Of a stretch of 44,201 nucleotides of DNA, positions 1-44,201 are shown in pieces (positions within the stretch are counted from its first letter, which is position 1; every line of letters starts with the position of its first letter). The notes beneath the pieces were generated by a model, which made no database searches, was not told where the DNA came from, and worked only from the letters and a program-made list of their open reading frames with translations. The stretch is taken from assembly GCA_016841285.1 (NCBI GenBank), contig JAENZK010000003.1:1-44201 (forward strand), written 5' to 3'. The position numbers and the translations under genes are program-made. This DNA is from Guptibacillus hwajinpoensis. Lineage in GTDB: Bacteria; Bacillota; Bacilli; Bacillales; Bacillaceae_J.

Positions 1-2067
1 ATTGCAGTAATTTGTGCTTCTGTTACATCGGATACAGAATTTACCGGTGGTACGGCAGTTCTTCACCATCTCTTACGTTATGGTTATACTGGTAAGATTT
101 ATCCTATTAATCCTAAATACGATTCTATTATGAATTGTAAGTGTTATAAAAGTATCGCTGATATGCCTGAAGAGGTCGACTTGGCAGTGATTGCGGTAGC
201 AAGCAAACGGGTTCCAGAGTTAATGCGAGAGTGCGGTGAAGCAGGTGTAAAAGCAGTCAATGTAATTAGTTCTGGCTTCGCTGAAATATCAAGTCCACAT
301 GGGAAAGAGTTGCAGGAGGAAATTATCTCGATTGCAAAAAAATACAAAATGAGTCTTGTAGGACCAAATAACCTAGGTGTTATTAACTTGCACGATAAAG
401 TAGTTGCAAGTACTTCAGCAGGCTTGTGGTGCAATAAGTTAACAACTGGACCTATTGGTTGGGTCTCTCAGAGTGGAGCTCTAACAAGCTCACTTTATCC
501 AAGAGCTATGGATTCAGGCGTTGGTTTAGCTTACGTAGTCACCCTTGGTAATGAAGCGGATTTAGAGATGTCCGATTTTATTTCCTACATGTTGGACGAT
601 CCTCGTGTTGAAGTTGTTGCCGCTTATATCGAGCGGATTCAAGATATGGAAAAGTTTATCAAAGTCGCTCATAAAGCTAGAAAAGTTGGTAAACCAATTA
701 TTGCGATGAAGACTGGTAGTTCAGAACGTGGAGCAGCAGCTGCTATGGCACACACTGGTTCACTCGTAGGTTCTGATAAACTTTACCGTGCATTTTTTAG
801 ACAACATGGTATTGTCCAGGTGGAAAAAATAGATGAACTTTTTGATACTGCTCTTTTGCTTAGCAAATGGAAGTCTTATGGACCTGTCAATAATTTGGCG
901 GTTGTTACTACATCCGGTGGAGCAGGCGGAATCTTAGCCGATCTTTGTGAACCTGCTAATCTTAATATCCCACCACTAAATATGGAAACACAGGAACGTA
1001 TCATGAAAGCGGTCCCGGAGTTTGGATCTGCACAAAATCCAATCGATTTGACTGCTCATATTTTAAAAACTACAGATCAATTATTTGAAGTAGGCAAGGT
1101 ACTTGATGAAAGTGACGAAGTTGATGGCGTACTATTTGCTCTTACAGCGCTTCCACCTAAACACTCGCTTCGATTTGCCGAAATCATCTCTAAATACAAT
1201 GAAACTACTGATAAGCCCATTGCAGTTTGTTGGTTCACTGGATCATTAAACTACAAAGCTATTAATTTGATTCACAAAAAAGGTATTGCATGTTACACAG
1301 ACTTTGAGCCAGTGGTTACAGCATTAAAAAGGCGCAGTCAGTACCTAAGTTATAAAAATGCTAACATAACTCAAAGGGATCCATCAGAGTCTGTCATGTT
1401 TCAAATTGAACGAAGTGGTGCATTTTCCGAATACGAAAGCAAGAGTTTCTTAAGAGAATTTGGAGTACCAACCACTCAAGAAATACTCGCAAAAAGTTGG
1501 GTTGATACCTTAAAGGGAGCAGCAGAAATTGGCTATCCAGTTGTAATCAAAATCGATTCACCCGATATTCAACATAAGACGGAAGCAGATGTTGTTCGTC
1601 TAAATATAAAGAACGAGGATGAATTAAAAATTGCATATGAACAAATTACACAAAATGCCAAAACCTTTCGACCGGATGCTAAAATTAACGGTGTTTTGGT
1701 GCAAGAAATGGTTACCGGAGGAGTCGAAGTGTTTATCGGAGCTACTGTTGATCCACAATTTGGTCCCAACATTGTTTATGGATTAGGCGGTATCTATGTA
1801 GAACTATTCAAAGATATTGCCCATCGAATTGCACCGATTTCAGAAGAAGAAGCCTTAGATATGATTGAACAAACAAAGAGTGTCCAAATTCTTAAGGGAG
1901 CTAGAGGAAAAGGACCATACGACATCCAAAGTTTAGCTAAATTGATTGTCAGTGTTTCTGAAACTGTAGTCAAGTTGGGAAATCGTTTATCCGAATTGGA
2001 CCTAAACCCGGTAATTGTCACAAAAGATGAGGTAAAAGTTGTTGACGCTTTGCTTATAACCAAATAA
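1..2067 (+). CDS. ADP-forming acyl-CoA synthetase (acetate--CoA ligase family, fused alpha/beta), 5' end truncated by the window
   Basis: Frame 1 is open from base 1 (IAVICASVTSDTEFTGGTAVLHHLLRYGYTGKIYPINPKYDSIM...), CoA-binding and ATP-grasp-like C-terminal region (GYPVVIKIDSPDIQHKTEADVVRLNI, LDLNPVIV). Confidence 0.9.
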   Translation: MAVICASVTSDTEFTGGTAVLHHLLRYGYTGKIYPINPKYDSIMNCKCYKSIADMPEEVDLAVIAVASKRVPELMRECGEAGVKAVNVISSGFAEISSPHGKELQEEIISIAKKYKMSLVGPNNLGVINLHDKVVASTSAGLWCNKLTTGPIGWVSQSGALTSSLYPRAMDSGVGLAYVVTLGNEADLEMSDFISYMLDDPRVEVVAAYIERIQDMEKFIKVAHKARKVGKPIIAMKTGSSERGAAAAMAHTGSLVGSDKLYRAFFRQHGIVQVEKIDELFDTALLLSKWKSYGPVNNLAVVTTSGGAGGILADLCEPANLNIPPLNMETQERIMKAVPEFGSAQNPIDLTAHILKTTDQLFEVGKVLDESDEVDGVLFALTALPPKHSLRFAEIISKYNETTDKPIAVCWFTGSLNYKAINLIHKKGIACYTDFEPVVTALKRRSQYLSYKNANITQRDPSESVMFQIERSGAFSEYESKSFLREFGVPTTQEILAKSWVDTLKGAAEIGYPVVIKIDSPDIQHKTEADVVRLNIKNEDELKIAYEQITQNAKTFRPDAKINGVLVQEMVTGGVEVFIGATVDPQFGPNIVYGLGGIYVELFKDIAHRIAPISEEEALDMIEQTKSVQILKGARGKGPYDIQSLAKLIVSVSETVVKLGNRLSELDLNPVIVTKDEVKVVDALLITK

Positions 2068-2118
2068 ACAGTCCCATGAAATGGACATTATCGCTTATAT
2101 AGAAAGGGGAAATCTATT

Positions 2119-2904
2119 TTGGATTTGATTAAAGTTGAACAAAATGGACACGTGAAAATAGTTACTCTTAATAGGTCTGATTCTTTAAATGCGATAAGTT
2201 TCGATTTATCCCAGAGATTTCACCAGTTGCTTGATGGGCTTAGATATGACAAAGATACGAGAGTATTGGTTATTACCGGTAGTGGACGTGCTTTTTGTGC
2301 TGGTGCAGATTTAAAAGAACGCAGTAGTTATAGTGAGGATGAAAAGGCGCGGAAAATATTAGAAATGATTGAAAGTGTTTCTAGTTTATTTGAACGAATT
2401 GAAATGCTGGAAATACCTACTATAGCTGCGATTAATGGATACTGCCTTGGGGGTGGATTAGAACTTGCTCTTGCATGTGACATGAGGATAGCAGGAGACA
2501 ATTGTTTGTTTGGCTTCCCTGAAATTAATTATGGCAGTTATCCAGGTGCCGGAGCTCCAACTAGGTTTCCAAGAATCATAGGCGTTGGAAAAGCTAAAGA
2601 GCTGCTATTCACAGGCAGACGAATTAACGCTACTGAAGCAGAACGAATTGGCTTGTTGGAAAAAGTTGTTCCTGCGGAAAGCATTCTAGAAGAGGCGATG
2701 CAATTAGCCGAAGAGATTGCCCAACATGCTCCTTTAGCGTTACGGGGTCTGAAGAATGCAATAAATTACGGGTTGAGAACAACTCCTGAACTTTCTCAAA
2801 AAATTTCAATCTGGTTTAGGGAATCTATTGATGTATCTGAGGATTACCAAGAAGGTTTACGAGCTCGTGTCGAAAAGAGAAAGCCCGTGTTTAAAGGTAA
2901 ATAA
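2119..2904 (+). CDS. Enoyl-CoA hydratase/isomerase family protein (TTG start)
   Basis: Crotonase motifs GRAFCAGADLKER and GYCLGGGLELALACDMRIA; SD gaaagggga upstream. Confidence 0.9.
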   Translation: MDLIKVEQNGHVKIVTLNRSDSLNAISFDLSQRFHQLLDGLRYDKDTRVLVITGSGRAFCAGADLKERSSYSEDEKARKILEMIESVSSLFERIEMLEIPTIAAINGYCLGGGLELALACDMRIAGDNCLFGFPEINYGSYPGAGAPTRFPRIIGVGKAKELLFTGRRINATEAERIGLLEKVVPAESILEEAMQLAEEIAQHAPLALRGLKNAINYGLRTTPELSQKISIWFRESIDVSEDYQEGLRARVEKRKPVFKGK

Positions 2905-2972
2905 TAAATTGTGATTTAAATTAGCTTGGTAATAATAATGGGAAAACATTACATTATACGAGGAGGAACAAT

Positions 2973-3764
2973 ATGTTTGAACTTACTAATAAGGTTGCAA
3001 TTGTCTCTGGGAGTACTTATGGAATGGGCTTTACGATAGCAGAAGCTTTAGCAAAACAAGGAGCCAAAGTTGTTATTGTAGGTAGAAAAGAAAATTTAGT
3101 TTGGGATGCAGCTAACAAAATTAATGAGTCTGGCGGTAATGCGATAGGAATTCCTACGGACGTACTTGTCCACGAAAATACTCAGGAGTTGGTAGATAAA
3201 ACTGTCCAAGAATTTGGCAAAGTTGATGTTTTGGTCAACGTTGTTGGTGGCGGTTTCAGAAAGAACTTTGTTGACTACACTGAACAAGACTGGGATGAAA
3301 TAATGGACCTTAACTTGAAAAGCGTGTTTAATTGCACTCAGACAGTTGCTAAGCAAATGATTAAGCAGGGCACAGGAGGAAGTATTATCAATATTTCTTC
3401 CGTGGCATCATGGGTACCTGACCGTACAATGTCAGCCTATTCTGCATCCAAAGGTGCAATTAACAGTCTATCAATTACGATAGCTCAAGAGCTTGGCGAG
3501 CACAAAATTAGAGTAAATAGTATTTTACCTGGTTTCATCGACACACCTGGGGCAAGAGAGTTAAGTTCAGAAGGCTTTGATAAATTAAAATCTAAAAGAT
3601 CAGCGTATACGGCATTAAACAAATATGGCAGACCGGAAAATATTGCTGCGGCTGCAGTTTATCTTGCTTCTGACGAATCTGACTTCATGACAGGTAGTCA
3701 ACTTAGACTTGATGGTGGAGTTGGTATAAAATGGCCTCATTATCTTGAAGATATTGAAGAATAA
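2973..3764 (+). CDS. Short-chain dehydrogenase/reductase
   Basis: SGSTYGMG cofactor loop, SAYSASKGA active site, PGFIDTPG; SD gaggagg. Confidence 0.88.
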   Translation: MFELTNKVAIVSGSTYGMGFTIAEALAKQGAKVVIVGRKENLVWDAANKINESGGNAIGIPTDVLVHENTQELVDKTVQEFGKVDVLVNVVGGGFRKNFVDYTEQDWDEIMDLNLKSVFNCTQTVAKQMIKQGTGGSIINISSVASWVPDRTMSAYSASKGAINSLSITIAQELGEHKIRVNSILPGFIDTPGARELSSEGFDKLKSKRSAYTALNKYGRPENIAAAAVYLASDESDFMTGSQLRLDGGVGIKWPHYLEDIEE

Positions 3765-3889
3765 GGATAAAACGTTTTAATCTCTACGTCTTACGGAGTT
3801 TTATCAAAGAAGGTTGGAAAACAGATTAAAACTAGGAATCAATTCATATAATTTGACGGCGGGTGGGAAAGGACTCGACACCATTTCAC

Positions 3890-3922
3890 CGAGTGTAAAG
3901 TTCTCTTCCTCACTCGTTTTTT
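3890..3922 (+). terminator. Possible intrinsic terminator between SDR and TRAP operon
   Basis: CGAGTG (3890-3895) / CACTCG (3911-3916) followed by a T run. Confidence 0.45.
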
Positions 3923-3949
3923 AGTGGTTCAATTAAAGGGAGAGGGGGA

Positions 3950-4039
3950 GTGAAAAAAATGAAATTGAAGCTGGTTTTGAAATCGTTTTCAGATTTTGAA
4001 TATAGCCCAGTGGTAATAGTGAAAATGTATACCTTGTAG
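3950..4039 (+). CDS. Possible 29-codon leader ORF upstream of TRAP genes (GTG or internal ATG start)
   Basis: agggagaggggg SD-like run, then GTGAAAAAAATGAAATTG...TTGTAG (MKKMKLKLVLKSFSDFEYSPVVIVKMYTL). Confidence 0.3.
   Translation: MKKMKLKLVLKSFSDFEYSPVVIVKMYTL
3978..3991 (+). promoter_or_regulatory. CcpA cre-like site
   Basis: TGAAATCGTTTTCA matches TGNAANCGNWNNCA at every defined position. Confidence 0.65.
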
Positions 4040-4083
4040 AATTTAACTAAGTAAGATTGAACAAAACAGAAAGGGTTAGATAG

Positions 4084-4620
4084 ATGAAAATAATTAAGTT
4101 TTTTAATTTCATTGATCGCATAGCCGTTGGCATAGCTATTATATCATTGTTTGTAATGATGGTATTAATTACTATGGATTCATTAGCTAGATCAGTATTA
4201 AATAACCCGATTGTCGGTGTGTTAGAACTTACTGAAAAGTATTTAATGGTTTCTTTCGTTTTTTTAAGTTTAAGTTACACGATGAAAAAAAATGGACACA
4301 TTCGAATTGATTTATTTTTAAATAAACTTTCTGGATGGACATTGTTTCTTTTGGAAAGTTTTGGGTTAGCGGCAGGCATGGTTTTGTTTGTTGGCGTTGC
4401 TTACCAAGGAGTATTATCGACACTTGAAGCATATACACACAATTATGTTGAAACTGGTGTAATACCATGGCCATTATGGCTTTCTTTAATTTGGGTTCCA
4501 ATCGGCTCGTTGCTTTTAATAGGGAGAATTATTATTTATATTATGAATTTATTTCAATATATGAAAGAATCAAAACCTGCTAAAAAAGAAAGTGAAGATA
4601 ATAAAGAAGAAATAATTTAG
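4084..4620 (+). CDS. TRAP transporter small permease (DctQ)
   Basis: Four hydrophobic segments, DctQ-type order before DctM. Confidence 0.88.
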   Translation: MKIIKFFNFIDRIAVGIAIISLFVMMVLITMDSLARSVLNNPIVGVLELTEKYLMVSFVFLSLSYTMKKNGHIRIDLFLNKLSGWTLFLLESFGLAAGMVLFVGVAYQGVLSTLEAYTHNYVETGVIPWPLWLSLIWVPIGSLLLIGRIIIYIMNLFQYMKESKPAKKESEDNKEEII

Positions 4621-4666
4621 ATGTAAGTAAGTGAGTTTCTAATAATCTGTATATAGGAGGGGTTAA

Positions 4667-5956
4667 ATGGAAATTGCAATAATTATTATTTTATTAATTT
4701 TTTTCATGTTTATTGGAATGCCGATTGCGTTTGCGCTAGGGTTTACAGGAAGTATTGGCCTCTTGGTTTATGGTGGTTGGGATACAGCAATGGGAATTCT
4801 TCAAACGAGTCCTCATGGTACGACAGCAAGTTTCTTGTTAACAACAGTTCCTATGTACATTTTAATGGCAGAATTTTTGAATAAAAGCGATATTATCAAA
4901 GATTTTTATTATTCCTCTCATAAATGGTTGGGTCACTACAAAGGTGGTCTAGGAATCTCGGCAATATTTGCCGGCGCTGGGATGGGAGCGGTTTGTGGTT
5001 CAAGTGTTGCATCGGCGTCAACAATGGCATCAACAGGCTATCCTGAAATGAAGAAATATGGTTACAACACTTCATTTGCAATGGGCATTGTTTCATCATC
5101 AGGTACTTTGGCTATCCTCATCCCGCCTAGTCTTGCTCTTATTATTTATGGGATTTTAACAGATGTTCCTATAGGCCATCTATTAATTGCTGGGCTTGTT
5201 CCAGGGATCATAACAGCGATTGGTTACATTATAACCATTCGTTTTATGATTGCTATTAAACCAGATTTAGTGCGGAAAAGTGTTGAACCTGCGCCTTTTA
5301 AGGAAAGGGTATATTCTCTTAAAAATATCTGGCCAACCATTTTACTAATCATCATTATTATTTCAGTAATATTTCTAGGTGTTGCAACCGTTACCGAAGC
5401 AGGGGCGTTTGGTGCATTTTCTGCCTTGGTCTTAGGGCTTGTAATGAAACGCCTGACTATTAAAGGCATGAAAGAAGCATTTTTAAATACGTTAGAAACA
5501 ACAACTAAAATTTTAGCACTAATTGTTGGAGCAATGATTTTTGGTTACTTTTTAACCATTACACAAGTAACTCAAAATATTATTAATTTTGCTTCTACTA
5601 CAGAACTTTCTAAATGGACTATTTTGCTAATGGTATGTCTGCTATACCTTATTTTAGGATTGTTTTTAGACGGTACAGCAATACTCTTATTGACAATACC
5701 GTTAACATTTCCATTAATGATGGCATTAGATTTTAGTCCAATTTGGTATGGTGTGATCGTTACAAAACTTATTGAAATTGGCTTATTGACGCCACCACTC
5801 GGTATGAATGTATTCGTAGCATCGAGTGCAGCTGGTGTTGGTGTTGACAAATCTTTTAAAGGGGTGATGCCTTTTATTGCATGTGAGGTTGTTTTAATAG
5901 CTATTTTGATTGCGTTTCCTTCAATCACTACGTTCTTACCAGAATTAAATGGGTAA
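4667..5956 (+). CDS. TRAP transporter large permease (DctM)
   Basis: GMPIAFALGFTG, GAGMGAVCGSSVASASTMASTGYPEM, multi-TM. Confidence 0.95.
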   Translation: MEIAIIIILLIFFMFIGMPIAFALGFTGSIGLLVYGGWDTAMGILQTSPHGTTASFLLTTVPMYILMAEFLNKSDIIKDFYYSSHKWLGHYKGGLGISAIFAGAGMGAVCGSSVASASTMASTGYPEMKKYGYNTSFAMGIVSSSGTLAILIPPSLALIIYGILTDVPIGHLLIAGLVPGIITAIGYIITIRFMIAIKPDLVRKSVEPAPFKERVYSLKNIWPTILLIIIIISVIFLGVATVTEAGAFGAFSALVLGLVMKRLTIKGMKEAFLNTLETTTKILALIVGAMIFGYFLTITQVTQNIINFASTTELSKWTILLMVCLLYLILGLFLDGTAILLLTIPLTFPLMMALDFSPIWYGVIVTKLIEIGLLTPPLGMNVFVASSAAGVGVDKSFKGVMPFIACEVVLIAILIAFPSITTFLPELNG

Positions 5957-6028
5957 GAGAAATGTTACTTGAAAGAATTACTGATTACGATTATACGATT
6001 AGATCTAAATTAATTGGAGGTATGCAAA

Positions 6029-7114
6029 TTGTTATTGAGAAAAGGTATGATACTCATTTTAATTACTCTGTTGATTATGTTAACTGGTTGCGGTGGCGCT
6101 TCTACAACAAACCAAGAGGAAGCAGATAGTAATCAAGGAGGGACGAATAGTCAACAAGAGACATACACATTTAAATTGGCAGGATATCACCCAACTACTA
6201 GTCCTGTATCAACTGAATACATTGAAGTATTTATTAAAAGGGTTGAAGAATTAAGCAATGGTAAAGTTAAAATTGAATATTTTCCAGCTGAACAAATGGG
6301 AAAAGCCAGCGCGTTGTTAGATCTTGTAAAAAACGGTACAGTAGATATGGCCAATATATCTCCTGCATACTATTCCGATAGATTGCCTTTAAATAGTGTT
6401 ACGGATTTACCTAACATCTATAGTTCTGTTGAAGAAGGTGTACAAATTTTATGGAATCTAATGGGTGGAGAACTAGGGAAAGAATTTACTAATCAGGGTT
6501 TGCGACCTTTAGCGACTTCTACAACATTACCCTACCCACTTTTTATGGTAGATAAAAAAGTAACGACTTTAGAAGATGTAAAAGGTCTAAAAGTTAGGGT
6601 TGCTGGAGCTACTGCTGAAATAACAGTGAATAAACTAGGAGCAACACCTGTTAAAGTGTCTGCTCCGGAACAGTACTCAGCATTTGAACGAGGGGTTTTG
6701 AATGCTGGAATGCTCGCATTGACAAGTTTTCCAACATATCAATTAGATGATTTTATTAAGTACTATATTAATAATATTTATTTAGGTGGTGCGTCCAACA
6801 TAATAACGATGAATAATAAAGTTTACGACAAATTACCTGAAGATATTAAAACAGCAATGGAACAAGCGAGTAAGGAAGCTATGGAGAACTTTGCTCAAAA
6901 AGAAGACGAATCATTACTTAAATATAAAAAAGAATACACAGAAAATAATGCAATCGAATTTTACGATTTGAGTGAGGAGCAATTAGTAGTATGGAATGAA
7001 ATTTTTGCAGAAGTTGAAAAAGAGTGGGTAGGTAACATGGAGAAATTTGGTATAAATAGTGCGCAAGTAGTTTTAGATAAGGCTAAACAAGAAAGAGATA
7101 ATCTTAGAAAGTAA
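6029..7114 (+). CDS. TRAP transporter substrate-binding lipoprotein (DctP family)
   Basis: Lipobox LTGC; DctP fold signatures; TTG at 6029 is about 8 nt after GGAGG, so the ORF-track start at 6014 overlaps the SD. Confidence 0.9.
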   Translation: MLLRKGMILILITLLIMLTGCGGASTTNQEEADSNQGGTNSQQETYTFKLAGYHPTTSPVSTEYIEVFIKRVEELSNGKVKIEYFPAEQMGKASALLDLVKNGTVDMANISPAYYSDRLPLNSVTDLPNIYSSVEEGVQILWNLMGGELGKEFTNQGLRPLATSTTLPYPLFMVDKKVTTLEDVKGLKVRVAGATAEITVNKLGATPVKVSAPEQYSAFERGVLNAGMLALTSFPTYQLDDFIKYYINNIYLGGASNIITMNNKVYDKLPEDIKTAMEQASKEAMENFAQKEDESLLKYKKEYTENNAIEFYDLSEEQLVVWNEIFAEVEKEWVGNMEKFGINSAQVVLDKAKQERDNLRK

Positions 7115-7145
7115 ATAATCAGACTTAAACTGAATATATTAATTG

Positions 7146-7203
7146 CCCTTACTAAACTTGGAAGCTATAGTAATTAACTACGGCTTCCAAGGAGGCTTAA
7201 GGG
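7146..7203. repeat. Long imperfect hairpin between convergent dctP and LysR genes
   Basis: CCCTTA/TAAGGG outer arms, CTTGGAAGC (7157-7165)/GCTTCCAAG (7183-7191), TAGT/ACTA inner arms. Confidence 0.75.
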
Positions 7204-7229
7204 TAACAATGAATTTGTTCCAGCTATTA

Positions 7230-8135
7230 TTATACCTCTGAAAAATAGTTAACTAGAATTGTCATAAATTCCTTAACTGATGGTGGTACATAGCGGGCTT
7301 CTTCAGATACAATGTATATTTTCCTTTTTACTGTCGGTTTTTTTATTCTAACAAAATGAATACCATTTAAATAAGCATACTTGAAATAGGTTTCAGGTAC
7401 AATGGCAATTGCAATACCGGCTTTAACTAAATAGTAGGCAGCATCTAAATTTTCAACCTCATAAAGTCCATTTGGCTCACAACCAACGGAATGATATGCC
7501 TCCAACACTACTTTTTGAAGTTCACCTTTATTTGGATATTGAACGATATTTTCATGTATTAATTTAGAAAAATCAATATACTCTAATTCTTTAAGCGGAT
7601 GATTTAATGAGGTAATTAGTATTAATTCCTCTTCAATAACAGGAGTGAATTGTAATTGCTTTAACTCACTTGAACTAGTACTTGTTATACCAAAATGAAT
7701 TTCGTAATTTTCTAGAGCTTTTTCCATTTCTCTTGTCCCCATCGACTTGAAATTGACAGACACATTTGGATATTTATTATTAAATTGATTTAAAACATAG
7801 GGAATCCAATATTTGGTGGAATCAATTAATCCAATGTTTATTATTCCTGATCCAGTTTCTCTAATGTTATCGATTTCATTATAAATATTATTATATTCCC
7901 TTAATACATTATTACCTAGGGTATAAAAGAGTCGACCAGATTCTGTTAGGTTCACTACTTTGGTACTTCTCTCAAATAACGGAAAACCCAATTCTTGTTC
8001 TAATACTTTGATTTGTGAACTCAGTGAGGGTTGTGAAATATGCAATTCTTCTGATGCTTTAGTGAAATTACGATTACGTGCAACAGATTCAAAGTATTTT
8101 AGATGGCGAATATCGATATTTAACACTCCCTGCAA
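7230..8135 (-). CDS. LysR family transcriptional regulator
   Basis: N-terminal HTH DIRHLKYFESVARNRNFTKASEELHISQPSLSSQIKVLEQELG. Confidence 0.93.
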   Translation of the reverse strand: MQGVLNIDIRHLKYFESVARNRNFTKASEELHISQPSLSSQIKVLEQELGFPLFERSTKVVNLTESGRLFYTLGNNVLREYNNIYNEIDNIRETGSGIINIGLIDSTKYWIPYVLNQFNNKYPNVSVNFKSMGTREMEKALENYEIHFGITSTSSSELKQLQFTPVIEEELILITSLNHPLKELEYIDFSKLIHENIVQYPNKGELQKVVLEAYHSVGCEPNGLYEVENLDAAYYLVKAGIAIAIVPETYFKYAYLNGIHFVRIKKPTVKRKIYIVSEEARYVPPSVKEFMTILVNYFSEV

Positions 8136-8354
8136 AAATTATTTAAGACCTAAAATTCGTATTTATATTTGATAGACTTTAGAAGAAAAAGGTTATATTT
8201 TTAGTCTAAATTAGCCTCTTGCATTTGTTTTATAGAATAAAACGATCATTTTATGAAAATTCATAATATATATTATAAAAAAAATTAGTATTTATCGCAA
8301 TCGCCTTTTTTATATTTTACGTAAAAAAATATTCGGAAAAGTCAGAAAATAAAT

Positions 8355-8383
8355 TTGACTTTTCAATGATTTTATAATAAAAT
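8355..8383 (+). promoter_or_regulatory. Sigma-A type promoter for first IclR gene
   Basis: TTGACT-N17-TAAAAT. Confidence 0.7.
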
Positions 8384-8415
8384 TTTATATGTAAAAATGG
8401 TTATTGCATATGATC

Positions 8416-8429
8416 GAGAACACGTTCTC
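8416..8429. promoter_or_regulatory. Operator-like palindrome downstream of the 8355 promoter
   Basis: GAGAAC-AC-GTTCTC. Confidence 0.45.
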
Positions 8430-8579
8430 TCTCTGTGTATTCCTCATAATATTAGATGTAATCGTATAGTAAAGTGAATTAATTGATATTATTAAAATGC
8501 AAGTTTGTCTTATCAGAACGATAGGAACTTTAAGTAAACATTGTTTTTAATTTGGGATAAATTGAAAGGAATGTATATA

Positions 8580-9359
8580 ATGGTTCAACATAAATATGAA
8601 GCTCCCGCGGTTTTTCAAGCCTCAAGAGTATTAAAATTTTTAAGTAGATATAAGTATGGAAACAGCACTTTAACACAAATCAGTGAAACTCTAGGATTAA
8701 ATAAGAGTACATGTTTAAGGATTTTAAAAACCTTGGAGGAAGCAGATTTTGTATCATTCAATTCTTTTAGAAAAACATATAGCCTCGGTCCTTACCTTGT
8801 TGTTCTTGGGAGTAGAGCATTTGAGCAGATAGATTACTTATCCTTGTCAAAATCATTCCTAAAACGGTTAGTCGATCTTACTTGCTTAACAAGTGTTCTT
8901 GTGGATAGAGTAAGTAATGATAGATTAGTATATGTAGCAAAAGAAGAAATAAATGAAGCCCATAGGATCAATGTTTCAGTTGGGAACCAATTTAAGATAG
9001 CTGAGATTTCTTATGGAATGTGGTTTTTAGCTTATATGAATGAAAAAGAAAGAATGAAGTATATAAACAAAGGTCTACGTCAAGTTACTCCTTGCACTAT
9101 AACAGACGTAAAAGAATATATACATAAGATGGAGCTTGCTAAGGAGCAAGGATACATAGTTAGTAATGAGGTATATGTCACGGGGATTACTGGTATATCT
9201 GCTCCAATCTTTAAAAATAGTGGAGAGGTTGGTTCAGTAATTGCATGTATAGGATTTTCCACTATGAGACAAAGTGAAGTCCAAAATGCTGTCGAAAGTG
9301 TAATGAGAGTTGCAAAGGAATTTAACGAAATGCTTTCACTTCAATTTATAAATCAATAA
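8580..9359 (+). CDS. IclR family transcriptional regulator (copy 1)
   Basis: wHTH STLTQISETLGLNKSTCLRILKTLEEADFV and IclR effector domain; ATG 8580 with SD aaagga. Confidence 0.9.
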   Translation: MVQHKYEAPAVFQASRVLKFLSRYKYGNSTLTQISETLGLNKSTCLRILKTLEEADFVSFNSFRKTYSLGPYLVVLGSRAFEQIDYLSLSKSFLKRLVDLTCLTSVLVDRVSNDRLVYVAKEEINEAHRINVSVGNQFKIAEISYGMWFLAYMNEKERMKYINKGLRQVTPCTITDVKEYIHKMELAKEQGYIVSNEVYVTGITGISAPIFKNSGEVGSVIACIGFSTMRQSEVQNAVESVMRVAKEFNEMLSLQFINQ

Positions 9360-9510
9360 AGAAGTAATGAATTGTATTTCAGTAATATGTTTATGGTTGA
9401 AAAGATGATAAAATATTCATTACTAATACTGAGGATAATAACCATATAGTTTTAGGAGGAATTGTAATATTTCTTATTTAAAATATATAAATGAAAGGAA
9501 TAGAAAAACG

Positions 9511-10287
9511 ATGTCAGCTAAATATGAAGCACCAGCTGTTCTACAAGCCTCAAAGATTTTAAAGTTACTAAGTAGATACAAGTATGCAAACAGTACTTTG
9601 ACACAAATAAGTGATGCTCTTGAAATAAATAGGAGTACATGTTTAAGAATTTTAAAAACATTAGAAGAGGTGGATTTTGTTTCATTTAATACTGCTACAA
9701 AAACATATAGCTTAGGAACTTACCTAGTTATTCTAGGCAGTAGAGCATATGAGCAGATAGATTATTTATCTATGTCAAAATCTTTTCTAAAGAGACTGAC
9801 AGTGGAGACATCTCTAACAAGTGCACTAGTGGATCGAGTAAGTACCGATCGTTTAGTGTATATCGCTAAAGAAGAACTGCCAGAAGCGCACAGGGTAAAC
9901 TTGTCAGTAGGAAATCAATTCAAGATAACTGAAATTTCTTATGGTATGTGGTTCCTTGCTTACATGGATGAAAAAGAAAGAATGGAGTTTTTAAACAAAG
10001 GATTACGCCGAATGACACCACACACAATTACAGAAGTAGTTCAGTACCTTGAAAAAATGGAGAAGGCTAAGGAGCAAGGATACTTAGTAAGTACAGACGA
10101 ATATGTAATGGGAGTAAGCGGTGTTTCAGCTCCTATTTTTAATAGTGAAGGGAGAGTTGGTTCAGTCATTGCCTGTATAGGATTTTCAGCTATGAACCAA
10201 AGTGAAATAGATAATGCTATTGAAAGTGTGAAGAAAATTGCAAGTGAATTTAACGAAATGCTGGCATTTCAATATAAGAAACAATGA
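9511..10287 (+). CDS. IclR family transcriptional regulator (copy 2, close paralogue)
   Basis: Near-collinear with the preceding ORF (KYEAPAVLQASKILKLLSRYKYANSTLTQIS...). Confidence 0.9.
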   Translation: MSAKYEAPAVLQASKILKLLSRYKYANSTLTQISDALEINRSTCLRILKTLEEVDFVSFNTATKTYSLGTYLVILGSRAYEQIDYLSMSKSFLKRLTVETSLTSALVDRVSTDRLVYIAKEELPEAHRVNLSVGNQFKITEISYGMWFLAYMDEKERMEFLNKGLRRMTPHTITEVVQYLEKMEKAKEQGYLVSTDEYVMGVSGVSAPIFNSEGRVGSVIACIGFSAMNQSEIDNAIESVKKIASEFNEMLAFQYKKQ

Positions 10288-10572
10288 GGATAGAAAGAAA
10301 GGCTTTATATTTTAAGGGAGCTATGCTGAAATTCGACCATTTATTTGTTGCTAGGTAGTTAAGTATATCTAATGCAGTAGGTAAAGAGGAACAGTATACC
10401 GGATCAAAGATATCAGTTGACTTTCATGTTACAGCCTCCTTTCTAAAGTGAGTAGAAAGACATTGACTGGATCATCACACATTTAACTAAGGGTTAATAA
10501 CAATGATTGGCGTGCGGTCTAATAGAACCACTTATTTGTGCTGCAAGCGGTAGCGGTGGAAGGGAGGTTAAA

Positions 10573-11568
10573 ATGAAAAAAATGCAAATTACTCTAAGTA
10601 ACAGAATACAAAAAATTTTAAATATTCAATATCCAATTATTCAAGCTGCAATGAACTGGTTAACAGACGCAAAACTAGTTGCAGCTGTATCTAATGCAGG
10701 AGGAATGGGAGTTATTGGTCCAAATGCTGGGCTAATTGAAGATACCCACTTAAAGTCTACAGAGAAGCTGCGTAACGAAATACGAAAGGTAAACACACTT
10801 ACTGATAATCCCTTTGCATTAAATACATTCTTTCCACCAGATGGTGATATCGAAAAAGAAAACCACTCTCAGAAATTTTTAGACTTAGCTTTTGAAGAAG
10901 GTGTTCTGTATTTTGTTTCAGTGGGTAATATTAACAAAAGATTGATTAAGTCTATAAAAGATCAAGGCGCAACTTTAATTTTTCGTGAATTAACTCCGAC
11001 TGTAGAAGGAGCGAAGATAGCTGAATCTTTAGGAGCAGATGTTATCATAGCAACTGGCTATGATGAGGGAGGAAGGATTCCAAAAAGAGCTATTGGTACC
11101 TTCTCAATTGTTCCAACAATAGTTGATGCTGTAAATATACCAGTTTTAGCAACAGGTGGAATTAATGATATTCGAGCTGTACGTGCAGCTTTAGCATTAG
11201 GTGCTGATGGGGTTTATGTAGGTACAAGGTTTATCGTATCTGACGAATGTCCAGCTGCGGATGAGACTAAGCATGATATCATTAATTCTAATGGTTATGA
11301 TCTAATTTTAGTTTCAGATGAGCACCGTTCTACTCCAAACAATTACGCGAAGATGCTGGAGAAAATGCATTTAAATGGCGCTTCTAGTGAAGAAATCGAA
11401 CAAATAATTGCTCAAGGTGGAGGTGCTCTTTCTGGAATGAGAAATGGAAACTCTTACGAAGGTATTGTAAGTGTAAACACAGCTATTGATAGAATTAAAG
11501 AAATAAAAAGTGTTAAAGACATTGTTGATGAATTGATGGCAGATTACCAAGATAAGGAAGCATATTAA
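10573..11568 (+). CDS. Nitronate monooxygenase / 2-nitropropane dioxygenase family protein
   Basis: YPIIQAAMNWLTDAKLVAAVSNAGGMGVIG, VLATGGINDIRAVRAALALGADGVYVGTRFI; ATG 10573 follows ggaggtt. Confidence 0.88.
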   Translation: MKKMQITLSNRIQKILNIQYPIIQAAMNWLTDAKLVAAVSNAGGMGVIGPNAGLIEDTHLKSTEKLRNEIRKVNTLTDNPFALNTFFPPDGDIEKENHSQKFLDLAFEEGVLYFVSVGNINKRLIKSIKDQGATLIFRELTPTVEGAKIAESLGADVIIATGYDEGGRIPKRAIGTFSIVPTIVDAVNIPVLATGGINDIRAVRAALALGADGVYVGTRFIVSDECPAADETKHDIINSNGYDLILVSDEHRSTPNNYAKMLEKMHLNGASSEEIEQIIAQGGGALSGMRNGNSYEGIVSVNTAIDRIKEIKSVKDIVDELMADYQDKEAY

Positions 11569-11766
11569 TTTTATTCTATGGTAATTATTGGATTTATTTT
11601 CGCTTATTAAACTTTTATTATAGTATTTTATTAATTAAATCAGGTCATTCAAGGGTTTTGAACCCATCAGTATCACCTAATTGTCACGTCGAAAAAATGA
11701 GATTCCATTCGATTTACATTCTAAATTTATTCTATGATTTAGTAGGAGAAATCGAACAATTTCTTC

Positions 11767-11816
11767 AAAAAGCTTAAACGGCCACTGGTTTTAGCAAGTG
11801 GTTGCTTAAGCTTTTT
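11767..11816. terminator. Strong bidirectional terminator-like hairpin
   Basis: AAAAAGCTTAA...CCACT / AGTGG...TTAAGCTTTTT. Confidence 0.7.
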
Positions 11817-12404
11817 GTATGTGAAAGCTGCAGCAAAGCAAGCATTATTTAATGATGAAAAACAAAAGGCAATACATAATAATCTACTAATCTGGTAAAT
11901 AATCATATCCACTATACTATAAATCAAATATAGAGATTTGGAATTTGAATTATTAAATCCACTTACTAACTATCTTCGGCCACCTCCATTTACGACATAC
12001 TTCTTTTGATTTAAGCCCAATGAATCATTTCTCAACCGATGGAGCAGATTGGAACACATTAAAGATTTGTGCCCATTTGTTTGTGCTGAGAATGTTTAGA
12101 ACATTTAGAGCATCTCGAATTAAGATCAATGATGGCGGAGACATGCCATTTTCCAATCTGAAATACCATATTGTAGTTCATGAAAAGTACTTACAAATAA
12201 AACAGAGTCATGCTTATTTGTTAGATAGATCAATAGTTAAATAGATAAGTTATGAAGACTATCAGTAGCAGCAAACATGAAAAGGCTTCACCCATAGTTG
12301 AGAAATATCTTATCTGAGTTTGGCATGGTGCGTGTGTTTCTTTCGCAAACATAGTGATTAGGACAATTTAGATTTTAGATATTTCAGAATATACAAAAAA
12401 ACAA

Positions 12405-12433
12405 TTGACTTCATAATTACCTTGTTATAAAAT
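12405..12433 (+). promoter_or_regulatory. Sigma-A type promoter for the 12.5 kb operon
   Basis: TTGACT-N17-TAAAAT, overlapping TATAAAATTTTATA palindrome at 12426-12439. Confidence 0.7.
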
Positions 12434-12543
12434 TTTATATAAGAAACTAGATTTTATATATGTAATAAATATTATACAACTAAGATTTCAATACCTATTA
12501 CAATGTATTAAGGAAAAATAATGGAAATAGGAGGTTACATAGC

Positions 12544-13326
12544 ATGGCATTTGTTGAATGGAGTAGAGTGAGAAAAGAGGGAACTATTGCAGAGATTGTA
12601 TTAAATCGTCCCGAAGCAAGAAATGCATTTACTACGGAAATGGCAGCTCAAATTCTTGAAATTTGTCAAACTATTAACGAAAGTGATGTACGTGTTGTTT
12701 TGATTACATCATCTACTGCAAAAGCGTTTTGTTCAGGAGCTGATCTAAAAGAGCGAAACAATATGACAGAAAGTGCTTGGAAGAATCAACACCAGCTATT
12801 CCGCAAAATGTTTAATGCAATTCAGGATATGAAGCAGCCAGTAATCGCTGTTGTTGATGGATATGCCTTAGCGGGCGGTTTTGAAATGACTTTAAATTGT
12901 GACATGATTGTTGCGGCTGAAACAGCCGTATTTGGGTTGCCAGAGGTAACAAGAGGGATTATGCCTGGTTGTGGTGGAACTAGATTACTATCAAAAAGAA
13001 TAGGTGTTCATCGTGCTAAAGAGTGGGTATGTACAGGGAAACTTGTACCTGCCGAAGAAGCCAATCGTGCCGGACTAATAAATATTTTGGCTAAACCAGA
13101 TGAGATTCGCGAAAAGGCCTTAGGATTGGCCGAGAAAATAGCTGCTAATGCACCAATAGCTGTTCAAAATTGTAAAGCATCTGTAGAGGAAATATTCGGA
13201 ATGCCTAACGAGGAAGCTAAAGAAATAGAAGTTGGATATTATGATCGCTGTATCAATACTGAAGATCGTTTAGAAGGCGTTCTTGCATTTGTTGAAAAAC
13301 GGCCACCACGTTTTGTAGGGAAATAA
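12544..13326 (+). CDS. Enoyl-CoA hydratase/isomerase family protein
   Basis: STAKAFCSGADLKERN, GYALAGGFEMTLNCDMIVA, GIMPGCGGTRLL. Confidence 0.92.
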   Translation: MAFVEWSRVRKEGTIAEIVLNRPEARNAFTTEMAAQILEICQTINESDVRVVLITSSTAKAFCSGADLKERNNMTESAWKNQHQLFRKMFNAIQDMKQPVIAVVDGYALAGGFEMTLNCDMIVAAETAVFGLPEVTRGIMPGCGGTRLLSKRIGVHRAKEWVCTGKLVPAEEANRAGLINILAKPDEIREKALGLAEKIAANAPIAVQNCKASVEEIFGMPNEEAKEIEVGYYDRCINTEDRLEGVLAFVEKRPPRFVGK

Positions 13327-13379
13327 TGTAAAAAGTGATTTTGAATAATAATAATTTCTGAATAGTAGGAGGTAATAAA

Positions 13380-14555
13380 ATGAGTGCAGTTACAATGAAT
13401 GAGAAGGCTCAATTTCATGAGGAATTAAGAAGAAGTGTTCGCGCAGTTTGTAGTAAATACCCAGATTCTTACTGGAGGGAATTAGATGCAAAGCTTGCCT
13501 ACCCGGAGGAATTTGTTAATGAAATAACTCAAAGTGGGTTTTTAGCTGCATTGATTCCAGAAGAATATGGTGGTTCTGGTCTAGGAATTACAGAAGCTTC
13601 TATTATATTGGAAGAAATTAATCGTTCAGGTGGGAATTCTGGTGCTTGTCATGCTCAGATGTACACCATGGGGACTTTGTTACGCCATGGAAGTGAAAAA
13701 CAAAAAGCAAAATACCTTTCAAAGATTGCCGATGGTTCTTTAAGACTACAAGCATTTGGGGTTACTGAACCAAATACTGGAACTGATACAACTAAATTAA
13801 AAACATATGCAGAGCGCAAAGGGGACAAATACATTGTGAATGGTCAAAAAGTATTTATCTCTCGTGCCGAATATTCAGATTTAATGCTTTTACTTGTTCG
13901 AACCACTCCAATTGAACAAGTTAAGAAGAAAACTGAAGGATTATCTGTTTTACTAGTAGATTTAAAGCAAGCAGTTGGTAATGGCCTAACTATTAAACCA
14001 GTTCGCACTATGATGAACCATGCTACAACAGAACTATTTATTGAAGATTTAGAGGTTCCAGTTGAAAATTTAATTGGCGAAGAAGGTAAGGGTTTTAGAT
14101 ATATACTTGACGGTATGAATGCTGAGCGTATCTTAATTGCTTCAGAATGTATTGGTGACGGTCGTTGGTTTATAGAGAGAGCATCCAAATATGCAAATGA
14201 GAGAGTTGTCTTTAATCGTCAAATTGGTCAAAACCAAGGAATCCAATTTCCAATCGCTCGTGCTCATGTAAATATTGAAGCTGCTGATCTCATGCGTTTC
14301 CGTGCAGCAGAGTTATTTGATGCAGGTATAAAATGCGGAGCTGAAGCCAATATGGCCAAACTATTAGCAGCAGATGCATCTTGGGAAGCTGCGAATGTTG
14401 CATTACAAACTCATGGAGGCTTTGGTTTTGCTGAAGAATATGATGTTGAACGTAAATTTAAAGAAACGAGATTATACCAGGTTGCCCCAATTTCAACTAA
14501 CTTAATCCTTTCATTTGTTGCCGAACATGTACTTGGTTTACCAAGATCGTATTAA
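13380..14555 (+). CDS. Acyl-CoA dehydrogenase
   Basis: FGVTEPNTGTDTTKLKT, LIGEEGKGFRYILDGMNAERI, QTHGGFGFAEEYDVER. Confidence 0.95.
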   Translation: MSAVTMNEKAQFHEELRRSVRAVCSKYPDSYWRELDAKLAYPEEFVNEITQSGFLAALIPEEYGGSGLGITEASIILEEINRSGGNSGACHAQMYTMGTLLRHGSEKQKAKYLSKIADGSLRLQAFGVTEPNTGTDTTKLKTYAERKGDKYIVNGQKVFISRAEYSDLMLLLVRTTPIEQVKKKTEGLSVLLVDLKQAVGNGLTIKPVRTMMNHATTELFIEDLEVPVENLIGEEGKGFRYILDGMNAERILIASECIGDGRWFIERASKYANERVVFNRQIGQNQGIQFPIARAHVNIEAADLMRFRAAELFDAGIKCGAEANMAKLLAADASWEAANVALQTHGGFGFAEEYDVERKFKETRLYQVAPISTNLILSFVAEHVLGLPRSY

Positions 14556-14573
14556 TTCGAGGGGGTTAAGCCA

Positions 14574-15434
14574 ATGAATATTCCTAGTGAAGTAGAAATT
14601 ATTGAAGTTGGACCACGAGATGGTTTGCAAAATGAGCCTAATCCAATAACAACGGAACAGAAAAAAGAATTAATCTCTCAGCTATCAAAAACAGGTATCT
14701 CAAGAATGGAAACAGCGTCTTTTGCCCATCCGAAATGGGTTCCTCAAATGGCAGATTCAGAAGAAATTGCGAATTATTGTAATGAACTTGGTATTACTTA
14801 TGTTGCCTTAACTCCAAATGCAAAAGCTCTGGAGCGAGCGATTCAGGTAAAAGCACCCCAAATTGCATTATTTATTGGCGCGAGTTCTGAATTTAATAAA
14901 AAAAATATTAATAAAACTACATCAGAATCCTTAATCGAATGTGAATCAATGGTAACTAGAGCAAAGGATGCAGGAATGTTCATTCGTGCCTATATTTCAA
15001 TGGCCTTTACCTGTCCATATCAAGGCCATGTTTCCTTCGATGAGGTGAAATATGTTTGTGATAGATTTGTAGGACTTGGTGTTGATGAAATAGATGTCGG
15101 TGATACGAATGGTCAAGCAAATCCGAAAATGGTTTATGAACGCTTTTCTAGATTGCGAGATTTATATCCTGACGCAACTTATGTGGGTCATTTTCATGAT
15201 ACGGAAAAAATGGCCTTAGCCAATGTAATCGCTGCCATGCAAGCTGGTGTTACCAAATTTGATAGTTCGATTGGAGGTTTAGGTGGTTGTCCTTATTCTC
15301 CAGGTGCAACGGGAAATGTGGCTACAGAGGAATTAGTTAACATGCTCATGCGGATGGGTTGTGAAACACAAATTAATTATCAAGAACTCTTAAAAGTGAG
15401 TCCGTTTGCAAAAAGTCTTTCCAGTCGGGTTTAA
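14574..15434 (+). CDS. Hydroxymethylglutaryl-CoA lyase family protein
   Basis: EIIEVGPRDGLQNE, VGHFHDTEKMALANVIAAMQAGVTKFDSSIGGLGGCPYSPGATGNVATE. Confidence 0.93.
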   Translation: MNIPSEVEIIEVGPRDGLQNEPNPITTEQKKELISQLSKTGISRMETASFAHPKWVPQMADSEEIANYCNELGITYVALTPNAKALERAIQVKAPQIALFIGASSEFNKKNINKTTSESLIECESMVTRAKDAGMFIRAYISMAFTCPYQGHVSFDEVKYVCDRFVGLGVDEIDVGDTNGQANPKMVYERFSRLRDLYPDATYVGHFHDTEKMALANVIAAMQAGVTKFDSSIGGLGGCPYSPGATGNVATEELVNMLMRMGCETQINYQELLKVSPFAKSLSSRV

Positions 15435-15461
15435 ATGTTAATAAAAAATGGAGGGTTTATA

Positions 15462-16658
15462 ATGAAAAATGTAGTAATTATCGATTCTGTTCGTACAGCT
15501 GTAGGTAGGCTTGGCGGTGCTATGAAGGATGTTGAAGTAGATCACTTAGCATCTACAGTTTTAACAGAACTTGTTGAGCGTACAGGAATTGAAAAAAATA
15601 TAGTTAATGAAGTCATTATGGGTCATGGAAAACAAAGTGCTGATTTTCCAAACTTTGCAAGAGTGGCACTTTTACGTGCAGGGTTTCCAATTGAGGTTAC
15701 TGGTTATACAGTTCAGCGTAACTGTGGCTCTGGTTTACAGGCAATTAATAATGGCGCACAACAAATTATGTGTGGCTTAGATGATGTTGTAATCGCTGGT
15801 GGTGCGGAAAGCATGAGTACTGCTCCATTCTATTTCCGAAATATTCGTTATGGATTGGGCGTCGGAAATGTAGAACTATTGGACTCAAATACAGAAAGTC
15901 AAGCGAGGGCACAACCTATCGATATGTTTGGAAGCTACGGAATGGGCGTAACTGCAGAGAACCTGTCAGAGCAATATAATATTTCTCGTACCGAGCAAGA
16001 TGAATTTGCATTAAGAAGTCAAGATAATGCGAAAGATGCAATAAATAAAGGCTTGTTCGCTGGTCAAATTGCAACTGTTGAAATTAAACAGAAAAAGGGA
16101 GAACCGATTAAATATAATGTTGATGAGCATCCAAGGGAAACAACTTTTGAAAAGTTATCGAAATTAAAACCTGTATTTAAAGAAAATGGTACAGTTACAG
16201 CTGGGAATTCTAGTGGAAGAAACGATGGTGCAGCGGCAATATTGTTAATGGATGAAGAAGTTGCGAAACGTTATGGAAAGAAACCAAAAGCAAGAATTAT
16301 TTCGCAAGCGGTTGCGGGTGTCCGTCCGGAAATCATGGGGATTGGACCAGCCCCTGCAACTAGAAAAGCATTGCAGCAAACAGGACTAAAACTAGAAGAT
16401 ATTGGACTTATTGAATTAAATGAAGCTTTTGCTGCACAATCACTTGCTGTTATTAAAGAACTTGAGCTTGACATCAATAAGGTCAATGTAAATGGCGGAG
16501 CTATTGCCTTAGGACACCCAATTGGAGGAACCGGTGCAATAATAATGACAAAACTGTTACATGAAATGGAAAGGCGTGGCGAAAAGTACGGATTAGCAAC
16601 GTTATGTATTGGTGGCGGAATTGGAATTTCAACAATCGTTGAAAATTTACAAGTCTAA
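15462..16658 (+). CDS. Acetyl-CoA acetyltransferase (thiolase)
   Basis: QRNCGSGLQAINN, GGAESMS, NVNGGAIALGHPIGGTGA, CIGGGIG; ATG 15462 after ggaggg. Confidence 0.95.
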   Translation: MKNVVIIDSVRTAVGRLGGAMKDVEVDHLASTVLTELVERTGIEKNIVNEVIMGHGKQSADFPNFARVALLRAGFPIEVTGYTVQRNCGSGLQAINNGAQQIMCGLDDVVIAGGAESMSTAPFYFRNIRYGLGVGNVELLDSNTESQARAQPIDMFGSYGMGVTAENLSEQYNISRTEQDEFALRSQDNAKDAINKGLFAGQIATVEIKQKKGEPIKYNVDEHPRETTFEKLSKLKPVFKENGTVTAGNSSGRNDGAAAILLMDEEVAKRYGKKPKARIISQAVAGVRPEIMGIGPAPATRKALQQTGLKLEDIGLIELNEAFAAQSLAVIKELELDINKVNVNGGAIALGHPIGGTGAIIMTKLLHEMERRGEKYGLATLCIGGGIGISTIVENLQV

Positions 16659-16710
16659 CTGGTTTGACAAAATGTCTAACTAGCAGTAATTAAAACCAGC
16701 AGACATTTTG
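16659..16710 (+). promoter_or_regulatory. Two interleaved inverted repeats between thiolase and CoA-transferase genes
   Basis: CTGGTTT (16659-16665)/AAACCAG (16693-16699) interleaved with CAAAATGTCT (16668-16677)/AGACATTTTG (16701-16710). Confidence 0.6.
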
Positions 16711-16731
16711 GACTCATTAGTGGAAAGGTGA

Positions 16732-18030
16732 ATGGTAATGTCAAACAACGATTGGAAATTAATCTATCAAGCACGACAGACTGATGTTAAGCAGGCAATT
16801 TCCAACATTCAATCACATCAAAAAGTTTTTCTTGCACCATTCTGTAACGAGCCACAAGCGCTTATAGAAGAACTAGTTAACCAAAAAGATAGATTAAAAG
16901 ATGTGAAATTATATAATTTGATCATTGGCAGTCCTTGTCTGTATGCCACTCCAGACTGCCATGAACATTTTAACATTCAAACGTTTTTAGGATCTTTTAA
17001 GTTTAAGAGTGCCTATCAACATCACTCTTGTGATTATTTGCCGGTTAACTTTTCAGAGATTCCACGATGGATTGAAGAGGAACAAATTGATGCTGCCTTA
17101 ATCCAAGTGACAGCACCTAATAATGAAGGATATTGTAATTTAGGTCTTTCTGTAGATGTTATTCAAACTCTAATTAAAAATTCAGTAAATGTAATTGCTC
17201 AAGTTAATAATGATCTACCTTGGACGAATGGTGAAACATCTGTCCATGTTTCCGAAATTGATTATTTTGTTCTTTCAGATCGTCCTCTGCTTACTATAGA
17301 TAGTGGGAAACCATCTGAAGTAGAAATGACAATAGGTAACTATGTTGCAGAATTAATTCCAGACTATGCAACCGTTCAAGTGGGACTAGGGAAAATTGCT
17401 GATAGTGTCATTATATCACTTAAGTCAAAAAAAGGACTCGGTATCCACTCTGGCTCCATAACAGATACGGTAGTGGAATTAATAGACCAAGGTGTTATCA
17501 CAAATGAACGCAAAGAAATAAATCAATACCAAACGGTATGCACAACTTTAACAGGCACAGACCTTTTATATAAATACTCACATATGAACCAAGATATTGC
17601 CTTATATCCTTCAGACTATACGCACAATGCTTCAGTTATATCGAAAATTAGCAATTTTTGTTCAGTTAACTCGGCCTTAGAAGTTGATATCTTTGGACAA
17701 ATAAATGCTGAACAGGTCGGTTCATATCCAGTCGCAGGTGTTGGGGGACAAATGGATTTTATTCATGGGGCTAGATTATCTAAAGGTGGCAAGGCAATAA
17801 TTGCTTTGCCTTCCACAGCTGAAAATGGAACAGAATCAAGGATTAAAATAAAAATTCCTTTTGTTACATCTTTGAAATCTGAAATCGACTATGTAGTTAC
17901 AGAATACGGGATTGCATCTTTATTTGGGAAATCTCTTCAAGAAAGAGCAAAAGCGCTTGTTTCAATCGCTCATCCGGATTTTCGCAAGGACCTAAAAAAT
18001 GAATATGAAAGGTTGTTGGATAATGAATAA
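16732..18030 (+). CDS. Acetyl-CoA hydrolase/CoA-transferase family (4-hydroxybutyrate CoA-transferase-like)
   Basis: GLGKIADSVIISL, GGQMDFIHGARLSKGGKAIIALPST, VVTEYGIASLFGKSLQERAKALVSIAHPDFR. Confidence 0.9.
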   Translation: MVMSNNDWKLIYQARQTDVKQAISNIQSHQKVFLAPFCNEPQALIEELVNQKDRLKDVKLYNLIIGSPCLYATPDCHEHFNIQTFLGSFKFKSAYQHHSCDYLPVNFSEIPRWIEEEQIDAALIQVTAPNNEGYCNLGLSVDVIQTLIKNSVNVIAQVNNDLPWTNGETSVHVSEIDYFVLSDRPLLTIDSGKPSEVEMTIGNYVAELIPDYATVQVGLGKIADSVIISLKSKKGLGIHSGSITDTVVELIDQGVITNERKEINQYQTVCTTLTGTDLLYKYSHMNQDIALYPSDYTHNASVISKISNFCSVNSALEVDIFGQINAEQVGSYPVAGVGGQMDFIHGARLSKGGKAIIALPSTAENGTESRIKIKIPFVTSLKSEIDYVVTEYGIASLFGKSLQERAKALVSIAHPDFRKDLKNEYERLLDNE

Positions 18031-18934
18031 ATTACAAAATAAAGTAGCCATTGTTACTGGTTCGGGGCGTGGTATAGGAAAAGAACTAGCATTACTATTA
18101 GCAACGGAAGGGGCCAAAGTAGTTGTTAATGACTTAGGAAGCAGTTCAAATGGTGAAGGCGCGGACGGAAAAGTTGCTGATGAAGTTGTTCAAGAGATAA
18201 AAGCTTTTGGCGGAGAAGCAATTGTCAACTATGATTCAGTCGCTTCCTATGAAAGCGCTCAAAAAATGGTAGAAGCGGCAGTTTCAGCTTTTGGTCATTT
18301 AGATATTGTTGTAAATAATGCTGGAATTGCACGCGATCGAATGATATTTAAGATGAGTGAAGAAGAATGGGATGCTGTTATCGCCGTTCATCTTAAAGGA
18401 ACTTTTAATATGACAAGAGCAGCTGCTCCGTTTTTTAAAGAACAAAAAAGTGGTCGTGTTATTAACTTTACATCGACTTCAGGGTTAATTGGGAACATCG
18501 GCCAAGCAAATTATGGAGCTGCAAAAATGGGAATTGCCGGATTAACGAAAATAACGGCTTTGGATATGCAACGATATAATGTAACAGCTAACGCAGTCTC
18601 TCCTTTTGCATGGAGTCGATTGGTTGGTGCAATTCCAACAGATACTCCGGAGGAAAAGGCAAGAGTTGAAAATATAATGAAAATGTCGCCGGCACATATT
18701 GCACCACTCGTTGCTTTTTTGAGCTCAGATGACGCAGCCGATATATCTGGTCAAATTTTTGGGGTAAGAGGTAAAGAAATTATGGTCTTCTCACAACCTC
18801 GCCCCATTCGCTCTGTATATAATTCGGAAGGTTGGTCTGTCGAAAGTATTAGCGCTATAAAGGGGTCGTTGCAGTCAAGCTTTACACCTCTGGAAGTAAG
18901 TAAAGACGTATTTCCATACGAACCTTTAGTATAG
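18023..18934 (+). CDS. SDR resembling the (3R)-hydroxyacyl-CoA dehydrogenase module of MFE-2
   Basis: VAIVTGSGRGIGKELALLLATEGAKVVVNDLG, NNAGIARDRMIFKMSEEEWD, ANYGAAKMGI; ATG overlaps upstream stop by 8 nt. Confidence 0.88.
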   Translation: MNKLQNKVAIVTGSGRGIGKELALLLATEGAKVVVNDLGSSSNGEGADGKVADEVVQEIKAFGGEAIVNYDSVASYESAQKMVEAAVSAFGHLDIVVNNAGIARDRMIFKMSEEEWDAVIAVHLKGTFNMTRAAAPFFKEQKSGRVINFTSTSGLIGNIGQANYGAAKMGIAGLTKITALDMQRYNVTANAVSPFAWSRLVGAIPTDTPEEKARVENIMKMSPAHIAPLVAFLSSDDAADISGQIFGVRGKEIMVFSQPRPIRSVYNSEGWSVESISAIKGSLQSSFTPLEVSKDVFPYEPLV

Positions 18935-18990
18935 TTGTTTGAAATTGAACTCAGTATTGTCGGGAAATTAAAAATAATTTTAAGAGGTGT

Positions 18991-20172
18991 ATGAATTTGG
19001 ACTTTAAACTATCTGATGAATTAATAGAAATGAAGAAAACAATTAGAGATTTTATTGATAACACTGTTGATCCAATTGCAGATCAAATCGAAAGAGAAGA
19101 TAAAATACCAGATCATATTTACAAGATGAGTAAGGAAATGGGGCTTTTTGGATTAAGTATTCCTGAGGAATATGGCGGTTTAGGAATTGGTATGGTAGGA
19201 AAATGTGGAATATATGAGGAAATTGGCCGGACATCTAATGGGTATACAACGGTTATAGGTGCACATACCGGTATTGGATCAGTGGGTATTGTCGAAATGG
19301 GGACTGAGGAACAGAAAAGAAAGTATTTACCTGGAATGGCGTCTGGGGATTTACTCGGAGCTTTTGCTTTAACTGAGCCGAGTGCAGGTTCAAATGCTGT
19401 AGCCCTAAAAACAAAGGCTGTACGTAAAGGTGATAAATATATTATTAATGGTTCTAAACACTATATCACGAATGCTCCAACTGCAGATGTATTTACTGTA
19501 ATGGCTGTTACAGATTCTAGTAAGGGAGCAAAGGGTATAACATCTTTTATAATTGAAAAAGATTTTCCTGGATTAGTCATTGGCAAAAAAGAAGAAAAAA
19601 TGGGATTACGTGGTTCGCATTCATCTGAGGTTTTCTTTGAAGACTGTGAAGTACCAGTAGAAAATGTACTAGGTGTAGAAGGCTTAGGATATATCAATGC
19701 CCTGAAAATCTTGGCTAATGGCCGTGCAGGATTAGCTGCCCGTAACTTAGGTTCCTCTCAAAAACTGCTTGAATTGTCTGTTAAATACGCCCATGAAAGA
19801 ATTCAATTTGATAAACCAATCTTTGATCAGCAAATTATTCAACATTATCTGGCTGAAATGGCGCTAGATGTTGAAACATTGCGTTCACTTACTTACCGAG
19901 TAGCATGGATGGTAGATGAAGGTATGAATGTTATAAAAGAGGCAGCAATGGCAAAGCTCCAAGGTTCAGAAATTTTTAACCGTGTTGCAGATAAAGCTGT
20001 CCAAATCCATGGTGGTATTGGATATATCAGGGAATATCCAATAGAACGCTATTATCGTGATGCTCGAATAACAAAAATTTATGAAGGAACTTCAGAAATT
20101 CAAAAAAATATCATTGCAGCACAACTTCACAAAGATTACATGAAAAAAAATCCTACAGTTGTTACTGGTTAA
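18991..20172 (+). CDS. Acyl-CoA dehydrogenase
   Basis: FALTEPSAGSNAVALKTKAV, QIHGGIGYIREYPIERYYRDARITKIYEGTSEIQKNII. Confidence 0.95.
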   Translation: MNLDFKLSDELIEMKKTIRDFIDNTVDPIADQIEREDKIPDHIYKMSKEMGLFGLSIPEEYGGLGIGMVGKCGIYEEIGRTSNGYTTVIGAHTGIGSVGIVEMGTEEQKRKYLPGMASGDLLGAFALTEPSAGSNAVALKTKAVRKGDKYIINGSKHYITNAPTADVFTVMAVTDSSKGAKGITSFIIEKDFPGLVIGKKEEKMGLRGSHSSEVFFEDCEVPVENVLGVEGLGYINALKILANGRAGLAARNLGSSQKLLELSVKYAHERIQFDKPIFDQQIIQHYLAEMALDVETLRSLTYRVAWMVDEGMNVIKEAAMAKLQGSEIFNRVADKAVQIHGGIGYIREYPIERYYRDARITKIYEGTSEIQKNIIAAQLHKDYMKKNPTVVTG

Positions 20173-20181
20173 AGGAGGATA

Positions 20182-20595
20182 ATGGTGAGTAGCACTGCAT
20201 TTAAAGCGACAAAGGGAATGAAGCTAAAACCTTATACTTATAAAGTTGAAAAAGGAAAGATGAGGGAATTGGCTATTGCTATAGGCGATCACAAAGAGGA
20301 ATATTTAAATGGAGAAAAAATACCACCTACATTTGCAACAGTTGTTGAATACTGGGGTGGTGGCGCCTCGAATGCTGAGTTATTAGGATTAAACGTAAAA
20401 AGGGTATTATTTGGAGAACAAGAGTACGAATATTTAGGAACGATAAGCTCAGGTGATGTGCTTACAATAACTGGCTTTGTGGAAGATGTTTATACAAAAG
20501 CGGTTATGGACTTCTATGTTGTTACTAAAGAATTCAAAAATCAAATTGGTGAAACTGTATTAATCAGCAGATCAACGCTTATTGAGCGTCATTAA
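20182..20595 (+). CDS. MaoC-like dehydratase, N-terminal (FAS1-like) domain protein
   Basis: IPPTFATVVEYWGG, LFGEQEYEYLGTISSGDVLTITGFVEDV. Confidence 0.85.
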   Translation: MVSSTAFKATKGMKLKPYTYKVEKGKMRELAIAIGDHKEEYLNGEKIPPTFATVVEYWGGGASNAELLGLNVKRVLFGEQEYEYLGTISSGDVLTITGFVEDVYTKAVMDFYVVTKEFKNQIGETVLISRSTLIERH

Positions 20596-20607
20596 AGGGG
20601 TGGAATC

Positions 20608-20997
20608 ATGGATATTGGGTATCAATTTGCACCATTAATAAAAGAAGAACTCACACACACTCAACTTGTGCGCTATGCAGGTGCGTCTGGGGATTTTAAC
20701 CCTATTCATACAGTTGTCCCATTTGCTGAAGAGGTAGGTTTAGGTGGTGTCATTGCTCACGGGATGCTGATAATGGGCTTTGTTGGTCAAGCGATTGGTC
20801 AATGGGTCAGTATGGATGATTTAGCAAAATTTTCAGCGCGATTTAAAGCAATGACACGTCCAGGAGAGAAAATTACCGTTCAGGGTTCTATTGTGGATGA
20901 GACAGACAATCGCTGGATTTGCAAAGCAGAGGCTATTAATGAAGCGGGCGAAGTGAAAGTCCAAGCAAAATTTGAGGTTTTCAAAAATAATAATTGA
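20608..20997 (+). CDS. MaoC/hot-dog dehydratase
   Basis: YAGASGDFNPIHTVVPFAEEVGLGGVIAHGMLIMGFVGQ. Confidence 0.92.
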   Translation: MDIGYQFAPLIKEELTHTQLVRYAGASGDFNPIHTVVPFAEEVGLGGVIAHGMLIMGFVGQAIGQWVSMDDLAKFSARFKAMTRPGEKITVQGSIVDETDNRWICKAEAINEAGEVKVQAKFEVFKNNN

Positions 20998-21034
20998 AAT
21001 TAATTCTATAAAGACTAGTGTATGGAGGTTAACT

Positions 21035-21805
21035 ATGAATATTTATGTAATTATGAAACGCACCTTTGATACAGAAGAAAAAATAGTCCTTAATGGTGGA
21101 CAAATTGATGATAGTGGGGCAGAGTTTATTATTAATCCATATGATGAATATGCAATTGAAGAAGCGATTGTATTGCGAGATGAGCATGGGGGTGAAGTCA
21201 CAGTTGTGACGGTTGGTTCAGAAGATGCCGAAAAAGAACTTCGCACGGCATTAGCGATGGGTGCAGATAAAGCTGTGTTGATTGATAGTGAAGACGTTGA
21301 GGCAAGTGATCAATTTTCAACTGCGGCGATTATTGCAACATACTTAAAAGATAAAGAGTTTGATATGATCCTTGGGGGGAACATGGCAGTGGACAACGGT
21401 ACAGGGCAGGTTGGACCACGTCTCGCTGAAATGCTAGGGATTCCGCAAGTTACAACGATTACTAATCTTAAAGTTGATGGAAATAAAGCGACAATCATTC
21501 GTGATGTTGAAGGAGACGAGGAAACTGTAGAAGTAAGCTTACCTGTACTTGTAACGACTCAACAAGGTTTAAATGAACCACGTTACCCATCACTTCCGGG
21601 AATTATGAAGGCGAAGAATAAACCATTAGAAACACTTGAATTAGATGACCTTGATATAGATGAAGACGATGTACAAGCAAAAACTAAAACATTAGAAATC
21701 TTTTTACCACCAAAAAAACAAGCGGGTAAAGTTTTAGATGGTGAACTCAATCAACAAGTTCAAGAGTTGGTAATTCTTTTAAAATCTGAGGCAAAAGTCA
21801 TTTAA
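21035..21805 (+). CDS. etfB: Electron transfer flavoprotein subunit beta
   Basis: MNIYVIMKRTFDTEEKI, ALAMGADKAVLID, VTTQQGLNEPRYPSLPGIMKAKNKP. Confidence 0.95.
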   Translation: MNIYVIMKRTFDTEEKIVLNGGQIDDSGAEFIINPYDEYAIEEAIVLRDEHGGEVTVVTVGSEDAEKELRTALAMGADKAVLIDSEDVEASDQFSTAAIIATYLKDKEFDMILGGNMAVDNGTGQVGPRLAEMLGIPQVTTITNLKVDGNKATIIRDVEGDEETVEVSLPVLVTTQQGLNEPRYPSLPGIMKAKNKPLETLELDDLDIDEDDVQAKTKTLEIFLPPKKQAGKVLDGELNQQVQELVILLKSEAKVI

Positions 21806-21819
21806 GTGGAGGGATGGAC

Positions 21820-22794
21820 ATGGCAAATAAAGTATTAGTTATTGGTGAAATTCGAGATGGAGCGCTTCGTAATGTTTCATTCGAAGCGGTAGCAGTTGCA
21901 AAAATAATTGCAGATGGTGGTGAGGTTGTAGCGGCATTATTTGGAGATGTGATTGGCGAACGAGCAACTGAAATGATTCATAATGGAGCAGATCGAGTCG
22001 TCACTGTCGAACATGCTGATTTGAAATCCTATACAACAGATGCTTATCAACAAGCAATTTTACAAGTTGTGGATGCCGAAAAACCAAAAGCTGTTGTGAT
22101 GGGGCATACTGCGATAGGAAAAGATGTTTCACCTCGATTAGCAGCAAAATTAAAAGCGGGTTTGGTTTCTGATGTTGTTTCTGTTGAAATCGTAGGCGGG
22201 GAGCCTGTATTCACTCGTCCAATTTATTCAGGAAAGGCCTATGAGAAAAAACAAGTAGAAGATGGAGTTGTTTTAGCAACCATTCGTCCAAATAATATCC
22301 CTGTGCTGGAAAAAGATACTTCCCGTATCGGTAAAATTGGAAGTGTTCAGGTAGAAATCAATAATCTAAGAACAGTGATTAAAGAAGTCGTCCGTAAATC
22401 AACGGGGAAAGTAGACCTTTCAGAAGCAAAGATTATTGTTTCAGGTGGCCGTGGTGTTAAGAGTGCAGATGGTTTTAAAGCTCTAGAGGAATTGGCAGAA
22501 TTAATAGGAGCCGCCGTCGGTGCTTCTCGTGGTGCTTGTGACGCCGGTTACAGCGACTATTCCTTGCAAATTGGGCAAACAGGAAAAGTGGTTACACCAG
22601 ATCTTTACTTTGCAATTGGTATTTCAGGTGCGATTCAACATTTAGCGGGCATGTCTAACTCAAAAGTTATTGTTGCAATTAATAAAGATCCCGAAGCACC
22701 AATTTTTGATGTAGCCGATTACGGAATTGTCGGGGATTTATTTGAAGTACTGCCGTTATTAATTGAAGAAATGAAAAGTGTAGTAGTAGGTTAA
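21820..22794 (+). CDS. etfA: Electron transfer flavoprotein subunit alpha
   Basis: VSGGRGVKSADGFKALEELAELIGAAVGASRGACDAG, GISGAIQHLAGM; start 21820 favoured by SD ggaggg. Confidence 0.95.
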   Translation: MANKVLVIGEIRDGALRNVSFEAVAVAKIIADGGEVVAALFGDVIGERATEMIHNGADRVVTVEHADLKSYTTDAYQQAILQVVDAEKPKAVVMGHTAIGKDVSPRLAAKLKAGLVSDVVSVEIVGGEPVFTRPIYSGKAYEKKQVEDGVVLATIRPNNIPVLEKDTSRIGKIGSVQVEINNLRTVIKEVVRKSTGKVDLSEAKIIVSGGRGVKSADGFKALEELAELIGAAVGASRGACDAGYSDYSLQIGQTGKVVTPDLYFAIGISGAIQHLAGMSNSKVIVAINKDPEAPIFDVADYGIVGDLFEVLPLLIEEMKSVVVG

Positions 22795-22827
22795 GTTTTT
22801 AGCTGCAGTAATAAATAATTACATATC

Positions 22828-24993
22828 ATGCAGAGACTTAACTATGCCTGGTGCCCTTTAGTTCTAAGCCTATTTATCATTCATTATTTTTCAAATTGGG
22901 AGGGGATTACCATTAATCCTTTACAAATTATTAATATAGCACTGTTTCTAGTTGTAACGGGCTATGCTGTCTTCCTATTTATTACACTAGTAAAAACTCG
23001 AATCGCTTATATTAAACTAGGGAAAAAATCTGAATTTAATCGAACAGTCAAAGAGCGGATTGATGATATTCTAATAAATGTATTTGGACAAAAAAAGCTT
23101 TTAAAGGATAAAAAAAGTGGGACCATTCATGTTATGTATTTTTATGGTTTTCTTCTCGTTCAATTTGGAGCAATTGATCTCATCTGGAAGGGGATTGATT
23201 TCGACTCTCATCTTCCTTTAGGACCACTTTATCCACTTTTTACTTTTTTCCAAGAAATTGTTGTGTTGATGATCTTAGTTGCGACAGTATGGGGCTTTTA
23301 CCGACGCTATATTGAAAAATTAACAAGATTAAAGCGTGGCTTTATGGCAGGACTTGTTTATATGTTCCTTGGCGGTTTGATGACCGCTACCTTATTTGCG
23401 AATGGAATGGCAATTATCTGGCATGGTCATGAATTAACATGGTCTGAGCCGATTGCTTCTAGTATTGCTTATGTTTTTAGTTGGCTTCCTCAAGGAACTG
23501 CTGCAGCTTTGTTCTTTGTTTTTTGGTGGATGCACTTATTATTCTTACTTGCCTTCTTAGTTTATATTCCGCAAGGGAAACACGCCCATTTAATTGCAGG
23601 TGTGGCCAATGTTTATCTTGGACGCAACAGTAAAGTTGGGAAATTATCATCGATTGATTTTGAGGATGAATCTCAAGAATCATTTGGTGTAAGTAAAATT
23701 GAAGACTTTTCACAAAAACACTTAGTGGATCTTTATGCCTGTGTTGAATGTGGAAGATGTACAAATATGTGTCCGGCGACAGGCACTGGCAAGATGCTGT
23801 CACCGATGGATCTCATTGTAAAGATGCGCAACCATCTGACTGAAAAAGGTGCTGCTGTTACATCGAAATCACCATGGTTGCCTGCCTTTGCCTTTAACAA
23901 TACTAGAGGCAACCAATTAGCACTACAGAGTGCTACTAGTGGAGAAGCTGCTGCTACTTTAGAATATGATGTTAATTTAATCGGTGAGGTCATTACCGAA
24001 GAAGAAATTTGGGCTTGTACGACTTGCCGCAATTGTGAAGACCAATGTCCGGTCATGAACGAACATGTTGAAAAAATTATCGATTTACGCCGTTATCTAG
24101 TATTAACGGAAGGCCGCATGAAACCAGATGCACAACGGGCGATTACTAACATTGAACGTCAAGGCAATCCATGGGGTATTAATAGAAAAGAACGTGAAAA
24201 ATGGCGCGAAGGCCGTGAAGATATTCAGGTGGCAACTGTGAAAGAAACTGAAAAAGCCGGTGAAGAGTTTGAATATTTATTCTATGTAGGCTCGATGGGT
24301 TCTTTTGATAACCGCAGCCAAAAAATTGCCCAATCCTTTGCACGTGTTATGAATATTGCGGGCATTAAGTTTGCAATCTTAGGGAATAAAGAGAAAAACT
24401 CGGGAGATACACCAAGGCGAATTGGTAATGAGTTTTTATTCCAGGAATTAGCTCGTGATAATATTGAAGAATTTCAAAAACATAATGTGAAGAAAATTGT
24501 TACGATAGATCCGCATGCTTTCAATACTTTTAAGAATGAGTATCCTGAATTTGGGATTGAAGATATGGAGATTTACCATCATACTCAGTTGCTGGATCAA
24601 TGGATTAAAGAAGGAAAATTGAAACCAACAAAAGAAGTTAACGAAGTGATTGCATATCATGATTCATGTTATTTAGGGCGTTATAATGGTATTTATGCCC
24701 AGCCTCGTGACATCTTAACAGCGATCCCTGGTGTTAAACTCGTCGAAGCCAGCCGCAATCGCGAAAATGCGATGTGCTGTGGAGCCGGTGGTGGTATGAT
24801 GTGGACCGAAGAAGACACTGGATCAAGAATTAATGTTGCCCGAACAGAACAAATTCTTGAAGCCAATCCAACAATGATTGGTAGCGGCTGTCCATATTGC
24901 TTAACAATGATTAGTGATGGTACGAAGGCAAAAGAAGTAGAAGACCAAGTAAAAACACTGGATATTGTAGAAATTCTTGAAAAAGCATTGTAA
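22828..24993 (+). CDS. fadF: FadF-like Fe-S oxidoreductase (heterodisulfide reductase/EtfQO-type, putative ETF:quinone link)
   Basis: N-terminal TM helices, two 4Fe-4S motifs (CVECGRCTNMCP, CTTCRNCEDQCP), two CCG-type domains (AMCCGAGGG); true start uncertain (see finding). Confidence 0.9.
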   Translation: MQRLNYAWCPLVLSLFIIHYFSNWEGITINPLQIINIALFLVVTGYAVFLFITLVKTRIAYIKLGKKSEFNRTVKERIDDILINVFGQKKLLKDKKSGTIHVMYFYGFLLVQFGAIDLIWKGIDFDSHLPLGPLYPLFTFFQEIVVLMILVATVWGFYRRYIEKLTRLKRGFMAGLVYMFLGGLMTATLFANGMAIIWHGHELTWSEPIASSIAYVFSWLPQGTAAALFFVFWWMHLLFLLAFLVYIPQGKHAHLIAGVANVYLGRNSKVGKLSSIDFEDESQESFGVSKIEDFSQKHLVDLYACVECGRCTNMCPATGTGKMLSPMDLIVKMRNHLTEKGAAVTSKSPWLPAFAFNNTRGNQLALQSATSGEAAATLEYDVNLIGEVITEEEIWACTTCRNCEDQCPVMNEHVEKIIDLRRYLVLTEGRMKPDAQRAITNIERQGNPWGINRKEREKWREGREDIQVATVKETEKAGEEFEYLFYVGSMGSFDNRSQKIAQSFARVMNIAGIKFAILGNKEKNSGDTPRRIGNEFLFQELARDNIEEFQKHNVKKIVTIDPHAFNTFKNEYPEFGIEDMEIYHHTQLLDQWIKEGKLKPTKEVNEVIAYHDSCYLGRYNGIYAQPRDILTAIPGVKLVEASRNRENAMCCGAGGGMMWTEEDTGSRINVARTEQILEANPTMIGSGCPYCLTMISDGTKAKEVEDQVKTLDIVEILEKAL

Positions 24994-25018
24994 TAAAAAT
25001 ATAGAATGAGAATTTAGA

Positions 25019-25057
25019 CCGAAACATCAATTTTTTAAAGGTGTTTCGGATATTTCT
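25019..25057 (+). terminator. Intrinsic terminator after fadF
   Basis: CCGAAACA/TGTTTCGG hairpin followed by T-rich tract. Confidence 0.75.
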
Positions 25058-25139
25058 TTTTCAGGTATTACTGCATACCAAACTCTTTTCAATACTAAAG
25101 TAAACTATTTGAGTAAAGAGGATAATAAAATAACAAAAA

Positions 25140-26026
25140 TGAGTCGTCTTAAGTTGTGGACAAAGGATTTTATCCTAATTTCCATCGTCAATTTTTCATA
25201 TCTTCAGTCTTTTATTTATTTATTGTGATTATTAGCGTTTATGCAGTAGATAAATTTTACGCTTTCATAAGCCAAGCTGGTCTTGTTGCTGGTATTTTTA
25301 TTATTGAATCTTTAATTGGACGTATCATCATCGGCAGGAGTATTGATTATTGTTCAAGGATTTATTTGTTTATCGATTGCATCTTTTATAAATGTTCCCA
25401 TATTGGAAATCACCGTAGAAAAATTTAGTAAAAAGGGATTAAAGCTTTCAAATTTCATTGAATCAAAGGCTGCTCCGATTTCTGTGGTAATTCTATTATT
25501 AGGCTTCTGTTACTCTGGTATCTTTACATTCATTAATTTATATGCACTTGAAAATAATTTGGTGAATACAGCGAGTTTCTTTTTCCTTGTGTATTCAATA
25601 GCTATATTAATCTCACGATCTTTCACAAGTCGACTGATGGATGTAAAAGGAGCAAACTATGTAATGTATCCAGGCTTTATTCTTTATACGCTTGGAATGT
25701 TATTTTTAAGCTCAGCTCATAATGGTTTCATACTATTAATATCAGGTTTCCTAATTGGCCTTGGATTTGGAAATTTGCAGTCATGTACTCACGCTATAGC
25801 TATTAAAGTTGTTAATCATTATCGTATTGGATTAGCTACGTCTACTTATTTTATATTTATAGAGATTGGGAGTGGTCTTGGTCCTTTTCTGCTTGGATTA
25901 TTAATTCCAATTATAAGTTATAGTAAGCTCTACGCATTCTTAAGTGTAATCGTCCTGCTATCCTCTGTCATATATTATTTATTGCATGGCAGGAAAGAAA
26001 GAGCAAGGATTAAAGCTACCGCTTAA
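25140..26026 (+). pseudogene. MFS transporter pseudogene (frameshift plus about 0.3 kb internal deletion relative to adjacent paralogue)
   Basis: MSRLKLWTKDFILIS... collinear with the MFS gene at 26097; frame breaks near 25185-25190; tattgatt fused to attgttcaagg near 25345. Confidence 0.85.
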
Positions 26027-26046
26027 TAATAATAAATGATCAGCAT

Positions 26047-26091
26047 CAGCCTCGTGATATTTTAAAAGCAATTCTGGGAGTGAAAGGATAA
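26047..26091 (+). pseudogene. Short relic of a second fadF-like gene
   Basis: Encodes QPRDILKAILGVKG*, compare QPRDILTAIPGVKL in fadF near 24700. Confidence 0.6.
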
Positions 26092-26096
26092 CAAAA

Positions 26097-27287
26097 ATGA
26101 GCCATCCTAAGTTGTGGACAAAGGATTTTATTATTATTTCCTGCGTCAAATTTTTCATATCATTAGTCTTTTATTTATTAATTGTAATTATGAGTGTTTA
26201 TGCAGTAGATGAATATCAAGCTTCCTTAAGCCAAGCTGGTCTTGTTGCTGGGATTTTCATTCTTGGAACTTTAGCTGGACGTATCATCATCAGTAGGTAT
26301 ATTGATTTAATCGGACGAAGAAAAACGTTGTTCATCGGATTAATTTCCAATTTATTTACAACAGCATTGTACTTAATTCAATATGATATTAATTTTCTCC
26401 TTGTCAATCGTTTCTTACATGGTTTTACATATGGGATTTCTAGCTCAGCAGCATCTATTATAGCAGCCCAAATTATCCCAGAAACGCGAAAAGGAGAAGG
26501 GATTGCCTATTTCAGTTTGAGTACAATACTTTCTGCAGCAATAGGTCCATTCATTGGAACCTTTATGAGTCAAAAAACAAGTTTTGAAATGATTTTTGGT
26601 CTCTGTATTGTTCAAGGTATTATTTGTTTATTAATTGCCTTGTTTGTATATGTTCCATCATTGGAAATACCCAAAGACAAATCTATTATAAAAGGTTTTA
26701 AACTATCCGATTTCATTGATTCTAATGCTGTTCCGATTTCTGTAGTAACACTAATATTAGGCTTCTGTTACTCTAGTATCTTTACGTTTATTAATTTATA
26801 TGCACTTGAAAATAATTTGGTGAATTCAGCGAGTTTCTTTTTTCTAATTTATTCAATAGCCATACTAATCTCACGACCCTTCACTGGTCCATTGATGGAT
26901 GTAAAAGGAGCAAACTACGTAATGTATCCAGGTTTTATTCTCTTTATGCTTGGAATGGTATTATTAAGCTCAGTTCACAATGGTTACATGTTATTAATAT
27001 CAAGTTTCCTAATTGGTCTTGGATTTGGAAACCTACAGTCATGTAGTCAAGCTTTAACTATTAAAGTTGTTCCTCAACAACGTGTTGGTTTAGCAACGTC
27101 TACTTATTTTATATTTTTAGAATTTGGGACTGGATCTAGCCCTTTTCTGCTTGGATTGTTAATTCCATTTATAAGTTATAGTGAGCTATACGCAATTATT
27201 AGTGTAGTTGTCCTACTATGTTTTGTCATATATTACTTCGTTCATGGCAGGAAAGAGGGGTCTAGGTTAAAAGCTACAGCTAAATAG
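26097..27287 (+). CDS. MFS transporter
   Basis: 12-TM-like, GRIIISRYIDLIGRRKTLFIG and PETRKGEGIAYFSLSTI. Confidence 0.9.
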   Translation: MSHPKLWTKDFIIISCVKFFISLVFYLLIVIMSVYAVDEYQASLSQAGLVAGIFILGTLAGRIIISRYIDLIGRRKTLFIGLISNLFTTALYLIQYDINFLLVNRFLHGFTYGISSSAASIIAAQIIPETRKGEGIAYFSLSTILSAAIGPFIGTFMSQKTSFEMIFGLCIVQGIICLLIALFVYVPSLEIPKDKSIIKGFKLSDFIDSNAVPISVVTLILGFCYSSIFTFINLYALENNLVNSASFFFLIYSIAILISRPFTGPLMDVKGANYVMYPGFILFMLGMVLLSSVHNGYMLLISSFLIGLGFGNLQSCSQALTIKVVPQQRVGLATSTYFIFLEFGTGSSPFLLGLLIPFISYSELYAIISVVVLLCFVIYYFVHGRKEGSRLKATAK

Positions 27288-27350
27288 GTATTAAGCATAA
27301 TAAACACTTTTTAATATAAAATGAACTAGTAAGAAGAGAGGATAATGATA

Positions 27351-28547
27351 ATGAGCCATTCTAGGTTGTGGACAAAGGCTTTTATAATTTCTTGTAGTCT
27401 TAATTTTTTAATAACATTTGTTATGTATTTATATTTTGTGGTTATAAGCCTATATGCAGTTGAAAAATTAAATGCTACCATAAGCCAAGCCGGGCTTGCT
27501 TCTGGGATATTAATTATTGGTGCATTATTGGGGCGCTTTTTTATTGGTAGATGGATAGATACAATCGAACGCAAAAATACCCTGTTGATTGGATTAATTC
27601 TTAATACTTTAGCATTGGCTTTTTACTTAATTCAATATAATACTCTCTTTCTGCTTATTATACGTTTTTTAAATGGTATTGTATTTGGTATTGCTAGTAC
27701 AGTAGTAGCCACAATTGCGGCTGAAGTCATCCCGGAAACAAGAAAGGGGGAAGGCATCGGCTTTTTTAGTATGAGCACCATCATTTCCACAGCATTAGGG
27801 CCATTCATTGGCTTTTATATGATTCAAAATTCAAGCTATGAAATGATTTTTAGTCTCTGTCTTACTTTAGGATTTATAAGTGTATTAATAGCCCTCTTTG
27901 TAAATGGTTCAATGTTGGAAGTAAATAAAGAGAAATCTGATGAGGATGGATTTAAACTTTCAAATTATATTGAATTGGATGTAGTACCAATTGCAATTAT
28001 TGTACTGATTATTGGCTTTTGTTTCTCCAGTGTTCTTACATTTATTAACTTCTACGCAATTGAAAAAAACTTTGTTCAGTCTGCTAGTTTCTTTTTTGTA
28101 ATATATTCAATAGCTATTTTAATTTCTCGCCCCTTTACTGGTCGCTTAATGGATTTAAAAGGCGCTAACTTTATTATGTATCCAGGCTTTATTTTATTTA
28201 CAGTAGGTTTATTGCTTTTAAGCGCAGCTCATAATGGTTTCACACTATTATTATCGAGTTTTTTTATAGGACTCGGTTTTGGTAATTTACAGTCATGTAC
28301 TCAGGCCATTGCAATTAAGATAGTCGCTCCGCATCGTGTTGGATTGGCAACATCAACTTTTTTTGTATTTCTAGATATTGGACTTGGATTTAGCCCTTAT
28401 CTGCTAGGATATATTATCCCTTTCCTTAGCTATAGTAAGCTATATATGTTGATTGGTTTTATTGTTTTAATATCATCTGCCTTATACTTCATATTGCATG
28501 GAAAGAAAGAAGCAGCAAGGGAGAAAGCTACATCATTGCATTTATAA
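27351..28547 (+). CDS. MFS transporter (paralogue)
   Basis: Collinear with the previous gene; start by homology (MSHSRLWTK). Confidence 0.9.
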   Translation: MSHSRLWTKAFIISCSLNFLITFVMYLYFVVISLYAVEKLNATISQAGLASGILIIGALLGRFFIGRWIDTIERKNTLLIGLILNTLALAFYLIQYNTLFLLIIRFLNGIVFGIASTVVATIAAEVIPETRKGEGIGFFSMSTIISTALGPFIGFYMIQNSSYEMIFSLCLTLGFISVLIALFVNGSMLEVNKEKSDEDGFKLSNYIELDVVPIAIIVLIIGFCFSSVLTFINFYAIEKNFVQSASFFFVIYSIAILISRPFTGRLMDLKGANFIMYPGFILFTVGLLLLSAAHNGFTLLLSSFFIGLGFGNLQSCTQAIAIKIVAPHRVGLATSTFFVFLDIGLGFSPYLLGYIIPFLSYSKLYMLIGFIVLISSALYFILHGKKEAAREKATSLHL

Positions 28548-28727
28548 TTGTTAATAATCTTTAATGAATTGAGCTATTTGTTATTGTATCCGTGTTTTTT
28601 GCTTCGTGGCAAACAGTTTTAATATCATGCTTAAAATTATTTATATTTTTTTAAATTTATCTTGTGTCTATAACAGAACTATTGTATTCTGAATAGAAAT
28701 TAGAATATTTTGAATGGTCTGATAAAA

Positions 28728-28945
28728 GGAACGGAAATGAATCTTCATCTTAAGAAAGCCCGTGGTTGTTGTAAACGGGTGTTGAAATCATTTCTTCTCA
28801 CCTTGGAGACTTTCCTCTGAACTTGTAGTAGGAGGAACGATTTACATCGTTATTTTGTTAAGTAAACGTTTACTTATTAAGGATGTTGTCGTGAGTCAGC
28901 AGCGAAAGAGGGTGGTACCGCAAAGCAATTTGTCCCTCTATTTTA
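28728..28945 (+). promoter_or_regulatory. T-box riboswitch leader, probable Leu (CUC) specifier
   Basis: AGGGTGGTACCGC (28909-28921) T-box motif; TCCCTCT pairing partner at 28933-28939; Stem-I-like AAGAAAGCCCGTGG; candidate CTC specifier at 28797-28799 in CTCACCTTGGAG; upstream of leuA. Confidence 0.85.
28860..28875. promoter_or_regulatory. Perfect 16-bp palindrome inside the T-box leader, cre-like core
   Basis: AAGTAAACGTTTACTT. Confidence 0.55.
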
Positions 28946-28988
28946 AGTGAAGGTTTTTTATATTTCAAAAAACAAGGAGGTACTATTA

Positions 28989-30530
28989 ATGGGGAAAAGA
29001 GTGTATTTTTTTGATACTACACTAAGGGATGGTGAACAAACACCAGGTGTTAGTTTAAATCAACTAGAGAAGGTTGAAATTGCATTGCGTTTAGAAGCTT
29101 TAGGAATTGATGTTATTGAAGCAGGTTTTGCTGCTGCATCACCTGGAGATGCAGCTTGTATCAGAGCTGTTGCTCAAGCCGTTTCAAAACCATTGGTAGT
29201 AGGTCTTGCCAGAGCAAATAAAGAAGATATTGATGCCGTTGTTCAATCCTTGGGAGATTTAGATAACACAGGTATACACATTTTCCTTGCAACTTCACCA
29301 ATACACCGACAGAAAAAATTAGGCATGACGAAACAAGAAGTAATCGATAGCTCAACAGAATGTGTTGCCTATGCTTCACAATTTTTTAAACATATCCAAT
29401 TTTCGTGTGAAGACTCAACACGTAGCGAATTAGACTTCCTATGTGAAGTGTCAGAAAGTGTAATTAAAGCAGGAGCGACAGTTTTAAATTTCCCGGACAC
29501 AGTTGGCTATACAACTCCTGAAGAATATACAAAACAATTTGAATATATTATCAAAAATACCAAAGGGATTGAGAATATACGTTTAAGCTGTCATTGCCAT
29601 AATGATTTGGGGTTAGCTGTAAGTAATAGTATTGCAGCATTAATGGCAGGAGCAACACAAGTAGAAGGTTGTATAACTGGGATTGGAGAAAGAGCTGGTA
29701 ATGTTGCATTAGAAGAAATTGCAGCACTTTTGGAAACAAGAAAAGACTATTACCAAAAAGAAACTGGAATTAATCTAAAAGAGATTGCTAAGACGAGTAA
29801 ATTAGTAAGTCGTATTACAGGAATAGCCATTCCACCCAATAAAGCTGTTATCGGAGCGAATGCATTTGCACATGCTTCAGGTATCCACCAGGATGGTGTT
29901 ATTAAAGACAAATCCACGTATGAAATTATGAAACCTGAAAGCGTTGGTTTTACAGATTCAAAACTCGTTTTGGGTAAACTTTCAGGCCGAAATGCCCTAA
30001 AAAAGAGATTTGATGTATTAGGTTATACTGTGGCTGATGAAAATTTAAAGCAAATATTTGAGAAATATAAGGAACTTGCGGATCGAAAAAAAGAAATTTT
30101 TGAAGAAGACATTATTGCATTATTGGAAGCGGAAACTTCAAAAGATAAAAATACAAACTATATTTTTAAGGACTTAAGCATTCAAGTACTTAACAATAAA
30201 CAGTATAGGGCTTTTGTACATGTAATAAATGAGATGGATAATTCAATTGTTGAAGGTATAGGAGAAGGCAATGGGCCAATTGATGCAATTTATAAAGCCA
30301 TTGATAACTCGTTAAACAAGAATATAGAATTAACCGACTATAAGATAAATTCAATTTCAAAAGGAAAAGATTCCATTGGAGAAGTTTTTGTAAAAGTAAA
30401 AGAAACAAATAAAGCTTCCCAAGGAAGAGCCATAAATGTTGATATAATTATGGCAAGTGCAGAAGCTTATATTGATGCAATTAATCGTTTAATGAGAGTA
30501 ACTACAGATGTCAAAATGTTAATAGAATAG
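28989..30530 (+). CDS. leuA: 2-isopropylmalate synthase
   Basis: FDTTLRDGEQTPGVSLN, SCHCHNDLGLAVSNSIAA, GANAFAHASGIHQDGVIKDKSTYEI, C-terminal LeuA dimer domain; SD aaggagg. Confidence 0.92.
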   Translation: MGKRVYFFDTTLRDGEQTPGVSLNQLEKVEIALRLEALGIDVIEAGFAAASPGDAACIRAVAQAVSKPLVVGLARANKEDIDAVVQSLGDLDNTGIHIFLATSPIHRQKKLGMTKQEVIDSSTECVAYASQFFKHIQFSCEDSTRSELDFLCEVSESVIKAGATVLNFPDTVGYTTPEEYTKQFEYIIKNTKGIENIRLSCHCHNDLGLAVSNSIAALMAGATQVEGCITGIGERAGNVALEEIAALLETRKDYYQKETGINLKEIAKTSKLVSRITGIAIPPNKAVIGANAFAHASGIHQDGVIKDKSTYEIMKPESVGFTDSKLVLGKLSGRNALKKRFDVLGYTVADENLKQIFEKYKELADRKKEIFEEDIIALLEAETSKDKNTNYIFKDLSIQVLNNKQYRAFVHVINEMDNSIVEGIGEGNGPIDAIYKAIDNSLNKNIELTDYKINSISKGKDSIGEVFVKVKETNKASQGRAINVDIIMASAEAYIDAINRLMRVTTDVKMLIE

Positions 30531-30540
30531 ATAGAAAGTA

Positions 30541-30570
30541 AAAAAGCATCCAGAAGTTGGATGCTTTTTT
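30541..30570 (+). terminator. Intrinsic terminator after leuA
   Basis: AAAAAGCATCCA-gaagt-TGGATGCTTTTTT. Confidence 0.92.
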
Positions 30571-30619
30571 ATTAAAGATAAACAAGGTTATAAATATTAT
30601 GAAAAGTCAGAATAAAACA

Positions 30620-30648
30620 TTGACTTCTAGAGAGTCATATACTAGAAT
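30620..30648 (+). promoter_or_regulatory. Sigma-A type promoter for pyc
   Basis: TTGACT-N17-TAGAAT. Confidence 0.7.
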
Positions 30649-30709
30649 TTTATATAAAGAATTTAATTTCATATATAAAAACTCTTGAGCGAGATATGGA
30701 GGTTTAATC

Positions 30710-33700
30710 ATGATTAGCAAGAAGATTAAAAAGGTACTAGTTGCTAACAGAGGAGAAATAGCGATTCGTATATTTCGGGCATGTACTGAATTACATATTC
30801 GTACGGTTGCCATTTATTCTAAGGAAGATACAGGTTCATTCCACCGTTACAAAGCAGATGAAGCTTATTTAATAGGTGAAGGTAAGAAGCCAATTGATGC
30901 TTATCTTGATATTGAAGGTATTATTGAAATTGCCAAGAAAAATCAAGTTGATGCCATTCATCCGGGATACGGTTTTTTATCTGAAAATATCTTATTTGCA
31001 AAACGCTGTGAAGAGGAAGGAATTATCTTCATTGGCCCAAAAAGTGAACACCTTGATATGTTCGGGGATAAAGTTAAAGCTAGAAAGCAGGCAATTGCTG
31101 CTGATATTCCTGTTATTCCTGGAAGTAACGGTCCTGTCTCAAATGTAGAGGATATTCAATCTTTTGCGAATCAATTTGGTTATCCGTTTATTATTAAAGC
31201 TTCGCTTGGTGGAGGAGGCAGAGGAATGCGGATTGTCAGGTCTGAAAGTGAATTAACCGAAGCCTATAATCGAGCGAAATCAGAAGCAAAATCTGCTTTT
31301 GGAAATGATGAAGTATATGTTGAGAAATACATTGAAAATCCAAAGCATATTGAAGTACAAATCATAGCAGACCAACATGGTAGTATCGTTCACTTGTATG
31401 ATCGGGATTGTTCGGTTCAACGTCGCTATCAAAAAGTTGTCGAAGTCGCACCAAGTGTTTCACTAAGTAAAGACCTACGTGAAAAAATTTGTGAATCAGC
31501 CGTTCAATTAATGAAAAATGTTAATTATATTAATGCTGGAACAGTAGAATTTCTTGTTACAAATAGTGGCGAATTTTATTTTATTGAAGTTAATCCACGT
31601 GTTCAAGTGGAGCATACGATTACGGAAATGGTAACTGGAATTGATATCGTTCAATCACAAATTTTGATAGCATCTGGTGAAGAACTACATGGATCTGCTA
31701 TCGGAATACCAGAGCAGGACAAAATTTCTTGTAATGGATATGCAATCCAATCGCGGGTAACAACTGAGGATCCTAGTAATAACTTTATGCCGAACACTGG
31801 TAGAATTAATGCTTATCGCTCCGGTGGCGGGTTTGGTGTCCGCTTAGATACGGGGAATGGATTTAATGGTGCTGTAATTACACCTTACTATGATTCCTTA
31901 CTTGTAAAACTATCAACATGGGCTTTAACCTATGAACAGGCAGCGGTGAAAATGCTCCGTAACCTAAGAGAGTTTCGTATTCGAGGAATTAAGACGAATA
32001 TTGCTTTTTTAGAAAATGTAGTCCAACATCCTAACTTTTTATCAGGTGAGTATAATACCTCATTTATTGAAACAACACCCGAATTATTTGTTTTTCCGAA
32101 ACGTAAAGACCGTGGTACGAAGATGTTAACATTTATTGGTGAAACAATAGTTAATGGCTATCCTGGGCTTGAAAACATGAAAAAGCCTGTTTTTGATAAA
32201 CCAGTCATTCCAAAATTTAAACATTCAGATCCGATACTGACTGGTACGAAACAAATCTTAGAGCAGGAAGGCCCGGAAGGTTTGGCAAAGTGGGTGAAGG
32301 GGCAAAATCGAGTTCTTCTAACTGATACAACATTCCGTGACGCACATCAATCATTACTTGCTACTAGGGTAAGGACTCATGATTTGAAACAAATCGCTGA
32401 ACCTACCGCGCGAATGTTACCGAATTTATTTTCGATGGAAATGTGGGGGGGAGCAACATATGATGTAGCTATGCGATTCTTACATGAAGATCCTTGGGAA
32501 AGATTACTCGTTCTTCGTGAAAAGATTCCTAATATACTGTTTCAAATGTTAATTCGCTCTTCCAATACGGTTGGCTATACGAACTATCCAGATAATCTCA
32601 TTAAAGAATTTGTGAAAAAATCAGCAGAAGCAGGTATTGATGTATTTAGAATATTTGATAGCTTAAACTGGGTTGAGGGTATGAGGTTAACAATCGATGC
32701 AGTGAGGGATTCAGGAAAAATAGCAGAAGCAGCCATGTGCTATACCGGAGATATTCTTGATTCATCTCGAAATAAATATGATTTAAATTATTATAAGAAT
32801 TTAGCAAAAGAGTTAGAACAATGTGGCACACACATTTTAGGAATTAAAGATATGGCCGGGTTATTAAAACCAGAGGCAGCTTATCAATTAGTATCAACAT
32901 TGAAAGAAACTGTAGATATTCCGATTCATCTTCATACCCATGATACGAGCGGCAATGGATTATTAATGTATTCAAGAGCGATTGAAGCTGGTGTTGATAT
33001 TGTTGATGTCGCAGTAAGTTCAATGGCTGGATTAACTTCGCAACCAAGTGCTAACAGTATATATTATGCTTTATCTGGCTTAGATCGACAACCGGATGTA
33101 AATGTCGAATCTCTTGAAAGGTTAAGTGAATACTGGGAAGCAACGAGAAAGTATTATAGTGGCTTTGAAAGTGGAATGAACGCTCCTCATAGTGAAATAT
33201 ACCAACATGAAATGCCGGGAGGACAATATAGTAATCTTCAACAGCAAGCGAAAGCGGTGGGCTTAAAAAACCGTTGGAATGATGTGAAGAAAATGTATCG
33301 CACCGTTAATGATATGTTCGGAGATGTTGTCAAGGTAACTCCGTCATCTAAGGTTGTAGGTGATATGGCGCTATATATGGTTCAAAACGACTTAACTGAA
33401 GAGGCTATTTATGAAAATGGAGATTTATTAGATTTCCCAGACTCTGTCGTTGAATTTTTCCAAGGACAACTGGGCCAACCTTATCAAGGATTTCCAAAGA
33501 AACTTCAGGAGATTATCTTAAAAGGTAGAGAAGCAATTACCTGTCGTCCTGGTGAATTAATGGAGGACGTAAATTTTGATCAGGTCAAAGAAATGCTATT
33601 TAACGATTTAGAACGACAAGTAACTGATTTTGATATCCTATCATATTGTATGTATCCAAAAGTTTTTAAAGAGTATGAGCGGTTTAAAGAATCGTTTGGT

Positions 33701-34156
33701 GACGTTTCAGTTTTGGATACGCCTACATTTTTCTATGGATTACGACTTGGTGAGGAAGTAGAAGTAGAAATTGAGCAAGGAAAGATATTAATTGTTAAGC
33801 TAATTTCTATTTCCAAACCATTAGCTGATGGTCTAAGAATTGTTTATTTTGAATTAAATGGTCAACCACGGGAAGTTATGATTAGAGACAAAAATGTCAA
33901 AACAAGTGTAGTAATTCGTCCGAAGGCTGAAAAAGAAAATCCAAATCAGATTGGTGCTTCCATGCCTGGTACTGTTATCAAGACTTTAGTTGTAAAAGGG
34001 GATAAAGTAAAAAAAGGTGAGCACTTAATGATCACTGAGGCAATGAAAATGGAAACAACTGTTCAGGCACCTTTTGACGGGGAAATTGTAGAAGTCTATG
34101 TGAAAAATGGGGAAGCGATACAAACTGGGGATCTATTAATCGAACTAAATTCATAA
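30710..34156 (+). CDS. pyc: Pyruvate carboxylase
   Basis: 1148 aa; biotin carboxylase (ASLGGGGRGMRIV), carboxyltransferase (LLTDTTFRDAHQSLLATRVRT) and biotinyl (TEAMKMETT) domains. Confidence 0.97.
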   Translation: MISKKIKKVLVANRGEIAIRIFRACTELHIRTVAIYSKEDTGSFHRYKADEAYLIGEGKKPIDAYLDIEGIIEIAKKNQVDAIHPGYGFLSENILFAKRCEEEGIIFIGPKSEHLDMFGDKVKARKQAIAADIPVIPGSNGPVSNVEDIQSFANQFGYPFIIKASLGGGGRGMRIVRSESELTEAYNRAKSEAKSAFGNDEVYVEKYIENPKHIEVQIIADQHGSIVHLYDRDCSVQRRYQKVVEVAPSVSLSKDLREKICESAVQLMKNVNYINAGTVEFLVTNSGEFYFIEVNPRVQVEHTITEMVTGIDIVQSQILIASGEELHGSAIGIPEQDKISCNGYAIQSRVTTEDPSNNFMPNTGRINAYRSGGGFGVRLDTGNGFNGAVITPYYDSLLVKLSTWALTYEQAAVKMLRNLREFRIRGIKTNIAFLENVVQHPNFLSGEYNTSFIETTPELFVFPKRKDRGTKMLTFIGETIVNGYPGLENMKKPVFDKPVIPKFKHSDPILTGTKQILEQEGPEGLAKWVKGQNRVLLTDTTFRDAHQSLLATRVRTHDLKQIAEPTARMLPNLFSMEMWGGATYDVAMRFLHEDPWERLLVLREKIPNILFQMLIRSSNTVGYTNYPDNLIKEFVKKSAEAGIDVFRIFDSLNWVEGMRLTIDAVRDSGKIAEAAMCYTGDILDSSRNKYDLNYYKNLAKELEQCGTHILGIKDMAGLLKPEAAYQLVSTLKETVDIPIHLHTHDTSGNGLLMYSRAIEAGVDIVDVAVSSMAGLTSQPSANSIYYALSGLDRQPDVNVESLERLSEYWEATRKYYSGFESGMNAPHSEIYQHEMPGGQYSNLQQQAKAVGLKNRWNDVKKMYRTVNDMFGDVVKVTPSSKVVGDMALYMVQNDLTEEAIYENGDLLDFPDSVVEFFQGQLGQPYQGFPKKLQEIILKGREAITCRPGELMEDVNFDQVKEMLFNDLERQVTDFDILSYCMYPKVFKEYERFKESFGDVSVLDTPTFFYGLRLGEEVEVEIEQGKILIVKLISISKPLADGLRIVYFELNGQPREVMIRDKNVKTSVVIRPKAEKENPNQIGASMPGTVIKTLVVKGDKVKKGEHLMITEAMKMETTVQAPFDGEIVEVYVKNGEAIQTGDLLIELNS

Positions 34157-34190
34157 TGTGTAATAATCTAATATTTTTTGAGGTGTAAGA

Positions 34191-34328
34191 ATGCATAAAT
34201 TAAATAATGAAAGCTTAATGAATATTTATGAGGATGCTATTAGATTGAATCTAGAACGAGCATTTATTTTGCTAATTGAAAAAGAATTGAGTAGGAGAGG
34301 ATTATTAGTGGGTACATCAAATGTTTAA
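34191..34328 (+). CDS. sda: Sda-like sporulation histidine-kinase inhibitor, 45 aa (absent from ORF track)
   Basis: MHKLNNESLMNIYEDAIRLNLERAFILLIEKELSRRGLLVGTSNV; SD gaggtg; collinear with Sda pattern M-K-L-S-(D/N)-E-L-L...Y..A...NL...FI.LIE.EI.RR.L. Confidence 0.8.
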   Translation: MHKLNNESLMNIYEDAIRLNLERAFILLIEKELSRRGLLVGTSNV

Positions 34329-34380
34329 ACAACATGTTATTTGATAGAGATATATTTTAAATAAATGGGAGTGCAAATTA

Positions 34381-35618
34381 ATGAAATTAAACGAGGAGTC
34401 CCTCTTACTTCATAAAAGTTTCCGGGGAAAATTGTCGATTGAGTCAAAAGTTCCTGTCAGGGATGCAAAAGATCTAAGTTTAGCGTATTCTCCTGGGGTA
34501 GCTGAACCGTGTAGAGAAATTGCTGAGAATAAGGCAAAGGTATTTGATTATACCATCAAAGGAAACTATGTAGCGGTAGTTTCAGATGGAACAGCTGTAT
34601 TAGGACTTGGAAATATAGGTACAGAAGCGGCTTTACCTGTAATGGAAGGAAAAGCTTTACTGTTTAAGACATTTGCAGGTATTGATGCTTCCCCGATTTG
34701 CTTAGATACAACAGATGTAGAGCAAATTATAAATACAGTTAAAATGCTGCAGCCTACTTTTGGGGGGATTAATCTTGAAGATATTGCCGCTCCAAATTGT
34801 TTTTTTATAGAAGAACGATTTAAAAAGAATTGAATATTCCTGTTTTTCATGATGATCAACATGGGACAGCGATTGTAATCGCTGCCGGACTAATCAATGC
34901 TCTAAAAATAACTGGAAAAAATTTAAAAGAAATTAAACTGGTAGTTAATGGAGCCGGTGCCGCGGGTGTAGCAGTTACCAAGCTTTTATATCACATGGGC
35001 GCAAAAAATATTATTATGTGTGATTCAAAAGGAGCAATATTTGAAAAAAGAAGTTATATGGTATGAATTCAATTAAAGAAGAAGTTGCTCAGATCACAAA
35101 TAAAGGAAGGATAGAAGGAAAGCTTGAAGAGGTCGTTGTATGCGCAGATGTCTTTATAGGAGTTTCTGCTGCAGGAGCTAACACAAGAGATGGTTAGAAC
35201 AATGAATAACGACGCTATTATTTTTGCAATGGCCAATCCAAATCCAGAAATCATGCCAGAGGATGCAAAAGCAGCAGGAGCAAGAATAATAGGGACCGGA
35301 AGATCTGATTTTCCAAATCAAGTTAATAATGTATTAGCCTTCCCAGGCGTTTTTAGAGGAGCTTTAGATGTACTTGCTACAGATATAAATGAAGAAATGA
35401 AAAAGAGTGCTGTTTATGCTATTGCTAACTTAATATCTGAATTTGAACTTTCAGAAGAATATATTATCCCATCACCTTTTGATTATAGAGTGGCACCAGA
35501 GGTGGTGAAAATGGTTGCCCAAGCAGCTTTAGACACAGGTGTTGCTAGAAGAATAGTAGATCCGGAGGAAATAGCTGAAAAAACTAAAGAACTTACTAAA
35601 TTAAAACTAAGGTATTAA
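34381..35618 (+). pseudogene. NAD(P)-dependent malic enzyme, disrupted by about three frameshifts
   Basis: Three collinear ORF fragments (SLAYSPGVAEPCREI / IPVFHDDQHGTAIVIAAGLINAL / MVRTMNNDAIIFAMANPNPEIMPEDA). Confidence 0.88.
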
Positions 35619-35653
35619 TTAAGTGATACGTTTATAAACTAAAGTTTCACTAT

Positions 35654-35697
35654 AGGTTAAATGGAAATAATAAAAACTTTCCAGTGGGGTTTAACCT
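35654..35697. repeat. Inverted repeat downstream of malic enzyme
   Basis: AGGTTAAA / TTTAACCT with nested GGAAA/TTTCC. Confidence 0.5.
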
Positions 35698-35704
35698 TTA
35701 TCAG

Positions 35705-36292
35705 GGAATTAATCATTGTTGACCCTGGACAAGGGCATCCTGACCGCGCTGTAGGTCCAGACGGCGCTTTTGAATAGAGGATATAGCATTTAAAATTTCA
35801 TAGCTTTTAAGAGAGTAAGCCGATCCTCAGGAAGCGGGTGCCCTTGTATTATGACAAGGGAGGATAATTTTGATTTAGCTGATAAGGATTTTAAGCGCCA
35901 CAGTAAAAGAAAAAACCAAAATTTGTATCGGGGTGTGGAGTAAATCAATAAATTAGAAGGAGACATCCTGGTATTCGTACACTTAAATTCAAAACCTTCA
36001 CCAAGGTGGAGCGGTGCTCAAACCTTCTATTACTCGCGGTACGAAGAGAATAAGATCTTACAAAAGTTGAATCAATAGGAAATGGAAATCATTTTTGAAA
36101 ATACGTTAAAATGCAAAGGCAATTAATCATGTCTATCGTATTAAAGGAAGCAGGAATGCCTTCTGTATTAGTTGCAGTAGGATTTTTATCCAAACCCGGA
36201 GAGCAGGAGTAACTAAAGAAAAAAGCCTACCAGGATAAAAATGAAACGAGTATTTATCAAGGTATTTTGCAGCTATATACAGAGAATTTAAA
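35705..36292 (+). pseudogene. cwlD: CwlD-like N-acetylmuramoyl-L-alanine amidase relic
   Basis: Fragments in several frames: LIIVDPGQGHPDRAVGPDGAFE*, QEAGALVLMTRE, DLADKDFKRHSKRK, VHLNSKPSPRWSGAQTFYYSR, EAGMPSVLVAVGFLSKPGEQE, IYQGILQLYTEN. Confidence 0.8.
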
Positions 36293-36355
36293 TTTCACTA
36301 TTGTATTATGTTATAGCCGTTATGTCAAAATAATTTTAATAGGTGGTGGGTTGGG

Positions 36356-37405
36356 TTGTTAACTAATGAACAAGTTAGGGACATACTAGAAAAGATTAAG
36401 GATCCTTATTTGCATAGAACACTGGCTGAAACTTATGGAATTGAGGAAATTAGCATAAAAGAAGAAAAAAAACATGTAAGTGTTAAAGTTGCCATTGCAC
36501 AAGCAGGCACAAAAGACCAGATGGAGATTCAACAGCAAATTGTCACAGCATTAAAAAATGGTGGCGCTACTTCTGTAGGGATCCGTGTAAATCAACTTCC
36601 TCCGGAGGTTGTAGCAAGTATGGCCCCTGCAGACGAGCCAAAATCAGTCTTATCTCCAGGTATTGGTACAACATTTATTGCGATTGCGAGTGGAAAAGGT
36701 GGAGTTGGAAAATCAACTGTATCCGTTAACCTTGCAGTAGCATTAGCTAGATTAGGCAAAAAAATAGGTCTTGTTGATGCCGATATTTATGGTTTTAGTG
36801 TACCTGATATGATGGGAATCGCTGAGCGCCCACAAGTTCAAAATGACCGAATTATGCCAGTTGAACGCTTTGGTGTTAAGGTGATTTCAATGGGCTTTTT
36901 TGTAGAAGATAATGCACCAATCATTTGGCGTGGTCCAATGTTAGGTAAAATGTTAAATCAGTTCTTTACAGAAGTTGAGTGGGGCGAGCTTGATTATTTA
37001 TTATTAGATTTACCTCCAGGAACTGGGGACGTAGCACTAGATGTTCATCAAATGATCCCTCATTGTAAAGAGATAATTGTAACAACTCCACACCCAACAG
37101 CAGCTTTTGTTGCTGCTCGTGCCGGTGCTATGGCATTGAAAACGGATCATGAGCTATTAGGTGTAATTGAGAATATGTCCTACTTTGAAAGTAAAGTAAC
37201 AGGCGAGGAAGAGTACGTCTTCGGTAAAGGCGGTGGAAAAAAGCTTGCTGAAGAATTAGATGTAGCTTTATTAGGACAAATTCAACTTGGTCAACCTGAA
37301 ATTGATGAAAATGATTTTGCTCCATCGATTTATGCCGAAACTCATAAAATTGGAAAGGTGTATCTTAAAATAGCTGAACAAGTTATTAAACTAACAGGAA
37401 AATAA
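36356..37405 (+). CDS. salA: Mrp/NBP35-family P-loop ATPase (SalA/ApbC-like), TTG start
   Basis: IASGKGGVGKSTVSVNLAVALARLGKKIGLVDADIYG, N-terminal DUF59-like region. Confidence 0.9.
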   Translation: MLTNEQVRDILEKIKDPYLHRTLAETYGIEEISIKEEKKHVSVKVAIAQAGTKDQMEIQQQIVTALKNGGATSVGIRVNQLPPEVVASMAPADEPKSVLSPGIGTTFIAIASGKGGVGKSTVSVNLAVALARLGKKIGLVDADIYGFSVPDMMGIAERPQVQNDRIMPVERFGVKVISMGFFVEDNAPIIWRGPMLGKMLNQFFTEVEWGELDYLLLDLPPGTGDVALDVHQMIPHCKEIIVTTPHPTAAFVAARAGAMALKTDHELLGVIENMSYFESKVTGEEEYVFGKGGGKKLAEELDVALLGQIQLGQPEIDENDFAPSIYAETHKIGKVYLKIAEQVIKLTGK

Positions 37406-37414
37406 ACTTAGCAT

Positions 37415-37935
37415 CAAAAAAGAGGCTGACCGTTAAGTCCCTTAAACAGAGAAAGTGGAGAAATCAATTCGATTTTCTCCACTTTATTTTACATCTTTCA
37501 GATAATTACCCGAAAGCAACTGGCGGATGCCTGCTATTTTCGGGTAATTGTGGGCAAAAGCCACAATTTCAAACGCGACATGTACTTTATCGAGGCCCCA
37601 CAACGAAAATCTGCGGCACGACCGGTTGCCCTTGCTTTCATCCCTTCTAAGATGGTTTTCCAGTGAACTTGACGAATTCCCTTCGCTTTTGTGCATTGTT
37701 CCGTTAATGTGCAATCTGTACAAATCTTCACATTCATATATTTTGAAGCTTTGGTCATAGCCAGATTTATTCTTTTTGTTTTGGTATTTTTTAAATAGTA
37801 ACTTTCTTCCGTTCAAGGCAAATAAAACAATCATCTTGTTAAGGGTCCAGTTTTTTGCGTTCTTGATATACTTATTAAATTTTCGTGTCTGTTCTTGAAT
37901 GTATGTGCCGTAAGGTATTAATATTAGCAATGAAA
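37415..37935 (-). mobile_element. IS1182-family transposase C-terminal relic
   Basis: Minus-strand frames give CTDCTLTEQCTKAKGIRQVHWKTILEGMKA and SKGNRSCRRFSLWGLDKVHVAFEIVAFAHNYPKIAGIRQ; flanking GAGGCTGACC end-like sequence. Confidence 0.8.
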
Positions 37936-37945
37936 TTATCTAATA

Positions 37946-37986
37946 AAATCCCGCTATTCATTCCGTATGGGGGATTTCATTTTTTT
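37946..37986 (+). terminator. Terminator-like hairpin
   Basis: AAATCCC...GGGATTT followed by TTTTTTT. Confidence 0.5.
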
Positions 37987-38083
37987 GACTAATGGATAAA
38001 ATAAAATAAAAAAAGAAGGATTTTTAATTAATTTGTCTAAATATTATGGAAAGTATGTTTTTTGTATTTTAGGAGGTATTTTC

Positions 38084-40345
38084 TTGAAGGAATATATTAT
38101 TAATCATAAGAGTATCATATTAAATACTTTTTATAGTTTAATATTATTACTTATCACCATAATTTTATTAATGCCTTACTTAAATTATATTTTTGTATTT
38201 GAAAATCGTGTTATTATTCATTCGCTTTTCGAATTGTTGAACATTTTTATTGCATATTCTATCTTTGTATATGGTTGGTACGCTTATCCATATATATTAT
38301 CAAGAACATACCTTTGGCTACCTATAATCTTTTTCTCATTAGGTACTTTAAGTTTACTGCACATGCTTACATATGCGGGAATGCCTACTTTTATTACGGA
38401 AAGTTCTGAGGTAAAGGAAGCATGGTTCGCTGTCTTAGGGAGATTAATACAAGCAATTGGAATGTTGATATTAATATTATTTTTGCTTAAGGACAAAAAG
38501 GGAAAGTTAATAAAGAGGAATTGGCTAATATTACCAACCTCCTTAATTTTGTTAATTATAGCATCCATTATTTTTATTAATGAGGACCACCTACCGGCAT
38601 TTATATTGAATGGTCAGTTCACATTATTAACAAAGATTACATATTCTTCATTTTTTGGGATTTTTGCATTTTCAATTATTTGTATCATCAAAAATTTAAA
38701 AAAAGTGAAAGATATTATTTATATATATTTGCTCATAGGTATATCGTTTTTACTCATAAGTAGCTTGTTTCCTATAATATTTAATGGTGCCCAAGGCTAT
38801 TATAATTTATTTATCCACCTATTATATGCACTTGGTAGTGTTTATATCTTTATTGGCTTTTATTCTTCCAAACTCCAGTTAACCTTCTTAGAGAAGGAAA
38901 AAATAGAAGAAGATTTAACCACTACCCAAACTTTATTAGAAGCTTTTTTTGATAATACACCTGCAGGAATGTTAATTCTTGATAAACAGGGGAAAGTAAT
39001 ACGTGCAAATAAAGGATTTGAAGTTCTTTTAGGAACAGAACAATCTGATATTATCGGTAGCGACTTCAAGACAATTTTTACAGAATCTAAGGACATTAAT
39101 GAAAAGCTAGAAGGAGTTCTTAACGGATTAAAAATTACAAATTTTGAGATCTCCCAAAAACGGGGAAATGGAGAAACCGTCTATCTCCTTATTACTTTAT
39201 CGGGTATTAATAATAGTAAAAATAATAAAAATATTGCTGTTGTTATCAAAGACATTACAGAACGAAAACAATTTGAGCAAAGGCTTCAGGAAGCAAAACA
39301 AGAATTAACTGATACAATCCGTCAACAGCAAGGAATTATTTTTAAATACCATAAAGTTGACAATTCCTTTATCCATACGTTTTTTGATGGAGAGTTGCTT
39401 TATAATATTGGTCTTACCCCTGAGAAAATGATTGGACATAAATTCAAGTCCCCTTTAGGAGATAAGGAATTAGATCATCTCATACATTATTATCAAACTG
39501 CTTGGGACGGTCTTGATGTAAACTTTGAATTGAAATGGAAACAATCCACCTTAGCTGTTTCATTAAAACCAATAAAAAAGGGGGCAAAAGTTGTCGAAGT
39601 TGTAGGTTCAATCATTGACATTACGCAATTAAAAAAGACAGAAGAATTATTAAGAAAGTCTGAAAAACTTGCGGTAGTTGGAGAATTGGCTGCTGGCGTA
39701 GCACATGAAATTCGAAATCCACTTACAACTTTAAAAGGTTTCACCCAACTACTGAGGGAAGAAGTTGACCAAAAGCGTTTACCGTTATTCGATTTTATGT
39801 CGTCAGAGCTAGAAAGAATTGAGATGATTACAAATGAGTTTATGACCATTGCAAAGCCGCAAGCTATTGAATACAAGGCAACTAAGATTAAGAAAATTAT
39901 AAATCAAGTTCTAGCCATCTTAGAGCCGCAAGCAATATTACAGAATGTAGTTATTAACAATCTGGATATCGATACTGACATTGAAGTTCTTTGTGATGAA
40001 AATCAGTTAAAGCAAGTATTCATTAATATTATCAAGAATGCTTTTGAAGCAATGCCGAATGGTGGAAACCTTATGGTTGAAATAAAAGAAGCATCTAATC
40101 ACTATATAGCAATTTCAATAAGAGACACTGGTGTCGGAATTCCGGAAGAAATCATTCCAAAACTGTGCGAGCCTTTCTATACTTTAAAGGAAAAAGGTAC
40201 AGGTTTAGGATTAATGGTTAGTTACCGAATCATAGAAGCTCATAAAGGAAACATTGAATTTTCAAGTGAGTTATCTAAAGGAACGGAGGTTAAAGTGAAA
40301 TTACCACAATATTCAAATGTAAGTTCTAGTTTAAGGGCCGTTTGA
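38084..40345 (+). CDS. Membrane sensor histidine kinase (MASE3-like N-terminus, two PAS regions, HisKA, HATPase)
   Basis: Multi-TM N-terminus (FENRVIIHSLFELLNIFIAYSIFVYGWYAYPYILSRTYLWLPIIFFSLGTLSLLHMLTYAGMP), GELAAGVAHEIRNPLTTLKGFTQLL H-box, N/G boxes; TTG 38084 follows AGGAGG. Confidence 0.9.
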   Translation: MKEYIINHKSIILNTFYSLILLLITIILLMPYLNYIFVFENRVIIHSLFELLNIFIAYSIFVYGWYAYPYILSRTYLWLPIIFFSLGTLSLLHMLTYAGMPTFITESSEVKEAWFAVLGRLIQAIGMLILILFLLKDKKGKLIKRNWLILPTSLILLIIASIIFINEDHLPAFILNGQFTLLTKITYSSFFGIFAFSIICIIKNLKKVKDIIYIYLLIGISFLLISSLFPIIFNGAQGYYNLFIHLLYALGSVYIFIGFYSSKLQLTFLEKEKIEEDLTTTQTLLEAFFDNTPAGMLILDKQGKVIRANKGFEVLLGTEQSDIIGSDFKTIFTESKDINEKLEGVLNGLKITNFEISQKRGNGETVYLLITLSGINNSKNNKNIAVVIKDITERKQFEQRLQEAKQELTDTIRQQQGIIFKYHKVDNSFIHTFFDGELLYNIGLTPEKMIGHKFKSPLGDKELDHLIHYYQTAWDGLDVNFELKWKQSTLAVSLKPIKKGAKVVEVVGSIIDITQLKKTEELLRKSEKLAVVGELAAGVAHEIRNPLTTLKGFTQLLREEVDQKRLPLFDFMSSELERIEMITNEFMTIAKPQAIEYKATKIKKIINQVLAILEPQAILQNVVINNLDIDTDIEVLCDENQLKQVFINIIKNAFEAMPNGGNLMVEIKEASNHYIAISIRDTGVGIPEEIIPKLCEPFYTLKEKGTGLGLMVSYRIIEAHKGNIEFSSELSKGTEVKVKLPQYSNVSSSLRAV

Positions 40346-40883
40346 ATTTGATCCCGCGCTTCCTTTAACTCTATTTTAGACTTGCAAATATTGCTGCAAT
40401 AAGTATAGCTTTGATAATTGAGTATTAGGACACATAATTCCAGATTCCTTAACTTTAATCCAGTGGAAAATCTGACATAATGTGTGTTTTTTTCAATATA
40501 TTTCGGAATAGGCAAAATATCAAATTTTAGTGAATAACAATGATAAGCAATATTCCAACGGTCTCTCGCTTGATTTACGTGATTCATGGATGGGCGGAGG
40601 CTTTACACCAGTGTATGCTGCCGGTAGTGAAGTTGGCGGGAAATGTTAAGAAATATAAATTAAATATTAGTATAAAATGTGTAACCGCCTTTTTCACGAG
40701 GGATGTTTTTTCATTTTTCTCTTCTTGTTCACATTTTTTTTATAACAATAGCTTTTAAAATTGCAAGTTGTGATATCGATGGATTGATTAAACAGTTTAG
40801 AAGTATTTTTTTTTGAAAATTAAGACAGTATAAAATAAAATGCGAATTATGTCCGCAGTCACGTTCGAGTCGTATATATGGCG

Positions 40884-40929
40884 AGTGGCGATGAGGGGCT
40901 TACCATTAACAGTCACCCTCATTGCCACT
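40884..40929. repeat. Strong hairpin
   Basis: AGTGGCGATGAGGG (40884-40897) / CCCTCATTGCCACT (40916-40929), 13 of 14 pair plus one wobble. Confidence 0.7.
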
Positions 40930-40939
40930 GGCGATTTAA

Positions 40940-41740
40940 TAGCATATATATCTATCCTTCTTCAATTTTTCTTTAAGTTCATGATTCATTTTCAGTAAAG
41001 TATTTCTGTTTTCTCCAAATATTGAATTCCCTTACGATATTGTTCTATTGTTGCCTCAGTCTTGGCAATTACATCAAGATATGTGTCTTCGACTTCTAGT
41101 TTTCCCTGTTGCACTTTTAATCCCCTAATTACTGTTCATTGAATACCCGGTGAATATGCGATTTGCCAACAATCTTATTTCCTTGTAGAAAGGCATCCAA
41201 TAGACTTGGGCTAAAAAATCGTATTAATCCTCCGAGGGACACCTTTACTAAAGATATAAATAGCCTGAATAGTCTCATCAGAAAAGATTTCATGGGGTAT
41301 TTCTATTTATTACCATCAATTGATGTTGAATTTACTTTTTCGTTCCTGTTCAGATAAGCCCATAAATAGATACCGATGAGAATAAATCGCAAATCCTGTA
41401 TCTTAGATTCTGTAAAATGGTGTGCTTAAACAAAAATAATGACAGAAATCTTTTTTTCGTTTTCATAGATATCTTACATTAAATACTGATATTGTCGTTT
41501 TGCCTCTGTTGATTGAGAGGCAGGTTGTATTCCAAAATATTGTAATACCTCATTGTAATAAAGTTTTGGAGTTAAGGCGGATTCACACAAATATAAATAA
41601 CGGCATTTCGTTTGATCCAAACTTCCTACTAGAAATCTTACTTACAACCATTGATTTTCCCCTTCCGGCCTCTCGTGTTAATAGACAAAATTGTCCCTGT
41701 TGTGTCGCATATTCTAAACGAACGTTGGCTTCCTGAAAGC
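40940..41740 (-). pseudogene. ExeA/TnsC-type transposition AAA ATPase relic
   Basis: Minus strand: FQEANVRLEYATQQGQFCLLTREAGRGKSMVV (degenerate Walker A), ETIQAIYIFSKGVPRRINT, with stops and frameshifts. Confidence 0.75.
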
Positions 41741-41742
41741 TT

Positions 41743-41865
41743 GATAAAGAGCCGAAAATTGACGATTCACCACCTACCCTCGTTTCTAAGTATTTAGAAC
41801 GATTAAAAAAGAAACAAGAGGAAGAAAAACGGAAACAACTTGGAACACCTAGCTATGTAAATTGA
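41743..41865 (+). pseudogene. Transposase C-terminal relic
   Basis: DKEPKIDDSPPTLVSKYLERLKKKQEEEKRKQLGTPSYVN*, immediately upstream of an ATPase-like N-terminus. Confidence 0.5.
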
Positions 41866-41893
41866 AAAAGAAACAGTCAGGGGGGCAAGGTGA

Positions 41894-41983
41894 ATGTTAG
41901 ATTTCTTTGAAATGAAAGAGGTTCCATTTACTCGTGAATTATCAACGAATCAATTATTGGGTTATCATTGGGATTATAGGTAA
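41894..41983 (+). pseudogene. N-terminal fragment of ExeA-type transposition ATPase
   Basis: MLDFFEMKEVPFTRELSTNQLLGYHWDYR*. Confidence 0.65.
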
Positions 41984-42163
41984 AACCTATATCTATATTT
42001 GAATAAACTATTTTACTTTATCTTTATTTTATGTAAAATTAAATTATTGTATTCAGATATTTTTGAAAATTAAAACAACAATAAATTATTTTCTATGAAA
42101 TTACTTAAATTCTAGTGAATTTTTCTAAACTGATTATATTAATAAAAAAGGTGGAATGGTTTT

Positions 42164-43660
42164 ATGTCAACAATTGTTCAAATCAATCCGAATGTAATTT
42201 CATATACATCGACACCGAAGAAATTCCTCATTGACGGGCAATGTGTGAACTCCCAATCAGAGAAGGTTATCGAAGTGTTCAATCCATCAACGGGAGAAGT
42301 TATTACCACGGTACCGCAAGGTGGTAAGGAAGATGTAGAACTTGCAGTCCGTGCTGCAAGAAAGGCCTATGAAGAAGGACCATGGCCTGCTATGAAGCCG
42401 AACGAACGCGCCAGGCTGATTATGAAACTTGCGGCATTGCTTGAGAAACATCGAGAAGAATTTTCACAATTGGATCCCTTGGATATGGGACTCCCTATCA
42501 GTGTTGCTCCTTTCTTGCTAGAGTTGGGAATGCAGCATTTGGAATATTACGCAGGATGGACAACTAAGTTGACAGGGGAAACTATGCCTGTATCAAGTGC
42601 GGGTAATTACTTTGCGTATACCAGTCGGGAACCCATAGGTATTGTCGGCGCCATTACCTCTTGGAATGGCGGGGTGGCATCCGCTATTAAGAAAATCGCA
42701 CCAGCGTTAGCAACAGGCAATACAATTGTATTGAAACCATCGGAATTGGCGCCGCTTTCAGCCCTTCGCTTAGGAGAGCTTGTCCAAGAAGCTGGATTTC
42801 CAGATGGCGTACTCAACCTTGTTACCGGCTTTGCAGATGTGGGTTCCGCTTTGGTGGAACATCCAGAAGTTGATATGGTGGCATTCACAGGTTCAACGGT
42901 CGTTGGAAAAGAAATCATCAAGGCTTCTGCCGGCACTGTGAAGAAATTGTTAATGGAACTTGGTGGTAAATCGGCTCATATTATTTTCGCAGATTCGGAT
43001 TATGAGCTTGCTATCAAGAACGCGGCTCATGCTATCTTCAGGCAGTCTGGACAGGTGTGCTTTGGAGGTTCGCGATTGTTTGTAGAAAAGAAGATATACG
43101 ATAAGTTCTTAAGTGATTTGGCTGAATATACCAAGACGATTAAGGTGGGTCACTGCTTGGATAAGGAAGCATTTATGGGACCGTTAATTTCTAAAGAACA
43201 TAGAAACCGTGTGCTTAACTATGTTCACTTGGCTCAGGATGACGGAGCGGAAGTGTTATGTGGCGGTAGTACTCTCAATGGTGTGGAATATTCGAATGGA
43301 TTTTTCATGAAGCCTACCGTCTTAGCAAACGTGAATAACAGCATGAGGGTGTGTCAAGAGGAAATCTTTGGTCCAGTATTGGCGGCGATGCCATTTGACA
43401 GCGAAGAGGAAGTGATCCGTCTAGCGAACCGGTCTAATTATGGTTTGGGTGGTGGCATCTCTACGACAAATCTTGGGAAGGCGCACCGGATCGCACATGC
43501 TTTAAAAACAGGGAATATATGGATCAACTCTTACGGCCTTTCCGATCCCGCAGTTCCTTTTGGCGGATATAAGCAAAGCGGAATTGGTAAAGAGCATGCG
43601 TCCGCCTCGATTGACATGTATACGGAAACGAAGAGCGTGTGGGTTAACTTGGACGTGTAA
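42164..43660 (+). CDS. Aldehyde dehydrogenase family protein
   Basis: FTGSTVVGKEIIKASAGTVKKLLMELGGKSAHIIF, FRQSGQVCFGGSRLFV, PFGGYKQSGIGKEHA. Confidence 0.95.
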   Translation: MSTIVQINPNVISYTSTPKKFLIDGQCVNSQSEKVIEVFNPSTGEVITTVPQGGKEDVELAVRAARKAYEEGPWPAMKPNERARLIMKLAALLEKHREEFSQLDPLDMGLPISVAPFLLELGMQHLEYYAGWTTKLTGETMPVSSAGNYFAYTSREPIGIVGAITSWNGGVASAIKKIAPALATGNTIVLKPSELAPLSALRLGELVQEAGFPDGVLNLVTGFADVGSALVEHPEVDMVAFTGSTVVGKEIIKASAGTVKKLLMELGGKSAHIIFADSDYELAIKNAAHAIFRQSGQVCFGGSRLFVEKKIYDKFLSDLAEYTKTIKVGHCLDKEAFMGPLISKEHRNRVLNYVHLAQDDGAEVLCGGSTLNGVEYSNGFFMKPTVLANVNNSMRVCQEEIFGPVLAAMPFDSEEEVIRLANRSNYGLGGGISTTNLGKAHRIAHALKTGNIWINSYGLSDPAVPFGGYKQSGIGKEHASASIDMYTETKSVWVNLDV

Positions 43661-43725
43661 GAGATTCATTAAACGCGAGAGGTTAATAGATTACCAATTC
43701 AGTCAGTGACAAAAATTTTTATGAA

Positions 43726-43769
43726 AAATATGTCCGTTTGTATTGGAAATGCAGCGGACATATTTTTTT
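43726..43769 (+). terminator. Intrinsic terminator after aldehyde dehydrogenase
   Basis: AAATATGTCCG / CGGACATATTT with T run. Confidence 0.88.
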
Positions 43770-44040
43770 GCAAAATTGACTGTTTTCTCCTTAAGCTCTC
43801 GTAGTGAGTCGAAAAAAGAAATAAGGTATTCGGAAAAGATATTATTTGCAGAAAGAATGGAGAAAAATAACGAGGGTCTCATTGTCAAAACATTCTTTAC
43901 CACGGTATGCAGTTTTCCTAGCTAGTTTGTATTTCAAAAAAATACATAAACTGTAAGTTTTTGAGGGGAAATCACAAAAAAACTTAAAATAAAGAGTTTC
44001 AAAAAGTTGAGGATAATTAAGAATAAACCGTAATTCCTAG

Positions 44041-44201
44041 ATGCAGTAAAAAGGTGGGCTTCATCAAGAATAATGACTGGAATCTATTTTTCGTTTTCAT
44101 AGATTTCTAACATTAAAGACTGATATTGTCGTTTTGCCTCTTTTGATCGAGAGGCAGGCTGTACTCCAATACACTATAATACCTAATGGTAAAACAATTT
44201 T
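44041..44201 (-). pseudogene. Second ExeA/TnsC-type ATPase relic, continuing past the window
   Basis: Minus strand RSKEAKRQYQSLMLEIYENEK*IPVIILDEAHLFTA (Walker B); ungapped direct repeat of 41407-41567. Confidence 0.8.

Follow-up and report, generated by a model that had tools for sequence, protein, structure and literature searches.

A 45-residue protein encoded at positions 34191-34328 (+ strand) of the 44,201-nucleotide stretch of Guptibacillus hwajinpoensis DNA analysed here (the window) can be firmly assigned, from profile and residue matches, to the Sda family, and its gene lies between those for pyruvate carboxylase (pyc) and malic enzyme. Sda is a known brake on spore formation, which in B. 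subtilis reports replication status via DnaA and which is known to inhibit in trans. We put at about even the chances that the gene found here is a third Sda of its genome, borne by a metabolic operon and independent of DnaA, that vetoes the sporulation kinases.

The short open reading frame (ORF) with a GAGGTG Shine-Dalgarno sequence that a preliminary description of this DNA had read here is exact. The frame opens with ATG and is intact, and the Shine-Dalgarno sequence, at 34180-34185 (+ strand), stands 5 bases 5' of that ATG. The same description had called the product Sda-like, which is borne out by a Pfam match to PF08970 over residues 1-38 (48.5 bits, E = 7.2e-13, against a curated gathering cut-off of 22.6 bits) and by a phmmer search in which the sole PDB sequences matched were three Sda entries: 1pv0, 3fyr and 3d36_C, the last being the Sda chain of the KinB complex 3d36. 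Measured against 129 Sda cores gathered from relatives, the ORF retains the near-invariant residues L4, L9, Y13, A16, L21, F25, I26, E32, R36 and L38. Among these, L21 and F25 are both in register and correspond to the surface of Sda that contacts KinA (PMC7430163). The 45-aa length likewise suits the family, whose members have about 46 aa. The ORF departs from the family at N5-N6 (for S-D), S8 (for L) and A24 (for D/E); the A24 and N5-N6 substitutions are uncommon or rare among Sda proteins, and we count them against a veto function for this copy. A single-sequence AlphaFold model folded the protein as one long helix (residues 6-35, pTM 0.56) with no hairpin, and a PDB fold search with that model returned no match.

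The claimed location between pyruvate carboxylase and malic enzyme was confirmed. The upstream pyc (30710-34156, + strand) has a full-length match in relatives and is the second copy in the genome, the other being on C142/C318; its protein is 85% identical to that of Alkalihalobacillus sp. BA299 and at most 76% identical to those of its own genus. From the pyc stop to sda is 34 bp, and from sda to the malic enzyme gene 52 bp. The malic enzyme gene (34381-35618, + strand) is present as described but is not intact: this third copy of the genome is a frameshifted pseudogene, with the Pfam malic and Malic_M domains on separate ORFs and a tblastn match spread over two frames with stops, and intact copies are found elsewhere, on C115 and C300. 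A scan of the locus found no terminator-like site between the pyc, sda and malic enzyme genes, which supports placing the ORF within a metabolic gene group. Given this and the 34-bp gap, the pyc transcript likely drives sda, and we infer that the two are cotranscribed. At the edges of the group, a terminator-like inverted repeat with flanking T runs lies between leuA and pyc (30539-30571), a weak promoter-like site (TTGACT-17-TAGAAT, 10 of 12 matches) lies 5' of pyc (30620-30648, + strand), and a terminator-like hairpin after the malic enzyme pseudogene (35746-35767, + strand) is a possible end of the pyc-sda-malic transcript. Because promoter-like sites in the pyc region occur at chance-level number, these marks are suggestive only.

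Three Sda genes score above the profile cut-off in the host genome, on C440, on C99 and in the window, so that the ORF is the third Sda and not, as had been proposed, the second. Two or more Sda genes are common, being present in 33 of the 61 genomes sampled from the order, so a second Sda would in itself be unremarkable. Expression of B. subtilis Sda depends on DnaA sites (PMC7430163). The canonical sda of the host, on C440, adjoins an ORF for a yqeG-type HAD phosphatase (yqeG being recognised by eye), and 7 DnaA-box-like sites, 2 of them exact, fall within about 150 bp of its upstream region. The ORF in the window, unlike this canonical copy, has no yqeG neighbour, and its sole nearby DnaA-box-like site is a single-mismatch one, 91 bp upstream and inside pyc. 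No DnaA-box cluster was found at the 3.1-kb pyc-sda locus, which has 4 such sites where 4.5 are expected by chance; with sites at chance level, we rejected a dedicated DnaA-controlled promoter. Judged from its sequence context, the third copy is DnaA-independent.

The order pyc-sda-malic fits a set of operon-embedded Sda loci. We surveyed what lies on either side of about 100 Sda genes, calling a gene embedded when it lay between same-strand genes within 200 bp, and met an unexpected pattern. The extreme is the genome of a relative, G058, which has 17 Sda genes in 4.6 Mb (2 of the 17 broken or partial). Of its 16 extra copies, 12 are operon-embedded, compared with 8 of the 87 Sda genes from other genomes (Fisher P 1e-7); larger genes in general are embedded at a frequency of 0.41, which the G058 copies also exceed (P 0.006). 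These counts are exploratory, the loci having been sampled by similarity and from a few genomes in each family, and the test having been picked once the pattern had been seen. The 8 embedded genes outside G058 include the pyc-sda-malic copy; the remaining genes there mostly stand alone.

By Pfam, nearly all neighbours of the embedded Sda genes of G058 are nutrient-use genes, among them genes for inositol, glutamine, dicarboxylates, tricarboxylates and sugars (G058 Sda loci: L208, L213-L215, L232, L242, L252 and L369-L374). At L232, a sodium:dicarboxylate symporter gene precedes sda, which is followed by genes for a fumarase/aspartase-type lyase and malic enzyme. Elsewhere in this genome sda lies between TctB and TctA (tricarboxylates), after TctA, between aldehyde dehydrogenase and IolB (inositol), between glutaminase and a sodium:alanine symporter (on two near-identical short contigs), between DUF624 and PfkB, between DUF624 and a LacI regulator, between PdxA and a lactate-racemase-like gene, and between 3-hydroxyacyl-CoA dehydrogenase and a TRAP-type binding protein. 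At L369 a ThuA gene is followed by a single 399-aa frame (4245-5441 of that locus, - strand) in which Pfam finds both an Sda and a Gfo/Idh/MocA oxidoreductase domain, Sda forming an in-frame N-terminal fusion. Some pairings recur in other genomes: aminotransferase with sda in two families (L209 and L210, Pfam-checked; L381 alike by eye), and transporter permease with sda in two (L226 and L244, of which L244 alone was Pfam-checked). We found no published account of operon-embedded Sda among the openly licensed papers searched, which is no proof of novelty; the embedding of Sda in nutrient operons is apparently a recurring, undescribed arrangement.

The survey also recorded arrangements of other kinds. 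Sda convergent with odhB (2-oxoglutarate dehydrogenase E2) recurs in several families (L254, L255, L258, L259, L264, L266 and L377), and at a plasmid locus, L391, the odhB is annotated as such, those at the other loci being read by eye. Sda genes are also borne by Priestia plasmids (L388, L389 and L390), in one plasmid beside PAS kinase fragments and in a second close to genes resembling those for Spo0E and SinI.

Among known systems, B. subtilis Sda (1pv0, 3fyr) resembles the ORF in length, in 19 of 38 core residues, in L21 and F25 and in its family profile. It differs in that the ORF is not beside yqeG, lacks a DnaA-box cluster, lies inside a metabolic operon, has A in place of D24 and ends in a different C-terminal tail. 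The Sda of Geobacillus stearothermophilus, solved bound to KinB (3d36), is a relative of the ORF in sequence. That a metabolic operon can encode an inhibitor of a kinase has a precedent in kipI, which lies with 5-oxoprolinase genes (PMC10448178, PMC8534201). KipI/PxpB of B. subtilis inhibits KinA; it is an unrelated 240-aa protein and part of an enzyme, and its parallel with pyc-sda is one of logic only. Among the operon-embedded copies of G058, the Sda of L232, for example, likewise has carbon-metabolism genes on both sides and malic enzyme encoded downstream; the upstream genes are other ones and there is no sign that the two Sda proteins are orthologous.

Under the model that we favour at even chances, sda would be cotranscribed whenever the pyc operon is on, and a small helical-hairpin protein would be made. 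By analogy with known Sda, which in the KinB-Sda structure contacts the DHp bundle at its base (PMC8534201), this protein would attach to the same part of the DHp four-helix bundle in sporulation kinases of the KinA/KinB type and block their autophosphorylation. The Spo0A phosphorelay would then stay low, and the cell would not commit to sporulation while the pyc carbon route is in use. Such an Sda would be a trans-acting inhibitor of whatever KinA/KinB-like kinases the cell contains, and not one specific to a neighbouring kinase. The coupling of metabolism to sporulation that the preliminary description had suggested is plausible in this light and is strengthened by the Sda genes in other nutrient operons. 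A broader proposal, to which we give somewhat less than even weight, is that operons have time and again taken up an Sda as a veto of their own, so that individual nutrient-uptake and catabolic operons of Bacillales would, during induction, block the sporulation kinases; pyc-sda-malic would be one instance and G058, with at least 12 such operons, the extreme.

Around sda there are many duplicated genes, and several of these are in decay. Downstream, window positions 35685-37421 duplicate the canonical cwlD-salA segment of C139, with a broken cwlD copy and an intact salA copy whose protein shows 92% identity. Beyond it lies a transposase remnant (37487-37930, - strand), recognised by a DDE_Tnp_1_6 match that is weak and does not reach the curated cut-off. 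The pyc, salA and kinase genes of the region are all extra copies, and all are intact. A phage origin of the sda copy was rejected for want of any match in phage records, and a plasmid origin likewise, window positions 28900-38000 having no match in plasmid records. The assembly comprises 484 contigs with 3.4% estimated contamination and may include a second strain.

Such surroundings could also mean that this Sda is a stray, non-adaptive copy, mobile or duplicated, little expressed and in the course of being lost, a reading that we consider unlikely. The malic enzyme and cwlD copies are pseudogenes, so the area is decaying, which we count against an operon-borne veto; the transposase remnant, the accumulation of extra copies and the occurrence of Sda on Priestia plasmids likewise favour a stray gene. 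So does the phylogenetic distribution. No orthologue of the ORF was found in relatives, same-family genomes being without this copy, and the best matches among Sda proteins of other genomes reach 54-58% identity over 38-39 residues. Selection on this sda copy therefore cannot be shown, a further point against the veto. No other Sda was found near pyc, either in the flanks across 41 genomes searched with pyc or at 80 named pyc loci, and shared pyc-sda synteny is ruled out among them. The case for a stray copy is opposed by the integrity of the ORF, of its ribosome site and of nearly all family-invariant residues, by the intact state of pyc, salA and the kinase, and by the recurrence of Sda in apparently functional operons of other genomes. 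A firm family match combined with no orthologue in relatives points to recent gain, or to loss from the relatives, and not to a spurious ORF.

A second alternative, which we regard as quite improbable, is that the protein serves as a local partner of the MASE3-PAS kinase whose gene lies 3.7 kb downstream and of that kinase alone. The kinase itself was confirmed by its Pfam domains at 38033-40345 (+ strand; likely start 38084), with the HEIRNPLTTLKGF motif that had been noted in it. It is an orphan MASE3-PAS-HisKA-HATPase protein with the HEIRNP motif, and its KinB-like core has as its best PDB match the Geobacillus stearothermophilus KinB of 3d36 (E 1.4e-44), a kinase crystallised with Sda; we regard it as a possible, non-specific target. 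Near extra Sda genes in general, HisKA kinases are in excess: at distances of up to about 6 kb there are 13 of them, against an expectation of 5.2 (P 0.003; 79 loci, 915 kb). This set consists of non-canonical Sda loci (L207-L286, with L284 dropped because it had been picked for an already visible kinase); the few canonical copies among the loci fetched can only have diluted the effect. The enrichment is modest, mixes sporulation-type with other kinases, and does not single out the pair of sda and this kinase. At the kinase density of the host genome, about 1 locus in 10 would have a kinase this near by chance, and the proximity at the pyc-sda locus, being within chance, led us to reject a local kinase-inhibitor pair. 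The suggestion that the ORF acts locally on the kinase starting at 38084 is thus not upheld: about 5 kb separates sda from the catalytic domain, with a pseudogene, salA and the transposase remnant in between, and the genome encodes 38 HisKA kinases, 16 of them with similar cores, including a paralogue on C167 that is 84% identical in the core.

That the ORF arose by chance and encodes nothing, as its shortness, the failure to find orthologues and the lack of any match in an NCBIfam profile search might suggest, has a negligible probability and is untenable given a Pfam match of E = 7e-13 over 38 consecutive residues and specific matches to solved Sda structures.

The presence of Sda genes in nutrient operons of other bacteria as well suggests that such an operon may come with a signal of its own to hold off sporulation. 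If Sda paralogues do sit in carbon and nitrogen operons, the nutrient-using operon would itself make the kinase inhibitor. How a cell judges that food remains is a long-standing question, and this would be a simple, modular and testable answer to it.
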